A DNA stretch of 64,000 bases, from assembly GCA_018813765.1 (NCBI GenBank), contig JAHJBC010000002.1, positions 1-64,000 of the forward strand, in the 5' to 3' direction. This stretch comes from Gammaproteobacteria bacterium (GTDB taxonomy: Bacteria > Pseudomonadota > Gammaproteobacteria > Burkholderiales > Gallionellaceae). The notes beneath the pieces are model-generated. The model did not search any database, was not told where the DNA came from, and was given only the letters and a program-made list of their open reading frames with translations. Position numbers and translations under genes: made by a program. Shown here one piece after another: positions 1 through 64,000 of the stretch (its first letter is position 1; each line of letters opens with the position of its first letter).

Positions 1-180
1 CGAGTTTATGAGGAGGCCCGGCTGTTCGAGCAACGCAGGGAACCCACGAAGTGGGCGGCGCACCGGGGGCGCCCTCTTTTGGTTACTTTTCTCGGCAAGA
101 CGAGAAAAGTGACTTGCTGCCGGGCAACCCCCGGCGGTTTTTGATGGGTATCGCTACGCTCAACCCATCCTACGCTTGCT
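1..180. repeat. Dispersed palindromic repeat region
   Basis: No gene is supported here. The stretch holds stacked hairpins. ACTTTTCTCG at 85-94 pairs perfectly with CGAGAAAAGT at 101-110. GCCGGG at 119-124 pairs with CCCGGC at 130-135 and is followed by a T run, so it could terminate rightward transcription. Bases 143-174 form a unit that recurs, nearly identical in reverse complement, at 3172-3203. The composition is that of the intergenic repeats common in betaproteobacteria. Whether it is one element or several cannot be decided from one copy. Confidence 0.55.
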
Positions 181-187
181 TACTTAC

Positions 188-610
188 TCAAAGCCTCACC
201 ACCACATAGATATATGCCATGAGAATGCCAATTGTGGCTGGCGCTGACACAAAGGCAACAACGAATGCGGTTACCGTCTTTTGATTAAATGCAAGAATGA
301 ATGCCGATATAAGGCTAACAATACTTGCTAAGGTAACGATGGATATCACGATTGAAGATACTGACAAAATTGCTATAGCAGACGAAATGAAGGCACTTAT
401 TGCCCAGATTATGAAGAGCACAATATTGAGCAATGCTCCATTTTGAGGCTGCAAATTCGTAGTGGATTTAATATTTTCCGGTTTGGTACCAGGAAAGTCG
501 CTGAGCGGTACCGAACATTTTGGACACTGATCTGAATTGATAGCCACATCCCAGAGGTTGTCTGCTTCTGTAAAGCTCGACATGCAATTGGGACATTGAT
601 AGGTGCGCAT
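188..610 (-). CDS. Small zinc-ribbon membrane protein, unknown function
   Basis: The 140-residue product starts with a zinc-ribbon-like N-terminus (CPNC near residue 6 and CPKC near residue 29). Residues 60-138 are strongly hydrophobic and look like three transmembrane segments. A metal-binding knuckle ahead of a membrane domain is common in small proteins of unknown role. The gene is clearly AT-richer than the neighbouring fumarase and lies beside a palindromic repeat region, so recent acquisition is possible. No family is recognised beyond this layout. Confidence 0.6.
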   Translation of the reverse strand: MRTYQCPNCMSSFTEADNLWDVAINSDQCPKCSVPLSDFPGTKPENIKSTTNLQPQNGALLNIVLFIIWAISAFISSAIAILSVSSIVISIVTLASIVSLISAFILAFNQKTVTAFVVAFVSAPATIGILMAYIYVVVRL

Positions 611-647
611 AATATTCCACCGGACCTAACGCAATTTAGCCGACATA

Positions 648-2168
648 TCACACCGCCCTCACCGGAATCTTCCCAATCCTCCCCTGCCACTCCTTCGGCC
701 CCGTCTCATGCACCGAAGTCCCATTCACATCCACGGCAACAGTCACCGGCATGTCCTGCACGGTGAATTCATAGATGGCTTCCATGCCCAGATCGCCGAA
801 CGCCAGCACCTTCGATGCCTTGATCGCCTTGGAAACAAGGTAGGCCGCACCGCCGACCGCCATCAGGTACACAGCCTTGTGCTTCTTGATCGCCTCGATA
901 GCTTCAGGTCCGCGCTCGGATTTACCCACCATGCCGATCAGTCCGGTCTCGGCCAGCATGGTTTCGGTGAACTTGTCCATGCGCGTCGCCGTCGTGGGGC
1001 CGGCGGGGCCGACCACTTCGTCGCGTACCGGATCGACCGGACCGACGTAGTAGATGAAGCGGTTCTTGAAATCCACCGGCAGCTTTTCGCCCTTCTTCAG
1101 CATGTCGGTGATGCGCTTGTGCGCGGCGTCGCGACCGGTGAGCAGCTTGCCGTTCAGCAGCAGGGTTTCGCCAGGCTTGAAGGTGGCGATCTCCTCGCGC
1201 GTGATGGTGTCGAGGTTAACGCGGCGCGATTCGGCCGAGGCTTTCCATTCGACCTTGGGCCAGTCGGCGAGCGAAGGCGGCGTCAATACCGCCGGACCGT
1301 TGCCGTCCAGCGTGAAGTGGATGTGGCGCGTAGCGGCGCAGTTGGGGATGATGGCGACCGGCAGGCTGGCGGCGTGCGTGGGATAGTCCCTGATCTTCAC
1401 ATCCACCACGGTGGTGAGGCCGCCCAGCCCCTGCGCACCTATGCCCAGCGCATTGACCTTCTCGAACAATTCCAGGCGCAGTTCCTCGATGCGGTTCTTG
1501 GCCCCGCGCGCCTGCAGTTCGTGCATATCCACCGGCTCCATCAGCGCTTCCTTGGCCAGCAGCATGGCCTTCTCCGCCGTGCCGCCGATGCCGATGCCGA
1601 GAATGCCAGGCGGACACCATCCGGCGCCCATCTCGGGCACGGTCTCCAGCACCCAGTCCACGATGCTGTCGGAAGGATTGAGCGCGACGAACTTGGATTT
1701 GTTCTCCGAGCCGCCGCCCTTGGCCGCGAGGATGATGTCGACCTTGTTGCCGGGGATGATCTCGTAATTGATGACAGCGGGGGTGTTGTCCTTGGTGTTC
1801 TTGCGTGCGCCCGCGGGGTCGGCCAGCACCGAGGCGCGCAGCATGTTGTCCGGGTGCAGGTAGGCGCGGCGCACGCCTTCGTTGATCATGTCCGAGACAC
1901 CCATGGTCGCGCCGTCCCAACGCACGTCCATGCCCACCTTGATGAAGACGGAGACGATGCCGGTGTCCTGACAGAGGGGGCGGTGACCTTCCGCGCTCAT
2001 GCGCGAGTTGGTGAGGATCTGCGCGATGGCGTCGCGCGCGGCGGGCGATTGCTCGCGCTCGTAAGCGCGGCCCAAGGCCTGCACATAGTCGAGCGGATGA
2101 TAGTAGGAGATGTATTGCAGTGCGTCGGCGACGCTGGCTATGAGGTCCTGCTGGCGAATCGTGGTCAT
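648..2168 (-). CDS. fumA: Fumarate hydratase class I (iron-sulfur)
   Basis: This 506-residue protein has the full length and organisation of class I [4Fe-4S] fumarases, which interconvert fumarate and malate in the citric acid cycle. The N-terminal alpha part carries the GHRPLCQDTG segment and the ANC/PNC-type cysteine region (IIPNCAATRH), both typical cluster-binding regions. The C-terminal beta part has the GPTTATRMD signature. The ATG at 2168 is preferred over an in-frame TTG two codons upstream because GGAG lies 9 nt before the ATG and only 3 nt before the TTG. It is transcribed alone, divergently from the GTPase gene. fumB would be an equally valid name. Confidence 0.95.
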   Translation of the reverse strand: MTTIRQQDLIASVADALQYISYYHPLDYVQALGRAYEREQSPAARDAIAQILTNSRMSAEGHRPLCQDTGIVSVFIKVGMDVRWDGATMGVSDMINEGVRRAYLHPDNMLRASVLADPAGARKNTKDNTPAVINYEIIPGNKVDIILAAKGGGSENKSKFVALNPSDSIVDWVLETVPEMGAGWCPPGILGIGIGGTAEKAMLLAKEALMEPVDMHELQARGAKNRIEELRLELFEKVNALGIGAQGLGGLTTVVDVKIRDYPTHAASLPVAIIPNCAATRHIHFTLDGNGPAVLTPPSLADWPKVEWKASAESRRVNLDTITREEIATFKPGETLLLNGKLLTGRDAAHKRITDMLKKGEKLPVDFKNRFIYYVGPVDPVRDEVVGPAGPTTATRMDKFTETMLAETGLIGMVGKSERGPEAIEAIKKHKAVYLMAVGGAAYLVSKAIKASKVLAFGDLGMEAIYEFTVQDMPVTVAVDVNGTSVHETGPKEWQGRIGKIPVRAV

Positions 2169-2267
2169 GTTCAAAAACTCCAGATTTGAAGACGCGCGAT
2201 TATGGGAGGGAGGGCTAGCCGCGTCAAACTGTTAGAATGCGCGCCTCATTTCAAGGGCTGCACATAA

Positions 2268-3176
2268 ATGGCTATCCAGTGGTTCCCCGGGCACATGACC
2301 TCGGCGAAGAAGAAAGCGACCGAGACCATGGAGCGCATCGATGTCGTCATCGAAGTGCTGGATGCGCGCGTGCCGGAAGCGGGCAGCAACCCGATGCTGC
2401 GCGAGATGCGCGAACACCGCCAGCGCCCCTGCCTCAAGGTGCTGAACAAGGCCGACCTCGCTGACCCCGCCGCCACCAAGGCATGGCTGGACCACTTCAA
2501 CAGCCAGAAGAACATGAAGGCCGTCGCCGTCTCGTGCAAGAAGCCGGGCGAGGCCGCGAAGATCCCCAAGCTGTGCCTGCCGCTGGCGCCGCATCGCGGC
2601 ACGGTGCTTAAGCCATTACGCATGATGGTGATGGGCATCCCCAACGTGGGCAAATCCACCTTCATCAACTCGCTGCTGAAGAAACGCACCGCCGCCGTCG
2701 GCGACGAACCCGCCATCACCAAGAATTTGCAGCACTTCGACCTCAACGACCACATGCAGCTCATCGACACGCCAGGCATGATGTGGCCGAAGATCGCCTA
2801 TGAGAGCGACGGTTACCTGCTCGCCGCCAGCAACCTGATCGGCCGCAACGCTTACGACGAAAGCGAAGTCGCATATTTCCTCGGCGACCTGCTCATGGCG
2901 CGCTATCCGGCACTGGTCAAACAACGCTACAAATCTGCAAGCGATGAGATGGACGGCGTTGCACTGATCGAAGCCATCGCAAAGCAACGCGGCTACCGTA
3001 TTCGCGGCAAGGACTTCGATCTGGGAAAAGCAGCAATTACATTGCTGCAGGATTACCGCACCGGCACGCTGGGACGCATCAGTCTGGAGACGCCGGCGTC
3101 GCGCGCCGAGATGATGCACACGGCGACGCCGGTCGTGGAAACGGCTTCAGACGAAGAACCCGGTCAGCAACCGTAG
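2268..3176 (+). CDS. rbgA: Ribosome biogenesis GTPase, YlqF/RbgA family
   Basis: The product has 302 residues. It is a circularly permuted GTPase: the G4 motif NKAD (60-63) precedes the P-loop GIPNVGKST (123-131) and the DTPG G3 motif (167-170). This order is diagnostic of the YlqF/RbgA/YawG group, which acts in late 50S subunit assembly. The N-terminal WFPGHM segment is also characteristic of the family. The stop codon lies inside a palindromic repeat that begins at 3172, so the last residue and the stop are supplied by repeat DNA. The gene stands alone between divergent and convergent neighbours. Confidence 0.92.
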   Translation: MAIQWFPGHMTSAKKKATETMERIDVVIEVLDARVPEAGSNPMLREMREHRQRPCLKVLNKADLADPAATKAWLDHFNSQKNMKAVAVSCKKPGEAAKIPKLCLPLAPHRGTVLKPLRMMVMGIPNVGKSTFINSLLKKRTAAVGDEPAITKNLQHFDLNDHMQLIDTPGMMWPKIAYESDGYLLAASNLIGRNAYDESEVAYFLGDLLMARYPALVKQRYKSASDEMDGVALIEAIAKQRGYRIRGKDFDLGKAAITLLQDYRTGTLGRISLETPASRAEMMHTATPVVETASDEEPGQQP

Positions 3177-3248
3177 GATGGGTTGAGCAACGCGATACCC
3201 ATCGTTTCAGACTCCTGTTGGGTATCGCTACGCTCCACCCAACCTACG
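3172..3248. repeat. Palindromic intergenic repeat, 77 bp
   Basis: Two arms of about 32 bases (3172-3203 and 3217-3248) are imperfect inverted copies around a 13-base spacer. The left arm in reverse complement is nearly identical to bases 143-174. The left arm includes the TAG stop of the upstream GTPase gene. The hairpin could act as a bidirectional terminator for the convergent globin and GTPase genes. It resembles REP-type elements; no transposase is present. Confidence 0.7.
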
Positions 3249-3293
3249 CGCTAACTCCTTTTAGCCGCAAGCGGGAGAAGGGGGAAATTCCTA

Positions 3294-3689
3294 CTAAGCC
3301 TTGTTGCGCATGAAGTCCGCCACCTTGCCGAAAGCGGCGACCAGTTCCTTGCGCAAGGCTTCGTCCTCCACTACATCCTGCAAGGCCTGCGTCATGCACA
3401 TCATCCACTGGTCGCGTTCGGTATCGCCGATGGCGAATGGCATGTGGCGCTGGCGCAATCTTGGATGCCCGAACTTCTCGATGAACAACTGCGGTCCGTT
3501 CATCCAGCCGGACAAGAACATGAACAGTTTGTCCTCCGACCGTTTCAGGTCAACGCCGTGCATCTTGCGCACACCGTGCGCCTCCGGCAACGCATCCATC
3601 AACTGATAGAAACGCTGCACCAGTTGGCGTACCTTGGCCTCGCCGCCGATGCGTTCGTAATGCGAACGTGTATCTGTACTGATCTGCAT
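3294..3689 (-). CDS. Group II truncated haemoglobin
   Basis: The 131-residue protein matches group II truncated globins, which bind haem and usually take part in oxygen or nitric oxide handling. Recognisable parts are the helix-B tyrosine in RFYQLMD, the GHPRLRQRHMPF segment carrying the proximal histidine, and the DQWMMCM segment with the conserved G-helix tryptophan. The ATG at 3689 is chosen because GGGGA lies about 7 nt upstream and the preceding 24 in-frame residues do not look like globin. It points toward the RbgA-type gene, with the repeat at 3172-3248 between them. Confidence 0.88.
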   Translation of the reverse strand: MQISTDTRSHYERIGGEAKVRQLVQRFYQLMDALPEAHGVRKMHGVDLKRSEDKLFMFLSGWMNGPQLFIEKFGHPRLRQRHMPFAIGDTERDQWMMCMTQALQDVVEDEALRKELVAAFGKVADFMRNKA

Positions 3690-3775
3690 GATGATTCCCC
3701 ACAAAGTTAACAAACCGTTTGCCGCCCCGCCCGCACACGCGGGCATGGCGCTGCCGACCACGAAGCGACACCGCT

Positions 3776-4630
3776 TCAGTCAGTGAAAAAGCGTTCATTC
3801 ATTTCCTCCAGCCCCACGCTGTGGAGCACTTCGTTCAAGCGTTGTGCCGCGCGCTGGCGCGGCAGGTCCTTGTAACTGGCGATGATAAGCTCGTTCTTCA
3901 TCGAATGCTCCCAGCCCACCAGTTCGGTCACCGTCACCTGGTAACCGTGCGCCTCCAGTTGCAGGCAGCGCAGCGCATTGGTGATGTGGCTACCGAACTC
4001 GCGCGTGTGGATGGGATGCCGCCACAACTCGGTGAGCGCGTCCTTGGCCAGTTGTTTGCCCTTGTTCTTGCGCAGCACCGCCGCCACCTCGGCTTGACAG
4101 CACGGCACCAGCACGATGTGCTTCGCCTGTTTCTTCAGCGCAAAATTGATCGCGTCGTCCGTCGCGGTATCGCAGGCATGCAGCGCGGTCACCACATCCA
4201 CTTTCGCGGGCAACTTGTCCGAAACGATGGATTCCGCCACCGACAGGTTGAGGAACGACATGCCGTCGAAACCCAGCAGTTGCGCCAGTTCGCGCGAATG
4301 CGCGACCAGCTCCTCGCGCGTCTCGATACCGTAGATGTGCGACGCATCCTTCAATACCTTGAAGAACAGGTCATACAATATAAAGCCCAGATACGACTTG
4401 CCCGCCCCGTGATCGACCAGCGTGAGCGCGCCCTGTTCTTTCTGCACCGATTGCAGCAACGGCTCGATGAACTGGTACAGGTGATACACCTGCTTCAGCT
4501 TGCGGCGCGAATCCTGGTTCATCTTGCCGTCGCGCGTGAGGATATGCAGCGCCTTCAGCAGCTCGATGGATTGACCGGGACGGATCTCGGAATACTCGGG
4601 AGGGGTAGCAACTTTCTTCATGCGACTCAT
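3776..4630 (-). CDS. SAM-dependent methyltransferase (Methyltransf_32 type)
   Basis: The 284-residue protein has a class I methyltransferase core: the SAM-binding loop VDHGAGKSYLGF near residue 91, the acidic strand IYGIETR, and the ALHACDTATDDAI segment followed by VPCCQAE. This arrangement is typical of the Methyltransf_32 (PF13679) family, which includes GSTCD-like proteins. The substrate is unknown. Its start overlaps the mnmC stop by 4 nt (ATGA), so it is translationally coupled behind a tRNA-modification gene. That context makes an RNA substrate plausible but not shown. Confidence 0.8.
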   Translation of the reverse strand: MSRMKKVATPPEYSEIRPGQSIELLKALHILTRDGKMNQDSRRKLKQVYHLYQFIEPLLQSVQKEQGALTLVDHGAGKSYLGFILYDLFFKVLKDASHIYGIETREELVAHSRELAQLLGFDGMSFLNLSVAESIVSDKLPAKVDVVTALHACDTATDDAINFALKKQAKHIVLVPCCQAEVAAVLRKNKGKQLAKDALTELWRHPIHTREFGSHITNALRCLQLEAHGYQVTVTELVGWEHSMKNELIIASYKDLPRQRAAQRLNEVLHSVGLEEMNERFFTD

Positions 4631-6693
4631 TTTCTCTTATTTCGCAGCCGATGTAACGGGGACAATGCCTGAAGCAGATCCTGCGGTAGCGGCGGCATGG
4701 TGCCGCACATTTCGGCGGCGATGATCTCGGCCGACAGTCCTGCCGTGAGCAGCCCGCGAGTACCGTGCGCCAGACTGCAATACAGGCCCGACTCGACCTC
4801 CCCCACCAGCGGCGTCGCGCCTGGCACGGAGCAGCGCACACCCGCACGCCCGGCCAGCGCACTCCCTCCCCCTTCCCTCACCCCACCCCTCTCCCAGAGG
4901 GAGAGGGAGTTATCACGGTCTGGGGTGGGGGTAGAATTGTTGGACTCCTGCGACTCTACCCCCATCCTAACCTTCCCCCTGCAAGGGGGAAGGGACTGAT
5001 TCAATGCTTGATTCAACGCCGGCATGTGCGCTGCGATCTTGGCGAGGTTGTCGGCATGATCGGCTTCGCGCAGGTCTGTTGCCGCATCATCGAACGTTGA
5101 AGTAGCGCCTGCCACATGCTGCCCCGCCACGGCGGGTGCGCAATAGCCTTCGGCGCACAGCACGGCGTGCAGGGATTCGCTTGCCGGCGTCGAGGGCAGG
5201 ATACTGATCTGGCCGCGCACCGGTTGCAGCGGGAAGGCGGCAAACTGACTGAGGTTCTTGGCTTGATGGCTGCTGCACACCACGACCTGCTCCGCTTCGA
5301 TGGCAAATCCTTCGCCGCTGGCACGCCAGCCGGAAGCGGTGCGTTCCAGAGCCGTCACTTCGCTACCAAGCCGCTGCACAATCAGCGGATGATCCGCCAG
5401 CCGCGCACAGACCTGCGGCGGCACCACCCAACCGCCGCCGGGGAACCACAGCCCGCCGTGCGTCATTTCCATTCCAACCAGTTCCGAAGCCGTTGCCGCA
5501 TCCACCACTTGCAGCAGATGCGCTGGCCATTCCTGTACGGAGAGTTTGGCAATGCGTTTGGCTTCGGCGTCCGTGGCGGCGAGTTGCAGCAGGCCGCATT
5601 CGGAACGCAGCACCCCGTCGACCGGCACCGCCTCGTCCAGCAGCGCCAACGCATGGCCGTAAGCCGCCAGCACAAAGCGATGCAACGCATTCATGCCCGC
5701 GCCGAAGCGCGCATGCAGGATGCCGCGCGGATTGCCGGAGCCTTGGGTGGCAAGTTGCGGGGCGCATTCGATCAGGGTGACGGCGATGCCGCGTTGAGCG
5801 AGGGCGTGAGCGGCGGCGCAGCCAGCGATGCCGCCGCCGATGACGATGGCAGTGCGGGGTGGTTTGCCTTTGTAGGAGCCAGCCCTTCGACTATGCTCAG
5901 GACAGGCTTGCTGGCGAAGGGCATTCGCGGCTGTGTCAATTCCACACCCAACTTGTTGGGTAGTGGATTGCCTGACTTTGTTGGAAGCCGCTCCTACAGG
6001 GAACGCTGGATTGATTTGACCGCGCACCATCTCTCTTTTACTTCCGAAACCTTCTACCCGTTCCACCTCAAACCCCGCCTGCTGCAAGCCGCGCCGCACC
6101 CAGCCCGCGCAGCTATAGGTCGAAAGCGTCGCACCTGCTCGCGAAGCGCGTGCGATACCGGACAGGACTGCATCGCTCCACATCTCGGGATTCTTCGCGG
6201 GCGAAAAACCGTCAAGAAACCATGCATCCACACAGGCTGGCGACAACTGCGGCAATGCCTCGGTGACATCTTCCAAAGCCAGCGTGAGCCGCACGCGCCC
6301 GTTGGCAAAGCTCCAGCGGTTCCATCCCGGCACACGGCGATGCCAGCGCGCCAGCAGCACTTCGGCTTGTGCGGACAGTTCCGGCCACAGCGCCAGTGCG
6401 GCATGCAGCTCATCGTCACTCAACGGGAATTTTTCGACGCTGAAGAAATCCAGGCTCGCACCCGGCGGCGCGACTTGCTCGAACAATTGCCAGCTAGAGA
6501 GAAAATTAAGCCCGGTACCAAAGCCCAACTCGCCGACACAGAAGCTTTCGCCCTCTCCCAACGCCGCGAAACGTTCCTTCAGTCGATTGCCTTGCAGAAA
6601 CACATGGCGCGTCTCTTCCAGACCGGAATCGGCGGAGAAGTACACGTCGCCAAAGCGATCGGAATATGGTTGTCCTTCTTTCCAGGCCAGCAT
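4627..6693 (-). CDS. mnmC: tRNA 5-methylaminomethyl-2-thiouridine biosynthesis bifunctional protein MnmC
   Basis: The 688-residue product fuses the two MnmC activities. The N-terminal methyltransferase domain shows FGDVYFS, LEETRHVFL and GELGFGTGLNFL; the C-terminal FAD-dependent oxidase begins with the dinucleotide-binding motif IVIGGGIAGCAAA. Together they finish the wobble uridine modification mnm5s2U in tRNA. Two palindromic repeat elements are inserted without breaking the frame: one in the interdomain linker (DNA 5871-5998) and one in the C-terminal half (DNA about 4862-4997). They explain a length above the E. coli protein. The ATG at 6693 has GAG 5 nt upstream, and no ATG, GTG or TTG lies further upstream before the in-frame stop. 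Confidence 0.93.
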   Translation of the reverse strand: MLAWKEGQPYSDRFGDVYFSADSGLEETRHVFLQGNRLKERFAALGEGESFCVGELGFGTGLNFLSSWQLFEQVAPPGASLDFFSVEKFPLSDDELHAALALWPELSAQAEVLLARWHRRVPGWNRWSFANGRVRLTLALEDVTEALPQLSPACVDAWFLDGFSPAKNPEMWSDAVLSGIARASRAGATLSTYSCAGWVRRGLQQAGFEVERVEGFGSKREMVRGQINPAFPVGAASNKVRQSTTQQVGCGIDTAANALRQQACPEHSRRAGSYKGKPPRTAIVIGGGIAGCAAAHALAQRGIAVTLIECAPQLATQGSGNPRGILHARFGAGMNALHRFVLAAYGHALALLDEAVPVDGVLRSECGLLQLAATDAEAKRIAKLSVQEWPAHLLQVVDAATASELVGMEMTHGGLWFPGGGWVVPPQVCARLADHPLIVQRLGSEVTALERTASGWRASGEGFAIEAEQVVVCSSHQAKNLSQFAAFPLQPVRGQISILPSTPASESLHAVLCAEGYCAPAVAGQHVAGATSTFDDAATDLREADHADNLAKIAAHMPALNQALNQSLPPCRGKVRMGVESQESNNSTPTPDRDNSLSLWERGGVREGGGSALAGRAGVRCSVPGATPLVGEVESGLYCSLAHGTRGLLTAGLSAEIIAAEMCGTMPPLPQDLLQALSPLHRLRNKRK
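4862..4997. repeat. GC-rich palindromic repeat inside mnmC
   Basis: About 136 bases with three nested palindromes: CTCTCCCAGAGGGAGAG, a separated CTACCCCCA/TGGGGGTAG pair, and CCTTCCCCCTGCAAGGGGGAAGG-type arms. Read in the mnmC frame it adds roughly 45 low-complexity residues (including SLWERGGVREG) that do not belong to the oxidase family. Similar 'CTCACCCC...CTCTCCC' elements are usually intergenic in betaproteobacteria. Exact ends are approximate. Confidence 0.7.
5871..5998. repeat. 128-bp element with TGTAGGAGC ends inside mnmC
   Basis: The segment is bounded by 9-base inverted ends, TGTAGGAGC and GCTCCTACA. It contains the widespread repeat core GCTCAGGACAGGC, which is read in the mnmC frame as ACPEHSRRA. 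It inserts about 44 residues between the methyltransferase and oxidase domains of MnmC without a stop or frameshift. The linker position probably makes it tolerable. Confidence 0.75.
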
Positions 6694-6915
6694 GTTTTCT
6701 CGGGATTCTGGCAGATGAAAAGACCAGTACCCCAGTCAATTACTAATGAATGACGCAATTATATCCCCACCTGTAGAGGAGTCTGAGTCAGGGTATATGC
6801 CCATATCTATATATTTCGGGCTATACGGCTAGTCCGTTTGGCATATTGACCCCATGCTGCAAGTGAGGATACTTCGGAGCCATGCATCATGTACTACAGC
6901 GGAACGGAGAAGAAA

Positions 6916-7296
6916 ATGGAAGATGCCTCAAACTCGAAGTGTTACTCGACCAACTGGGGTATCAGTTTCCTGTGCGACTGCAAGAAGCAGACTAAAGAAC
7001 TCAGGATACACAAAGGGATCGCGCGCTCGATATCAGCGCGAGGAGTACAGATCCTGAGCGACCACCAGATCTGTCAGCAGAAAAAGGTCGCGATGCAACT
7101 GACTATCCCGTCGCTGACAAACGGCACCCCGCAGAAGATCATCCGCATCATCGGTCACAGCATCGTCACCATCATGAAGGAAGGCAAATTCATGACCGAG
7201 ATCGAGTTCCAGCAATTCGAAGAAGACGGCAAAAAGGAGCTGGAGCGGAATTTGCACCAGCGCTTCGAACAGCAATTCTTTGCCGATGCCGCATAA
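6916..7296 (+). CDS. PilZ-like domain protein, degenerate motif
   Basis: The 126-residue protein is not confidently assigned. Residues from about 40 onward (ARSISARGVQIL, then two strand-like blocks ending in FMTEIEFQQF) resemble a PilZ fold. The usual RxxxR and D/NxSxxG ligand residues are not intact, so c-di-GMP binding is doubtful. The C-terminus is a charged helix. The ATG at 6916 is chosen for GGAGA 5 nt upstream; an ATG nine codons earlier lacks a good ribosome site. It is followed after 27 nt by a small membrane-protein gene and is probably cotranscribed with it. Confidence 0.5.
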   Translation: MEDASNSKCYSTNWGISFLCDCKKQTKELRIHKGIARSISARGVQILSDHQICQQKKVAMQLTIPSLTNGTPQKIIRIIGHSIVTIMKEGKFMTEIEFQQFEEDGKKELERNLHQRFEQQFFADAA

Positions 7297-7323
7297 CTGC
7301 CCAACAGACCAGAAAGGAATAAC

Positions 7324-7509
7324 ATGAGCATCGTAATCTTAGTCGCCCTGTTCAGTTCTGGATTGCTCTTCCTGTACGCGATCGGTGTCTTCGCCATGTG
7401 CCTGAATGCCGGTGAAAGCCTGATCACTGCAATAACGGAAGCATCAAGCTGGCTGGCTGCATTTTCCGTGTCGCACATATTTGCCTATCTTGCACTGCCG
7501 TTGCACTAA
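7324..7509 (+). CDS. Small two-helix membrane protein
   Basis: The product is only 61 residues, with two hydrophobic segments (about 2-24 and 38-58) and few charges. AGGA lies about 6 nt before the start, and a strong terminator follows the stop. These signs, and its place directly behind the PilZ-like gene, support it as a real small gene. No family is recognised. Confidence 0.55.
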   Translation: MSIVILVALFSSGLLFLYAIGVFAMCLNAGESLITAITEASSWLAAFSVSHIFAYLALPLH

Positions 7510-7530
7510 GCCCTTACCCCGCCCAAAAGA

Positions 7531-7562
7531 CAACGCCCTGATGGACTCAGGGCGTTGTTCAT
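7531..7562. terminator. Rho-independent terminator
   Basis: A ten-base perfect stem AACGCCCTGA / TCAGGGCGTT with a short loop is followed by T-rich sequence. It sits between the convergent small membrane-protein and EamA genes and can serve the rightward transcript. Confidence 0.75.
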
Positions 7563-7568
7563 TTCAGC

Positions 7569-8450
7569 CTACCTCGCCATCGCTTTCATCCACTGTTCGC
7601 CCCAGCGGTGCAGGCCCAGGCCGAGCACGATGCTCGCCGTCCCCAGCCACACCTGCGGCAACACGGCTTCATTGTTCAGCCCGTGCCCCAGCAACAAGGC
7701 CAGCACCGGCGTGATCAGCGTGATGAGGGCGACCCGCCCCGTGTCCATGTGCTTGATCAGGTAGTAATACAAGGCGAAACCCAGCACCGAACCGAAGGTA
7801 CCCAGATACAGCGTCGCGGCGGCGGAACGCTCGGAAACATCCTCCGGCACATGCCCGTCCGCCATCCACCATGCAGCGAAGAACAAGGGCAGCGAAACGA
7901 TCAGGATGCCCATCGTCGTCGCCAGCGGCGGGCTGTCGTCGCCGATGCGCTTGAGCCACACCAGCCCCAGCGATTGCGACACTACCGCCATGAACAGCGC
8001 GAACAGGCCCAGCGCAGAACCTTCAGGCAAACCCAGCCCGCCGCGGAACACCAGCATCAAGCCGAGCACGCCGAGCGCCATCCCGGCCAGTTTGTTCGGG
8101 GTGAGCGCTTCTTCCTTCAGCCAAAACGCCGCCCCCAGGCTGGTGATCAGCGGCGACAGCCCGAACAGCACCGCGATCATGCCCGAGCTGACGAACTGCG
8201 ACGACCAGTAGGTGAGCACCATCGCGGCGAACATGCTCAGCCCGCCCGCCAGATAGGCATGCAAGGCCCTGCGGTGCAGCGGGAACGGAATGCGGAAGAT
8301 CGCCAGCAATACCGCACACACCAGCATACCGACGGCCATACGCGAGAACACCGCGAAGCTGAAACCGATGCCCAGCGCGCTCCATTTGATGGCGAGCGGC
8401 GTGGTGGACCAGATCAGGATGACCGAAACGAATGCTGCTGGAAGCGACAT
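7569..8450 (-). CDS. EamA/DMT-family permease
   Basis: The 293-residue protein has about ten hydrophobic segments in two repeated halves, the pattern of the EamA drug/metabolite transporter superfamily. Typical phrases are IWSTTPLAIKWS at the N-terminus and the second-half RVALITLITPVLALLLG. The substrate cannot be read from sequence. The start at 8450 is set by GGAG 6 nt upstream; 48 in-frame residues before it look non-coding. A leftward terminator (8511-8542) separates it from the DAHP synthase gene upstream. Confidence 0.85.
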   Translation of the reverse strand: MSLPAAFVSVILIWSTTPLAIKWSALGIGFSFAVFSRMAVGMLVCAVLLAIFRIPFPLHRRALHAYLAGGLSMFAAMVLTYWSSQFVSSGMIAVLFGLSPLITSLGAAFWLKEEALTPNKLAGMALGVLGLMLVFRGGLGLPEGSALGLFALFMAVVSQSLGLVWLKRIGDDSPPLATTMGILIVSLPLFFAAWWMADGHVPEDVSERSAAATLYLGTFGSVLGFALYYYLIKHMDTGRVALITLITPVLALLLGHGLNNEAVLPQVWLGTASIVLGLGLHRWGEQWMKAMAR

Positions 8451-8510
8451 GATTTTCTCCTTGGCTCGACCCACATGCCGTTCACATGAGCCCTTGTGCG
8501 AACGGTGAAA

Positions 8511-8542
8511 AACAAAAAGGCCACAGAGGATCGTCTGTGGCC
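8511..8542 (-). terminator. Leftward Rho-independent terminator
   Basis: The perfect inverted repeat GGCCACAGA / TCTGTGGCC (8519-8542) is followed on the minus strand by TTTTTGTTTTTC. It lies after the DAHP synthase gene and 60 nt before the EamA start, so it may end the aro transcript or work as an attenuator for the permease. Confidence 0.8.
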
Positions 8543-8729
8543 TGATGAAAGCTGCAAATACTAAATGGTGCTCAGTACTAACTCTCCAGACCACGCGGCG
8601 CGCGATGCCATGCCTTGCGCAGAATAGCGACAGGCAGGGCTCGGTTGCGGCGAATGGTCATCAGGGAATTCATGGTCCGGATTATCTGGGCGAAGTCATG
8701 CAGTGTCAACGTTATTGATGGAATCGATG

Positions 8730-9800
8730 TTATTGCGCATCCGCCAGCTTGAGTCGGCGATTCCGCACACCTTCGGCCAGCATGTCGAGCGAGCGCACGG
8801 TGTCTTCCCAGCCGATGCAGGCATCGGTAATCGACACGCCCTTCTCCAGCGGCTTGCCGGTGACCAGATCCTGCCGACCTTCCTTGAGGTGCGACTCGAT
8901 CATGACCCCGAAGATGCGCTCTTCGCCGTTCGCCAACTGGGTGGCGCAGTCCTGTGCCACTTCCATCTGGCGCTTGTATTCCTTGCGGCTGTTGGCGTGC
9001 GAGAAGTCGATCATCACCCGCGCGGCAAGACCGGCGTTTGCCAGCTCCTTGCAGATTGCATCGACAGAGGCCGCGTCGTAGTTGGGCTGCTTGCCGCCGC
9101 GCAGGATGACATGGCAATCCTCGTTGCCGTTGGTGGAGACGATGGCCGAGTGTCCCGCCTTGGTGACGGACAGGAAATGGTGCGGGCTGGCGGCCGCCTT
9201 GATCGCGTCCACCGCGATGCGGATGTTGCCGTCGGTGCCATTCTTGAAACCGATGGGGCAGGAGATGCCCGAAGCCAGTTCGCGGTGAACCTGCGACTCG
9301 GTGGTGCGCGCGCCGATGGCGCCCCACGAGATCAGGTCGGCGGTGTATTGCGGTGTGATCACATCCAGGAACTCGGTCGCGCAGGGCAAGCCGGATTCGT
9401 TGATCTCCCACAGCAGCTTGCGCGCCAGGCGCAGGCCTTCGTTGATCTTGAAGCTGCCGTCGAGATGCGGGTCGTTGATCATCCCCTTCCAGCCGACGGT
9501 GGTGCGCGGCTTCTCGAAATACACGCGCATCAGGATCAGCAGGTCGTTACCCAGTCGTACGGCTTCCGACTTGAGTTTGCGCGAATACTCCATCGCCAGA
9601 TCGAAATCGTGGATCGAGCACGGGCCGACCACCACGACCAACCTGTCGTCGGCGCCATGCAGGATGCGGTGGATCGCGCTGCGTGCGTTATAGGTGGTTT
9701 CGGCCGCCTGCTCGGTGACCGGGAACTCGCGCAACAGATGGCTGGGAGGGGTGAGTTCCTTGATTTCCTTGATACGAACGTCGTCGACGATGTGCTTCAT
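8730..9800 (-). CDS. aroG: 3-deoxy-7-phosphoheptulonate synthase, class I
   Basis: This 356-residue enzyme condenses phosphoenolpyruvate and erythrose 4-phosphate, the first step of the shikimate pathway. It matches the type I AroF/G/H family: VGPCSIHD with the metal cysteine, MRVYFEKPRTT, GARTTESQ, and the C-terminal DFSHANS and ACIGWEDT segments. Length is normal (about 350). The ATG at 9800 is chosen over an upstream in-frame TTG. Which aromatic amino acid inhibits it cannot be judged safely, so aroG rather than aroF or aroH is only a conventional label. Confidence 0.93.
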   Translation of the reverse strand: MKHIVDDVRIKEIKELTPPSHLLREFPVTEQAAETTYNARSAIHRILHGADDRLVVVVGPCSIHDFDLAMEYSRKLKSEAVRLGNDLLILMRVYFEKPRTTVGWKGMINDPHLDGSFKINEGLRLARKLLWEINESGLPCATEFLDVITPQYTADLISWGAIGARTTESQVHRELASGISCPIGFKNGTDGNIRIAVDAIKAAASPHHFLSVTKAGHSAIVSTNGNEDCHVILRGGKQPNYDAASVDAICKELANAGLAARVMIDFSHANSRKEYKRQMEVAQDCATQLANGEERIFGVMIESHLKEGRQDLVTGKPLEKGVSITDACIGWEDTVRSLDMLAEGVRNRRLKLADAQ

Positions 9801-9905
9801 GATCAATACTCTGCTAGTTGAATTGGGAGGGCAAAAAAAACAAGGTCGCCATTATGGCTGCTCCGGCGCGAAAATGGGCATCAAGGATAAAAAATACCTT
9901 TCCTT

Positions 9906-11687
9906 TTACCTTGAGCAGGCATCGACATTGATCTGTAGCCACCACTCCAGCAACGCCAGATGCCACAGCTTGCTGCCTTGGATGCGCGTCAGATGCGCCT
10001 CCGGATCGGCCAGCAGTTTCTCCACATACTCGCGCCGGTACAGGCCGCGCTTGCGGCAAGCATCCGAATTGAGCAGCTCGCGCATCTTCTCCAGGAATTC
10101 GCCGCGCACATATTTCAACGCGGGCACCGGAAAATATCCCTTGGGCCGGTCGATCACCGCATCGGGAATAATGCCGCGCGCCACCGCCTTGAGCGGGAAC
10201 TTGCCGCCTTCCTTGAGCTTGAGCGAGGGCGGCATGCGTGCCGCGAGTTCCACCAGTTCGTGGTCGAGGAAAGGCACGCGCGCCTCCAGCCCCCAGGCCA
10301 TGGTCATGTTATCCACGCGTTTCACCGGATCGTCCACCATCAGCGCAGTCACGTCGAGGCGAAACACCTCGTCGAGGAACTCTCCCGCTTGCGGCTGTGT
10401 GAGTTCGCCATTTACCCACTCCGAAGTCACGTCGGGCACGGCATAGGCATCCGTCATCATCGCCAGGTATTCGGCGTGGTCGCGGTCAAAGTAGTGCTGC
10501 GAGAAGCGCGCCAGTGGCGAGCCATTGGCCGCGTCCATGCGCGGATACCAGAAATAGCCGCCGAACACCTCGTCCGCGCCCTGCCCGGCCAGCACCACCT
10601 TCACCTCGTCAGCCACCTTCTCGCTCAACAGATAAAAAGCAGTCACGTCGTAGCTCGGCATCGGCTCGCTCATCTGTGCGATGGCTGCCGGGAGCGTCTC
10701 CAGCACCGCGCTGTTGGGCAAGGCGAACTTGTGGTGACGGGTATTAAAGTGTTTTGCGACTAGGTCGGAATACTCGAACTCGTGCCCCGGCTCGCCCGCC
10801 ACCTCCTCGAAACCGATGGAGAAGGTGTTGAGGTTCTCCACATGGTCGGCCAGCAATCCGACCAGCAGACTCGAATCCAGCCCGCCAGAGAGCAATATGC
10901 CCACCGGCACATCGGAGGCGAGGCGATGCCGCTCCACCGCGCGCGTCAACACGGCGCGCGTCGCAGCCAGCCACTCCTGTTCAGACAGTTCATGTTGAGG
11001 GCGCGTCGCATCCAGCAACCAGTAGCGTTGCAATTTCACCTCGCCAGCAGCGGCAAAGGTCATGGTGTGGGCAGGTGGCAACTTCTTCACTCCGCGCAGG
11101 AGGGTGCGCGGTGCGGGCACGACGCTGTGCAGGGTGAAGTGGTGATGCAGGGCGACCGGATCGATGCTGCTATCCACCCCACCTGCCGCGAGCAAGGCTT
11201 GCAGCGTGGAGGCGAAACGCAGACGTACGCCGTCCAACGCGTAATACAGCGGCTTGATGCCGAGGCGGTCGCGCGCGAGGAACAGCGACTTGTCGCGCAT
11301 GTCCCACACGGCGAAGGCGAACATGCCGAAGAAGCGCTGCACGCACTTTTCTCCCCAAGCGTGGTAAGCCTTGAGAATGACCTCGCTATCACCCTCGGAG
11401 AAGAAGTCGTAGCCCATCTCCAGCAGTTCGGCGCGCAGCTCCTTGTAGTTGTAGATGGTGCCGTTGAACACCAGCGCCAGTTTGAGCTCGTCGTCCACCA
11501 TGGGCTGGTCGGAATGCGCGGAGAGGTCGATGATGGACAAGCGCCGATGGCCGAACGCGAGCACGCCGCCGTCAAAGAATCCCTCGTGGTCCGGCCCGCG
11601 CCGCGCCAGTTTCGCCGTCATGCGTTTCAATGCCTCCATATCGGGCACAGACTTGTCGAAACGCAACTCACCACAGATACCGCACAT
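9906..11687 (-). CDS. asnO: Asparagine-synthase-like amidotransferase, probably N-acetylglutaminylglutamine amidotransferase
   Basis: The 593-residue protein has an N-terminal class II glutaminase domain and a C-terminal asparagine-synthase domain with the ATP-pyrophosphatase loop LLSGGLDSSL. Catalytic Cys must be residue 2 after the start methionine, which fixes the start at the ATG-TGC at 11687; GGAG lies 6 nt upstream. Phrases such as GDSEVILKAYHAWGE, TLLRGVKKLPPA and the YFPVPALKYV region resemble the N-acetylglutaminylglutamine amidotransferase subgroup, which makes the osmolyte NAGGN amide. The usual partner, a GNAT/ATP-grasp synthetase, is not adjacent, so this subgroup call is moderate and plain AsnB remains possible. 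Confidence 0.75.
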   Translation of the reverse strand: MCGICGELRFDKSVPDMEALKRMTAKLARRGPDHEGFFDGGVLAFGHRRLSIIDLSAHSDQPMVDDELKLALVFNGTIYNYKELRAELLEMGYDFFSEGDSEVILKAYHAWGEKCVQRFFGMFAFAVWDMRDKSLFLARDRLGIKPLYYALDGVRLRFASTLQALLAAGGVDSSIDPVALHHHFTLHSVVPAPRTLLRGVKKLPPAHTMTFAAAGEVKLQRYWLLDATRPQHELSEQEWLAATRAVLTRAVERHRLASDVPVGILLSGGLDSSLLVGLLADHVENLNTFSIGFEEVAGEPGHEFEYSDLVAKHFNTRHHKFALPNSAVLETLPAAIAQMSEPMPSYDVTAFYLLSEKVADEVKVVLAGQGADEVFGGYFWYPRMDAANGSPLARFSQHYFDRDHAEYLAMMTDAYAVPDVTSEWVNGELTQPQAGEFLDEVFRLDVTALMVDDPVKRVDNMTMAWGLEARVPFLDHELVELAARMPPSLKLKEGGKFPLKAVARGIIPDAVIDRPKGYFPVPALKYVRGEFLEKMRELLNSDACRKRGLYRREYVEKLLADPEAHLTRIQGSKLWHLALLEWWLQINVDACSR

Positions 11688-11750
11688 ACCATGCTCCACA
11701 AATAGTTTGTCGGATTATCGCCCAGCTCGGGACTTCCTCTCCATCTGTTT

Positions 11751-11851
11751 GTCCACGAAAAACACGAAAGGCACGAAATAAGGCAATCTTGTCATTGAGT
11801 GAGGCATATCAGATTTTGATTTTGTTCGTGCCTTTCGTGTTTTTCGTGGAC
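11751..11851. repeat. 27-bp perfect inverted repeat with 47-bp spacer
   Basis: Bases 11751-11777 and 11825-11851 are perfect reverse complements built on CACGAAAAACACGAAAGG. The element sits between the divergent amidotransferase and MFS genes, so it is not placed where a terminator is needed. The sequence type (TTCGTGCCTTTCGTG) is a widely scattered bacterial repeat. No coding potential is seen. Confidence 0.85.
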
Positions 11852-11880
11852 GATGGTTTTTGCCTGCTAAAATCGCGCCG

Positions 11881-13116
11881 ATGCAAACCACACTCACCCC
11901 GCAGCGCGAAAGGTATTTCCTCTTCACGCTTGCGGCTATCCAGTTCAGCCACATCCTCGATTTCATGATCATGATGCCGCTGGGGCCCATCCTGATGACC
12001 GAATTCGGCATCGGCACGCACGAGTTCGGCCTGCTGGTGGCTTCCTACAGTTTCAGCGCCGCTTTCTCGGGGCTGCTCGCCTCCACCTTCATCGACCGCT
12101 TCGAGCGCAAGCGTCTGGCGCTCGTCATGTTCGGCCTGTTCGGCATTGCCACGCTGGCCTGCGGTCTCGCCCCCGGTTACGTCACGTTGCTGATCGCACG
12201 CGGACTGGCGGGCGCATTCGGCGGCGTACTCGGTGCACTGGTGCAGACCATGGTGGGCGACGTCATTCCGTTCGCGCGCCGCGCGCGCGCCAGCGGCATC
12301 GTCGCCACCGCCTTCTCCATCTCCACCGTGGCGGGCGTACCGCTGTCGCTGTGGCTGGCCAACCACCTGCAATGGCGCGCGCCGTTCGTGTTCATCGCCG
12401 CGCTGGTCGTCGCGTTCATATTCGTGGGTTACCGTTTCCTGCCGGAACTGCGCCACCACATCAGCAGCGAGAAACGTGCGCATCCTTTCTCCGCCATGTT
12501 CGAGGTGCTGCGCGATCCCAACCACCTGCGCGCGCTGCTCTTTTCTTCGCTCATCATCTTCTCCGGTTTTACCGTCATCCCCTACATCACGGTATATGCC
12601 GTATACAACGTCGGCATCGCGCAGGCCGACATCCCGCTGATCTACCTGGCCGGCGGCGCTGCCACGCTGTTCACCGCGCGCCTGATCGGTCACTGGGCCG
12701 ACAAGCATGGCAAGATGGAGGTCTATCGCATCGTCGCACTCGCCGCCATGGTGCCGCTCATCGTCGTCACCCACATTGGCGCGGCACCCTTGTGGCTATG
12801 GCTGGTCTGCACCACCATATTCTTCATTCTGGTCTCCGGCCGCTTCATCCCGGCGATGGCAGTCATCACCTCGGCAGCGCGCCCGCACCTGCGCGGCACC
12901 TTCATGTCGCTCAACGGCACCATGCAATCGCTTGCCATGGGACTGGCGACCACGCTGGCCGGCTTCGTCATCACCCAGGACAGTGCGGGGAATATCGTCG
13001 GCTATGAATCGGTGGGTTATATCGCCGTCACCGCCAACCTGATCGCGATCTGGTTCGTCGCGCGCATCAGGATGCACGACCAGCATCCCAACCTGCCGGA
13101 CGTGGTGCCCAAATGA
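11881..13116 (+). CDS. MFS transporter, AraJ/sugar-efflux-like
   Basis: The 411-residue protein has twelve predicted membrane segments and the MFS pattern with a soluble central loop around residue 190. The N-terminal half carries SFSAAFSGLLAS and FIDRFERKR (the loop 2-3 motif), resembling the drug/arabinose efflux branch. The substrate is unknown. The start chosen is the ATG at 11881; no clear ribosome site precedes it, and seven in-frame upstream residues are less plausible. The stop overlaps the rsuA start (ATGA), so the two genes are coupled. Confidence 0.85.
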   Translation: MQTTLTPQRERYFLFTLAAIQFSHILDFMIMMPLGPILMTEFGIGTHEFGLLVASYSFSAAFSGLLASTFIDRFERKRLALVMFGLFGIATLACGLAPGYVTLLIARGLAGAFGGVLGALVQTMVGDVIPFARRARASGIVATAFSISTVAGVPLSLWLANHLQWRAPFVFIAALVVAFIFVGYRFLPELRHHISSEKRAHPFSAMFEVLRDPNHLRALLFSSLIIFSGFTVIPYITVYAVYNVGIAQADIPLIYLAGGAATLFTARLIGHWADKHGKMEVYRIVALAAMVPLIVVTHIGAAPLWLWLVCTTIFFILVSGRFIPAMAVITSAARPHLRGTFMSLNGTMQSLAMGLATTLAGFVITQDSAGNIVGYESVGYIAVTANLIAIWFVARIRMHDQHPNLPDVVPK

Positions 13117-13832
13117 GCAAGCTGGCACTGGATCGCATCCTGCAATCGCAGGGCTTCGGCACACGCAAATGGTGCCAGCACCTGATAGCGGACGGCGAAG
13201 TGGACATCGCCGGCGAGACCGTCACCGACAGCCGCACCATCTTCGAGACCGACGGATTCGAATTCAGGGTCTATGGCGAGCCGTGGACATTTCGCGAACA
13301 CATCTACATCGTGCTGAACAAACCCGCCGACTATGAATGCTCGCGCAAACCCAGCCATCATCCCGGCGTGCTCTCGTTGTTGCCGGAACAGTTTTCCCTG
13401 CGCGACGTGCAGCCGGTAGGCCGTCTGGACCACGACACCACCGGCCTGCTGCTGATGTCGGACGACGGCGCCTTCATCCACGCGCAATCCTCGCCCAAGC
13501 GCCATGTACCCAAGATTTACGCCGCCACCACGCACGACCCGGTGACGCCGAAGCTGATCGAACATCTGCTGGCCGGGGTGAAGCTGCACGACGAGCCGAC
13601 CCCACTCTCCGCCGTCGTCTGCGAGATGCTCGATACGCATACCCTCAAGATCGTGCTGGAACAGGGCAAATACCATCAGGTGAAGCGCATGCTGGCTGCC
13701 GCCGGCAACCACTGCACAGCCCTGCGCCGCACCGGGATCGGGGGATTGCACCTCGATGCTCTCGAATTGAAGGAAGGCGAATGGCGCTACCTGGATGACG
13801 TACAACTGGGACTGCTTGCCGGAACCCCTTGA
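13113..13832 (+). CDS. rsuA: 16S rRNA pseudouridine synthase RsuA
   Basis: The 239-residue protein has an N-terminal S4-type RNA-binding region (LDRILQSQGFGTRK) and the catalytic motif GRLDHDTTG with D106 as the expected nucleophile. RsuA converts U516 of 16S rRNA to pseudouridine. The sibling RluB/E/F group shares the fold; length and the CHxI-free S4 domain fit RsuA best. It overlaps the end of the MFS gene by 4 nt, an arrangement with no obvious functional logic. Confidence 0.88.
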   Translation: MSKLALDRILQSQGFGTRKWCQHLIADGEVDIAGETVTDSRTIFETDGFEFRVYGEPWTFREHIYIVLNKPADYECSRKPSHHPGVLSLLPEQFSLRDVQPVGRLDHDTTGLLLMSDDGAFIHAQSSPKRHVPKIYAATTHDPVTPKLIEHLLAGVKLHDEPTPLSAVVCEMLDTHTLKIVLEQGKYHQVKRMLAAAGNHCTALRRTGIGGLHLDALELKEGEWRYLDDVQLGLLAGTP

Positions 13833-13911
13833 TTCCCCAAACTACCGATTGAACATGGCCCTGCGGAAGCGTATGATTTCCGTACGCAGTCGAGTTGGAG
13901 GATTTTCAACT

Positions 13912-14316
13912 ATGACCATCGAAACAGCCACATCAGCCGTTGCCAGTGGCATCCAGCAACAGCTCCAGTCCCAGCAGGCACAACGTGCAGCCGATCGCGC
14001 AGCGCAGGAAGCGAACGCATTGCAATCGCGTGCACGCGAGGCGCGTACTGTTGCCAGCCGGGCTCAGCAGACCGCACGTACGCTTGAAGTCAACGCCAGC
14101 CAGGCACAGCAGCGAGCCGAGCAAATCAGCATGAGCCTGCGCACCGCCAGCACGGTGGAAGACACCAACGCCAGTCTGGAATCGCTCTATACCAACCTGC
14201 CGCAGATCGTGGCAAAACCTGCGCAGGCTGCCGAAGCGACGACAAGCACCACAACAACGGCCGCAGCAACTTCGGGCAGCGCTTCCATCGGCACCGTCAT
14301 CGACGTCACTGCCTGA
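13912..14316 (+). CDS. Alanine/glutamine-rich coiled-coil protein
   Basis: The product has 134 residues. Residues 15-95 are rich in Ala, Gln, Arg and Glu with heptad-like spacing and should form a long helix or coiled coil. The C-terminus is a Thr/Ala/Ser low-complexity tail (TTSTTTTAAATSG). There is no signal peptide or membrane segment. GGAGG lies 10 nt before the ATG at 13912, which decides the start over in-frame upstream codons. Function unknown; a MITE-like element and a terminator follow. Confidence 0.6.
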   Translation: MTIETATSAVASGIQQQLQSQQAQRAADRAAQEANALQSRAREARTVASRAQQTARTLEVNASQAQQRAEQISMSLRTASTVEDTNASLESLYTNLPQIVAKPAQAAEATTSTTTTAAATSGSASIGTVIDVTA

Positions 14317-14338
14317 GCGACGCAACATGAGACTAAAG

Positions 14339-14477
14339 GGCGCCTCTAATAATTCAAAGTTCTAAGCAAGACAAGGCGCGAACATAAAATTGCGACGCAG
14401 CATATAGAGAATATGTAAGGAGTAATTTTTTGTGAGCAACGCAGTATTGCGACGAAATTTGGATTATTAGAGGTGCC
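14339..14477. repeat. MITE-like element, 139 bp
   Basis: The element has 20-base terminal inverted repeats matching at 18 positions: GGCGCCTCTAATAATTCAAA on the left, and its near-complement on the right. The AT-richer interior contains further partial symmetry (ATTGCGACGCAG against AGCAACGCAGTATTGCGACG). No open reading frame is present. This is the structure of a non-autonomous miniature inverted-repeat element; no matching transposase lies in the window and no clear target duplication was identified. Confidence 0.75.
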
Positions 14478-14480
14478 ATT

Positions 14481-14508
14481 AAAAAGGCGACCCTCAGGTC
14501 GCCTTTTT
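14481..14508. terminator. Bidirectional terminator, GGCGACC stem
   Basis: AAAAAGGCGACC and GGTCGCCTTTTT flank a 4-base loop. The A run and T run allow use in both directions, fitting its place between the convergent coiled-coil and djlA genes. Related stems occur at 35152, 40127 and 43895. Confidence 0.9.
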
Positions 14509-14525
14509 GTTCGCCTTCAGCGCGC

Positions 14526-15353
14526 TCACATATTGCGGTGTTTCTTCACCAGGTCGTAGGCGAGCTGGATCTCTTTGGCCTGCTCGGTCGCCATTTTGAT
14601 CATGTCTTCCGGCACGCCCTGCCCCATCAATTTGTCAGGATGATACTGGCTCATCAGCTTGCGCCATGCGCGCTTCACCTCGGCATCCGTACTGTCCTTG
14701 GTCACGCCCAGCGCCTTGTAGGCATCGTCCAGCGCCGCGGCCGGATCGGCCTGCTGCCCGCCGAAGTGCGACTGGTTCAGCACCATATTCAGCAGGTGTT
14801 TGAACGCCTCCGGGCCGTAACCCAGTCGTCCCGCCATTGCAGTCAGCAGTTCGTCTTCCGCCGGATGGAAATGACCGTCGGCATGCGCCATCACGATCAG
14901 GTATACCAGCAACATATCTTTCAGGTTGCGGGTATGGCCGCACACCGCATTGAAGCGCATCAGCACCGGCTCGATATCGAACGCCGGATCGCTGCCTTTC
15001 CTGAACCACGAGATGGCGAGTTGGCGATGTTCCGCCGTCATGCCCAGCTTTTGCATGAACTCCTCGGCATGCGCGATCTCCTCCTCGGACACGCGCCCGT
15101 CCGCCTTCGCCAGCTTGCCCATGGCGATGAACACCGTCTCCAGGAACACCGCCTGGCGCACCGCATGCTGCATGGGGTTCAGCGCACCCTCGCCCAGCGC
15201 CCTGACGCGGTCGATCACCGAGCCGACGATCAGGCCGAGCAACACACCCCACCATCCGAAGAAGTAATAACCCGCTGCAATACCGATGAGCTTGAACAAG
15301 ATGACTCCTGATGTTCCGAAAAATGCGAATGCGCGCATTATACCTTTGTCCAT
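14526..15353 (-). CDS. djlA: Co-chaperone DjlA
   Basis: The 275-residue protein has an N-terminal glycine-rich membrane segment (VILFKLIGIAAGYYFFGWWG), a central TerB-like helical domain (KADGRVSEEEIAHAEEF and AHADGHFHPAEDELL), and a C-terminal J domain with the HPD tripeptide in SQYHPDKLM. This order is that of DjlA, a membrane-anchored DnaK partner. The start at 15353 is favoured by GGAG 6 nt upstream; a second ATG five codons later is also plausible. It diverges from the reductase gene. Confidence 0.9.
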   Translation of the reverse strand: MDKGIMRAFAFFGTSGVILFKLIGIAAGYYFFGWWGVLLGLIVGSVIDRVRALGEGALNPMQHAVRQAVFLETVFIAMGKLAKADGRVSEEEIAHAEEFMQKLGMTAEHRQLAISWFRKGSDPAFDIEPVLMRFNAVCGHTRNLKDMLLVYLIVMAHADGHFHPAEDELLTAMAGRLGYGPEAFKHLLNMVLNQSHFGGQQADPAAALDDAYKALGVTKDSTDAEVKRAWRKLMSQYHPDKLMGQGVPEDMIKMATEQAKEIQLAYDLVKKHRNM

Positions 15354-15479
15354 GACCTGCTCCGCCGGATGGGAATTCCACCTTCGAACTGTGCGAGAAT
15401 CGCAACTGTCAGTAACGCCCGTTTCGCCGCCGCGCGAAGCGGACGAACATGCCACCGTCATGCGCACAAGGAGGGAAAA

Positions 15480-16337
15480 ATGAGCCATCCAGTCACCGCA
15501 ACACCAGGCAACACACCGATCCTGACCGCCCAGTTGCTGAGCTCAGAGCGCATCACCCCGGCCACATCCCGCGAAGAAGTCTTGCAACTGGTGTTCCACA
15601 CCGACGATCCCGGCTTCGCGCCCGATGCCGGCAGTTGCATCCGCGTGCTTGCCCCCGGCGAATATGGCAACCGCTATCACCCGCGCCTGTATTCGCTGGC
15701 CGATCTCGAACGCACTTCCGGCGGGACCAGGTTCTCGCTGTGCGTGCGTCGCTGTTATTTCATCGACGAGGTCAACGGCGAGCAGTACCGCGGCGTCGCC
15801 TCCAACTACCTGTGCGACCTCAAGCCGGGCAGCAGCATCGAATTCTCCGGCCCGGTCGATTACCCCTTTGCCATCCCGAACGCCCCCGCGACCGACCTGT
15901 TGATGATAGGCATGGGAACGGGCATCGCCCCGTTCCGCTCGCTGATCCGCCAGATCTATGAGAAACACGGCGGATGGAAAGGCAAGGTACGTCTGTTCCA
16001 CGGTGCGCGTACCGGGCTGGAGTTGCTGTACCACAATGACATCAACAACGACCTGGCCAACTATTACGACCAGCCCACCTTCAAGGCCTTCCAGGCAGTG
16101 AGTCCGCGCCCGGCCTTCGATGCGCCCGCCGCCATCGACCAGTCGCTGCAACAGAACGCCGCCGAAGTGTGGCAGATCGTCAACTCGCCCGGCAGCCGCG
16201 TCTATGTGGCAGGCTTGAAACCCATGCTGGAACTGATCGACAAAGCGATGATCGGCATCGCCGGTTCGGCCGAGGCCTGGCAAGCCAAAAAGAAGGAGCT
16301 CGACGATTCAGGCCGCTGGCTGGAGATGCTTTATTAA
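15480..16337 (+). CDS. Ferredoxin-NADP+ reductase family flavoprotein
   Basis: The 285-residue protein has the FAD-binding RLYSLA motif (residues 62-67 region), a NADP-binding glycine motif MIGMGTGIAPFRSLI and a terminal aromatic residue, LEMLY, as in plant-type ferredoxin-NADP reductases. It should pass electrons between NADP(H) and ferredoxin or flavodoxin. AGGAGGG lies 5 nt before the ATG at 15480, a strong site. Its stop region overlaps the likely start of the following outer-membrane protein gene. Confidence 0.85.
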   Translation: MSHPVTATPGNTPILTAQLLSSERITPATSREEVLQLVFHTDDPGFAPDAGSCIRVLAPGEYGNRYHPRLYSLADLERTSGGTRFSLCVRRCYFIDEVNGEQYRGVASNYLCDLKPGSSIEFSGPVDYPFAIPNAPATDLLMIGMGTGIAPFRSLIRQIYEKHGGWKGKVRLFHGARTGLELLYHNDINNDLANYYDQPTFKAFQAVSPRPAFDAPAAIDQSLQQNAAEVWQIVNSPGSRVYVAGLKPMLELIDKAMIGIAGSAEAWQAKKKELDDSGRWLEMLY

Positions 16338-16992
16338 ACTGCGCGCGACATTCGCAGCCACCGCGATCATCGCCGCACTTTCGTGCGGCGCTCATGCCGA
16401 TGCCTTCGACACGCCGTTCGAGACGGCACGTTCGGTCGACCGCGACAGCGGCTTCCACTTCGTGGTGCGCGCCGGCATCACAGCCGGCGGCGATACCATC
16501 ACCGGTTACACCATGTCCAATAGCATGGAACGGGAGATCACTGCGGGCGGCCTCGAACAGTACGGGCTGGGCACGCGCTTCCAGTTCGGAGACTTGCCGC
16601 TCTCGCTCGAACTCGGCATCAACTACCAGTTCGATCACGATTACAACGAGAACGACAAAGCCTCGTTCCGCCGCTTCCCGCTCGAAGGCATCGTCTACAT
16701 CAACCTGCCGGGCAACTTCCGCATCGGCGGCGGCGCGCGCCATGTCTATTCCGCAACAGCGACCTCCACCATAAGCGGCACGTCTGAAAGGATCGGTTTC
16801 CACAACACGCGCGGCAGCATCGTCGAGATCGGCTATCACGTCGCCCCCTACGGCTGGGTCGCATTGCGCTACGTGCGCGAGGACTATCTGGTCGAAAGCT
16901 ACAGCACAACTTCGACCACCGCCCAACCCGTCCCGATCGGCACCATTTACGACGGCTCGCACATCGGCGTATTCCTCGTCTTCGAAAACTGA
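16333..16992 (+). CDS. Outer-membrane beta-barrel-like protein with a probable ATT start
   Basis: The first usual start codon in this frame is a GTG at 16462, but the frame is open further upstream and there encodes a convincing signal peptide (KLRATFAATAIIAALSCGAHA). GGAG lies 7 nt before an ATT codon at 16333, overlapping the end of the reductase gene; a CTG at 16339 is the alternative. The mature part shows alternating strand patterns (GLGTRFQFG, LSLELGINYQF, FRIGGGARHVY, WVALRYVRE) and ends GVFLVFEN, typical of a small eight-strand barrel. Function unknown. Confidence 0.65.
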   Translation: MKLRATFAATAIIAALSCGAHADAFDTPFETARSVDRDSGFHFVVRAGITAGGDTITGYTMSNSMEREITAGGLEQYGLGTRFQFGDLPLSLELGINYQFDHDYNENDKASFRRFPLEGIVYINLPGNFRIGGGARHVYSATATSTISGTSERIGFHNTRGSIVEIGYHVAPYGWVALRYVREDYLVESYSTTSTTAQPVPIGTIYDGSHIGVFLVFEN

Positions 16993-17036
16993 GCCCCCTC
17001 GTCCTTACTGGCAGCATGGTGATGCCCGTCACTGCA

Positions 17037-17181
17037 TTGACATCAGCGTGCGTGCTCACCTAAAGTTCGCAACCGATACAGTATCGACACGCACATCGCT
17101 CCGCATGCACAGAGCGAGGCACGCTGCGATATCCCCTGAACAAAAATAAGCGAGGGGAAGCGACAACAAGGGGGGAGCCAC
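17037..17181 (+). promoter_or_regulatory. Promoter and leader A, homologous to leader B at 20430
   Basis: TTGACA (17037-17042) and TAAAGT (17061-17066) form a promoter-like pair with an 18-base spacer. Downstream blocks GCACATCGC, CGCATGCAC, GCGAGGC, GAACA and GGGGAAG follow in the same order and nearly the same spacing as in the leader before the DUF3857 gene. Conserved transcribed blocks suggest either a shared regulator site or a structured RNA. No known riboswitch consensus was recognised; it does not fit the c-di-GMP-I core. Confidence 0.5.
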
Positions 17182-17223
17182 TTGAAAGCATTCATTTCCA
17201 ATCACGCACCTGCCACGGCCTGA
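17182..17223 (+). CDS. Possible 13-residue leader peptide
   Basis: A TTG with GGGGGGAG 5 nt upstream opens a reading frame MKAFISNHAPATA that ends with TGA, overlapping the ATG of the histidine kinase as TGATG. The kinase itself has no obvious ribosome site, so coupling through this short frame would explain its translation. There is no independent evidence that the peptide is made. Confidence 0.35.
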   Translation: MKAFISNHAPATA

Positions 17224-20200
17224 TGGCTACCGAGCCCATTACAGAACAGGGCCGGATCTGGACACAGACAGAGACATTGCTGCTGCTGGCGCTGGTCTAT
17301 TTTGCCAGCGCAAAACTGGGGCTGTATTTTCCGACCCACGACAGCCACATCACCCTGTTCTGGATACCCACCGGCTTGGCCGTGGCAATCCTGTTGCGCT
17401 GGGGCTCGCCCTACATCGTTGGCGGCATCTTCCTCGGCGCGTTCCTCTTCGACATCTCGCTGGGCACCAGCATCCCGCTCTCCCTGCTCAGCGCCACCGG
17501 CAACACGCTCACGCCGCTGAGCGCGGCATGGCTGCTCAAACGCTGGCGCTTCGACCCTGCCTTCACCCGGCAATATGACCTGCTGGACCTGATTGCCGCC
17601 GCCGCGCTCAGCCCCTTGCTGCCCGCGATGATCGGCATCACCACCCTGTGGCTGGGCGGCCTGTTGCAGCCGGTCGGCATGCCCATCGCCTGGCTGAACT
17701 GGTGGCTGGGAGACATGATCAGCGTATTGCTGGTCAGCCCCCTGCTACTGAGCATCAGCAAAGCCAGTTTTGCAGAACTTCGCCAACGCCCCGCCCAGAT
17801 GCTCATATGCACAATGCTGCTTGGCATTTCTGGAACCTTCGTATTCCTCGTCAATCTCGAAGCGCACATCCTGCCGCTGGCCTTCCTCCCTCTGCCCATG
17901 GTGCTGTGGGCCGCGCTGAGACTGGGCGCGACCGGCGCTTCGCTTTCCGTACTGGCGCTGTCACTGATCACCGCCATCGGCACGGCAATGGGCAAAGGCG
18001 TGTTCGGCTCGCTGCCCGAACCGCATGGCATGTATATGGCCTGGCTGTATATGTTCATCACAGCGTTGATCGGACTGATGGCAACGGCCCTGCTGGGTGA
18101 ACGCAAGAAGATCGAAGAATCGCTACGCAGCGTGAACGAACTGCTGCGTGACACACAGTCCGTTGCCAGGATCGGCAGCTGGCGGCTCGATATCCCCAGC
18201 AACAAACTGATCTGGTCGGAAGAGACCTACCGCATCTTCGGTATCCCCGCCGGCACACCGCTTACATACGATACTTTCCTTTCTGCGGTGCATCCGGATG
18301 ACAGAATGATGGTCAGCAACGCCTGGCAGGTGGCGCTGGATGGCAACCCCTATCAGATCCAGCACCGCATCATCGTCGATGGCAAGATCCGCTGGGTGGA
18401 AGAGCGCGCACAACTGGGGATAGACGCATGCGGTAACGTGCTGTCCGGCACCGGCTCGGTGCAGGACATCACCGACAGCAAGGAAGCGCAACAACGCATC
18501 GAACACAGCGAGGCCCGGTACAAGGCGCTACTGCAGCAAGCCGCCGATGCGATGTTCATCCATGATTTCAGCGGTCGCATCCTCGAAGTCAACCAGCAAG
18601 CCTGCGACACACTGGGCTACAGCAGCGAGGAGTTGTGCGGGATGCATCTGGAGAAAATTGCGCCCAATTTCCAACTGAACGTCAGTCAACCCAAATGGGA
18701 ACTGCTCGAACCGGGCAAGCCGGCCTGTTTCAACGCCACCCACCGCCGCAAGGACGGCAGCATCTTCCCGATCGAGGTGCGTCTGGTATCGCTCACGCTC
18801 GATAACGAAAAAGTGATCATGGCGCTGGCCAGCGACATCACCGAGCGCAGGCGCTTCGAAGCCGCATTGCAGGAATCGGAGGCGCGTTACCGTAACTTTG
18901 CCGAGCAGCTTCCACTGGGCGTCGTCGTCACACATGAGGGATCGATCAAATACGTCAACCAGGCATCGATCGACCTGATCGGTTACAGCGCAGAAGAACT
19001 GCTTGACCATCCCTTCCTCCCGCTGGTGCATGAAGAAGATCGTGACTGGATACAGGAAATGCACCAGCAACGCATGCAAGGCAAGCAGGCCAAATCCTTC
19101 TACGTGGTCAGGATGAGGCGCAAGGACGGACAGATTCGGCAATGGGAGATGCGTGCCAGCACCATAGACTGGAAGGGCAAACCATGCGGCTTCGGGATCA
19201 TCGCCGACATCACGGAGCGCATCGAACTGGAGGAACAACTGCGCGACTCGCTACGCCAACTGGAAGAGAAAGAGCTTTCCAAGACCCGCTTCCTTGCCGC
19301 CGCGGGCCATGACCTGCGCCAGCCGATCGCCGCTGCGAATCTGTACGTGGACACTCTCAAGCTCTGTGCCACCAGCGAACATCAGATGAAACTGGTCGAC
19401 CGGCTGGAACAGTCGATGAACGTCTTTTCCACCCTGCTGGATAGTTTGCTGAACATCTCCAAATTCGATGCCGGCCTGATCAAGCCGCATTTCGACTCTT
19501 TCGACCTGGCAGAACTGTTCTACTGGGTGGAACAGAATTTCGCGCAAACCACGCTGAACAACGATCTCGACCTGCGCCTCTCCTTCCCCCTCAACAGACC
19601 GCTGATCGTACGTACCGATATCGGCCTGCTGCAGTCCGTGGTGATGAACCTGGTCACCAACGCGATCAAGTTCACCCCGCATGGCGCCATCCTCGTCAGC
19701 GCCCGGGTGCGCGGCGAGCGCGTGCTGCTGCAGGTATGGGACACCGGATGCGGCATCGCCGAAGCCGACCTGCCATACATCTTCGACGAGTTCTTCCAGG
19801 CGAACAATCACCAGCGCAGCCGCGAGGCCGGTCTGGGGTTGGGACTCTCCATCTGCCAGCGAGCCATGTCGCTGCTCGGCGGAAAGATCACCTGCCGCTC
19901 GCGTCCGGGACACGGCTCGGTGTTCGAACTCGACATCCCGCTCGATAGCGAGCTATGCCAGACCGGGCATTTTCCTCATGTCGGCGCCGAGACTGTCGAA
20001 CCCTTCGACCTGGCCCTGCTGCATGGCAAACGCGTCGTCGTACTCGAAGACGATGCACTGGTCGCCAACGGCCTGCTCGACCTGATGCAGAACCTCGGCG
20101 CAAAAGTGTTGCACTTCACCAGCACGGAAGAGGCATTGCAGCATGAAGAGGCCGCGCTGGCAGACTACTTCATCGTCGACTTCGCGCTGAGCGGCAAATT

Positions 20201-20387
20201 GAGCGGCATCGATTTCCTCAGGACCATGCAGAGCGAACAGCAGACCCCCATACACGCGGTCATCATCACCGGCGAGACCTCATCCAGCTTCATCAGCAGC
20301 AGCAAAGACCTGCCCTGGCCCGTGCTGCACAAACCGGTCAACCTCGCCAGACTGCATACCAGCCTGCATAGACAGACGCTGCACTGA
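17223..20387 (+). CDS. Hybrid sensor histidine kinase, MASE1-PAS-HisKA-HATPase-REC
   Basis: The 1054-residue protein starts with a MASE1-type membrane domain of about eight segments (residues 15-290). About three PAS regions follow, with PAC-like ends such as VQDITD and MALASDITERR. The kinase core has the H-box GHDLRQP (H696), an N-box region LVTNAIKFTPHG and the G boxes DTGCGIAEADL and GLGLGLSI. A C-terminal receiver domain has D986 in FIVDFAL and the conserved lysine in HKPVN. No output regulator is adjacent. It is paralogous in its C-terminal half to the kinase at 40945. It lies directly before an envelope operon whose leader is homologous to its own. Confidence 0.9.
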   Translation: MATEPITEQGRIWTQTETLLLLALVYFASAKLGLYFPTHDSHITLFWIPTGLAVAILLRWGSPYIVGGIFLGAFLFDISLGTSIPLSLLSATGNTLTPLSAAWLLKRWRFDPAFTRQYDLLDLIAAAALSPLLPAMIGITTLWLGGLLQPVGMPIAWLNWWLGDMISVLLVSPLLLSISKASFAELRQRPAQMLICTMLLGISGTFVFLVNLEAHILPLAFLPLPMVLWAALRLGATGASLSVLALSLITAIGTAMGKGVFGSLPEPHGMYMAWLYMFITALIGLMATALLGERKKIEESLRSVNELLRDTQSVARIGSWRLDIPSNKLIWSEETYRIFGIPAGTPLTYDTFLSAVHPDDRMMVSNAWQVALDGNPYQIQHRIIVDGKIRWVEERAQLGIDACGNVLSGTGSVQDITDSKEAQQRIEHSEARYKALLQQAADAMFIHDFSGRILEVNQQACDTLGYSSEELCGMHLEKIAPNFQLNVSQPKWELLEPGKPACFNATHRRKDGSIFPIEVRLVSLTLDNEKVIMALASDITERRRFEAALQESEARYRNFAEQLPLGVVVTHEGSIKYVNQASIDLIGYSAEELLDHPFLPLVHEEDRDWIQEMHQQRMQGKQAKSFYVVRMRRKDGQIRQWEMRASTIDWKGKPCGFGIIADITERIELEEQLRDSLRQLEEKELSKTRFLAAAGHDLRQPIAAANLYVDTLKLCATSEHQMKLVDRLEQSMNVFSTLLDSLLNISKFDAGLIKPHFDSFDLAELFYWVEQNFAQTTLNNDLDLRLSFPLNRPLIVRTDIGLLQSVVMNLVTNAIKFTPHGAILVSARVRGERVLLQVWDTGCGIAEADLPYIFDEFFQANNHQRSREAGLGLGLSICQRAMSLLGGKITCRSRPGHGSVFELDIPLDSELCQTGHFPHVGAETVEPFDLALLHGKRVVVLEDDALVANGLLDLMQNLGAKVLHFTSTEEALQHEEAALADYFIVDFALSGKLSGIDFLRTMQSEQQTPIHAVIITGETSSSFISSSKDLPWPVLHKPVNLARLHTSLHRQTLH

Positions 20388-20429
20388 CAGGCAAGCGCCG
20401 CCCCTGGCAGCAAGACCCTTGCAACATCG

Positions 20430-20600
20430 TTGACATACCCCGTCGCGCTCGCCTAAAGTTCATCCCGCTTGCAGTTCCGCCGGAAGCACATCGCAGCGCA
20501 TGCACGACGCGAGGCCCATGGCGGGGATTTCCCAGAACAGGAGCTGGCGCAAGACCGCACCCCGTATCGATGGGGAAAGTCGCAACCGCGCCTGTTCAGC
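20430..20600 (+). promoter_or_regulatory. Promoter and leader B, homologous to leader A at 17037
   Basis: The 319-base gap between the kinase and the next gene holds TTGACA (20430-20435), an 18-base spacer and TAAAGT (20454-20459). It then repeats the leader A blocks: GCACATCGC at 20486, CGCATGCAC at 20497, GCGAGGC at 20509, GAACA at 20535 and GGGGAAAG at 20572. About 25 extra bases lie before the last block. The remainder, 20601-20706, shows no further feature except an in-frame TTG at 20614. Confidence 0.5.
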
Positions 20601-20706
20601 AAAGGGAAACTAATTGTTTGCTCTCTCCTCCACCCCCAACGCCTCCGGCACGGGCCGTCCCGTCCGGCATTCGTCCATCCCCTTTTTCAAACGTTCAAGA
20701 GGTTTT

Positions 20707-22575
20707 ATGAGATCCCTGTTCGCATCGTTTATCACCGCATTCGTTCTCAGCTTCCCCGTCATCGCCGCCACGGGCGATCCGCTCGAACTACAGACCCGCT
20801 TCAACCACTACCACGCCGCCTACATCATCAATGCGGACGGCACGGCGGTCGAATCGCACGAATGGTCGAAGACGGTGCTGAAAGAACAGGCGCTGGAATG
20901 GTCCAAGAAAGCCTCGGTCAGCTACAGCACCAGCGCGCAGCAGGCCGAAGTCGTCGCTGCCTATACGCTTAAGGCGGACGGCAAGCGTATCGATGTGCCA
21001 AAGGACAACTACCAGGTCGAAGTAAACAGCGGCAAAGGCAAGGACTCCCCGGTGTATTCGGACTGGTCCACGCTGACCGTGGTGTTCCCCGATGTCGCGC
21101 TCGGCGACAAGGTCGTGTTCTCCTACAAACTCACCCAGACCGAGCCGATGTTCCCCGGCCACTATTCCACCGTGCATTACTTCGGCGACCAGATCGCCCA
21201 TGACGACGTGCGCATCCGCTTCGACTATCCCGCCGCGATGTGGGTGCAGCACGAGGCGCGCGGCATGCAGGAATCGCTCAACGAGACCCGGGGCGAGCGC
21301 AAGGTCGTCGAATGGACCTATACCAACCCGGCCCCGGTCAAGAGCGAGCGCCGCGACTACTCGGTGTTCGATAGCGACAAGATCGCCGGCGTGTCCTTCT
21401 CCACCTTCAGGACCTATGCCGACATCGCTGCCGCTTACGGAACTCGCGCCTTGCCCAAGGCCGCCGTCACCGAGCGCGTGAACAAGCTGGCCGCCGAGAT
21501 CGTCAAGGACAAAACCGCGCCCAGAGAGCAGGCCCGCGCCCTATACGAATGGGTCGCCACCAACATCACCTATGCCGGCAACTGCATCGGCATCGGTGCA
21601 GTGGTGCCGCGCGACCTCGATTTCGTCCTCGACAACAAGATGGGCGACTGCAAGGACCACGCCACGCTGCTGCAGGCACTGCTCGCCGCGCGCGACATCA
21701 GGAGCACTCAGGCGCTGGTCAACGCCGGCTCGGCCTATCGTCTGGCCAAGGTTCCCGTCGTCTCCACCGTCAACCACGTCATCAACTACCTGCCCGCCTT
21801 CGACCTGTTCGTCGACGCGACCTCCGACTCCACCCCTTTCGGCATGCTGCCCTTCGGCGACCAGGACAAGCCGGTGCTGCTGGTCGAAGGCTACAAGGAC
21901 GGCACCAGAACGCCCGTGCCGCCCGCCAGCAGCAACAAGCAGCATGTAAAGAGCAAGTTCAGGATCGCGGACAACGGCACGGTCAGCGGCAACATCGAGG
22001 TCTTCCTGAACGGCATCCAGGCGGCAGGTACCCGAGAATGGGCGCGCAACCTCAGCAAGAACGTCGAAGACGACATGATCAAGGACATGTACCGCTCGCA
22101 GGGCATGATAGGCAGCGGCAAGTTCGTCAAGGACGACCCCACCGAACTCACCGACCATTACCACTACAAGGCCGACTACACGGTGGAGAAGTTCATCAAG
22201 ATGCCCGGCGCCGGAGCGTTCTACATCTACTCTCCGCTCGGCATCGCCACGCCCATCCATAGCTACATCCAGGGCGAACTGGACCCAGAAAGGGAAGCCG
22301 ACGTCACCTGCTCCGGCGGCAGCGTGATCGAGGAATACACCATCGAGCTGCCGAAGAAACTCAAGGTGCTGTCGGTCCCGGAGAACATGAAAGTCGCCAA
22401 CGCCTTCGCCTCCTACTCGGCCACCTACAAGCTCAAGGGCAACATCCTCACCGTGAAGCGCGTGCTGGATGACCGCACCAAGGGCAACGTCTGCTCGCCG
22501 CAGATATCCATCGAGTATCAGAAACTGGCGGAAAAGATCGTGGACAACCTGAAAGAGCAGGTGCTGTACAAATAA
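20707..22575 (+). CDS. DUF3857 and transglutaminase-like periplasmic protein
   Basis: The 622-residue protein has a signal peptide (residues 1-22, FASFITAFVLSFPVIAA). An N-terminal DUF3857 beta domain is followed by a transglutaminase-like core with C315 in GDCKDHA, and His and Asp in the NHVINYLP and DLFVDATSD segments. Such proteins are exported and may cleave or cross-link envelope substrates; the true reaction is unknown. AGAGG lies 4 nt before the ATG at 20707. The frame is open to a TTG at 20614, but that would bury the signal peptide. First gene of a likely operon with DUF6765 and pldA. Confidence 0.82.
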   Translation: MRSLFASFITAFVLSFPVIAATGDPLELQTRFNHYHAAYIINADGTAVESHEWSKTVLKEQALEWSKKASVSYSTSAQQAEVVAAYTLKADGKRIDVPKDNYQVEVNSGKGKDSPVYSDWSTLTVVFPDVALGDKVVFSYKLTQTEPMFPGHYSTVHYFGDQIAHDDVRIRFDYPAAMWVQHEARGMQESLNETRGERKVVEWTYTNPAPVKSERRDYSVFDSDKIAGVSFSTFRTYADIAAAYGTRALPKAAVTERVNKLAAEIVKDKTAPREQARALYEWVATNITYAGNCIGIGAVVPRDLDFVLDNKMGDCKDHATLLQALLAARDIRSTQALVNAGSAYRLAKVPVVSTVNHVINYLPAFDLFVDATSDSTPFGMLPFGDQDKPVLLVEGYKDGTRTPVPPASSNKQHVKSKFRIADNGTVSGNIEVFLNGIQAAGTREWARNLSKNVEDDMIKDMYRSQGMIGSGKFVKDDPTELTDHYHYKADYTVEKFIKMPGAGAFYIYSPLGIATPIHSYIQGELDPEREADVTCSGGSVIEEYTIELPKKLKVLSVPENMKVANAFASYSATYKLKGNILTVKRVLDDRTKGNVCSPQISIEYQKLAEKIVDNLKEQVLYK

Positions 22576-22637
22576 CAAGCGGTTCGGGAACGGCGACAGC
22601 GCCGTCGGCATTGATCGTTCTATGAAAGGGGAAACGC

Positions 22638-23657
22638 ATGGACATCGAATTCCATTACTGGATCACCGGACTGGTCGCCTTCCGCGCCGGCTTCAGCCGC
22701 AGCGAGGCGCTGACCATCGCCTACGCCTCGCAGTACGTCGACGAGAACGACATCAACTACGAGATCCTCAGCCGTAGCGGCGGCAAGCCGTATCACAATT
22801 TCATGAGCCAGACGATGAACATCCTCAAGCCCAAGGACACCTTGATGAGGATCTACCCCATCTTCCACTTCATCCCCGGCGACCCCCTGGCCATCACCGC
22901 GCGCCGCCGCGACGGCGGGCTGCACCTGCTCAACACCACGCCCGACAACGAGAACGCCAACGCCATGCTCGATGCCGCCTTCAAGGCGCATGAAGACACG
23001 CGGCTCTACCGCATCGGCGTCGCCACGCACAGCTACGTGGACACCTGGGCGCACCAGAACTTCGTCGGCTGGTACAACTATCACAACCAGATCGAACTCA
23101 AGCCCGCGCCCGCCATCGGCCACGCTACTGCCGGACACCCGCCCGACTGGGTCAGCCATCTGTGGACTGACGAGCGTCTGGTGGACGGCGAGGTCAGCAA
23201 TCGCGACCGCTTCATCGACGCCGCCGAAGCGCTCTACAAGAAATACTGCGCCTACCAGAAAAGCCAGGGCAACCCGGACCTCAGCGACCAATGGCCCGAC
23301 CTGGAAGACGACCTCATCGCCATCTGCGGCCAGACCTATACCGGCGACTACCTGCAACACCAGGACGTACGCATCAAGAACTACAAGAAACGCCTGAGCT
23401 GGTTCCCCGACTTCGACGAGGAAGAATGGTTCGATGGCGCCATCGCCACCGAGGTGCGCGGACTCAAGGACAACAAAAATGGCATCCTGCACGGGCTCAC
23501 GATATTCAAGGACCGCCACTACTGGAAAGAAGGTATCCCGCGCGAAGAGACGCACTGGTACCGCTTCCAGCAGGCCGTAAAGGAACACGAAAGGTTCGGC
23601 ATCAAGCAACTCTCGCCCGTCTTCCAGACCATGGGCTACGACCTCGCTGCCGTATGA
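22638..23657 (+). CDS. DUF6765-type protein, phospholipase C/P1 nuclease-like
   Basis: The 339-residue protein begins MDIEFHYWITGLVAFRAGFS and contains AYASQYVDEND and HSYVDTWAHQNFVGW. The latter looks like a zinc-binding histidine/aspartate helix as in the zinc-dependent phospholipase C / S1-P1 nuclease fold. I recognise it as DUF6765-like from memory of the N-terminal pattern; the function is not established. No signal peptide is visible, so it may be cytoplasmic. AAGGGG precedes the start. Its stop overlaps the pldA start (ATGA), strong evidence for joint expression with an outer-membrane lipase. Confidence 0.65.
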   Translation: MDIEFHYWITGLVAFRAGFSRSEALTIAYASQYVDENDINYEILSRSGGKPYHNFMSQTMNILKPKDTLMRIYPIFHFIPGDPLAITARRRDGGLHLLNTTPDNENANAMLDAAFKAHEDTRLYRIGVATHSYVDTWAHQNFVGWYNYHNQIELKPAPAIGHATAGHPPDWVSHLWTDERLVDGEVSNRDRFIDAAEALYKKYCAYQKSQGNPDLSDQWPDLEDDLIAICGQTYTGDYLQHQDVRIKNYKKRLSWFPDFDEEEWFDGAIATEVRGLKDNKNGILHGLTIFKDRHYWKEGIPREETHWYRFQQAVKEHERFGIKQLSPVFQTMGYDLAAV

Positions 23658-24526
23658 TGACGAAGCGTGCCCTCCTCGCGCTGCTGCTCGCGCTGCCCGC
23701 CCTCGCGGCCGCAGCAGCAGAGGCGCAGCGGCCAACATCGCTGGCCGAACAATGGACACCGTCGGAACAGGCCCTGCGCATGTACAAGCAGAACTACTTC
23801 CTGTTCTTCGCACACTCATCCAACCCCAACGACACCCCCACCAGCCCCAACCCCGCGAACCAGGTACCACCCTCGTACCAGCTCGACCAAAACGAGATGA
23901 AGTTCCAGATCAGCCTTAAAGCGCACATGATGGGTGAAGGCCGCAGCACGCTCTGGTTCGGCTACACGCAACTCTCGTTCTGGCAGTTCTACGATTTCGA
24001 GCGCTCGCAACCCTTCCGCGAGAACGACTTCGAACCCGAACTCATCCTCTCGCACCGCCCGGAAGGCAAAGAGCTCGGCGGCTTCGATGCCTCCTTCCTC
24101 AACCTCGCCATCGTCCACCACTCCAACGGACAGGTGCTGCCGCGCTCGCGCGCGTGGAACCGCGTCTATCTGCAAGCCGGACTGGAACGCGACTTCGGCG
24201 AGGGCCGTAAACTCGCCCTGCTGCCGCGCGTGTGGAAGCGGCTGGGTGCGGGCGGCGCCGAAGACGACAACCCCGACATCGCGGAATACCTCGGCCACGG
24301 CGACCTCGAACTGCGCTACCAGCACAACGGCCTGGCCACCCTCACCGCGCTACTGCGCATCCGCTCGGTGCAGCTCGACCTCGCCCTCTCGTCCGAACTG
24401 GTCACGCCGCTGTTGCACAACACCAGCCTGCACCTGCAATACTTCGACGGCTACGGCGAAAGCCTCATCGACTACAACCAGCGCCACCGCACACTGGGCA
24501 TCGGCATCTCGATGCCGTTCGAATAA
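23654..24526 (+). CDS. pldA: Outer-membrane phospholipase A1
   Basis: The 290-residue precursor has a signal peptide (residues 1-24) and the OMPLA barrel. The active-site segment is HHSNG: H155 and S157 align with His142 and Ser144 of E. coli PldA, and N169 in RAWNRVY aligns with Asn156 at the same 12-residue spacing. The enzyme hydrolyses phospholipids that reach the outer leaflet of the outer membrane, usually as a calcium-dependent dimer. Its start overlaps the DUF6765 stop by 4 nt. Two adjacent ATGs (23654 and 23657) are possible; the first is used here. Confidence 0.9.
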   Translation: MMTKRALLALLLALPALAAAAAEAQRPTSLAEQWTPSEQALRMYKQNYFLFFAHSSNPNDTPTSPNPANQVPPSYQLDQNEMKFQISLKAHMMGEGRSTLWFGYTQLSFWQFYDFERSQPFRENDFEPELILSHRPEGKELGGFDASFLNLAIVHHSNGQVLPRSRAWNRVYLQAGLERDFGEGRKLALLPRVWKRLGAGGAEDDNPDIAEYLGHGDLELRYQHNGLATLTALLRIRSVQLDLALSSELVTPLLHNTSLHLQYFDGYGESLIDYNQRHRTLGIGISMPFE

Positions 24527-24547
24527 GATGCGCGAGGGAGAACAGCC

Positions 24548-24729
24548 ATGGGAATGCAAAAGATCAACTCCGGCAAACTGCGCGCAGCGGGCTACGACCC
24601 CAAGACGCGCATCCTGCAAGTGCGGTTCGACGACGGCAGCGTGCTACAGCACAGCGCCGTCGGCGAAGGGATATGGCGCAGGCGCCGGGAGGGAAGAATC
24701 CGTTGGATGAGTTGTTTGGCGGGAAATAA
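24548..24729 (+). pseudogene. KTSC-domain gene with internal deletion
   Basis: The first 43 codons (MQKINSGKLRAAGYD and onward) match the intact KTSC gene at 30419. After the shared TGGCGCAGGC about 82 bases are missing, which shifts the frame. The conserved tail GKNPLDELF is still present but only in the +1 frame, ending at 24729. The start has a plausible GGGAG upstream and lies 21 nt after pldA. As written, translation would run on into a meaningless tail. It is a decayed paralogue. Confidence 0.8.
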
Positions 24730-24837
24730 ATGCGACGCTGTCCCGTTTGATTCTCGTTTGATTCTCAGCATCACGATATTGTTGTCCGGCAGGTCAAACG
24801 GAAAGCAAAACCGAAGCTGGTACCTCTTGTTTACTCG

Positions 24838-27294
24838 TCAATGAAGCTGGTCTACATCCATCAACCGTTTTTCCACCCTATCGAACGACTCTTTTCCAAT
24901 CAGCAGTTTCTCAGCCCAATTGAAGTAAGGCTTTGGGCTAAAGCCCGTCCATACTGAATTAAGATAATTTAAGAAAGCAACTGCTCGCTCGTAGCGAGCA
25001 GATAGAGTTTGCTCATTGACTCTCTTTAAAAGGGTGACATGCATTACCTCATCGAAGATGGGCGTATCAAAAGACATTGCTTCAACGAAAGCAAACTCAT
25101 AAGACCATTTCTTCAGATGATATGCCCCAAGTGGCGTTATCCTAAAACTATCAGGCATGCCGACCTCGCGTACTTCTTGTTCAGTCTCAAGTAGGCGCCG
25201 CTCTGTCGTTTCTAATAGCTTCTTCCGGGTTAGACGCTTCAAATGGGCGGTTACTTGTTCTTCGGTAAACCCGTTCGTCTGTATTTCTCTCAAAATCAAA
25301 TCAAGGCTGACAAAACCATCTGCCTGATGAATATTCACGTCACCGCAGGCGAGGTATCCAAGAATTAGTAGCGATAAGAAATGCTCACGTTTGTCGGCAT
25401 AGACGATCCCAAATACATTAAATGCAATCGATGCATCTTCTTGGTAATACGCATAGTCACCGAGAAGTCCTCCTTTAGAAAATTCATGGAGGGGTATCCT
25501 GTAATCGCCCGACTCATTGAAAATTTGCACAATGCGTTCGGTGTGGACATTGGGATTGCCGAGAAACTTAGATATGAGCTCAATAGCAACACGTACATTG
25601 CCAGAACTGACATTAACTATGAATTCATAGAGCTCGGGATTGCTCCTTAACGAAGACTGAAGCGCCTTGATCAGAATTGCCAAGCTCTCGACATGCATTG
25701 AAAGACTTCGCACATTCGAAACCGGGAGGCGGCCTTCTGCAATTCTCAAAGCAAACGAGAGGCGTTTTTCAATGACATCTTCAAGTTTAGGAGGCGAGAT
25801 TACAAACACTTTTGGGGGGTATGCTGATACGGCACCGCTACGCTTTGATGTATGGAAAGTTTGTGGCCTCAGGGAAAGAAAGACTAAGGCGTTCCACGTT
25901 GATGCCAGTTCGTGCGCAATTACAAAGGCATCATTTTGAACTGGTACAGAGCGTTGATCAGCATTATCAATCACAATAACGATTTGGCATTTACGAATCT
26001 CTGCAAGCTTAGATAAGCAGTTTCGTAGAAACTCAGCACGATTGCTAATTAGGGATTGGATATGCTCAATCCGCTTTTGCTGAAAGACAGTTGGTTGACT
26101 ATCTCTCAATGGTGCCATAAAGCCATTATCAAATTCCGCCAGTTCAACCTGATAGATATCTTCTAATAGTTTCTTATCCTGCAAATTTACTAAGTACTCC
26201 GATCTAAGAGTTGATTCAATCTGCTGTAATAGTGCATCGCGGGTGTTTTGGGATAGAGCCCCTTTTGATCCGAGATCAAAATACACAAAAATAGAATCAC
26301 CAAATTCTGCTGCTGCATCGATTTGAATTAGATTCTTAATGAAAGAAGTCTTGCCGACGCCAACGTCACCCAAAAACACTATAGGCCGCCTGGCGAGTGC
26401 TTCTGCAAGCACCTTGTCGCTTAACTTTGATTTTTGTTTTCGCGGATTAATTTCTTCAACGCGACTACCTGTTTCGGACTTTGAGAATAAAGCCGCATAC
26501 CTAGTACTCAATATATTTTTTCCAAGCAAGGAATATTGCGTAAGCGGGCCGCTCTCGCAATAACACTCCTTCAGGAACTGCTTTTCAAGGTCAACTGTGC
26601 GGCCAATATCTTCAATAACAAGCGAAGAAGCATTGCGAATATTCTCTTGAAACGCGCTGCTGTACTTGTAGTCGAAGTAGTTCAGACAGGCTGTAGAAAG
26701 TTTTGATGGAAGATTGCCACTGGACTTGCCTCCAAGGAGATTGACTAGACGTTTTTCCTGTACGCCATCTTGCGAGAGGCATTCAAATACAGTACTGAAT
26801 CCATGGGTTATGGCTTCATAACTGTCAAACACTAATGCATCACCATCCATCGGAGACACGCCATCAAGTCTCGAAGCAAGAAATACCACCAACTGTGGGC
26901 CATTGCACAGCGCGGCTATTTGGACACCACGGTCTTGGCAATACTTATGAACCTGCTCTATTCCGGCCTTTGTTTCAGCGTTGAAATCCATTAGCGAGCG
27001 AATTTTAATTTTAATGCTCGCCTTCTTACCTCTTGGAGGTATTGCAAATGACTTCGCTGCTTTTTTTGCTTCAACAATTAACTGTCGAGGACAACCACAC
27101 TCGTAGTCGGATCGTTCACCCTGCTCATATACTTCTACCTTAATGCTTTCGCGCGTCCAGCCCAGGCAGTCCGTTAGCAATCGATCAATGAACGAAAACC
27201 GAGTTTGAGCCTCGTTTGATAGCTCGCCAATAGGTGAGAACTCCTGAATAAGTTCACCTAATCTAGCCTGTGCCACGCTGAATTCAATAGTCAT
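24838..27294 (-). CDS. PD-(D/E)XK nuclease-like / P-loop NTPase / winged-helix protein, candidate defence protein
   Basis: The 818-residue protein starts with a domain resembling the N-terminus of type I restriction R subunits: E28 in NEAQTRF, LGW at 44-46, D63 in SDYE, and VEAKK with E75 and K77. This is a plausible PD-(D/E)XK catalytic set. Residues 300-530 form a STAND/AAA-like NTPase with Walker A GDVGVGKTS (309-317), Walker B IVIVIDNAD (438-446) and a sensor-like SLRPQT. Residues about 660-730 look like a winged helix ending ITPLGAYHLKKW. The remainder is helical. The gene is much AT-richer than its neighbours, stands alone, and is flanked by a broken KTSC gene and a dispersed repeat. 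Function is inferred, not known. Confidence 0.7.
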   Translation of the reverse strand: MTIEFSVAQARLGELIQEFSPIGELSNEAQTRFSFIDRLLTDCLGWTRESIKVEVYEQGERSDYECGCPRQLIVEAKKAAKSFAIPPRGKKASIKIKIRSLMDFNAETKAGIEQVHKYCQDRGVQIAALCNGPQLVVFLASRLDGVSPMDGDALVFDSYEAITHGFSTVFECLSQDGVQEKRLVNLLGGKSSGNLPSKLSTACLNYFDYKYSSAFQENIRNASSLVIEDIGRTVDLEKQFLKECYCESGPLTQYSLLGKNILSTRYAALFSKSETGSRVEEINPRKQKSKLSDKVLAEALARRPIVFLGDVGVGKTSFIKNLIQIDAAAEFGDSIFVYFDLGSKGALSQNTRDALLQQIESTLRSEYLVNLQDKKLLEDIYQVELAEFDNGFMAPLRDSQPTVFQQKRIEHIQSLISNRAEFLRNCLSKLAEIRKCQIVIVIDNADQRSVPVQNDAFVIAHELASTWNALVFLSLRPQTFHTSKRSGAVSAYPPKVFVISPPKLEDVIEKRLSFALRIAEGRLPVSNVRSLSMHVESLAILIKALQSSLRSNPELYEFIVNVSSGNVRVAIELISKFLGNPNVHTERIVQIFNESGDYRIPLHEFSKGGLLGDYAYYQEDASIAFNVFGIVYADKREHFLSLLILGYLACGDVNIHQADGFVSLDLILREIQTNGFTEEQVTAHLKRLTRKKLLETTERRLLETEQEVREVGMPDSFRITPLGAYHLKKWSYEFAFVEAMSFDTPIFDEVMHVTLLKRVNEQTLSARYERAVAFLNYLNSVWTGFSPKPYFNWAEKLLIGKESFDRVEKRLMDVDQLH

Positions 27295-27370
27295 AAGAAT
27301 TCTAAATATTAGGCGGCCTATGCGACACGCAAGGATTGTGGATCGAAATGTACCGCGAATTAATGGGGTC

Positions 27371-27411
27371 GTGTTCGGATTTGCAGTTCAAACCGAATCA
27401 CTCAACATCAA
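27371..27411. repeat. Dispersed 40-bp repeat, copy 1
   Basis: The unit contains the small hairpin TTCGG...CCGAA around TTTGCAGTTCAAA, followed by TCACTCAACATCA. It is preceded by ATTAATGGGGTC, a phrase often seen in REP-associated repeats. Related copies lie at 34443-34480 and 38764-38804. It sits just downstream of the M48 protease gene and upstream of the AT-rich defence-like gene. Confidence 0.7.
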
Positions 27412-27420
27412 CCCTCGCGG

Positions 27421-28953
27421 TCACTTCCCCGCATTCCGTTGCGCATCGATGGTGCGCAGTTTATCCAGCCAGTTCTCTGCGGCAGCCTCGTCCTTCTTCT
27501 CCATCAGCCACTGGTAGCCCGCGTGGGCACAATCGTCCGCCATCGAGGGCGCAAGGCGGAACGCTTCTTCCAGATAATCCAGTCCGCGGTCGTTGCCTTC
27601 GTCCAGCAGGGCGCGGCCATAGTAATAGACAGGTTTGGGATAACGTTCGCCGGAACGGCCGAGGATGTTCTCGAGTACGGCTTTGGATGCGGCGACGGAG
27701 CGGAATTCGACCAGTAGCAACGCGAGTTCCTGCGCGTCGGAGACGCTGAGTTCGTCCAGCGGTTTCTTTTCCAGCTCGCCAATGCGTCCCTGTGAATGGT
27801 GGTAGCGGCGGTGGTACTTCTGCCATTTGTCCTTCTCCGCCGCCCACCACTTGCCGTCGAATTCGCGCACGAGCACTGGTGCACTCTTGCCGAGCAGCGC
27901 ATCCGCCGCGCAGACGCCGGGCAATGACGGCAGGGTTGGCCGCACGTCGAGTGCGGTGACGCGTTCGTTCAGGCAGGGATGGGTGTCGTAGACATCCGAT
28001 TCCACTTTCCACGCGGCGGCGAGCTTGTCCTTGGTGGCCCATTCGTCCATGGTCATCGCCAGCAGTTTGCGCATGGCGACGAACGGCATCACCGGCGGGT
28101 TCTCGTGTTGTTTGGCCTGGTCGTACAGCCTGGGCCAGAAACTGACTTGCAGCCAGTCGGCCAGGAGGTCGATGCGGATCAGGGCGGAGGCGGCGGCTTC
28201 TGCGCCGGCCAGTTCGCGCGACATCGCATCGGCTTCGTATTCGTTCTGCCGCGACAGCACGAAGGTGTAGGAGTTGTAATAGGGCGAGAACCAGTCCAGC
28301 ATGCCCGCGATCACGCCGTTGACCCAGTTGTCGTTGCGGCGCGCCTGCGCGTGTTCGTAGAGCACGTCGAAGGTCATGCGCTGGCGGTAGATCCAGCGGC
28401 TCAGTTTGCCGTGCCCGCCGGCCAGATGGCCATATTCGTGCGCGATGATGGCGCGCATCTCGTCGCCGGAGACGGCATACATCAGCGGCAGCCCCAGCAC
28501 CAGGTAGTTACGATAGCCGCCGAACAGGCCGAAACGCGGGCATTGCGCGATGGCGGCGTTGAAGTCATCGGTGATCAGCACATGATGGATGGGCGCAGCC
28601 TGCAGGCGCTGTTGCATGTCGGCCAGAGTAGCAAAGAGTTGCGGCGCTTCTGCCTGCGTAAGCTCCCGCCCCTGCGGCACCGGGATGGCGGCGAAGAACA
28701 TGCGGAACACCAGCCAGACGATGGGCAGCACCACCAGCAGCCAGCTCATCAGCACGATCTTGGTGAACAGGCTGCCGCCCTGAGCGAGGCTGAAGGTGAG
28801 ATAGATGCCTAGCAACAACAGCGCCAGCACGCCGAACAGCATCACATAAGCAAAGATGCTGAGCCCAACGACCTTGATGCGGAATGAACCGGGTACTTCC
28901 TGCGCTTCGCTTTGCAGGCTCCATACCAGCGTCTCGTAATCGCGTTGTTCCAT
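27421..28953 (-). CDS. M48-family membrane metalloprotease with C-terminal repeat region
   Basis: The 510-residue protein has two hydrophobic segments near residues 25-55 and 65-95, then the zinc site H172-EYGH-176 and a downstream EYEADAMSRE segment providing the third ligand, as in M48 (HtpX/Ste24-like) proteases. The C-terminal 200 residues are helical, with a TPR-like pattern (ALLDEGNDRGLDYLEEAFRLAPS). It is probably a membrane protease acting on envelope proteins. AGGG lies 5 nt before the ATG at 28953. It is divergent from the TPR protein gene. Confidence 0.85.
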   Translation of the reverse strand: MEQRDYETLVWSLQSEAQEVPGSFRIKVVGLSIFAYVMLFGVLALLLLGIYLTFSLAQGGSLFTKIVLMSWLLVVLPIVWLVFRMFFAAIPVPQGRELTQAEAPQLFATLADMQQRLQAAPIHHVLITDDFNAAIAQCPRFGLFGGYRNYLVLGLPLMYAVSGDEMRAIIAHEYGHLAGGHGKLSRWIYRQRMTFDVLYEHAQARRNDNWVNGVIAGMLDWFSPYYNSYTFVLSRQNEYEADAMSRELAGAEAAASALIRIDLLADWLQVSFWPRLYDQAKQHENPPVMPFVAMRKLLAMTMDEWATKDKLAAAWKVESDVYDTHPCLNERVTALDVRPTLPSLPGVCAADALLGKSAPVLVREFDGKWWAAEKDKWQKYHRRYHHSQGRIGELEKKPLDELSVSDAQELALLLVEFRSVAASKAVLENILGRSGERYPKPVYYYGRALLDEGNDRGLDYLEEAFRLAPSMADDCAHAGYQWLMEKKDEAAAENWLDKLRTIDAQRNAGK

Positions 28954-29273
28954 ACTGCCCTTGTCGTGTATTGGAAGAACCTACTGGTGGAGGCTTATAC
29001 CCAAAATCGACCCGAGGCGCACCCGATGTCCGACGCGCGGTCGGAACTAAAGAGTGGGCGGGTTTATTCCTCAAGCCGATCCACTCATTTTTTCCCAGGC
29101 TGGCTGATCAAAGCCGACCACAAGCAATCATGGAGACCACCCGGACGCCATGATTATTCTGCCCTCTCCGGTTGTTGAACCACGGCAATATATCCCTCCC
29201 CGCTCCGTGGATTTCACAATAGAATGCCAAGCGCGACATGCATTCATCAACCAGCCAAACCTGAGCAGGAAAA
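28954..29273. other. 320-bp divergent intergenic region
   Basis: No gene is supported. It must hold the promoters for the M48 protease (leftward) and the TPR protein (rightward). The only promoter-like hexamer I can point to is TAGAAT at 29220-29225 on the plus strand, without a clear -35 partner. Confidence 0.4.
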
Positions 29274-30419
29274 GTGACCAAGATGGCAGAGTATCTGTTT
29301 ACCGCACGCACGCCGGGCGGAAGGGAGATAAAAAGCAAGATCGATGCACAGAGTGCGGCAGCAGCGCGCGAGCAGTTGCAGGCACAGGGACTGCGCGACA
29401 TCATCGTGCACACCGACGATTTCGCGGCACGGATGTACGGCAGCCAACTCGTCAATTACACGGAAGAGCCCGACCCGGCCATGCTGATCGAGGCACAGAA
29501 GCAAAGCGGCATGATGAGCCTGTTGCTGGGCATGCTGAAAGGCAGCGCGATGTTCCTCGTCCCGCTGTTGGCCTGGAACGCCTATTCCCTCTATAGCGGC
29601 TCCCACGGAACAATCGACTGGATTGGTTTTGCCCTCACTGCAGGTCTGTTGGCGACCATGGTCTGGTTCGCCATTCCGGCCGTGCTGTTCGAATCGCTGC
29701 TGCGGGCACAACTGGCGGCACGCTGGCAGGATGCGGAAAGGAATGTCGCATTGCTGCGCCGCTTCAAACAGGGCGCGAACATCATGCCGCATATGCTCGA
29801 ATACTACCAGGCCAAGAACCTGATCGGCATGGGGCGCGTGGATGATGCCATGGCTCTGTTCGGGCAGCACCGCGGCAAGGCGGAGGTGCCCGACATGCTC
29901 TGGCTGAGCCTGCAAGCCTCGCTGCTCGACCAGGCCAGGCACCGCGACGAAGCGGGCGAACTGATGCGGCAATTGACCGAAATGATGCCGGACAGCGCGC
30001 AGGTATGGCTGGACCTGGCGCTCAACCAGGCGCTGTACGGCGACCTCGCAAGCGCCAAACATGCGGTAGGCGAGGCCGAGCAACGAGAGCTCAACCCGAT
30101 CATGGCGGGCATCGTCCCGTTCGTGCACGGCGAAATCGCCCTGCGCGAAGGACGCCACACCGATGCGGCCGGCCTGTACGCACAATCGCTGATCGAGCTG
30201 TCGCCCTACCTCCAGCAGACCGCGCTGCGCGCACTGTTCATCGGCATCGAAGCGCGTTATGCAGTGGCCCTGGCCCGCTGCGGCAAACTCGAGACCGCGC
30301 GCCAGGCCTGGGCCATCGCAGCACCGGTGCTGGCAGCCCACAACGAGCAAAAATACCTCGACGACTGGCTCGCCGCAGAAGCGGAAGCCGTCGCTGCCGG
30401 TGCAATGGAGAAACCGTGA
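29274..30419 (+). CDS. Membrane TPR protein with GspF/PilC-like N-terminus
   Basis: The 381-residue protein has three parts. Residues 5-50 (YLFTARTPGGREIKSKI... and EQLQAQGLRDI) read like the short N-terminal motif of type II secretion F proteins. Two transmembrane segments follow (about 85-145). Residues 165-370 are helical repeats of TPR type. No catalytic motif is visible. The start may be the GTG at 29274, with AGGA only 3 nt upstream, or the ATG at 29283. The stop overlaps the KTSC gene start as TGATG, so the two are coupled. Confidence 0.6.
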   Translation: MTKMAEYLFTARTPGGREIKSKIDAQSAAAAREQLQAQGLRDIIVHTDDFAARMYGSQLVNYTEEPDPAMLIEAQKQSGMMSLLLGMLKGSAMFLVPLLAWNAYSLYSGSHGTIDWIGFALTAGLLATMVWFAIPAVLFESLLRAQLAARWQDAERNVALLRRFKQGANIMPHMLEYYQAKNLIGMGRVDDAMALFGQHRGKAEVPDMLWLSLQASLLDQARHRDEAGELMRQLTEMMPDSAQVWLDLALNQALYGDLASAKHAVGEAEQRELNPIMAGIVPFVHGEIALREGRHTDAAGLYAQSLIELSPYLQQTALRALFIGIEARYAVALARCGKLETARQAWAIAAPVLAAHNEQKYLDDWLAAEAEAVAAGAMEKP

Positions 30420-30676
30420 TGGAAATGAAAAAGATCAACTCCGGCAAACTGCGCGCCATCGGCTACGACGCGCGCGCACGTCTGCTGCAAGTGCAACTCG
30501 ACAACGGCGACACGCTGCAATACAGCGGCGTGGGTGAAGACCTGTGGCGCAGGCTCAGCAGCTCGGGGGCGGCGTGGAGTTTTTATCGCGACAACATCGA
30601 GGAGGAGTTTACGGCGAAGAAGGTTTCAGGCAGTGCGCCGGCGGGGAAGAATCCGCTGGATGAGTTGTTCAAGTAG
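30419..30676 (+). CDS. KTSC-domain protein, intact copy
   Basis: The 85-residue protein consists of a KTSC-type domain (KKINSGKLRAIGYD, LLQVQLDNGDTLQYSGV, AAWSFYRDNIEEEF) and a conserved tail GKNPLDELF. The KTSC domain is short and of unknown biochemical role; it is also found at the C-terminus of some lysyl-tRNA synthetases. This is the only complete member of three in the window (others at 24548 and 33921). Its ATG overlaps the stop of the TPR gene. Confidence 0.8.
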   Translation: MEMKKINSGKLRAIGYDARARLLQVQLDNGDTLQYSGVGEDLWRRLSSSGAAWSFYRDNIEEEFTAKKVSGSAPAGKNPLDELFK

Positions 30677-30728
30677 CAGTGTGTGCCACCACGAGCAGTT
30701 ATTTCAATCCATTACCGGAGTTGTTTGA

Positions 30729-31760
30729 ATGAATCGTAATTTCAGCGTTAGCAAGATCGTCAGTTTATTCTTTTACAGTTTGGCAATCGGAGTGTTTGTC
30801 GCCGGCTGCGGCGGAGGCGGAAGCAATACCCCCATCAGCGGACCGTCCATGGATTACATCGCCGAACAACAGAACGGGAATTTTGCCGGTGACTGGTGGC
30901 TTACTGGCAGAGTCTCCTCCGTCGCCACGGCAAATACCAATACTGCCGTGGCGAACGGAACCAACCAGTATGCAGTTACTACCGCCAGCAAAATACTGTC
31001 CAGCGGCAGCAATGGCGCTGCCCATATCAGTGGCACATGGGGACCCGATCCGTCCCCGTCAATCATGTACTCCCTGATTTCCTCGGGATGGATTGTTTCG
31101 CCCGACACTGCCACATATCGGGTAACCGATGGCAGCCATATCACCATCACGACCACCGGGGAGCAGGGTATTGTCGTCGCAGTCACGAAAACCGATCTGG
31201 CGAGCACAGCCATTTCATGCGCACCATCATCATGCTTTGCATCTGGCAACTATCCGGCCGGGTCGACATCGTATCGATTGGATTACACCATTTCCTCGAA
31301 TCGATACCATCTATACGGCGATACGATTTCCCTGCCCCTCACGAACGAGGTCGGCAATCAGATGACAGCTTTACCTTTGCTTGATGCAACGACATTCTGC
31401 CTTCCGACATATCTCCGCGTTCTTGATCCACAAGGTTCGGGGGTCTACAACGTGATCCCCGCCACGAGTTGCTCTTGGGGTGACATCAGCACAGCCATTG
31501 CATCCGGAACGCCTGAGGGTACGGTCACCCTGGTCAACCAAGCGACGGGCAACGCGATTGTCCCCAACGTACTTCTGGTGCAATCGGCGAGCGGTAGCGG
31601 ATTTGCGTCCGTAATGAGCAGCATGTTCGTCGGGGTACGGAACAACGTTGCGCGGTTGGGCTGGATGACCCCGGCAGGAACATACCAATCGGGACCCGCA
31701 TTGAACAAAACTGCCCTCAACGCGGAGTTGCTGGCCCACGGCCTGGTTGAAATTCCATAA
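30729..31760 (+). CDS. Lipoprotein of unknown function
   Basis: The 343-residue precursor has a lipoprotein signal with lipobox VAGC at residues 24-27 followed by a glycine run, a common linker after the lipidated cysteine. The mature part is rich in Ser, Thr, Gly and Ala and predicted beta-rich. Four cysteines (SCAPSSC and two later) could form disulfides. GGAG lies 9 nt before the start. It is followed after 10 nt by a second lipoprotein gene and probably shares its transcript. No family recognised. Confidence 0.65.
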   Translation: MNRNFSVSKIVSLFFYSLAIGVFVAGCGGGGSNTPISGPSMDYIAEQQNGNFAGDWWLTGRVSSVATANTNTAVANGTNQYAVTTASKILSSGSNGAAHISGTWGPDPSPSIMYSLISSGWIVSPDTATYRVTDGSHITITTTGEQGIVVAVTKTDLASTAISCAPSSCFASGNYPAGSTSYRLDYTISSNRYHLYGDTISLPLTNEVGNQMTALPLLDATTFCLPTYLRVLDPQGSGVYNVIPATSCSWGDISTAIASGTPEGTVTLVNQATGNAIVPNVLLVQSASGSGFASVMSSMFVGVRNNVARLGWMTPAGTYQSGPALNKTALNAELLAHGLVEIP

Positions 31761-31770
31761 GGGATAATTC

Positions 31771-33900
31771 ATGCCTGCTACAGAACCGGTCGATTTCAAA
31801 GTATTTCTTGGAGTTACGCCATTATTGATCCTGATGCTATTTGGCATCGTTTCGTGCGGGGGAGCCACGACAACGGCTGGCGATCCAGTTGAAGGGGCTG
31901 ACAATGCCAACCTGCTTGGAATTAATATCGCCGCCCCTCTGGATTACGAGATCGATCGGCTCTATGCCGATGCAATCATGTCGTCTCGGACATTTGTTGA
32001 TGGCATTAACGAAAACAGTACGACCCCGGCAGCATTGGACAGCGACGGCTGGCCCACTGCCGACTTTTCATTTTATGTGTGGGGAAGTGGCGCCAAGAAG
32101 GATGGCACTTACGCACTATCGTTTACGGGGAGTGCAAGCGTATCCAGAAATCCCGGCGGGAGCATCCTTACAACATATAACTCTGCCACCAACACAAGCA
32201 CCGGTACGTTCCAAATTACTTCTGCGGATGCATCGTCAACATTAGCCCTGCGCTTTGCCAGCACAAAGCGGAATGCTGCTAGTGCAACCGGGACGGGCGT
32301 CACCTCGATCAAACTCATGCGACCACTCACGCCGGGTTCCGCGCAGACCTACCCGATGTCAGCATTGTTTACAGATCAGATCAAGGCGTTGATCGGAAAA
32401 TTTAGTGCCATCCGCTTCATGGACTTTCTGGCCACCAACTCGAACGTGCAACAGAATTGGAGCGAACGTCCGCTGCCTTCCTGGCCTTCCTTCAATCGTT
32501 ATGCCAATACTGGTGGCTATGGCTGGCAGGGAATCGGCGGACCTTGGGAGCATGTGATCTTGCTGGCGAATGAAACGCAGAAGGATGCGTGGATAAACAT
32601 TCCGGTCGATGCAACGGATGCCTACATCACAAACGTGGCGAACTTGTTCAGGTACGGCAGTGATGGCATCAATCCCTATACAAGTCCTCAGGCCAACCCG
32701 GTGTATCCACCGCTCGATGCGAATCTCAATGTCTATGTCGAATACAGCAACGAGCTCTGGAATTCGGCAGGGGCTTTCCGGCAGTTTCATAGCAATTGTC
32801 TGGCCGCCAGTAACGAACTGGTAGGTGCAAGCGGTGTTTCTCCACTTAACTGGGATTCGACCTGGAATGGTGTTGCATACAACCAGGCAACCGCGCAGGC
32901 AGATGGATGGGACTGGAACATGTGCTGGCGGAACATCGCCAAACGCGGCGCGGAGATCAGCAACAATTTCCGCACTGTGTTCGGCGATGCTGCGATGGGG
33001 GTACGCATCAGGCCGGTGCTGATGACCCAACTGGGGGCGACCAACAGGGTGCTTGGCCCTGCGATGAAAATGATGACCAATTACTACGCAGGCATGGGCA
33101 GCGGAGGGCTTGCATCACCGCATCCGCCGAAATACTACTTTTACGGCGCCGGTGGAAGCGCGTATTACAACCCCGCCTCAACCGTTTCGAGTCTGGACGC
33201 ATTCTTTGCCGATCCCGGTTTTAATCCGTCCGGTGTCGAGCCAGCTTTTCAGGCAGACATGCATATGGCGGCAGCCATGGGGCTGAAACGCATCGCTTAC
33301 GAAGGCGGCCCCAGCCTGGATACGCTTGGCGGTGCCAGAGACGCCGTATCGCCACAAGCCATCAATGATCCGCGCATGACCACCGCCATCGTGAACCTGC
33401 ACAATGCCTGGAGCAGCAATGGCGGCGACCTGCTTGTTTACTATCGCGCCACCGGCGATTACCAGTGGGGCTTTACGCCGGATATCTACGACTTTGCCAC
33501 GCGCAAACTGTATGCGATCGATGCGCTTAATGTCGCAGCACAAGCCCCGCCGACGCTGGGCACACTGGTTCCCGGCAGTCTTGCGGGCACAGCCGCGAAT
33601 GCATGCGCGCGGGGGTGGGGATGTAATGCGAATTCATTCAGCGCAACCGGCACCTCACCACTCAATTGGGCAAGTTATACCTTCCGTTCCAGCGAAGCCT
33701 CTTCATGGACGGTGAATCTTTCAGTCACCGGCAGTGCCACAGTTGCAGTCTATGTTGACGGTACGCAAGCGGGCGCACAACAAGCGACAACCGGCGGTGC
33801 GCTCAGCTTCGACGCAGGAACGATCAGCGCCGGTATTCACGGGGTGATTGTGCGTGCGGTGTCCGGTACGTTCTCGATTGGCTCCGTTGCCGTTGAGTGA
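31771..33900 (+). CDS. Lipoprotein with glycoside-hydrolase-like barrel and C-terminal carbohydrate-binding-like domain
   Basis: The 709-residue precursor has a lipobox IVSC near residue 29. The centre looks like a clan GH-A TIM barrel: VEYSNELWN has the Asn-Glu pair expected for an acid/base (E328), and KRIAYEGGPSL offers a nucleophile (E511). The C-terminal 110 residues (WTVNLSVTGSATVAVYVDG and on) resemble a beta-sandwich carbohydrate-binding module. Substrate unknown; similar proteins are often labelled cellulose-binding. Cell-surface polysaccharide processing together with the preceding lipoprotein is plausible. AGGG lies 7 nt before the ATG. Confidence 0.65.
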   Translation: MPATEPVDFKVFLGVTPLLILMLFGIVSCGGATTTAGDPVEGADNANLLGINIAAPLDYEIDRLYADAIMSSRTFVDGINENSTTPAALDSDGWPTADFSFYVWGSGAKKDGTYALSFTGSASVSRNPGGSILTTYNSATNTSTGTFQITSADASSTLALRFASTKRNAASATGTGVTSIKLMRPLTPGSAQTYPMSALFTDQIKALIGKFSAIRFMDFLATNSNVQQNWSERPLPSWPSFNRYANTGGYGWQGIGGPWEHVILLANETQKDAWINIPVDATDAYITNVANLFRYGSDGINPYTSPQANPVYPPLDANLNVYVEYSNELWNSAGAFRQFHSNCLAASNELVGASGVSPLNWDSTWNGVAYNQATAQADGWDWNMCWRNIAKRGAEISNNFRTVFGDAAMGVRIRPVLMTQLGATNRVLGPAMKMMTNYYAGMGSGGLASPHPPKYYFYGAGGSAYYNPASTVSSLDAFFADPGFNPSGVEPAFQADMHMAAAMGLKRIAYEGGPSLDTLGGARDAVSPQAINDPRMTTAIVNLHNAWSSNGGDLLVYYRATGDYQWGFTPDIYDFATRKLYAIDALNVAAQAPPTLGTLVPGSLAGTAANACARGWGCNANSFSATGTSPLNWASYTFRSSEASSWTVNLSVTGSATVAVYVDGTQAGAQQATTGGALSFDAGTISAGIHGVIVRAVSGTFSIGSVAVE

Positions 33901-33920
33901 GCGACTATTCGAGTAAAGCC

Positions 33921-34076
33921 GTGGACCTTCATTCAGCAACATACACTCAGATACAATCGGCCAGTTCGGCTTGGAGTTATTATCGGGACAACACCGAAGA
34001 AGAAATGACGGCAACCAAGGTGTCGTCAAAACCGGCTGGCGGGAAGAATCCGCTGGATGAGTTGTTCAGAAAGTGA
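33921..34076 (+). pseudogene. KTSC gene remnant, 3' part only
   Basis: From 33960 the frame reads SSAWSYYRDNTEEEM and ends GGKNPLDELFRK, clearly homologous to the second half of the intact KTSC protein. The part before it does not match the KTSC N-terminus. A GTG at 33921 opens the same frame, so a 51-residue peptide is conceivable, but the most likely reading is a 5'-truncated gene. It sits directly after the glycosidase-like gene. Confidence 0.75.
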
Positions 34077-34130
34077 TGTCTGTCTTAACAGTTGTTCAGC
34101 CAACAATAACCAACCCCTGAAAGGAACACC

Positions 34131-34403
34131 ATGAAAAAGCAAATCATCAGCATCGCCCCCGTCCAGACCGGCAAAGTATTTGGCGTGTTCTACTTTCTGA
34201 TCAGTCTGCCATTCCTTGTGGCGATGGCCTTCTTCGCCTTCGCCAAGGGATCAGGTGGCAGTATCGCCCCAATGCTCCTGCTCCCCATCTTCTATGCGAT
34301 CTTCGGTTTCATCTTCACCATGATCGCCGCTTGGGCCTACAACCTTGTTGCAGGCTGGGTGGGTGGTATCGAATACACCAGCACTGCTATCGATGAAGAT
34401 TGA
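34131..34403 (+). CDS. DUF3566-like small membrane protein
   Basis: The 90-residue protein has two strong membrane segments (about 15-40 and 47-75) joined by a glycine/serine turn, and ends AYNLVAGWVGGIEYTS. This matches the DUF3566 pattern of small two-helix proteins of unknown role. AAAGGAA lies 5 nt before the ATG. Confidence 0.7.
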   Translation: MKKQIISIAPVQTGKVFGVFYFLISLPFLVAMAFFAFAKGSGGSIAPMLLLPIFYAIFGFIFTMIAAWAYNLVAGWVGGIEYTSTAIDED

Positions 34404-34442
34404 ATGGAAATCCAACAGTATTAGCGAAGAATCAAAGGTGGC

Positions 34443-34480
34443 GTGTTCGGGTTTCCAGTACAAACCATACCACTCAACAT
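34443..34480. repeat. Dispersed 40-bp repeat, copy 2
   Basis: A diverged copy of the unit at 27371, keeping GTGTTCGG, CCAGTACAAACC and CACTCAACAT but with mismatches in the right half of the hairpin. It lies between the DUF3566-like and rhodanese genes. Confidence 0.6.
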
Positions 34481-34558
34481 TTCCTTTCGCCCCTTAGCCT
34501 TGATGCGCCCGCGCCTCCGGTACAATCCTCGCGTCCCCATTCTTAGTGACGAATCCCC

Positions 34559-35134
34559 ATGACCGACTACAACATCTGCCCCGGCCTGCCCGAAGTCGAA
34601 GCACTGCACCTTGGCAAACCGGTGAAGATACGACGCGAGCAGGACCCGTCTGCCACCATCCGCGCCGACTACGCCGCCACCGCGCGCAAATGCCCGCCCT
34701 ACTGCATCCAGCCGATGCAACTGGCTGCGGGGGTGGTGACATTTGGCGAGCTGGAAGTATTGGACTATCTGAAGCGCATCCGGCTCGGTGAGGACAGCCT
34801 GATGGTGGTCGATTCACGCACACCGGACTGGTATGCGAAAGGCACCATTCCCGGCGCAATCAACATCCCCTATGCGCAGAACATGGCGGGCCAGGCGACC
34901 GATCTGCCCGGTGTGAAGAAGAAGCTGGGCGATCTGTTCGGCGCGAAAGAGACTGGGGGGACATTCGATTTCAGCACAGCGCGCACGCTCGCCATCTTCT
35001 GCAATGGCCCGTGGTGCGGGCAGACGCCGAATAACATCCGCACCCTGCTTGCGCTCGGCTATCCCGCCAGCAAGTTGAAGTGGTATCGCGGCGGTATGCA
35101 GGACTGGTGCTCGCTGGGGCTCAGCGTCATCTGA
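34559..35134 (+). CDS. Rhodanese-domain protein
   Basis: The 191-residue protein has a C-terminal rhodanese domain (from about residue 70): VVDSRTPDWYAKGTIPGAINIPY, then the active-site loop FCNGPWCGQTPN carrying the catalytic cysteine. The N-terminal 60 residues contain ARKCPPYCIQPM, an extra cysteine pair of unknown role. It probably transfers or carries sulfane sulfur in the cytoplasm; no signal peptide is visible. No clear ribosome site precedes the ATG; TACAAT at 34521-34526 may be a -10 element. Confidence 0.8.
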   Translation: MTDYNICPGLPEVEALHLGKPVKIRREQDPSATIRADYAATARKCPPYCIQPMQLAAGVVTFGELEVLDYLKRIRLGEDSLMVVDSRTPDWYAKGTIPGAINIPYAQNMAGQATDLPGVKKKLGDLFGAKETGGTFDFSTARTLAIFCNGPWCGQTPNNIRTLLALGYPASKLKWYRGGMQDWCSLGLSVI

Positions 35135-35151
35135 TCGCTTCCCCGCCCATT

Positions 35152-35177
35152 AAAAAGGCGACCATCGGTCGCCTTTT
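35152..35177. terminator. Terminator, GGCGACC stem
   Basis: AAAAAGGCGACC and GGTCGCCTTTT flank a 3-base loop. It ends the rhodanese transcript, and it is also the outer edge of a segment that is an inverted copy of 40034-40152, where the same terminator follows a lipoprotein gene. Confidence 0.85.
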
Positions 35178-35193
35178 GCTTTGGCATGCCCCC

Positions 35194-35271
35194 TCAAGGA
35201 AAACTGATGTGGTTTGCAAACATCCGGAAATTGGGGGCGCCGACATTTGCCTCGCAATAGATGATCTGTAG
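35194..35271 (-). pseudogene. 3' fragment of a sialidase-fold lipoprotein gene
   Basis: Read on the minus strand these bases encode IIYCEANVGAPNFRMFANH and then ISFP plus stop. This matches the last 26 residues of the intact lipoprotein at 38946 (IIYSEANASAPNFRMFASH, then ISLP). The spacer and terminator that follow are also shared. The 5' part of the gene is absent, so it is a relic of a duplicated gene. Confidence 0.8.
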
Positions 35272-35364
35272 CTACTCAGACTTCATCTGACAGGTATTAT
35301 CCGTTGTTCGTCCGCAGCAGAAACAGGATAACGTGGGCTACTTCCGCTTTGTGTCAGTGAGAGT

Positions 35365-35784
35365 CTACTTGGCCTGTAGCCGATAGATGTATTCCGTCAG
35401 AGCCAGAATGCGACTACGTGCAGCCGATTCGACATCTTGCCTGGGGTAGTTTTCAAAATAGATGGAGGATTGCAGATTGAACGAACGCCCCCAAACCGGC
35501 ATTTCGCGTGTGCCGTGCGACTTGACCTCCTGCCGACCATCGATGATCTGATAGACACGATCGAATGGAAATACACCTTTGTTGTTTCTGGCAAGCACGG
35601 TCAGATCGGGGACGCGATTGGTCAATTGCGATTTCATATAGCCGTCGCCCTTGCCGGACAAACCGTGGCACACGGCGCACGCACTTTCGTATTCCATCTT
35701 TCCTACATCGAGCATATCCGCAGCCAGGGATGTTCCAGTTGAGCATGCGACCAGCAGAGATACAGCGAGCATTCGTGTGTTCAT
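35365..35784 (-). CDS. Periplasmic monohaem cytochrome c
   Basis: The 139-residue precursor has a signal peptide (about residues 1-22, MLAVSLLVACSTGTSLA) and one haem-binding motif CAVCH followed by GLSGKGDG. The methionine in TREMPVWGR is a likely sixth ligand. This is a small class I electron carrier exported to the periplasm. GGAGG precedes the ATG at 35784. It diverges from the EncFtn-like gene, which may matter if the organism oxidises iron, but no direct link is shown. Confidence 0.85.
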   Translation of the reverse strand: MNTRMLAVSLLVACSTGTSLAADMLDVGKMEYESACAVCHGLSGKGDGYMKSQLTNRVPDLTVLARNNKGVFPFDRVYQIIDGRQEVKSHGTREMPVWGRSFNLQSSIYFENYPRQDVESAARSRILALTEYIYRLQAK

Positions 35785-36077
35785 GACGCCTCCATGTTCT
35801 GGTTGAGGGCATAGTCGCCAATAGTATTTTGACAACGGTTGAAAATACGCCTTTCGTTCCTCGCGTGTCATACGTAGCAACACGTATCAAGTCGGGCAAC
35901 ACCTCAACATGCGCGAAGAATCGTTGATGCCAGCAAACTATTGGATTAATCTTCGAGGCGCACCATGGTGCCTGCCTGCGACACAGCACCAACGCACACC
36001 CGCAGCGATCCGGCTGTACCGGCAGGATTCGATCCTGCCGTCTTTGACGCTAACTGTTCACAGGAGGTGTACTCATC
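35785..36077. other. 293-bp divergent intergenic region
   Basis: No gene is supported. The region separates the cytochrome c and ferritin-like genes and should hold both promoters. TTGACA occurs at 35829-35834 on the plus strand, but no convincing -10 follows. No iron-box palindrome could be defended by eye. Confidence 0.35.
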
Positions 36078-36362
36078 ATGTCCGTCACTTATCAAGAAGC
36101 AATCAATGAACTATCGGCCGAAGCCAGGGAGATGCACCGTGCAATCGTGTCGCTGACGGAGGAGCTGGAAGCGGTCGACTGGTACAACCAGAGGGCGGAT
36201 GTATGCAGCGATCCTGAATTGAAGGCGATCATGTTACACAATCGTGATGAGGAAAAGGAGCATGCGGCGATGCTTCTGGAGTGGATCCGCCGCAGGGATC
36301 CGATTATTTCCAAAGAGATGAAGGATTATCTCTTCACCGACAAACCTGTCGCGCACAACTAG
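36078..36362 (+). CDS. Encapsulated-ferritin-type (EncFtn) protein
   Basis: The 94-residue protein matches the EncFtn family, which forms ring-shaped decamers that oxidise ferrous iron inside encapsulin shells. Compared with the Rhodospirillum rubrum protein, the ferroxidase residues align as E29 (Glu32), E59 (Glu62) and H62 (His65), with W35 (Trp38) and entry residues E28 and E31 kept in EELEAVDWY; NRDEEKEHA is intact. The C-terminus (DKPVAHN) shows no clear shell-targeting tail, and no encapsulin gene adjoins. AGGAGGTG 9 nt upstream is a strong ribosome site. A ZIP transporter follows. Confidence 0.85.
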   Translation: MSVTYQEAINELSAEAREMHRAIVSLTEELEAVDWYNQRADVCSDPELKAIMLHNRDEEKEHAAMLLEWIRRRDPIISKEMKDYLFTDKPVAHN

Positions 36363-36445
36363 ACGATCAGGGGAGTAGCAAACTGCGATGCAACGTCAGG
36401 GAGGGACATCCGATCGCTCCCTGACAGGGATACAGAGGGCACTCA

Positions 36446-37183
36446 ATGCTGTTCCAGGTGATCGTGTTCAGTCTGTTGGGCAGCGTCGGCGCCATCGCCG
36501 TCTCCGCCCTGCTGTTGCTGTTCCCGCAAGGCATCCGTCAGGTGTTGGTACCCTGCCTGATCAGCTACGCGACCGGCACGTTGCTCGGTGCCGCCTTTCT
36601 GGGGATGATCCCGTCCGCTCTGAGCCAGGCCCCGGCGATAAATGTGCTGGCGACCGTGCTGGCCGGCATGGTGCTGTTCTTCGTGCTGGAAAAACTCGTG
36701 CTCTGGCGTCATTGCCATGAGGCGGAGTGTGCGGTACATGGCCGCGCCGGGCCGCTCATCCTGATCGGCGATGCGTTCCACAATTTCGTCGACGGCGTGG
36801 TGATCGCCGCCGCCTTCCTCACCTCGATCCCGCTGGGCATCGCCACGGCACTGGCCGTGATCGCGCACGAGATCCCGCAGGAGGTCGGCGACTTCGCCAT
36901 CCTGCTGGACAATGGCTACGGCCGCGTGCGCGCCCTGCTGCTCAACGGGCTTTCTTCCGCCGCCACGCTGCCGGGTGCCGTCATCGCCTACTTCTGGCTG
37001 GGCGAAACGCGCGAGGCGGTGCCATATATTCTCGCGCTGTCTGCGGCAAGCTTCATCTACATCGCGACTGCGGACCTGATCCCGGGTCTGCACCGGCAGA
37101 TGACCTTCGCTGCATCCCTGCGCCAGGTACTGCTGTTGCTGGCGGGGATCGCGACGATCGCATTCTTTCGCTTGGGAGGTTGA
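36446..37183 (+). CDS. ZIP-family metal transporter
   Basis: The 245-residue protein has about eight membrane segments and the two ZIP metal-site helices: DAFHNFVDGVVIAAAF and AHEIPQEVGDFAILL. A short histidine-bearing loop (WRHCHEAECAVH) lies in the middle, as in ZIP proteins. It should import zinc, iron or manganese into the cytoplasm. Its place behind a ferritin-like gene suggests iron, but this is inference. A second ZIP gene at 54057 is clearly homologous. The aminotransferase gene begins 3 nt after the stop. Confidence 0.88.
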   Translation: MLFQVIVFSLLGSVGAIAVSALLLLFPQGIRQVLVPCLISYATGTLLGAAFLGMIPSALSQAPAINVLATVLAGMVLFFVLEKLVLWRHCHEAECAVHGRAGPLILIGDAFHNFVDGVVIAAAFLTSIPLGIATALAVIAHEIPQEVGDFAILLDNGYGRVRALLLNGLSSAATLPGAVIAYFWLGETREAVPYILALSAASFIYIATADLIPGLHRQMTFAASLRQVLLLLAGIATIAFFRLGG

Positions 37184-37186
37184 ATC

Positions 37187-38194
37187 ATGGGCATCATCGC
37201 GGAAAAAGGCGGCGCCAGCTTTCACGGCATCAAACTGTTGTTGTGCGAAAACCCGCTGCCGCCGATCGAGGCCGCCATCGCTGCGGCGCAAGCCGAAGCG
37301 GCGCACAGCAATTACTACACCGAACCGTATTCCGCCCCGTTGCGCCAGCTTATCAGCGCACAACTGGGGGTGCCCGAACTGCTCATCCATATCAACGCCG
37401 GGTCCGAGCTGATCCTGCGCCAGTTGTTCGACCGTTTCGGCCAGCAGGTCCATCTGCTGACGCCGACCTATGTACTCTTCCCGGAGGTCGCGCGCCGCTA
37501 CACCGAGACCCGCCTGCTGCCCGAGAATGATTTTGCATTCGACCTGAGCCAGTTGCAGATTCCGGTCGGGACCAAGCTGGCGGTCATCGTCAATCCCAAT
37601 AATCCCAACGGTGGCATCTTCGACATGGCGCCGCTGCCGGCATTGCTGCAACGTCATCCGGACACGCGCTTCCTGGTGGACGAAGCCTTCATCGGGCTGG
37701 CGGGCGAATCCGTGGCGCAACTCGTGCCGCAATATCCCAACCTGCTGGTGACCCGTACCTTATCCAAGGCGCACAGTCTGGCCGGCTTCCGCGTCGGCTA
37801 CGGGATATTCCCGCAGGATATCGCCGACGATCTGAACAACCACAATGATGCCTATCCGCTCGCCCGCCCCAGTCAGGCGGCAGCCATCGCCACGCTGTCC
37901 CACGAAGACCTCATCCATGAACGCTCCGTGCGCTTGCGCGAATGGACCGAACTGCTGGCTGCGGAACTGCGCGGCCTTGGAGTGCGCACCTATCCGACGC
38001 ACACCTATTTCTTCCTGGCGGACTTTGCGCCGCATGATGCGAGCGCACTGGCCGAAGCGCTACGCGCCCGCGACATACTGGTGAAGCCGCTCAGCGATGC
38101 GCGACTCGGCAAGGGCTTCATGCGCGTGACCACCGCATTGCCGGAGGACAACCGGCGCTTCAGCGCGGTGTTGCGGGAGTTGCTGGCGGCCTAG
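37187..38194 (+). CDS. Class I/II aminotransferase, histidinol-phosphate aminotransferase-like
   Basis: The 335-residue protein has the fold-type I PLP pattern: NPNNPNGG (residues 139-146), the aspartate in FLVDEAF, and the cofactor lysine in TRTLSKAHSLAGFRVGYG. Sequence style and length fit the HisC group. HisC-like proteins elsewhere also act on aromatic amino acids or in cobalamin synthesis, and no his genes are nearby, so the true substrate is open. It lies 3 nt behind the ZIP gene and is likely cotranscribed. Confidence 0.8.
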   Translation: MGIIAEKGGASFHGIKLLLCENPLPPIEAAIAAAQAEAAHSNYYTEPYSAPLRQLISAQLGVPELLIHINAGSELILRQLFDRFGQQVHLLTPTYVLFPEVARRYTETRLLPENDFAFDLSQLQIPVGTKLAVIVNPNNPNGGIFDMAPLPALLQRHPDTRFLVDEAFIGLAGESVAQLVPQYPNLLVTRTLSKAHSLAGFRVGYGIFPQDIADDLNNHNDAYPLARPSQAAAIATLSHEDLIHERSVRLREWTELLAAELRGLGVRTYPTHTYFFLADFAPHDASALAEALRARDILVKPLSDARLGKGFMRVTTALPEDNRRFSAVLRELLAA

Positions 38195-38267
38195 CATGAC
38201 AGGGTGCAACCAGGCCGGGCTGCGCGACAGCCTGCAGGAGGTAACGAGACCAACCAAGGAGAAAACC

Positions 38268-38735
38268 ATGTACTCGAAGATTCTCGTGGCAGTGGACGGC
38301 AGCGGCATATCTGCGCATGCGCTGAAACAGGCGATCACGCTCGCCAGAAAGTTGAAGGCGCAATTGCGCATCGTTCATGTGGTGGACATGAACTGGTTCC
38401 CGCTCGCCCCGGAACTGAACATCGATATCCAGACAATCTCGGCGGTCCGACGCAGCGTCGGCGAAAGCATCATTGCGGCAGCGCGCGATTCGGCAAAGCA
38501 GGAAAGGTTCGAGGCAGAGGTGGCGCTGCTGGAAACCGATTCTCCCGCCCAGCAGGTGGCGGAAGCGATCACCCAGGAAGCCCAGCGCTGGCCGGCCGAC
38601 ATGATGGTGCTGGGGACCCATGGACACCGCGGTTTTCAACGCCTCATGCTCGGCAGCGTGGCCGAACAGACGGCACGGCGGTCTGTAATGCCCGTCTTGC
38701 TTATCCCGTCGCCTGAGCACACGCATTCGGACTGA
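38268..38735 (+). CDS. Universal stress protein UspA family
   Basis: The 155-residue protein starts KILVAVDGS and ends with the nucleotide-binding signature GTHGHRGFQRLMLGSVAEQ (G-2x-G-9x-G-S), so it probably binds ATP. UspA proteins are induced by starvation and other stress; the molecular role is unclear. AAGGAG lies 6 nt before the ATG at 38268, which decides against 24 in-frame upstream residues. Confidence 0.9.
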   Translation: MYSKILVAVDGSGISAHALKQAITLARKLKAQLRIVHVVDMNWFPLAPELNIDIQTISAVRRSVGESIIAAARDSAKQERFEAEVALLETDSPAQQVAEAITQEAQRWPADMMVLGTHGHRGFQRLMLGSVAEQTARRSVMPVLLIPSPEHTHSD

Positions 38736-38763
38736 CGGGACGCCGCCTCCAAAGAGCAAAGGG

Positions 38764-38804
38764 GGTCGGGTTTGCAGTTCAAACCGAATCACTCAACATC
38801 ACCC
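38764..38804. repeat. Dispersed 40-bp repeat, copy 3
   Basis: GGTCGGGTTTGCAGTTC, AAACCGAATC and ACTCAACATCACCC match copy 1 at 27371 almost exactly, apart from a missing 6-base piece near the left end. It sits behind the UspA gene. Confidence 0.7.
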
Positions 38805-38945
38805 ACTAAATCCGCAAGGAAAAATGAGTCGAATTACTTCGATAGAAGCAACAGCACCAAGATTCACCAGGCTGCGTCAATATGTCGCGCCTTTTCTGTA
38901 ACTGATTCAAATTAAAATACCTGCCAGAGGATAAAAGGACCAAAC

Positions 38946-40109
38946 ATGGCAACCCGGAATATCGCATTAGCCCTGATGCTGCTCTCCTCCTTGACCAGTT
39001 CTGGCTGTGGCAGCGGTGGAAATACGCCTCCTCCCGCAGATACGCCAACGCCGACCGCAATGAGTGTCAGCGGTGTCGTCGCCGCATCCAACGGCATCTT
39101 CGATGCCTCGCCCAGGAACGATGGTTCCGGCAATCTCTGGATGAGTTTTTCGACTGTCGATTTTTCCGCGAATGAACCGACCCTGACCGAGGTGCGCACG
39201 CGCATCGCCTCTTCCGCCGATGGCGGCACCACCTGGACGGATGCAGGCGTCGATCCGAACAACAATAGCGCTCCCGATCTTCTGGTGCCCAACCCGTTAG
39301 GTGCCGGGAATGTATGGGCGGATTGGCATTACGAAGTATCGAGTCTGCTCTACGACCCTATCGACCCGGATACGACCAGACGCTGGAAGATGTTGTGGCA
39401 TCGTATGTTGTATGTGAGTGTCGGCGGTGACAGCGTGATGTCCGTCGATAACAGCTGGATAGGACTCAGCACCGCCTCGACACCGGACGGCGTTTGGAGT
39501 TCCGAGCGCAAGCTGTTCGCCGGATCGCTCTACAATGCCGCTGTGAATGTCGTTATCAGTGCGCCCGAAAAGCAACTGAATGCCCTGCACGCGCCCCTCA
39601 GCAACTGCCTCGCCTTCACCGAACCCAGCATGCTGGCGAAAGCGGACGACATCTACATCAGTCTGCATTGCCTGGGCGGTGCATCGAATTCCAAGATATT
39701 CGGAATGAGGTGCGACAGGTCGTTTTCGACTTGCACTTATCTCGGTGATTTTCTGCAGGGCAGCGAGGCCGCGCAATTTTCGCAAAGCGGGCAATCGTTC
39801 AGCGGCTTCAGCGCGACCGAACTGGTGTCCGTCGGCGGCAACGATTATCTGGTGGTGACGCCGACCGAGACATCAGGCGACACCTACCGCGGCTGTCTGG
39901 CTTTCCGCATCAGCGATCTGGCCACTGCGACACTCGCCCGCACCAACGGCGTCCCCACGCTGATCAAGCGCATCTCCGGCACCAGCGGCAGCTTCAACGG
40001 GGCATGCGGTTATGATGCAGACGCAACGGGCAGCGGGATCATCTATAGCGAGGCAAATGCCAGCGCGCCCAATTTCCGGATGTTTGCCAGCCACATCAGT
40101 TTGCCCTGA
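38946..40109 (+). CDS. Lipoprotein with sialidase-like (BNR) fold
   Basis: The 387-residue precursor has a lipoprotein-type signal ending SSGC (residues 18-21) and a Gly/Pro/Thr-rich linker. The mature part contains one clear Asp-box, SADGGTTWTDAG, and repeated beta-strand blocks as in sialidase or propeller proteins. Sialidase catalytic residues could not be assigned, so a binding or glycosidase role is only possible. AGGA lies 6 nt before the ATG. A fragment of a paralogue lies inverted at 35194. Confidence 0.65.
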   Translation: MATRNIALALMLLSSLTSSGCGSGGNTPPPADTPTPTAMSVSGVVAASNGIFDASPRNDGSGNLWMSFSTVDFSANEPTLTEVRTRIASSADGGTTWTDAGVDPNNNSAPDLLVPNPLGAGNVWADWHYEVSSLLYDPIDPDTTRRWKMLWHRMLYVSVGGDSVMSVDNSWIGLSTASTPDGVWSSERKLFAGSLYNAAVNVVISAPEKQLNALHAPLSNCLAFTEPSMLAKADDIYISLHCLGGASNSKIFGMRCDRSFSTCTYLGDFLQGSEAAQFSQSGQSFSGFSATELVSVGGNDYLVVTPTETSGDTYRGCLAFRISDLATATLARTNGVPTLIKRISGTSGSFNGACGYDADATGSGIIYSEANASAPNFRMFASHISLP

Positions 40110-40126
40110 GGCGGGCATGCCAAAGC

Positions 40127-40152
40127 AAAAGGCGACCTTCCGGTCGCCTTTT
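40127..40152. terminator. Terminator, GGCGACC stem
   Basis: AAAAGGCGACC and GGTCGCCTTTT flank a 4-base loop between convergent genes. The same stem is found at 14481 and 35152. Confidence 0.88.
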
Positions 40153-40181
40153 CTATTCCCTGCCCGACTCGCTACTCTTGA

Positions 40182-40895
40182 TTACTTCTGCAACGTCGCC
40201 TTTTCGACCAGCACCTTGTAGCTATACCCCGCCCCAAAATCCTTGTCCGTCGCAACGATTCCCTTCACCGTCACCACATCGCCGATCATCGCCGTGGCCG
40301 AGGTGGTCACGAGAATGTCGTTGCTGCCGCCCGCTGCGGAGCCCGAGCCGTCTTGCAGGTGTATCCAGTTCACCCCCATGATCTCGGCGTTGTACTTCAC
40401 CACCCTGCCGCGCACCACGACCGGCTTGCCCTTGAGCGCGGCGGCCTTGTTCACGACATCCACGACTTTCATGGAATTCGGTCCGACGGCTGCGGCGACC
40501 GGTGCCGAGTTGATCGTCTCCAGATTCTTGCGGGGGATAATAGAGAACGAGTTTCCCAGGGTGGATGAAGCAGCAGGGCCGACACTCGCACCGCCCAGCT
40601 TGCCGAACAGGATCATCTTGAAAGTCTGGTTCAGCGATTTGCTCGTGAAGTTCTCCATGACGGTCACGTTCTCGATGGTGACGGTATCGCCTTTTTTGAC
40701 CGGCGCCTTGATCACTGCCGCCCATATCTCGCCACGGTCGGTATTGAGCAGGAGATAGGTGAAGTTGTCGACGTTCTTCAATTTGATGACCTTGCCTTGA
40801 ACGGTCGCGCTGCCCGAACCTTGCGGCATGCCGCCTTCTGTTGCCCATGCGAATGATGCGGTTACGAAAAGGCAAATCGCCAACAGTGCTTTCAT
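40182..40895 (-). CDS. Periplasmic protein with two OB-fold-like domains
   Basis: The 237-residue precursor has a signal peptide (residues 1-18, LLAICLFVTASFAWA). Two beta-barrel-like blocks follow: GKVIKLKNVDNFTYLLL to VTVMENF, and GRVVKYNAEIMGVNWIHL to VTVKGIVA. Both read like tRNA_anti/OB-type folds as found in exported nucleic-acid or metal-related proteins. The function is unknown. AAGGAG lies 9 nt before the ATG at 40895. It lies 49 nt downstream of the hybrid kinase gene and may be cotranscribed with it. Confidence 0.65.
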   Translation of the reverse strand: MKALLAICLFVTASFAWATEGGMPQGSGSATVQGKVIKLKNVDNFTYLLLNTDRGEIWAAVIKAPVKKGDTVTIENVTVMENFTSKSLNQTFKMILFGKLGGASVGPAASSTLGNSFSIIPRKNLETINSAPVAAAVGPNSMKVVDVVNKAAALKGKPVVVRGRVVKYNAEIMGVNWIHLQDGSGSAAGGSNDILVTTSATAMIGDVVTVKGIVATDKDFGAGYSYKVLVEKATLQK

Positions 40896-40944
40896 CTTTG
40901 GATGCTCCTTTGGATAATCTGGTGCCGATGGACAATACAAACGT

Positions 40945-43842
40945 TCATTCGTTCAATGCCGCGACCAGCCTGGAAAAATTGACCGGCTTGTGCAGCACCG
41001 GCCAGGGCAGGCCGGCGATGCCTTCTATGAATTTTGACGAGGTCTCCCCCGTGACGATGATGCCTTTGATGGGCTTGCCCGCCCTGCGCTGCATTTCCTG
41101 CAAAAATGCCGCGCCTGTCAGGCTATTGCCCAGCGAATAATCCACCATGTAGTAGTCGGCCGTGGCGATGTTTTCGCGTTGCATCGCTTCTTCGGCACTG
41201 GAGAAATGCATCACTTCCGCACCCTGTCCCTGCAGCAGACTGGTTAGTCCTTCCGCCACCAACAAGTCATCCTCCAGCACGACGACGCGCTTGCCGTCGA
41301 ACATGCCCTTGCCGGTTTCCGTGTCTTCGTCATCGGTATAGGAAAAGTGTTTGACCAACTGGCGGTCCTGGTCGAGCGGGAGCGACAATTCAAACATCGA
41401 GCCCCGACCGATGCGGGAACGGCAGGCGATCCTGCCGCCCATCAGGTTCATGGCGCGCTGGCCGATGGATAGGCCCAGCCCCAACCCGGCTTCGCGATTG
41501 CGTTGCGGGTTGCCAACCTGATAGAACTCGTCGAAGATCTTGTCGAGATCCGCATCGGCGATGCCGCAGCCGGTGTCCCATACCTGCAGCAGGACATCGT
41601 ACCGGCGCGGTCTGGCTGCCACCAGCACCCCGCCACTGCTGGTGTATTTGATGGCGTTGGAGACCAGGTTCATCATCACCGATTGCAGCAGGCCGATGTC
41701 GGTGCGGATGATCAATGGTTTGCGCATCGGAAAGTAAACGCGAAAACCCAGGCCGCGTGCATGTGCGTTTTCGGCGAAGTTCTGCTCCAGCCAACTGAAA
41801 AGTTCGATCAGGTTAAAGGAGACGATCTGGGGTTTGACCAGCCCCGCGTCGAGCTTGGAGATGTCCAGCAGGCGCTCGAGCAGATCCGAGAACACGTGCA
41901 TGGACTGGTCGAGCCTGGAGATCAGTTCGTTCTGGCGCTGTGTCGTTGCGGTGTCCTTCAGGGCATCCACAAACAGGTTTGCAGCTGCCACGGGCTGGCG
42001 CAGATCGTGTCCGGCCGCAGCCAGGAAGCGGGTCTTGGCCAGCTCCTTCACTTCCAGTTGCCGCAACGAATCGCGCATCTGCTCTTCCATGGTGACCCGT
42101 TCGGTGATGTCGGCCAGGATGGCCAGACTGGAACGCTTGCCGTCCCATTCGGTGGTGCTGGTGTGCAATTCCCATTGCCGCACCACGCCGTCCTTGCGCA
42201 GCATCTTGGCCCTGAACACGCCCTCGACATCTTCTCCCTGCATGCGCCGGCGGTGCAGCTCCAGCATCTTGGGGCGGTCGTCCTCGTGGATGAGTCCGGC
42301 GAACGACTGCCCCTTCAACTCTTCCCCCGAGTAGCCGATCAGCACCGTGGTGGCATTGTTGGAATACATGATCACGCCGTCCTGTAACACGGCGATGCCG
42401 AGCGGCAGTTTTTCGGCGAAAGTGCGATAGCGCACTTCCGATCTGAGCAGCTCTTCCTCGAAGTGCAGGCGTTCGCTGATGTCGCTGACCAGCGCCATGA
42501 TCACTTTCTGTTCTTCCAGCACGATGCCGGACAGGCGCACCTCGACCGGGAAGGTATTGCCATCCTTGCGGCGATGCGTCGTGGTGAAGATAAGCGGATT
42601 GCCGGATTCGAGTTGGGCCCACTTGATTCTGGCAGCGGTCAGCTCGGAACCCATGGATATATCGCCGAGTTTCAAGCCAAGCAGCTCTTCCCGGCCATAT
42701 CCCAACATCTCGCAAGCCTGGCGATTGACTTCCAGCAGTTGGCCTTCGTAATCGTGCAACAGCAGGGCGCTGCCCGCCTGCTCAATCAGCGCCTGGTAGC
42801 GCGTCTCCGCCTGATGCGCGCGGCGCTGGGCCAGTCTCTGCGTGGTACTGTCGAAGCACAGACCCTGCATGCCGGCGGTCTCGCCGCGCTCGTTGCGCAT
42901 GGAGTCGCCCAGCGTGACGATCCACTTGACCTTGCCGTCCGGCAATTTGATGCGGAATTCGTTGAACAAAGGCGTACCGTCGTGTATCGCTGCGGCCACG
43001 TTACGCTCGGCTTTCTCCAGATCTTCCGGATGCACGATTCCGCGCCACAGGTCGTAGGATGCTTCCGTTGAACCGGGAGTTATACCGAACAGCAGGAACA
43101 GTTCGTCAGACCAGATCATCTTTCCATCCGCGAGATCCCACTCCCACACGCCGGCCTGCGCGGCGCGTTGTGCAACTTTCAGGTGTTCGTTGGCACGCTT
43201 CAGGTCATCCAGCAGCTCGATGTTCTCGAACTGGCGGTGTATCGACAGTTCCAGATTCCTGCTCTGGTCGCGCCCGGCCTTGACCACAAAGAGAAGGAAC
43301 AGACCGAGCATCGTGGCCAGCAGGTAGTAGTCGCGGTTGTCCTGAAGGATCAGGCTGATCATGATCGGCAGGATGACCAGCAGGACATAAGCTTGCTGCA
43401 CCAGCAAGAATGCCTGGATAGCGGCGACGACGCCGGCTGCCATGCCGACCATGACGCACAGCAGTATTGCCTGCATCACCGGGTTGTCGGGAATGAACAT
43501 GAACACGCCGGCACTGCCCCAGATCGCCCCCACCGACCCGAACGACCACAGGAACTGCCTTTGCCAGTGCTTGCACGCTTCGATGCTGACGATCTTTTTC
43601 GGGGATCGCAGCCAGTGGATGATCTCCTGCGCATGGATGAGGTAGAGCGCAGCCAGCCAGGCCAGCAGCACGGTGTGTCCCAGATGCTCCCACATCACCC
43701 AGACCAGGAGCAGTTCCAGCACCGCGTTGGTACTGATAAGGAAAGGCAACTCCGCGATCAGCGCATTCAACTGCTCTGCGCGGATGCGAAGATTTTCCTG
43801 CGAGACTGTCAGTCCCAGATTTTTATACAGTTTGTCCAGCAT
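40945..43842 (-). CDS. Hybrid sensor histidine kinase, membrane-PAS-HisKA-HATPase-REC
   Basis: The 965-residue protein has five or six N-terminal membrane segments (about residues 30-195) that do not match MASE1. About three PAS regions follow (WSDELFLLFGITPGS, ALLLHDYEGQLLEVN, and a third). The kinase core has the H-box GHDLRQP (H612), GMIADADL-like and GLGLGLSI boxes, and a receiver domain with D901 in YMVDYSL and lysine in HKPVN. The C-terminal half is strikingly similar to the kinase at 17223, pointing to duplication. No response regulator with an output domain is adjacent. Confidence 0.88.
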   Translation of the reverse strand: MLDKLYKNLGLTVSQENLRIRAEQLNALIAELPFLISTNAVLELLLVWVMWEHLGHTVLLAWLAALYLIHAQEIIHWLRSPKKIVSIEACKHWQRQFLWSFGSVGAIWGSAGVFMFIPDNPVMQAILLCVMVGMAAGVVAAIQAFLLVQQAYVLLVILPIMISLILQDNRDYYLLATMLGLFLLFVVKAGRDQSRNLELSIHRQFENIELLDDLKRANEHLKVAQRAAQAGVWEWDLADGKMIWSDELFLLFGITPGSTEASYDLWRGIVHPEDLEKAERNVAAAIHDGTPLFNEFRIKLPDGKVKWIVTLGDSMRNERGETAGMQGLCFDSTTQRLAQRRAHQAETRYQALIEQAGSALLLHDYEGQLLEVNRQACEMLGYGREELLGLKLGDISMGSELTAARIKWAQLESGNPLIFTTTHRRKDGNTFPVEVRLSGIVLEEQKVIMALVSDISERLHFEEELLRSEVRYRTFAEKLPLGIAVLQDGVIMYSNNATTVLIGYSGEELKGQSFAGLIHEDDRPKMLELHRRRMQGEDVEGVFRAKMLRKDGVVRQWELHTSTTEWDGKRSSLAILADITERVTMEEQMRDSLRQLEVKELAKTRFLAAAGHDLRQPVAAANLFVDALKDTATTQRQNELISRLDQSMHVFSDLLERLLDISKLDAGLVKPQIVSFNLIELFSWLEQNFAENAHARGLGFRVYFPMRKPLIIRTDIGLLQSVMMNLVSNAIKYTSSGGVLVAARPRRYDVLLQVWDTGCGIADADLDKIFDEFYQVGNPQRNREAGLGLGLSIGQRAMNLMGGRIACRSRIGRGSMFELSLPLDQDRQLVKHFSYTDDEDTETGKGMFDGKRVVVLEDDLLVAEGLTSLLQGQGAEVMHFSSAEEAMQRENIATADYYMVDYSLGNSLTGAAFLQEMQRRAGKPIKGIIVTGETSSKFIEGIAGLPWPVLHKPVNFSRLVAALNE

Positions 43843-43894
43843 TCATCGGCACTTTCTCAAGTGATGCTTCCGGAATACAACCAGACTGCACGCA

Positions 43895-43924
43895 ATAAAA
43901 AAGGCGACGCTAAGTCGCCTTTTA
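43895..43924 (-). terminator. Terminator behind purL
   Basis: ATAAAAAAGGCGAC and GTCGCCTTTTAT flank a 5-base loop just after the leftward purL stop. It belongs to the same stem family as those at 14481, 35152 and 40127. Confidence 0.85.
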
Positions 43925-43937
43925 TTACCGGCCACTG

Positions 43938-46900
43938 CTACCCCACCCACTTGCGCGCGTTCAGGAACATGCGCATCCACGCGCCATTCTCCTGCCACTC
44001 CCCAGGGTGCCAGGAGTTCTGCACCGCGCGGAACACGCGTTCGGGGTGCGGCATCATGATGCTGAAGCGACCGTCCGGCGTGGTAAGCCCGGTGATGCCC
44101 TGCGGCGAACCGTTGGGGTTGAGCGGATAGGTGGTGGTCGCTTTGCCGTAGTGGTCGACATAGCGCAGCGTAACCAGTGCTTGCGCGGCCTTGAGCTTTT
44201 TGCTGCCACCAAAGTCGGCATAGCCTTCGCCGTGTGCGACGACGATGGGCATGCGGCTACCGGCCATGCCGTCGAACAGGATGGACGAGGACTGCTGCAC
44301 CTCCACCATGACGAAGCGCGCCTCGAACTGTTCCGACTGGTTGCGTCCGAAGTGCGCCCAGTTCTCGGCACCGGGAATGATCTCGTGCAGGTTGCTCATC
44401 ATCTGGCAGCCGTTGCACACACCCAGGGCGAAGGTGTCGTTACGCTGGAAGAAGGCTTCGAATTCGTCGCGCGCCCTCGGGTTGAACAGGATGGACTTGG
44501 CCCAGCCCTCACCCGCACCCAGCACGTCGCCGTAGGAGAAGCCGCCGCAGGCGACCACGCCCTTGAAGTCGGCCAGCTTCACGCGGCCGCTGATGATGTC
44601 GCTCATATGCACGTCCACCGCGGCGAATCCGGCACGGTCGAAGGCGGCGGCCATCTCGACATGGCCGTTCACGCCCTGCTCGCGCAGGATGGCCATTCTT
44701 GGACGGAACAACAGAGTGCTGGGTGCTGAGTGCTGAGTGCTGAGTGGGTTCTCGTTCAGATCATAAGTCAGCTGCACGTGCAGGCCGGGATCCTTGGCGT
44801 CCAGCGTGCGATCGAACTCCTGCTGCGCGCAGGTCGGATTGTCGCGCAGACGCTGCATCTGGTATGTCGTCTCGGACCAAATGCGGCGCAGCGCGATGGC
44901 GTTGTCGCTGAACAACTGCGTCTTGCCGCGCGTGATGTTGATGTTTCCGGTCGTATTCAGGCGCGCAACTTCGTGCACGTTGGAACAGCCCGCTTCCTCG
45001 CACAGCACGAACAGCTCGGCCAAGTCGTCGCGGCGCACCTGCACCAGCGCGCCGAGTTCCTCGTTGAACAACACGGCGAGGTCGTCGCCCTTGAGTTCGT
45101 CGAGACGGATGTCGAGGCCGATGTGCGAAGCAAAACTCATCTCGCACAACGCGGCGAACATGCCGCCGTCGGAACGGTCATGGTAGGCCAGCAGCTTGCC
45201 GTCGCGGTTGAGGCGCTGGATGATATTGAAGAAGGCCTTGAGCTTTTTCGGGCTGTCCACGTCCGGCGCGACATCGCCCACCTGTTTGTACACCTGCGCC
45301 AGCGCCGAGCCGCCGAGGCGGTTCTTGCCCGCACCGAGGTCGAACAGCAGCACGACGGTGTCGGTGTCGGCAACGAGTTGCGGGGTGAGCGTCTTGCGCG
45401 CATCGCTGCACGGCGCGAAGGCGGTGACGATGAGCGACAGCGGCGCGGTGACGGCCTTGTTCTGCTCGCCCTCCTTCCAGGTGGTCTTCATCGACATCGA
45501 ATCCTTGCCCACCGGGATGCTGATGCCGAGGTGCGGGCACAGCTCCATGCCGACGGCCTTCACGGTGTCGTACAGTGCGGCGTCCTCTCCGTGGTGTCCG
45601 GCGGCGGCCATCCAGTTGGCGGAGAGTTTGATGTCACCGATCTTCTCGATGAGTGCGGCCGCGATGTTGGTGATGGACTCGCCGATGGCCATGCGGCCGG
45701 ATGCGGGCGCGTTGAGTACGGCGATGGGCGTGCGTTCGCCCATGGCGAAGGCTTCGCCGAGGTTGGTGTTGTAACCCATCAGCGTGACGGCCACGTCGGC
45801 CACCGGCACCTGCCACGGGCCGACCATCTGGTCGCGCGCGGTGAAACCGCCCACGGTGCGGTCGCCGATGGAGATGAGGAAGGTCTTGTCGGCCACGGAC
45901 GGCAAGCGCAGCACGCGTTCAATGGCCTCTTTCAGCACGACGCCACCGGTGTCGAACTTCGGCAGTTTCACCTTCTCGCGCATCACCTTGCGCGTCATCT
46001 TTGGCGGCTTGCCCAGCAACACGGAGAGCGGCATGTCCACCGCATTGTTGTTGAACTCTTCGTCATGCACCACCAGACGGTCTTCGCTGATGGCGCGGCC
46101 GAGTACGGAGAAGGGGCAGCGCTCGCGTTCGCACAGCGCCTTGAATTCCAGCACCCGATCCGCCGGGATCGCCAGCACGTAGCGCTCCTGCGCCTCATTG
46201 CTCCATATCTGCATGGGCGACATGCCGCGTTCTTCGTTCGGCACCGCGCGCAGTTCAAAGTGCGCGCCCTTGCCGCCGCCGTGCACCAGTTCCGGCAATG
46301 CGTTGGAGATACCGCCCGCCCCCACGTCGTGGATGCTCAGGATCGGGTTGTTGTCGCCCATCTGCCAGCAGCGGTCGATGACCTCCTGCGCGCGGCGCTG
46401 CATCTCGGGGTTGCCGCGCTGCACGGAATCGAAGTCCAGATTCTCGGCGTTGGCGCCGGTGTCCATGCTGGAGGCCGCACCGCCGCCCAGACCGATCAGC
46501 ATGCCGGGGCCGCCGAGCTGGATCAGCACCGCGCCTTCCGGCAGGTCGTGCTTGTGCGTGTGGGATGCCGAGATGCTGCCGACACCGCCCGCGATCATGA
46601 TGGGCTTGTGGTAGCCGCGCACTTCGCCGTTGACCTGCTCTTCGAAGGTACGGAAATAGCCGGTGAGGTTGGGACGGCCGAATTCGTTGTTGAACGCGGC
46701 ACCGCCGAGCGGGCCGTCGATCATGATCTGGAGGGGGGAGGCGATGCGGCCCGGTTTACCTACCGGATTCGCTTCCCACGGCTGCTCGAAACCGGGAATA
46801 TCCAGATTGGAAACCGAGAACCCCGTCAATCCCGCCTTCGGCTTGGAGCCGGTGCCGGTGGCACCCTCGTCGCGGATCTCGCCGCCGCTGCCGGTGGCCG

Positions 46901-47837
46901 CGCCCGCAAACGGCGCGATGGCGGTCGGGTGGTTGTGCGTCTCCACCTTCATCAGCGTGTGGGTGAGTTCATTGCTGTAAGCGTAGCTGCCGTCTTTGCG
47001 CGGATAGAAACGCTCGATCTCGGCACCTTCGATGACCGATGAGTTGTCGGAATACGCGACCACCGTGCCCGCCGGGTGCAGGCTGTGGGTGTTGCGGATC
47101 ATGCCGAACAGCGAGATGCCCTGCTGTTCGTCGTCGATGATCCAGTCGGCGTTGAATATCTTGTGGCGGCAGTGCTCGGAGTTGGCCTGCGCGAACATCA
47201 TCAGTTCGACATCGGTGGGGTTGCGGCCAAGTTTGGTGAAGTTCTCCACCAGATAGTCGATCTCGTCGGCGGAGAGCGCGAGGCCCAGTTCGCGGTTGGC
47301 GGCTGCCAGCGCGGCTTCGCCGCCCGTGAGGATGTCCACGGTCGCGAGCGGCTGCGGGGTGCCGTGGCGGAATATCCGTTCGCCCAGTCCGGTGACTTCG
47401 GCGAGGACCGATTCGGTCATGCGGTCGTGCAGCAGCGGCAACACGGCTTTCTTCTCGTCGTCGTTCAGATGTTTGCCGTTCCTGTTCTTCAGGTAATACA
47501 CCACGCCGCGCTCGATGCGCACGACCTGCGGCAGGTTGCAGTGGCGCGCGATGTCAGTGGCCTTGGACGACCACGGCGAGATGGTGCCCAGCCGCGGCAC
47601 CACCAGCAGGGTCTGCGCGTTGCAGGCGCTTTCCGGCTCTCCGGCCTGCTTGTCGATACCGAGCAGACGGTCGAGCAGGGCCGCGTCGGCGGGCGCGAGT
47701 TCGGCGGAAAGTTCGGTGAAATAACAGTGGCGGGTGTCTTCGAGGATGACGCCCGATCCGGTGGCGGCGAGCGCGGCGCGCAGTTTTTCGAGGCGGAAGG
47801 AAGAGAGGGCGGCTTTACCTATCGAAGTACGGAACAT
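43938..47837 (-). CDS. purL: Phosphoribosylformylglycinamidine synthase
   Basis: The 1299-residue enzyme is the large fused PurL of proteobacteria and makes FGAM from FGAR, ATP and glutamine in purine synthesis. The synthetase part shows [32 protein letters not shown] and [15 protein letters not shown]. The C-terminal glutaminase has [15 protein letters not shown] and the nucleophile cysteine in [11 protein letters not shown] heptamer array encodes the interdomain linker (DNA 44716-44743). The start at 47837 fits the family N-terminus; 75 further in-frame residues upstream are not homologous. No strong ribosome site is visible. Confidence 0.96.
44716..44743. repeat. Tandem heptamer GTGCTGR x4 inside purL
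   Basis: GTGCTGG is followed by three GTGCTGA units and a partial fifth. On the coding strand it encodes STQHSA-type residues in the linker between the synthetase and glutaminase domains. Seven is not a multiple of three, so single-unit slippage would break an essential gene. Confidence 0.85.
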
Positions 47838-47910
47838 GGCATGGATAAAAGGCGTTGGAAACAGGATGCAATTATAATGCAGCCGCCCTCCCAAACCCGT
47901 GGAAAACAAC
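47838..47910. promoter_or_regulatory. Short divergent promoter region purL/nnrD
   Basis: The 73-base gap contains ATTATAAT (47871-47878), which includes TATAAT on both strands and could be a -10 element for either gene. No good -35 hexamer is visible for either direction. Confidence 0.4.
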
Positions 47911-48882
47911 ATGCCGAGCATCATCACCCGCAAACAGGTTGCCGCCTTCCTCAAGCCGCGCCCCAAAGACAGCCACAAAGGCCTGTTCGGCACGGTCACC
48001 GTCATCGGCGGCGCCAACGGCATGGTCGGCGCGGCGCTGCTGGCCGGGCGCGCGGCGCTCAAGATGGGCGCGGGCTGCGTGCATGTGGGCTTGCTGGCTG
48101 ATCACGCCCCGCTGGTGGATATGGAACAGTTGGAGCTGATGTTGCACTCTGCCGGGGATGCGCTGAACTTGGCTCGTCATTCCGGCGGAGGCCGGAATCC
48201 AGCAATAACAAACACCCCGCAAAGCGGACAAGCCCCGCTTTCGCGGGAGATTTCCAATCTACTGGATTCCGGCCTTCGCCGGAATGACGCGGCATTGGGT
48301 AACGTACTTGTCATCGGCTGCGGCCTAGGCCAAAGCCAGCCCGCGCAAAAGCTGCTGTACGACGCGCTCCTGCTCGACATCCCGCTGGTGCTGGATGCCG
48401 ACGCGCTCAACATCATCGCGCAGCGCCCCGACCTGCGCGCCATGCTGCATGGGCGCAAGGCGCCTGCCGTGTTCACCCCCCACCCCGGCGAAGCCGCGCA
48501 CCTCTTGGGCTGCAAGACTGAAGATATCCAGCGTGACCGCGAAGCGGCCGCACGGCAACTCACCAAACGCCTGGGCGGCAGCGTGGTGCTGAAAGGCGCG
48601 GGCAGTCTCTGTGCAACCAGTGACGGCAAGCTCCATCTCAACCAGACCGGCAACCCCGGCATGAGCAGCGCGGGCATGGGCGATGTGCTGGCGGGCATGA
48701 TCGCGGCCTTCATCGCACAGGGGCTGAACGCGGATCAGGCGCTGCTGCTGGCGGTGCACCTGCACGGCGCGGCGGGCGACGAACTGGCCAAACAGCAGGC
48801 CACGCTGGGCATGAGCGCGACCGAGGTGATGGAATGGGCGCGATGGTTGCTGAACCGTATCGCTCCGGAGTTAAGACCATGA
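47911..48882 (+). CDS. nnrD: ADP-dependent NAD(P)H-hydrate dehydratase, YjeF C-terminal type
   Basis: The 323-residue protein is the dehydratase half of the metabolite-repair pair that restores hydrated NADH and NADPH. Family motifs present are [38 protein letters not shown] and [16 protein letters not shown]. The epimerase half (nnrE) is not fused. A palindromic repeat (48175-48289) is inserted in frame and adds about 38 residues before VLVIGCGLG. The ATG at 47911 is chosen with GGAAA upstream over a GTG four codons earlier. It overlaps the next gene (ATGA). Confidence 0.9.
48175..48289. repeat. 115-bp palindromic repeat inserted in nnrD
   Basis: Arms 48175-48202 and 48262-48289 are inverted copies matching at 27 of 28 positions, with the core CATTCCGGC...GGCCGGAATCC. 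Between them are further short palindromes (CCCCGC, CCCCGCTTTCGCGGG). The element is the well-known 'CGTCATTCCGGCG' type repeat, read in frame as RHSGGGRNP...[10 protein letters not shown]. Confidence 0.88.
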
Positions 48883-49418
48883 CCGACGTCCTCTACCGCT
48901 ACCTGATGATCATCGTCGCATGCATCGCGCTGCTGGCGGGCTTGCAGGTGCCCAATTTCGTCGACCAGTACCAGAAGCGCGTGGATGCGCACCTGCGCGA
49001 GGTGGGCGTCAACCTGCAACCGTTCCAGGATATCGCCAACAAGTATTTCGGCGGCGACATGGCCAAGCTCATCGCCTTGCACCGCAACAGCGCCGAGAAA
49101 CCCTTTCAGGAAGAAGGTGCGGCCATCGAGAAGATGGTGCAGCGCAAGCTGCGCTTCGAGGCCGACCTTGCCGCGCTGAAGACCAGCCTGCCGCAGAAGG
49201 CTTGGCATGTGCTGCTGCACGGCGATCAGGAGATACTGGACGAGGCATTGGGCCAATACAGCTATGCCGTGCCGCTGAATCAGGATGCAATCTTCTTCGG
49301 CGCGGGAGCGGCGCTGGCGATCCTGCTGGCGGTGGAACTGCTCCTTGCGCTGGCGCGTGTTACCAACCGCAGAATCTCGAACTTCCGCAAACCCACCTCA
49401 CCCACACGGACCACATGA
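48879..49418 (+). CDS. DUF2937 membrane protein
   Basis: The 179-residue protein has membrane segments at about 8-25 and 140-160 with a long helical, probably periplasmic, region between (VDQYQKRVDAHLREV and on). This matches the DUF2937 layout. Function unknown. Its start overlaps the nnrD stop and its stop overlaps the next start, both as ATGA, so it is the middle gene of a three-gene operon. Confidence 0.75.
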   Translation: MTDVLYRYLMIIVACIALLAGLQVPNFVDQYQKRVDAHLREVGVNLQPFQDIANKYFGGDMAKLIALHRNSAEKPFQEEGAAIEKMVQRKLRFEADLAALKTSLPQKAWHVLLHGDQEILDEALGQYSYAVPLNQDAIFFGAGAALAILLAVELLLALARVTNRRISNFRKPTSPTRTT

Positions 49419-50170
49419 GCTACCCCATCGACATCAGCGAGGAAGGCGGCGTGCGCTTCCTCCACTTCGGCTCGCTCTGGATACAGGGCGCGATGCGCAT
49501 CGCGCGGCCCTGGCATCTGGAGCTGGAATACACGCGCGAAATGATGACCAGCCTGTTGATGCGCGAGGGGCGGTACTTCCCGCGCCGCGTGCTGCTGATC
49601 GGCCTCGGTGCGGCATCCATCACCAAGTTCCTCTATCGCAACTTCCCGCTGACCAAGCTGACCGTGGTGGAGATCGAACCGCGCGTGGTGGCGGCGGCAC
49701 ACCAGTTCTTCAAATTGCCCGACGATCCGCAGCGCATCGAGATCGTGATCGACGACGGCGCACGCTTCGTGGCACAGAGCGACAAGACATGGGATATCGT
49801 CATGGTGGACGGCTTCGACGAGGATGCGCGCCCCGGCGAACTGGACACGCTGCCGTTCTACCAACTCTGCCGTGCACGCCTGAACGACAACGGCATCATG
49901 GCGGTGAACCTGCTCGGTCGCAGCCGCGGCTACAAGGCCAGCGTCGAACGCATCCATGAGGCATTCGACGGACGCGCGCTGGCTTTCCCTTCCACGGAGA
50001 GCGGCAACGTGATCGCACTGGCGGCGGCGGGCAACGATATCCGCTTCCATCTGGACGAATTGAAGGAGCATGCCGAGTCGCTCAAGAACAAGACCGGACT
50101 GAATCTGCTGCCGACGCTGACGCGGCTGGAACAGTCGCGCACCTGCCGGGGTAGCGTATTCACGCTCTGA
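49415..50170 (+). CDS. Spermidine-synthase-like methyltransferase-fold protein
   Basis: The 251-residue protein has the Rossmann core of the spermidine synthase family: LLIGLGAASITKFLYR, VVEIEPRVVAAA, VIDDGARFV and MVDGFDED. The N-terminal beta domain is short, and the GGGDG loop of true SpeE is replaced by GLGAA. Such proteins are often annotated as SpeE but may not make polyamines. It is coupled by ATGA to the DUF2937 gene. Confidence 0.75.
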   Translation: MSYPIDISEEGGVRFLHFGSLWIQGAMRIARPWHLELEYTREMMTSLLMREGRYFPRRVLLIGLGAASITKFLYRNFPLTKLTVVEIEPRVVAAAHQFFKLPDDPQRIEIVIDDGARFVAQSDKTWDIVMVDGFDEDARPGELDTLPFYQLCRARLNDNGIMAVNLLGRSRGYKASVERIHEAFDGRALAFPSTESGNVIALAAAGNDIRFHLDELKEHAESLKNKTGLNLLPTLTRLEQSRTCRGSVFTL

Positions 50171-50311
50171 GACAGGACAGGCCTGCCACACATACCATAA
50201 ACTACGTATATCTTAGCTTCACAATCGGGGTGTAGGATGAAAAACGAAGTTGCGTGAAAGAATGCAATTTTGAATCGATATGTGAACTACTATTCTTGAA
50301 AGGGAGCAGCC

Positions 50312-50650
50312 ATGGCAACATCGAAATCCACCGCGGTGAAGAAGACCACCTCCACAGCAAAACCCGCGGCGAAAAAAACGACCGCAGCCACCATCACGAC
50401 TGCAAAGAAAGTGACTGCCAAGCCGACGGCCCCCAAGGCAGCAGCCAGCAAGCCCGCAGCAGCGAAAAAACCTGCCGCCAAGGCCGGCACGACCAAAGCC
50501 CCAGCCCCGTCACCGGAACAACGCTACAAGATGGTTCAGGATGCTGCGTATTTCATCGCCGAGAAGAACGGCTTCGTGGCTGGCTCGCTGGATTACTGGA
50601 TCGCTGCCGAAACGGAGATCGAGACCTTGCTCTCCGGCAAAAAGAAGTAG
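50312..50650 (+). CDS. Lys/Ala-rich histone H1-like protein with DUF2934-like C-terminus
   Basis: Residues 1-65 are a Lys/Ala/Pro/Thr repeat (KKTTSTAKPAAKK, AAAKKPAAKAG) like bacterial H1 homologues that bind DNA. Residues 68-108 (QRYKMVQDAAYFIAEKNGF and DYWIAAETEIETLL) match the small DUF2934 helix pair. It probably binds DNA or RNA electrostatically. GGGAG lies about 7 nt before the ATG. It is a single gene. Confidence 0.75.
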   Translation: MATSKSTAVKKTTSTAKPAAKKTTAATITTAKKVTAKPTAPKAAASKPAAAKKPAAKAGTTKAPAPSPEQRYKMVQDAAYFIAEKNGFVAGSLDYWIAAETEIETLLSGKKK

Positions 50651-50653
50651 GCT

Positions 50654-50974
50654 TTACTTCGCGCCCGTCGTACCCGACTCGACGGCATAACGAACATAAG
50701 GCAGGTTCAGTCCCTCGGCGGTGATCACGCCGAGCAACTGGTTGGCGTGCTTGTCGTCGAGCACGAACTCGACCTGCACCGGCAGTTCCCCCGCCAGTTC
50801 GAAGAAACTCTCCTCATGCAGATGGCCGTGCCTGCCGTAGCCGGCCACGGCGCGGAACACCGAACCGCCCGGCACGCCCAGCGACTTGGCCTTTTCCAGC
50901 AGCCATTCCTGCAACAGCTTGCCTTGATGATGATGCTTCTCGGTCAGGTAGAACTTGAGATAGACGCTGTTCAT
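50654..50974 (-). CDS. DUF190 (PII-like) protein
   Basis: The 106-residue protein starts VYLKFYLTEKHHHQGKLL and contains GVPGGSVFRAVAGYGRHG and VEFVLDD, the DUF190 pattern with a ferredoxin-like, PII-related fold. Such genes often accompany crcB and may regulate or sense fluoride. AGGAG lies 6 nt before the start. It follows crcB by 10 nt in one transcript. Confidence 0.85.
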   Translation of the reverse strand: MNSVYLKFYLTEKHHHQGKLLQEWLLEKAKSLGVPGGSVFRAVAGYGRHGHLHEESFFELAGELPVQVEFVLDDKHANQLLGVITAEGLNLPYVRYAVESGTTGAK

Positions 50975-50984
50975 CTTGCTCTCC

Positions 50985-51368
50985 TTATTGTTGCATCCAT
51001 TTGAACGTCTGCATCCCCAACACCGTCATCAGCAGCGAACCGCCCAGATGCGCGGCAATGATGGCCGTGCCCCAGGCGTACTGCCCGCGCAGCAGCAGCG
51101 TAACGGTCTCGGCCGAAAAAGTGGAAAAGGTGGTGAGCCCGCCGAGGAAACCGGTGATGATGAACAAGCGCCATTCCGGCGACACGCCGGGATGCTGCAT
51201 GAAGAAAGCGATGGCGAGACCGATCAGATAACCGCCGACAAGATTGGCCGAGAGCGTGCCCAACGGCAACTCGGGTGTGACCGGATTGAGCCACAGACCC
51301 AAGCCCCAGCGCAGCCATGCGCCGATGGCCGCACCGAATCCGACTGCGAGGAAGGCATAAAGAGTCAT
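50985..51368 (-). CDS. crcB: Fluoride exporter CrcB/Fluc
   Basis: The 127-residue protein has four membrane segments and the Fluc signatures [25 protein letters not shown] and [13 protein letters not shown]. It forms a dimeric fluoride channel lowering cytoplasmic fluoride. The ATG at 51368 fits the family start; the 55 in-frame residues before it come from repeat DNA. No fluoride riboswitch could be recognised upstream. Confidence 0.93.
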
Positions 51369-51416
51369 GGCAGGATTGTAGCAGGCGGGTGAATCTTGAA
51401 GGAGGCTGACTGCAGA

Positions 51417-51480
51417 TGGGAGCGCCGACGTCCCGTCGGCATGGATGTTTGACAAAGCCGACGAGACGTCGGCGCTCCCA
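51417..51480. repeat. 64-bp palindromic repeat
   Basis: Arms 51417-51440 and 51457-51480 are inverted copies with one mismatch in 24, based on GGGAGCGCCGACGTC. It separates the crcB and ykgJ genes, which run in the same direction. It may act as a hairpin terminator for the ykgJ transcript. Confidence 0.85.
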
Positions 51481-51499
51481 CAAGTCTCTTCATACTTAG

Positions 51500-51814
51500 T
51501 CAGGGCTGAACAATTCCGCGCAATTTGAAACAACGACTGTTCGGCGAACCGTCCGGCTCATACTCGTTAAACTCGCGGCACACCAGCGGGCGATCTGCGT
51601 AGATGGTGCAGCGCACCCCCTGCCCCACCTCACCCTCCAGCGCGATACAGCGCGGCGGAAAAACATCGGTACCCTTCATGCAGAAGGCAGAACCAACTGG
51701 GTTGGTCAGCGCACGCGGCACACCACCCTGCGGCGCCACCTCATCCGGATACAACATGATGCGGAAATGTGAACAGCAGGCGCCGCAACTCATGCAGGGA
51801 TTCGCTTCGCTCAT
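51500..51814 (-). CDS. YkgJ-family cysteine cluster protein
   Basis: The 104-residue protein has [11 protein letters not shown] near residue 8 and further cysteines in FCMKG, PPRCIAL, VRCTIY and LVCREFNEY, the CxxCxxCC pattern of the YkgJ/UPF0153 family, which probably binds zinc or an iron-sulfur cluster. The start at 51814 overlaps the rimO stop by 4 nt. It is the last gene of the ZIP-CDF-rimO operon. Confidence 0.85.
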
Positions 51815-53130
51815 TTCCTGACGACTTCTCCCCACAGGTCATGCTCGTCCGAGTCGGTTATCTTGACCGTGACGAACTCGCCCACTTCCAAGTCTGCACC
51901 GTCGATGTAGACCAGGCCGTCGATCTCCGGCGCATCGGCGTCGCTGCGCGCGACCGCGCCCTCTTCGTCGATATCGTCCACCAGCACGGTCATGGTCTGG
52001 CCGACCTTCTTCGCCAGTTTTTCGGCGCTGATCTCTTCCTGCAGATACATCAGGCGCGCGAGGCGGTCTTCCTGCACGTCCGGGTCGACATGGTCGGGCA
52101 ATGCGTTCGCGGCAGCGCCTTCCACCGGGGAATACTTGAAAGCGCCGACGCGGTCGAGCTGCGCTACTTCGATGAAGTCGAGCAGTTCTTCGAACTCCTC
52201 TTCGGTCTCGCCGGGGAAGCCGACGATGAAGGTGCTGCGTAAAGTGATGTCAGGACAGACGCTGCGCCACTGCTGGATGCGCTTGAGCATGTTCTCGCTG
52301 CTGGCCGGTCGACGCATGAGCTTGAGGATGCGCTCGTTGGCGTGCTGGAACGGGATGTCGAGATAGGGAAGTATCCTGCCCTCCGCCATCAGCGGGATGA
52401 CTTCGTCCACGCTCGGGTAGGGATAGACGTAATGCAGGCGCGTCCACACGCCGAGGTCGCCCAGCGCGCCGGCCAGTTCGGTCATGCGCGTCTTCAGCGG
52501 CTTGCCCTGCCAGAAGCCGGTGCGGTATTTCACATCGACACCGTAGGCGCTGGTGTCCTGCGAGATGACCAGCAGTTCTTTCACGCCGGACTCGACCAGT
52601 TTTTCCGCTTCTCCCATCACTTCGTGTATCGAACGGCTGACCAGGTCGCCGCGCAGCGCCGGGATGATGCAGAAGGTGCAACGGTGGTTGCAGCCTTCGG
52701 AGATCTTCAGATAGGCGAAGTGTTGCGGCGTCAGGCGCACGCCCTGCGGCGGCACCAGGTCAGTGTAGGGGTCATGCAGCTTCGGCAGGTGCTGGTGCAC
52801 CGCGTTCATCACGGCATCAGTCTCATGCGGGCCGGTGACGGCGAGTACCTTGGGGTGCGTCCTTTGCACGATGTCGCCCTTGGCGCCGAGGCAGCCGGTG
52901 ACGATGACCTTGCCGTTCTCCTGCAATGCCTCGCCGATAGCCTCCAGCGATTCGGCCACGGCGCTGTCGATAAAGCCGCAGGTGTTGACCACCACGAGGT
53001 CGGCCTCCTGGTAGCTGGGCGTGATCTCATAGCCCTCGGCCTGCATGCGCGTGAGAATGAGTTCGGAGTCGGAGGTGGCCTTGGGACAGCCGAGCGAGAC
53101 AAAGCCGATCTTGGGTGTTGCTTTACTCAT
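51811..53130 (-). CDS. rimO: Ribosomal protein S12 methylthiotransferase RimO
   Basis: The 439-residue enzyme adds a methylthio group to an aspartate of ribosomal protein S12. The N-terminal cluster cysteines are C15, C51 and C80; the radical-SAM motif is C147-x3-C151-x2-C154 (CNHRCTFC). A C-terminal TRAM domain follows. RimO rather than MiaB is indicated by [17 protein letters not shown] and [16 protein letters not shown]. Both ends overlap neighbours by ATGA. Confidence 0.95.
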
Positions 53131-54047
53131 GATTCATTCCTGAGTTGATCCTCGCGCCGCTCCAGCGACGCATCGACCTGCGACAGCGGGTCTTCGATGG
53201 GTTCGAGGTGGGTGGTGAGGTGGCTGAACGGCACGACCGCGCGGATGTCGGCTTCGATCAGTTCGACTTCGTCATGTCCGCGCTGCACCGTCCATTTCCC
53301 CGGCACCAGCACATGCACCGTGATAAAGGCGTGCCTGCCCGCCTGGCGTGTGCGTAGCGCGTGGAAATCCAGCCCCTGCTGGCGGTATTTCTGCAGCACG
53401 ATCTCGATCGCGTCGATCTGTTCTTGCGGCAGCGCTTCGTCCATCAGCCCGGCGGCGGAGCGCTGCAGCAATTGCCAGCCGGTCCACATGATGTTGACCG
53501 CCACCAGCAGCGCGATGAGCGGGTCCAGCCACAGCAAGCCGGTAAGCCACACCAGCCCGACGCCGGCGATCACGCCCACCGAGGTCCACACATCCGTCAT
53601 CAGGTGTTTGGCATCGGCCTCCAGCGTGATGGAATTGTGCGCCCTACCCGCCTTGATCAATTCGAACGCGGCAAACAGGTTGATGATCGAGGCGACCGCC
53701 GACACCAGCAGGCCGACAGCGACTGCTTCAAGCGCTTGCGGATGCAGGAATCGGTCGATGGCGGTCCAGCCGATGCTGAATGCCGCCACCCAGATAAGTC
53801 CGCCTTCGAATGCGCTGGAGAAATATTCGGCCTTGCCGTGGCCGTAGGCATGTCTGTCGTCGGCGGGTGCGGCAGCCAGCGTGAGCATCGCCAGCGCCAT
53901 CAGTGCGCCAGCCAGGTTGACGAAGGATTCGAGCGCATCGGACAACAGGCCGACGGAGCCGGTGAGCCACCATGCCAGACCCTTGAGCAGGATGGTGGCA
54001 ATGGCGGCCGCGATGGAGAGCCAGGCATAGCGCCTCAGGTCGGTCAT
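53127..54047 (-). CDS. Cation diffusion facilitator (CDF) transporter
   Basis: The 306-residue protein has six membrane segments and the CDF metal-site motifs [11 protein letters not shown] and [12 protein letters not shown] (second pair of metal ligands as HxxxD), plus AYGHGKAEY. The C-terminal soluble domain (residues 210-290) is present. It should export zinc, iron or manganese. It lies 9 nt after a ZIP importer gene and overlaps rimO, an interesting import/export pairing. Confidence 0.9.
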
Positions 54048-54056
54048 CTGGATTAC

Positions 54057-54824
54057 CTATTCCGGTATGGCCATGCCCAGCAGCACGATGGTCAGCACGC
54101 CGGCAGAGATGAGCATCACTTGCTGCACGGTGTCCTTCATCTGTGTGCGCTTGTGCAGTCCGGGGATGAGGTCGGCCACGGCCACATAGATCATGCTGGA
54201 CGAGGCAATTGCGAGCAGGTACGGCACCAGCGCCTGCATGTCGCGCAGGGCGACATAGCCGAGCACGCCGCCCACCAGCGTGGCGAAGCTGGAAACGAGG
54301 TTCATCTGGAATGCGCGCAGCTTGGTGTAGCCGGAATGCAGCAGGATGGCGAAGTCGCCGACTTCCTGCGGCACTTCGTGCGCGATGATGGCCAGCGCGG
54401 TGACGATGCCCAGGTTCACATCGGCCAGGAAGGCGGCGGCGATGATGATGCCGTCGACGAAGTTATGGAAGGTATCGCCGACGATGACCATCGCCCCGCT
54501 ACGCCCCTGATCGCTGTGCTCGTGCGGCTCGTGCGCCTCGCAATGGGCGTGGTGGCAATGGCGCCAGATCAGCACCTTCTCCAGCGTGAAGAACAGCAGG
54601 ATGCCGAACAGCACCGTAGCGCTCACCGAGGCGACGTCGGGAGAGAGTTCGATGGCTTCTGGCAGGATGTCGAGGAACACGACCCCGAGCAGCGCACCGA
54701 TGGCGTAGCTGACCAGACCGCCGAGATATTGTGCACGCGCATTGAGTGCAAACAGCGCCGCAGCAGCGACGCTGAGGACGCCGCCCAGCAGGCTGGCAAG
54801 GATGATCCAGGTAAAAGTCGTCAT
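54057..54824 (-). CDS. ZIP-family metal transporter
   Basis: The 255-residue protein has about eight membrane segments, a histidine-rich central loop (WRHCHHAHCEAHEPHEHSD) and the metal-site helices GDTFHNFVDGIIIAAAF and AHEVPQEVGDFAILL. It is homologous to the ZIP protein at 36446 but has the longer metal-rich loop, which favours zinc. The ATG at 54824 fits the family start; no clear ribosome site precedes it. Confidence 0.9.
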   Translation of the reverse strand: MTTFTWIILASLLGGVLSVAAAALFALNARAQYLGGLVSYAIGALLGVVFLDILPEAIELSPDVASVSATVLFGILLFFTLEKVLIWRHCHHAHCEAHEPHEHSDQGRSGAMVIVGDTFHNFVDGIIIAAAFLADVNLGIVTALAIIAHEVPQEVGDFAILLHSGYTKLRAFQMNLVSSFATLVGGVLGYVALRDMQALVPYLLAIASSSMIYVAVADLIPGLHKRTQMKDTVQQVMLISAGVLTIVLLGMAIPE

Positions 54825-54904
54825 GGTGGGAACGGATAGCTCAAGGCGCGCATTGTAACTGCCGCGCCTGCACTTGTGGGGCGGGCGTATGACGCCCACA
54901 CGAC

Positions 54905-56479
54905 TCAATGATGCAGGTCCACATCCCTGGTCTCGGGCAGGAACAGCAGGCCGATGACGCTTGCCATGATCAGCATGCCGACCGGATACCACAACCCGGC
55001 CATCACATCGCCCGCCTGCACCGACAGCAGCGTGACCATGAACGGCGACAGCCCGCCGATCCAGCCCGCGCTCAGATTGTGCGGCACGGCGGCGGCGGTG
55101 TAGCGCGTGCGTGCCTTGAACAGTTCCGGCAGCACGGCCGTCTGCGGGCCGGTGATGAGTGCGACAGCGACCACGGGCACGATGAGCAGCAGGAACAGCA
55201 TGATCGTGTTCGCCTCATCGCTGTCGGCTTGCGCCGTCCAGCCTTGCGCCTCAAGTGCCGCTTGCAGAACATCGGTATTGAAACCGCGCACCTCACCATC
55301 GCTGCCGATGCGCACCACGGTCTCCTCACTCATCACGACGGTATGGGCGATACCGTTCTTGATGAGGAACTCCTGGATGCGCGCGCATTCGCTCTGTGCC
55401 TTGCGGAACGGGCTGTAATCGCATTCGGCCCCGGCCAGGGTCACCTTCACTTCGCGGTTGAAGCGCTCCTGCGCCGGGTTGCCGAAATGCTGCAGGCCGT
55501 TGAACACCGGGATGATGGTGAGCGCGCCCAGCAGCAACCCGGCCAGCAGCACCGGACGGCGGCCGATGCGGTCGGACAGCCAGCCGCACCAGATGGTGAG
55601 CGGGAACAGCAGCAAGGTACTCAGCATCACCAGCGTGCTGGCGAGCTGCGCATCCAGTCGCACCACGCTTTTCAGGAACACGTTGGCATACACCTGCGAG
55701 GTGAAGAACAGCAGCGAGCCTCCCGCAGAGATACAGAAGAACAGTAACGCCATGCCTTTCAAAGTGGCACGGTCGCGTAGGCACTCGCGCAGCGGCGCCT
55801 TGGACACTGAACCCTCTGCCTGCAACTGGCGGAACACCGGCGATTCTTCCAGACTCATGCGCGTCTTGATCGAGATGAACAGCAACACCGCCGAGAACAG
55901 GAACGGCACACGCCAGCCCCACTCGTTGAACGAGGCAGCATCAAGGAACTGGTGCAGCAGCACGATCTGCAGGGTGGAGACGAGGATGCCCAGCGGGCCC
56001 ATCAGTTGCAGCACGCTGGTATAGAAGCCACGGCGACCGTGCGGCGCGTGCTCGGTCAGATACACCGCCACACCGCCGATCTCGCCACCCACCGCGAAGC
56101 CCTGCAACAGCCGCAACAGCAGCAACAGCAAGGGCGCGGCGATGCCGATCTGCGCATAGGTCGGCAGCAGGCCAACCAGAAAGGTAGTGGCGCCCATCAG
56201 CGAGATGGTGGCGATGAAGATCGGACGCCGTCCGAAGCGGTCGGCCAGATTGCCGAATAGCGCCGAACCCAGCGGTCGCACCACCATGCCCACGCCGAAG
56301 GTGGCAAGGCTCATCAGCAATGCCGAAGTCGCGTCTTCAGGCGGAAAGAACAGCACGCTGAAATAGGTCGCCAGCGTAGCGAAGGTGAGGAAGTCGTACC
56401 ATTCGAGGAAGGTGCCGAAACAGGCAGCGAGGACGACTTTGCGTTGGGAGGGGGTGAAAGCCTGGATCGTTTTTTTCAT
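54905..56479 (-). CDS. MFS metabolite:H+ symporter with extra soluble domain
   Basis: The 524-residue protein belongs to the ProP/KgtP-like metabolite:H+ symporter group: FLEWYDF, NLADRFGRRP, GFAVGGEIGGVAVYLTEHAP and LSDRIGRRP. Residues 328-424 form an insertion between membrane segments (AGAECDYSPFRKAQ to QAALEAQGW). It has two cysteines and should face the periplasm, next to segment 9. Substrate unknown; organic acids or betaine-like solutes are usual. It is transcribed toward the ZIP gene after an 80-nt gap. Confidence 0.85.
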   Translation of the reverse strand: MKKTIQAFTPSQRKVVLAACFGTFLEWYDFLTFATLATYFSVLFFPPEDATSALLMSLATFGVGMVVRPLGSALFGNLADRFGRRPIFIATISLMGATTFLVGLLPTYAQIGIAAPLLLLLLRLLQGFAVGGEIGGVAVYLTEHAPHGRRGFYTSVLQLMGPLGILVSTLQIVLLHQFLDAASFNEWGWRVPFLFSAVLLFISIKTRMSLEESPVFRQLQAEGSVSKAPLRECLRDRATLKGMALLFFCISAGGSLLFFTSQVYANVFLKSVVRLDAQLASTLVMLSTLLLFPLTIWCGWLSDRIGRRPVLLAGLLLGALTIIPVFNGLQHFGNPAQERFNREVKVTLAGAECDYSPFRKAQSECARIQEFLIKNGIAHTVVMSEETVVRIGSDGEVRGFNTDVLQAALEAQGWTAQADSDEANTIMLFLLLIVPVVAVALITGPQTAVLPELFKARTRYTAAAVPHNLSAGWIGGLSPFMVTLLSVQAGDVMAGLWYPVGMLIMASVIGLLFLPETRDVDLHH

Positions 56480-56492
56480 ATCGCGGAATGTA

Positions 56493-57230
56493 TCAGCTTA
56501 ACCAGATAAATGTGCCCATGCGCCCCGTCACGCCGTCGCGGCGGTAGGAGTAGAACTTGTCTTGCTGGTGATAGGTACAGAAGGTACCGCCGTAGATGCG
56601 GGTGATACCGAGCGCATTCAGGCGCTGGCGCGCCAGCCGCACGATGTCGGCGCGGTATTTGCCCTCGGCAGCCAGCGGAATGAAGGCGGCAGCCGCCTGC
56701 GTATCGTGCGCCATGAACGCCGCGCGCACCTCCTCGCCGACCTCGAATGCATGCGGGCCGATGGTCGGGCCCAGCCAGGCCAGCAGTTTCTGCGGCGCGA
56801 TTCCCATCTCTTTCACGGTCGCTTCGATCACGCCGTCGCACAGCCCGCGCCAGCCTGCGTGCGCCGCGCCGACCACGCTACCGTCCTCGTCGCACAACAG
56901 CACGGGCAGGCAATCCGCCGTCATGATCACGCACACTGAGCCGTGCTGTCTTGCGATGCAGGCGTCGGCCTGCACCCGACATCCCGCCATGTCCGCATTC
57001 GCAACGACGGTGCCGTGCACCTGTTCCAGCCACACCGGTTCGCTCGGCATGAACGGCGAGAGCAACTGGCGGTTGCGGTTCACGCGCACGGGATCGTCGC
57101 CCACATGCAGGCCGAGGTTGAGCGTATCGTAAGGCGCGGCACTCACGCCGCCCTGTCGCGTGGTCTGCAAAGCCTTCACATTGGCGGGCGCGGGCCACTC
57201 GGGATGGATGAAGGTGTCAGACAATGTCAT
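56493..57230 (-). CDS. pgeF: Peptidoglycan editing factor PgeF (laccase domain)
   Basis: The 245-residue protein is of the YfiH/PgeF family, which removes mis-incorporated serine-containing muropeptide precursors and belongs to the multicopper-oxidase-like/purine nucleoside phosphorylase fold. Motifs include WLEQVHGT, TADCLPVLL, GAAHAGWRGL and GGTFCTYHQQDKFYSYRRDG, giving the Cys/His zinc site. AGGAGG lies 7 nt before the ATG. Its start overlaps the rluD 3' end by 14 nt, the usual pairing in proteobacteria. Confidence 0.92.
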   Translation of the reverse strand: MTLSDTFIHPEWPAPANVKALQTTRQGGVSAAPYDTLNLGLHVGDDPVRVNRNRQLLSPFMPSEPVWLEQVHGTVVANADMAGCRVQADACIARQHGSVCVIMTADCLPVLLCDEDGSVVGAAHAGWRGLCDGVIEATVKEMGIAPQKLLAWLGPTIGPHAFEVGEEVRAAFMAHDTQAAAAFIPLAAEGKYRADIVRLARQRLNALGITRIYGGTFCTYHQQDKFYSYRRDGVTGRMGTFIWLS

Positions 57231-58212
57231 CGCTCGCCTCCTCGATCTGCTCCAGCAGTTCTTCCATATCCTCGGGCAGCGGAGAATCGAACTCCATGCG
57301 TTCGCCGCTGACCGGATGGGTCAGGGCCAGCCTTGTGGCATGCAGTGCCTGGCGCGGAAATTCGTTCAGCAGCTCGCGCAGCGACGGTGCGCATTTCTGC
57401 GTGCCGCGCTGGTAGACGCTATCACCGACCAGAGGGTGGCCGATGTGGGTCAGGTGCACGCGTATCTGGTGGGTACGCCCGGTCTCCAGACGGCAACGCA
57501 CCAGGGTGCAATAGGGGAAACGCTCTTCGATGTGGACATGGGTGACCGCCTCCTTGCCGCTTTCGGTCGTGGCCATCTTTACCCTTTGCGTGGGATGGCG
57601 GCCGATGGGGACGTTGATGGTGTAGTCGCGGTCCAGTTCGCCCCACACCAGCGCCAGATATTCGCGTTTCACGCTGCGCGCCTGCATCTGCCGCACCAGC
57701 GCGGTCTGCGCGACCAGCGTCTTGGCCACCACCATCAGGCCGCTGGTGTCCTTGTCCAGCCGGTGCACGATGCCGGCGCGCGGCAAGTTGGCCAGTTGCG
57801 GGGCGTGGTGCAGCAAGGCATTGAGCAGGGTGCCCTGCCAGTTGCCACTGCCCGGATGCACCACCAGCCCGACCGGCTTGTCGAGAACGATGATGGCATC
57901 GTCCTCGTAGACGATGTCCAGCGGAATGTCCTCGGGCTGGCAAGGGTGTTCGGAAGGATGCAGTTGGGGGCAAACGACGACCGTTTCACCGCCCCACACC
58001 TTCTGCTTGACGCTTGCAGGCTGGCCGTTGACCGTGACCAGTCCCTGCTCCACCCAGTCCTGCAGGCGGCTGCGCGAGTATTCCGGCAACAGCTTGACCA
58101 AGACCTGGTCGAAGCGCAATCCGCCGTGTTCCATCGGCACTTTCATCTCAAGCAGGTCGGCGGTGTCGTCGTCTTTGCTATAATCGGGCAAATCTTCTTC
58201 GGGTTCCATCAT
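57217..58212 (-). CDS. rluD: 23S rRNA pseudouridine synthase RluD
   Basis: The 331-residue protein has an N-terminal S4 domain (LRFDQVLVKLLPEYSRSRLQDW) and the catalytic motif HRLDKDTSGLMV with the nucleophile aspartate. It makes pseudouridines 1911, 1915 and 1917 in helix 69. The start may be 58212 or the next ATG at 58209. The first overlaps the bamD start on the other strand, so the two divergent genes share start-codon bases. Confidence 0.93.
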   Translation of the reverse strand: MMEPEEDLPDYSKDDDTADLLEMKVPMEHGGLRFDQVLVKLLPEYSRSRLQDWVEQGLVTVNGQPASVKQKVWGGETVVVCPQLHPSEHPCQPEDIPLDIVYEDDAIIVLDKPVGLVVHPGSGNWQGTLLNALLHHAPQLANLPRAGIVHRLDKDTSGLMVVAKTLVAQTALVRQMQARSVKREYLALVWGELDRDYTINVPIGRHPTQRVKMATTESGKEAVTHVHIEERFPYCTLVRCRLETGRTHQIRVHLTHIGHPLVGDSVYQRGTQKCAPSLRELLNEFPRQALHATRLALTHPVSGERMEFDSPLPEDMEELLEQIEEASDDIV

Positions 58213-59002
58213 GCGTCATAGTTTAGCCGTTTTCCTCCTGCTCTCGTTAGTTGCTTGCAGCACCGATCCCTCAAAAGACGAAAGTCTCACGGCCGACCAG
58301 TTGTATTCCCAGGCCAAACAGGCCCTGGAGGACTACAACTACGAGAAGGCCATCACGCATTTCGAAACGCTGCAATCGCGCTACCCCTACGGCCGCTACG
58401 CACAGCAGGCGCAGATGGAGATCGCTTATACCTATTACAAACACAGCGAACCCGCACCCGCGCTGGCCGCGCTGGACCAGTTCGTGAAGATGTATCCCAA
58501 CAGCCCGCACCTGGATTATGTGTACTACCTCAAGGGGCTGATCAACTTCAACGAGAACATCAACAGCCTGTTCGGCACCTGGTTCGACCAGAACCCGGCC
58601 GAGCGCGATCCGGCGGCCCTGCGCGAATCGTTCGACTCATTCAAGGAACTGGTCACGCGTTTCCCGGACAGCAAATACACGCCCGATGCCAGGATACGCA
58701 TGCAGTACCTGCTCAACACGCTGGCCGACGGCGAGATCCATGTGGCGAGCTATTACCTGCGCCGTGGGGCTTATATCGCTGCGGCAAACCGCGCCAAGAA
58801 CGTACTGATCGAATATCCGCAGACGCCGCAGTCGCGCGATGCGCTGCAGATCATGGTGCAGGCCTATGACGCGATGGGAATGAAAGACCTGCGCGACGAT
58901 ACCAAGCGCGTGCTCGACCTCAACGTCGCCAAGGATGGCGACCGCCCCGAAGCCAAGGCAATGCCGAAACAGGGCACGCCATGGTGGAACTTCTGGAATT
59001 GA
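58211..59002 (+). CDS. bamD: Outer-membrane assembly lipoprotein BamD
   Basis: The 263-residue precursor has lipobox LVAC at residues 14-17 and TPR repeats (LYSQAKQALEDYNYEKAI, FETLQSRYPYGRYAQQA, LDQFVKMYPNSPHLDYV). BamD is the essential lipoprotein of the BAM complex. TATAAT at 58179-58184, within the divergent rluD coding start, is a likely -10 element. The start codon overlaps the rluD start codon on the opposite strand. Confidence 0.95.
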   Translation: MRHSLAVFLLLSLVACSTDPSKDESLTADQLYSQAKQALEDYNYEKAITHFETLQSRYPYGRYAQQAQMEIAYTYYKHSEPAPALAALDQFVKMYPNSPHLDYVYYLKGLINFNENINSLFGTWFDQNPAERDPAALRESFDSFKELVTRFPDSKYTPDARIRMQYLLNTLADGEIHVASYYLRRGAYIAAANRAKNVLIEYPQTPQSRDALQIMVQAYDAMGMKDLRDDTKRVLDLNVAKDGDRPEAKAMPKQGTPWWNFWN

Positions 59003-59006
59003 GCAC

Positions 59007-59567
59007 TTGAAATACTGCGCGGATTGCGGATCGCCCGTTGAACTGCGCCTGCCGCAGGACGACAATCGCGAGCGTCACGTCTGCACCGTCTGCAACACCA
59101 TCCATTACCAGAACCCCAAGCTCATCATAGGCGCCATCCCGGAATGGGAAGACGGGCGCATCCTGTTGTGCCGCCGCGCCATCGAGCCGCGCAGCGGCTT
59201 GTGGACGCTGCCGGCGGGATTCATGGAGAACGGTGAGACCACCATGCAGGCGGCCGCGCGCGAGACGCTGGAAGAGGCCAATGCGCGCATCGAGGTGCTG
59301 GACCTGTACGAGATGTACAACCTGCCCTACATCAACCAGGTGCAGTTGCTGTACCGCGCCAGACTGCTTGATCTGGATTTTTCGCCCGGCGTGGAAAGTC
59401 TGGAAGTGGAACTGTTCGGCGAAAACGACATCCCCTGGGACACGCTGGCCTTCCGCCCGATATGCTATACGTTAAAACACTACTTCGACGACCGCAGGAA
59501 AGGCGACTTCAGGTTCCGCAGTGCCGACCTGGAGAAGCCGCTGCCGCAAACAACGGTCTGCGGGTGA
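59007..59567 (+). CDS. NUDIX hydrolase with N-terminal zinc ribbon
   Basis: The 186-residue protein begins MKYCADCGSPVELRLP, with a second CTVC pair at about 33, forming a zinc ribbon. The Nudix box GFMENGETTMQAAARETLEE is complete. This architecture is common in ADP-ribose or NADH pyrophosphatase-like enzymes. The TTG at 59007, 4 nt after bamD, is chosen because it starts directly before the zinc ribbon; an in-frame ATG at 58935 lies inside bamD. Confidence 0.82.
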   Translation: MKYCADCGSPVELRLPQDDNRERHVCTVCNTIHYQNPKLIIGAIPEWEDGRILLCRRAIEPRSGLWTLPAGFMENGETTMQAAARETLEEANARIEVLDLYEMYNLPYINQVQLLYRARLLDLDFSPGVESLEVELFGENDIPWDTLAFRPICYTLKHYFDDRRKGDFRFRSADLEKPLPQTTVCG

Positions 59568-59591
59568 CAGTTCGGCGCATCCCGCCCCGAA

Positions 59592-60446
59592 CTATCTCCT
59601 GCCCGCTCCCATTTCTCTGGCGAAGCGATCCGACAGATCCGGCCTGTCCTCCATACCCTCGAAACCGGACGCCATCATGTCGTCGATCTTCGTCAGCCGG
59701 TCCGACATCGCGGGGTGAGTCTTGAACATCAGTGCAAACTTGGAGTCCGCCGGATTGAGCCCTTGCAAGGTCTGTAACACCGAAGGCAAGCCATAGGGGT
59801 TGTAGCCGCCGCGCGCGGCGATCACTACGCCCATGCGATCGGCTTCGAACTCGTCATCCTTGTCCAGGCCGCGCGCATACACTTCAGTGCCCGCGCTGAC
59901 CAGTTTGGTGAGGCGCTGGTCTCCGCCCTTGTCCTTGATCGCCTCGTTCGCAAAGTCGGACAGGAGTTCGGCCTTGGCGCCCTTCTTGATCGCCTGCAGA
60001 TGATGCTTGCGCAGTACATGCGACATCTCGTGCGCCAGCACGCCGGCCAGCTCCGCCTCGCTGCGCATGCGCTCCAGCAGCCCCTTGGTGATGAAGATGT
60101 AACCGCCCGGTGCGGCAAAGGCGTTCACGTCGTCATCGTCCAGCACGCCGAATACCCAAGGCAGGTCCGGACGTTCCGTCTGCATCGCCAGCCACCGCCC
60201 GACGCGGTTCACGTAACGTTGCACGGCTGCATTGTCGAGCAAGGGTGCCGCGCCCAGCAGGTTGCTGGCGATACCCTCGCCCAGCTCGATCTCCTGCGGC
60301 TCGTCGATCTCGGTCGTTGCCTTCTGCACCTTCTGCACGGTCTGCGCCGCCTTTTCCCAGTCGATCTTGCCGAAGTCGAAGGCTGCCGCCGGCAGGGCGA
60401 TGCCCAGCAGGCCGGCCATGATCGTGATATGCATGGTCTTCATCAT
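59592..60446 (-). CDS. Periplasmic M48-family metalloprotease
   Basis: The 284-residue precursor has a signal peptide (about residues 1-20, ITIMAGLLGIALPAAA) and the zinc site H139-EMSH-143, with DDEFEADRMGV giving the third ligand. It resembles the BepA/YcaL/LoiP group acting in outer-membrane quality control. The start ATG overlaps the stop of the SH3-protein gene (ATGA); GGGAGG lies 3 nt upstream, or 6 nt for the next ATG. It is the last gene of a three-gene operon with a cyclase. Confidence 0.88.
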   Translation of the reverse strand: MMKTMHITIMAGLLGIALPAAAFDFGKIDWEKAAQTVQKVQKATTEIDEPQEIELGEGIASNLLGAAPLLDNAAVQRYVNRVGRWLAMQTERPDLPWVFGVLDDDDVNAFAAPGGYIFITKGLLERMRSEAELAGVLAHEMSHVLRKHHLQAIKKGAKAELLSDFANEAIKDKGGDQRLTKLVSAGTEVYARGLDKDDEFEADRMGVVIAARGGYNPYGLPSVLQTLQGLNPADSKFALMFKTHPAMSDRLTKIDDMMASGFEGMEDRPDLSDRFAREMGAGRR

Positions 60447-60931
60447 TTGCCTCCCATATAGTCGACGTCCTGCTGTTCCAGCTTGCCTGATCTTGCATGC
60501 TTTCTCGCCTCGGCCTTTTCCACCGCATACGCTTTGGCCCGCTCCAGTTCTTTCGGGTTGGGTCTGGCGTTCTTCAATTGTTCTTCCGACAGGCCGCGTA
60601 CGCCGGTGGTCACGGTGCTGCCGCTCGTGCCGGTTTTGGCGACATTGAACAACGCCCCCAGTCCGCTGTCGCTGCGCCCGGAAGTTGAGGTCTGATAGCG
60701 CAGGCTCAACATCCTGACCCAGCCGCTGGACTTGCCGCTCTTGACCTGCGTCCAGGCCGATTGTCGTTTCACCACTTCCACTTTGCTGTTCACGGGAATG
60801 TTCGCCAGCGTCTTTGCGTCGCTGTACGGCCCCGCCTTCAGCTCGGTGTCGCGTATGGTCCGGGCGAAGTCGGCCGCACCTGCGGTCAGCGCAACACCCA
60901 GCAACACAACAAACAAGATCGATTTCCTCAT
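60443..60931 (-). CDS. Exported SH3-domain protein
   Basis: The 162-residue precursor has a signal peptide (residues 1-20) and a bacterial SH3 domain (RDTELKAGPYSDAKTLANI to GWVRMLSLRY). A Gly/Ser linker and a charged helix (ARPNPKELERAKAYAVEKA) follow. Bacterial SH3 domains often bind cell-wall peptides. Both ends overlap neighbours by ATGA, so it is made together with the cyclase and the M48 protease. Confidence 0.78.
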   Translation of the reverse strand: MRKSILFVVLLGVALTAGAADFARTIRDTELKAGPYSDAKTLANIPVNSKVEVVKRQSAWTQVKSGKSSGWVRMLSLRYQTSTSGRSDSGLGALFNVAKTGTSGSTVTTGVRGLSEEQLKNARPNPKELERAKAYAVEKAEARKHARSGKLEQQDVDYMGGK

Positions 60932-62784
60932 TCCAGTTGCTCTCCTTTTCTCGTCGGCGCGAACAATTCGACATCCTGCTCGCGTCCCTTCACCTTGAAC
61001 GAACCGTACGACTTGAATTCGAATGCATCGCCGCAAGCCTGCATCGTCTCGCGCGACACCAGAATGCGCGACACGCCTTTGGTCAATCCTTCGATGCGGC
61101 TGCCGAGGTTGACCGTGTCGCCGATGGCAGTGTATTCGCGGCGCTGGTCGCTGCCGATAAGTCCCACCACCGCCGGGCCGCTGTGGATGCCGATGCCGAC
61201 ATCGAAATCCGCATCTTCCTCGCCCAGTTCCTTCTTGAATCGCTGCAACACCTCGCCCATCTCCAGCGCCGCCTCGACTGCGTGGCGCGCATGCTCCGGA
61301 TCATCCAGCGGCGCGCCCCAGAAGGCCATGATGCAGTCGCCGATGAACTTGTCCAGCGAACCGCCGTGGCGGAACACCACCTCGACCTGCAAAGTGAAAT
61401 AGCGGTTGAGCAGTTCAACCACCTGCTGCGGCGTGCGCTTCTCCGACAACGTGGTGAAACCGCGAATGTCGGAGAACAGGATGGTGATCTCGCGGCTCTC
61501 GCCCGCACGGCTCAGGCCGCCGTGCGCCACCAGTTCCTTCACCACATGCGGATTGACGAAGCGGCTGAACATCTGCACCGCCTGTTCGCGCGAGCGGCGT
61601 TCGCGCAGGTATTCGTGCAGGGCGAAGGCGAAATATCCCGCCCACGCCAGCAGCAGCGGTGACAGCACCGGCAGCAGATACAGGCTTGCCACGGCGAGAT
61701 AGCTTCCCAGCAACACCAGCAAAGTGACCGCCGCCAGCGCCAACCCGACCTTGAGCGCGTTGATGCCGCGCAGGAACGCGAGCGTCAGCAGCGACAGCAG
61801 CGCAGCGGCGAGACCCAGTGCGAATCCTTCATCCGCCCGCTGCATGCTGCGGCCATTCTTCAAGCCGTCGATGGCCGTTGCCAATATCTCCATACCCGGA
61901 TGCAGGCTGGATATGGGCGTGGTACGCATGTCATGCAGAGAGGTCGCGGCCGTGCCGATGATGACGATCTTGCCTTTCAGCTCGTCGACCGCACGTTGCG
62001 GCCGCTGGCGGCTGAAGTCCTCGTACAGGTCGACATAAGGGATGTGCTTGAACGCTCCCGGCATGCCGCGCCAAGCGAGGATCATGTCCGGCCGCTGCGG
62101 CACGTCATAGCCGGAATCCTTCGCCACGCGCGCAGGCAAGGAGGGAACCAGCCAGCCGTAGGCTTCGGTGTAAAGCTGGTAGCGCCGCCCTACGCCGTCC
62201 GGGTCCTCGGCGAAATTGATGGTGCCGACACGCCAGTGTTGCGGATCGAGCGCAAGCGGCGGCAACACGGCTATGCGCGCGCCGTCGTCGGCATGATCCG
62301 TCCTTTGCAGACCGAGCATGCCGGACACCTCGGACAGCGGCGCGCCCTGCTCGTCCATAGCCTGTCTGACCATGGGGAAATACACGTTATCCAGTCCCTG
62401 CAACGCCTCGTTGAAGGCGGCATCGCTGTCCGGGCGGTATTCGTCGCGCTCGCTGAACAGGATGTCGAACACGATGGCCTTGGGCTGCTGCGCAGCGATC
62501 CCTCGCACCAGTTCGCCGTGCACCGCGCGCGGCCACGGCCAGTTCCCGGCGATGTCCTGCATGCGCGCCAGGCTGGTATCGTCGATATCGACGATGACAA
62601 TGTCCGCATCGGGTTGCAGGCTTTGCGCCTGCTGGCGTACGAAAAGGTCGGAGAGACGGTTCTCCAGCGGAGCCAACACATGCAGCCAAGCCAGTTCCAG
62701 CGCAGCCAGCAACAGGAATGCGATGCCTATGCGGGAAAGGATGCGGCGCGAAGGTTGTACTGTCGTTCTGCTCATGCCGCACAT
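60928..62784 (-). CDS. CHASE2-domain class III adenylate/guanylate cyclase
   Basis: The 618-residue protein has an N-terminal membrane segment, a periplasmic CHASE2 sensor (IVIVDIDDTSLARMQ, VFDILFSERDEY), three more membrane segments (about 335-400) and a C-terminal cyclase domain. The cyclase has the metal aspartates in LFSDIRGFT and GDCIMAFWGAPLDD and the AIGDTVNLGSRIEG block. Lys in KFIGD and Asp in IGDTVN suggest ATP as substrate. Start may be 62784 or the ATG at 62775. First gene of the cyclase-SH3-protease operon. Confidence 0.9.
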   Translation of the reverse strand: MCGMSRTTVQPSRRILSRIGIAFLLLAALELAWLHVLAPLENRLSDLFVRQQAQSLQPDADIVIVDIDDTSLARMQDIAGNWPWPRAVHGELVRGIAAQQPKAIVFDILFSERDEYRPDSDAAFNEALQGLDNVYFPMVRQAMDEQGAPLSEVSGMLGLQRTDHADDGARIAVLPPLALDPQHWRVGTINFAEDPDGVGRRYQLYTEAYGWLVPSLPARVAKDSGYDVPQRPDMILAWRGMPGAFKHIPYVDLYEDFSRQRPQRAVDELKGKIVIIGTAATSLHDMRTTPISSLHPGMEILATAIDGLKNGRSMQRADEGFALGLAAALLSLLTLAFLRGINALKVGLALAAVTLLVLLGSYLAVASLYLLPVLSPLLLAWAGYFAFALHEYLRERRSREQAVQMFSRFVNPHVVKELVAHGGLSRAGESREITILFSDIRGFTTLSEKRTPQQVVELLNRYFTLQVEVVFRHGGSLDKFIGDCIMAFWGAPLDDPEHARHAVEAALEMGEVLQRFKKELGEEDADFDVGIGIHSGPAVVGLIGSDQRREYTAIGDTVNLGSRIEGLTKGVSRILVSRETMQACGDAFEFKSYGSFKVKGREQDVELFAPTRKGEQLE

Positions 62785-62843
62785 AGTAATCGCAACGTCT
62801 CATTTACAACAACCGGTTGCTTCCGGCCCGTCCGGATTGCACC

Positions 62844-62849
62844 TATAAT
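62844..62849 (+). promoter_or_regulatory. TATAAT -10 element before mlaA
   Basis: A perfect TATAAT lies 33 nt before the mlaA start. The nearest -35-like hexamer, TTGCTT at 62817, is 21 bases upstream and too far for a standard spacer, so only the -10 is supported. Confidence 0.5.
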
Positions 62850-62882
62850 CCACGCCACCTGAATTACAAGAAGCAATGATCC

Positions 62883-63605
62883 ATGCTCCAGATGCGCTCC
62901 CTATTGCTGTTTAGCAGCCTGCTCCTGACGGGCTGCGGTTCCATTCAGCATCTCAGCAGCTATACCAAGCAGAAAGATCCGCTGGAGCCGTTCAACCGCG
63001 GCATGTATGCGTTCAACGACGCGGTTGATCGCGCTGTGGTCAAACCCGTAGCGCAGGGCTATGCCGCTTCGGTGCCGGAACCGGCCAAGAACATGATCAG
63101 CAACTTCTTCTCCAACCTGGACGATGTGGTGGTCACGGCGAACGACCTGCTACAATTCAAGTTCAAGCAGGCACTCAGCGACGGCAGCCGCGTGATCTTC
63201 AACTCCACTTTCGGCCTGTTCGGCCTGTTCAACGTCACCGAGCGCCTGCCGAAACACAACGAAGACTTCGGCCAGACGCTGGGCTATTGGGGCGTGCCGA
63301 GCGGGCCCTATCTGGTGCTGCCAGTGCTGGGTCCCAGTTCGTTCCGCGATGGCGTCGGCCGCTATGGCGACGGCTACGCCAGCGTGATCAATAACACTGA
63401 ACATGTGCCGACGCGCAACACTGCCTGGGCGTTGGAAGGGCTGGACACGCGTGCCGGCCTGCTGGAGCAGGAGAAAGTACTGGAGGAAGCGCTCATCGAC
63501 CGCTACAGCTTCATCCGCGATGCCTACCTGATGCGGCGCCAGAGCCTGGTGTATGACGGCAGTCCGCCGAAAATCAACTACGACGATGAAGACTGGGAAG
63601 AATGA
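62883..63605 (+). CDS. mlaA: Phospholipid-transport lipoprotein MlaA (VacJ)
   Basis: The 240-residue precursor has lipobox LTGC at residues 15-18. The mature part shows MlaA motifs: DPLEPFNRGMYAFND, PEPAKNMISNFFSNL, NSTFGLFGLFNVTERL and GVPSGPYLVLPVLGPSS. MlaA extracts misplaced phospholipids from the outer leaflet of the outer membrane and passes them inward. The start may also be the ATG at 62892. The rest of the mla operon is not in the window. A terminator follows at once. Confidence 0.94.
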   Translation: MLQMRSLLLFSSLLLTGCGSIQHLSSYTKQKDPLEPFNRGMYAFNDAVDRAVVKPVAQGYAASVPEPAKNMISNFFSNLDDVVVTANDLLQFKFKQALSDGSRVIFNSTFGLFGLFNVTERLPKHNEDFGQTLGYWGVPSGPYLVLPVLGPSSFRDGVGRYGDGYASVINNTEHVPTRNTAWALEGLDTRAGLLEQEKVLEEALIDRYSFIRDAYLMRRQSLVYDGSPPKINYDDEDWEE

Positions 63606-63632
63606 AAAACGGCGGGAATATCCCGCCGTTTT
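63606..63632. terminator. Bidirectional terminator after mlaA
   Basis: AAAACGGCGGGA and TCCCGCCGTTTT form a perfect 12-base stem around ATA, between convergent mlaA and htpX. Confidence 0.93.
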
Positions 63633-63653
63633 CATTTGTTGCCCGGAATGATC

Positions 63654-64000
63654 TCAACGCCCCGAACGCAGGGCCTCGATACGTTCATCCAGCGGCGGGT
63701 GCGTCATGAACAGGCGCGAGAATCCGCCGCCGCTCGATATCGCCATGGCCGACATGTTCTCGGGCATGGCAGCGGCCTGCTCGTGGTTCACCTTCAGGCG
63801 TTCCAGCGCGGCGATCATCTTCTGGCGTCCGGCCAGGTTCGCGCCACCCGCGTCGGCACGGAACTCGCGCTGGCGCGAGAACCAGCGGACGATGATGCTG
63901 GCGAGGATACCCAGCACGACCTGCGCGGCAATCTCGGCGACGAAGGCGCCTATGCCTGGGCCGTTGCGGCCGTCGTTCTTCAGCAGCACACGGTCCACCA
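63654..64000 (-). CDS. htpX: Protease HtpX, C-terminal part (cut by window edge)
   Basis: The 115 visible residues match the HtpX C-terminus: [37 protein letters not shown], with the third zinc ligand glutamate in REFRADAG, and the terminal [12 protein letters not shown]. HtpX is a membrane zinc protease degrading damaged membrane proteins. The 5' part with the HEXXH site lies beyond the window, so the true start is not visible. Confidence 0.92.

Follow-up and report, generated by a model that had tools for sequence, protein, structure and literature searches.

A predicted single-gene nuclease-ATPase family, probably mobile, with a candidate role in defence against invading elements

Introduction

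What does a solitary, AT-rich gene for a nuclease joined to an NTPase do in a GC-rich bacterial genome? Such a gene lies in the 64,000-nucleotide stretch of a Gallionellaceae genome analysed here (contig JAHJBC010000002.1, positions 1 to 64,000), which we call the window. A first-pass annotation had proposed it as a candidate single-gene defence system, likened it to Avs-type STAND proteins with an N-terminal nuclease, and suggested that its shorter form might embody a different sensor design. STAND NTPases usually, though not universally, carry a C-terminal repeat sensor (TPR, LRR or WD40), and the contrast at stake is between nucleic-acid sensing and the sensing of proteins through such repeats.

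Results

The gene and its immediate surroundings

A single uninterrupted ORF makes up the gene. It runs on the minus strand, which the annotation had left unstated, its ATG ending at position 27294 and its stop codon lying at 24838; the same reading frame on the plus strand of this interval is full of stops. Its GC content is 44%, whereas 10 kb of flank has 59.7%, in agreement with the description of an AT-rich gene among GC-rich neighbours. Segments of the same size, taken at 500-base steps outside the gene, go no lower than 54%.

Table 1. Coordinates of the gene, its predicted parts and its flanking features in the window.
Feature	Position	Strand	Remarks
Nuclease-AAA+-winged-helix-like gene	24838..27294	-	818 aa, single copy in genome
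PD-(D/E)XK nuclease domain, N-terminal, residues 1-187 (predicted)	26734..27294	-	
Nuclease residues (predicted)	E28 27211-27213; D63 27106-27108; E75-A-K77 27064-27072	-	
AAA+ ATPase core and lid, about residues 290-600	25495..26427	-	
Walker A, residues 309-317	26344..26370	-	G309, G312, G314, K315 in 64/64
Walker B with D-N-x-D, residues 438-446	25957..25983	-	D443, N444, D446 in 64/64
Winged-helix-like unit, residues 635-731	25102..25392	-	Model secondary structure and conserved pattern in relatives, by eye
C-terminal helices, residues 734-818	24841..25095	-	AlphaFold2 model
Truncated KTSC gene, left neighbour	24548..24841	+	PF13619 positions 1-38 of 58; reading frame continues to 24844
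M48 peptidase gene, upstream neighbour, same strand	27421..28953	-	PF01435
Short repeat between window gene and upstream neighbour	27375..27413	.	95% copy at 38766-38804

The left neighbour is, as had been suggested, a broken gene (Table 1). KTSC sequences recur in the window as this truncated gene and as a paralogue at 30005-30673 that spans positions 1-58 of PF13619 and so is complete; a 26-base match to the gene's tail, at 34041-34066, counts among the recurring pieces. A DUF6765 gene and then a phospholipase A1 gene occupy positions 22638-24523. The dispersed repeat noted on the other side fared less well: it has a second, 85% copy at 34442-34480, and is weak in that, at E ≤ 0.001, the rest of the genome yields the 95% copy alone.

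In a search of 20 further genomes of the genus, the M48 peptidase has homologues of 71-79% identity in three, and the DUF6765 protein a 75% relative in one and a 36% partial match in one. No empty site was found in the genus, as the loci of these M48 (71-79%) and DUF6765 (75%) relatives, fetched and compared by blastn, share no junction DNA. A Pfam scan of seven window neighbours returned no defence family, which counts against a role in conflict, and a scan for promoters and terminators gave no excess over shuffled sequences.

Sequence searches with the protein

In Pfam the protein matches AAA_22 barely above the cut-off (E 3.3e-6), and its other matches, all below their cut-offs, are mostly to P-loop families. 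NCBIfam gave nothing above a cut-off, PADLOC gave mad8 alone (E 0.013), and none of these three collections holds a full-length model for the protein. A sequence search of the PDB produced three weak matches and no homologue; when the profile of our 64-row alignment (A3) was used, the best 60 of 195 matches were mostly P-loop stretches and again contained no homologue. The best match in a library of viral structures (E 1.1e-3) was a phage protein that carries a type I R N-terminal domain. In the literature, this architecture was not found in titles, abstract openings and some passages, supplementary tables being outside the scope of the search, and the word mad8 was not found in titles or abstract openings.

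A predicted restriction-type nuclease with conserved catalytic residues

The AlphaFold2 model of the protein (pLDDT 86) consists of a type I/IIG-like restriction nuclease, an AAA+ ATPase and a winged-helix-like unit, which supports the domain order first proposed, the winged helix being recognised by eye. In structure comparison, HsdR and type IIG enzymes lead the matches to the nuclease fold, and its core, expected at residues 25-130, is predicted with confidence; the type I restriction R-like N-terminus read from the sequence stands.

Conservation was examined in alignment A3, which comprises 64 full-length rows of the 80 on hand; the other 16 (L002, L003, L023, L038, L044, L052, L056, L064, L074, L077, L078, L085-L088 and L095, where L numbers denote loci) were dropped because they are broken, partial, near-copies or have no start codon that could be found. 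E28, R32, D63, E75, A76, K77, Q114 and Y118 are invariant in A3, as are G309, G312, G314, K315, D443, N444, D446 and R511, and the residue numbers given in the annotation for the nuclease and for both Walker motifs proved correct. In a second alignment (A6) of 43 more diverse rows, with identity down to 16%, the invariant positions are E28, D63, E75, K77, G309, G312, G314, K315, D443, N444, D446, R511 and R568. Pfam gives no HSDR_N or HSDR_N_2 match in the window protein, and finds HSDR_N in 6 and HSDR_N_2 in 8 of these 43 members (E ≤ 0.01); one or other domain scores above the cut-off in four of six very distant relatives. From its model the protein is predicted to contain a PD-(D/E)XK nuclease of the HsdR/BpuSI type in which every catalytic residue is present.

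The branch of the ATPase

Structure comparison of the ATPase places ORC/Cdc6 and TnsC in the top rows, with Avs3 and CED-4 as near ties within 2 Z units, and in Foldseek ORC/Cdc6 takes the first eight of the nine matches at E ≤ 0.001, followed by a plant NLR at rank 9. The near ties and the plant NLR count against our best explanation. Pfam matches among the 43 members (E ≤ 0.01) are to AAA_22 (36), AAA_16 (30), NACHT (24), ATPase_2 (19), KAP (14), nSTAND5 (5) and ORC-CDC6-like (1); NACHT gives no match in the window protein itself.

Single residues point both ways. R568 lies in a G-N-x-R motif in 63 of the 64 rows of A3, which we take to be an ORC/Cdc6-like feature, the sensor-2 arginine in G-D/N-x-R, and R476-P477, found after strand 4 in 63 of the 64 rows, is presumably STAND-like. 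Residue 495 is lysine (35) or arginine (26) in 61 of the 64 rows; L012, L014 and L017 are examples of members without a basic residue there. Matches to Cdc6_C occurred in 3 of 14 control genomes and yielded no sequence for comparison, and an hhalign comparison with one neighbour of L057 was uninformative. The safe statement is that the ATPase is an AAA+ of the ORC/Cdc6-TnsC-STAND assemblage; STAND and ORC/Cdc6 are indeed treated as one assemblage in passages of two papers (PMC10853773, PMC12839542). The STAND or Avs-type assignment of the annotation has no more than partial support.

The C-terminal half

The order of helices and strands at about residues 635-731 reads as a winged helix, a name that no search gave. 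Some ORC/Cdc6 alignments extend through this unit at high rmsd, such as that to 1fnn_A over residues 218-749 (rmsd 8.2). By eye, the model shows no repeat array after residue 635, one winged-helix-like unit and four helices being all that follows, and the annotation was right that TPR repeats are not obvious.

Some of the six very distant relatives carry nucleic-acid-binding matches: cold-shock in L016 and L019, S1 in L020, L005 and L006 (in L006 under the cut-off), and neither in L096. These matches lie at the C-terminal ends of the five proteins and tilt the evidence for the wider family towards nucleic-acid sensing; the window protein itself has no cold-shock or S1 match in Pfam, which counts against our best explanation.

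A rare and patchy family

Pattern scans, which were not exhaustive, recovered 70 loci in genome contigs and 6 in viral contigs. Most carriers belong to Pseudomonadota or Actinomycetota; Bdellovibrionota, Nitrospinota, Verrucomicrobiota and Spirochaetota contribute one or two loci apiece. In the order of the host, 7 of 399 genomes have a match at E ≤ 0.001 (the host itself, three at 43-45% identity and three distant ones at 24-28%), and in its phylum 4 of 398 at E ≤ 1e-10, own genome included. The nearest relatives are L091 on a viral contig (70%) and proteins of Xanthomonas pisi and Ramlibacter albus (55% each). Tblastn against 72,556 plasmid records found 27 with a match, 15 of them covering at least 80% of the query; three are at 35-45% identity and the rest at 20-33%. 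Neither the window protein nor L012 had a match in 50,697 phage records, and this counts against a role in conflict.

Broken copies occur: in L044, L052, L077 and L087 the match is spread across several ORFs, one match in the phylum has an internal stop, and one E. coli copy has IS1 inside. Two contigs of one Alcanivorax hongdengensis assembly (L064 and L086) each hold one end of a family member, which suggests that this gene has been split, either by an insertion or where the contig breaks off. Another member is found in a strain of Zymomonas mobilis (L039), a species in which the restriction barriers of strain ZM4 have reportedly been the subject of an earlier study.

GC content lies below that of the flanks in 69 of 71 loci, and by at least 5 points in 63; the loci of the 76 left out of this count have the match in pieces or less than 3 kb of flank. 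A quick tree has 14 changes of class, where the possible minimum is 7 and shuffled labels give 32.2, none of 200 shuffles being as low. The tree intermingles Alpha-, Beta- and Gammaproteobacteria at some points and unites the 16 actinomycete rows in a single group (support 93), and class labels are clustered overall. More than one class change is no proof of transfer, and the strong clustering implies that transfer is not rampant, a point that we count against our best explanation.

Neighbourhoods on mobile carriers

ORF clustering within 3.5 kb revealed no conserved partner gene in 75 loci (the 76 less L072, which has no flanking ORF; L056 and L095 are one neighbourhood), and no fixed housekeeping context was seen in them; the single-gene design first proposed is supported. 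Five clusters occur in at least four loci: serine recombinases (9), integrases (8 and 5) and two apparently unrelated ones (5 and 4), the names recombinase and integrase being assigned by eye; a member of a recombinase or integrase cluster lies within 3.5 kb in 18 of the 75 loci. Pfam on 137 near neighbours gave Phage_integrase eight times and Resolvase three times. The annotation had looked to homologue neighbourhoods for defence islands, and PADLOC matches do occur in a near set (137 proteins taken from 391 eligible neighbours); they occur in a far set too (140 taken from 270), which counts against a conflict role, the output being family counts rather than rates for the best 25 of 117 near and of 98 far families.

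At least one phage-type gene was present at each of the six viral loci among ten hand-chosen proteins, as is expected of a viral-contig collection. In L091 the gene comes immediately after an integrase, with a replicative helicase and a terminase farther along the contig; in L092 it starts 27 bases after an integrase (ORF call) with a primase downstream, and this element looks P4-like. The Klebsiella relative (L012) adjoins phage terminase and capsid genes. Plasmid neighbours vary: a methyltransferase and a restriction endonuclease on a Shewanella plasmid, and a 1201-aa protein with a Tmn match (7.6e-78) on a Paracoccus plasmid. On the latter (L010), the Tmn-like gene (4882-8487) shares its strand with the family member (8995-11412) and precedes it closely on the upstream side.

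Two distant kinds in E. coli prophages

Two kinds of distant relative occur in E. coli. That of L012 is full-length in 8 of 5,426 genomes, with any match in 10, and that of L017 is full-length in 7. We viewed two loci of each kind (four genomes), and both kinds adjoin DUF977 in two prophage types: one is flanked by DUF1367 and DUF977 in a prophage that carries racR and recE, and the other has DUF977 on one side and hokD on the other, in a prophage that carries dicB. In two further strains, picked out of a list of 12, different genes adjoin DUF977 (E. coli prophages, L118:2053-4484 and L117:1850-4319): in one a hypothetical gene, KilA-N and Hok, and in the other a methyltransferase followed by PADLOC matches to cll (2.4e-28) and PD-Lambda-2_C (1.8e-41). 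These differences indicate a variable cargo place that, on this small sample, takes defence genes. It may be a defence hotspot and is worth searching for defence genes.

Discussion

Our best explanation, to which we give a probability of roughly 55%, is that the gene encodes a predicted single-gene conflict nuclease carried on mobile elements, most likely directed against phages or plasmids. The defence role of the annotation is supported in this form by context, namely prophages and plasmids, and relatives in such carriers make the protein a candidate for what may be a compact anti-virus weapon. The family is probably mobile, horizontally acquired and defensive, as predicted, and its predicted sensing target is probably nucleic acid.

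Such a nuclease could work as follows. The C-terminal half would engage an invader's nucleic acid, or some state of DNA that the invader produces when it replicates; ATP binding might then drive assembly into a ring or filament, which would join nuclease domains and lead to cutting of DNA. The target would be either invader DNA alone, as in restriction, or host DNA too, as in abortive infection, and the carrier or host would be protected from competing elements. We put forward tentatively the specific version in which a replication-initiator-like AAA+ ring or filament, of ORC/Cdc6 or TnsC-like type, loads through its C-terminus on invader nucleic acid, recognises a state of the nucleic acid, as opposed to a protein or base mark, and upon ATP-dependent assembly fires the fused HsdR-type nucleases.

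A short STAND-type sensor, in which the C-terminal half would bind a phage protein and oligomerisation would unleash an indiscriminate nuclease in an Avs-like abortive infection, is possible but doubtful. Against it speak the absence of a repeat array from the model, where some 85 residues remain beyond the winged-helix-like unit, and the G-N-x-R568 motif, which presumably stands where STAND proteins have the GxP motif. An ATP-driven type IV modification-dependent restriction enzyme, cutting DNA with foreign base marks, would fit the automatic annotation of the distant relative L012 ('Predicted type IV restriction endonuclease'), the HSDR_N and HSDR_N_2 matches among the 43 members and the lack of a recurrent methyltransferase cluster beside the gene in 75 loci; it is nonetheless unlikely, as no modified-base reader appears in the window protein or in the best 25 of 32 Pfam families of the 43 members. 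That the protein is a replication or transposition part of the mobile element itself, a TnsC-like ATPase with a fused nuclease and no part in defence, is very improbable: the neighbouring recombinases and transposases change from carrier to carrier, and the TniB of L010 gives a P-loop match alone in hhalign (E 0.017, probability 2.7%; one sequence, and weak). A housekeeping or regulatory ATPase, for which nothing beyond a generic P-loop speaks, is hardly credible in view of the patchy distribution in order and phylum and the broken copies.

If our predicted conflict nuclease is borne out, a compact single-gene family for which PADLOC has no model would join the nuclease-ATPase defence proteins. 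It would also offer a test of whether STAND-like immune ATPases sense nucleic acid through a winged-helix, cold-shock or S1 end.

Set beside the closest known systems, the window protein lacks, in its model, the repeat array of Avs and other STAND nuclease proteins, and it is smaller, with 818 residues where the Avs3 chain has 2028. The Avs profiles of PADLOC give no match at E ≤ 1 in the window protein or at E ≤ 0.01 in the 43 members, a weak test when taken alone. HsdR, BpuSI and DrdV are set apart by the SF2 helicase, methyltransferase and target-recognition domains that Pfam and the model do not show here. The MADS protein mad8 gives its weak match over part of the ATPase, and reaches E ≤ 0.01 in 15 of the 43 members (best 1.6e-5); the PADLOC profile has 314 positions against the 818 residues of the three-part window protein, and no MADS operon was noticed beside the gene. 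From TnsC and from RdrA of RADAR the protein differs in its fused nuclease and its lack of a conserved partner gene. The ORC/Cdc6-clade AAA+ ATPases of conflict systems include CR effectors and relatives with a REase (PMC10853773). Like those systems, the window protein joins an ORC/Cdc6-like AAA+ to a restriction-type nuclease, which here is N-terminal and HsdR-like, whereas in the CR effectors and their relatives the REase tends to be C-terminal (PMC10853773).
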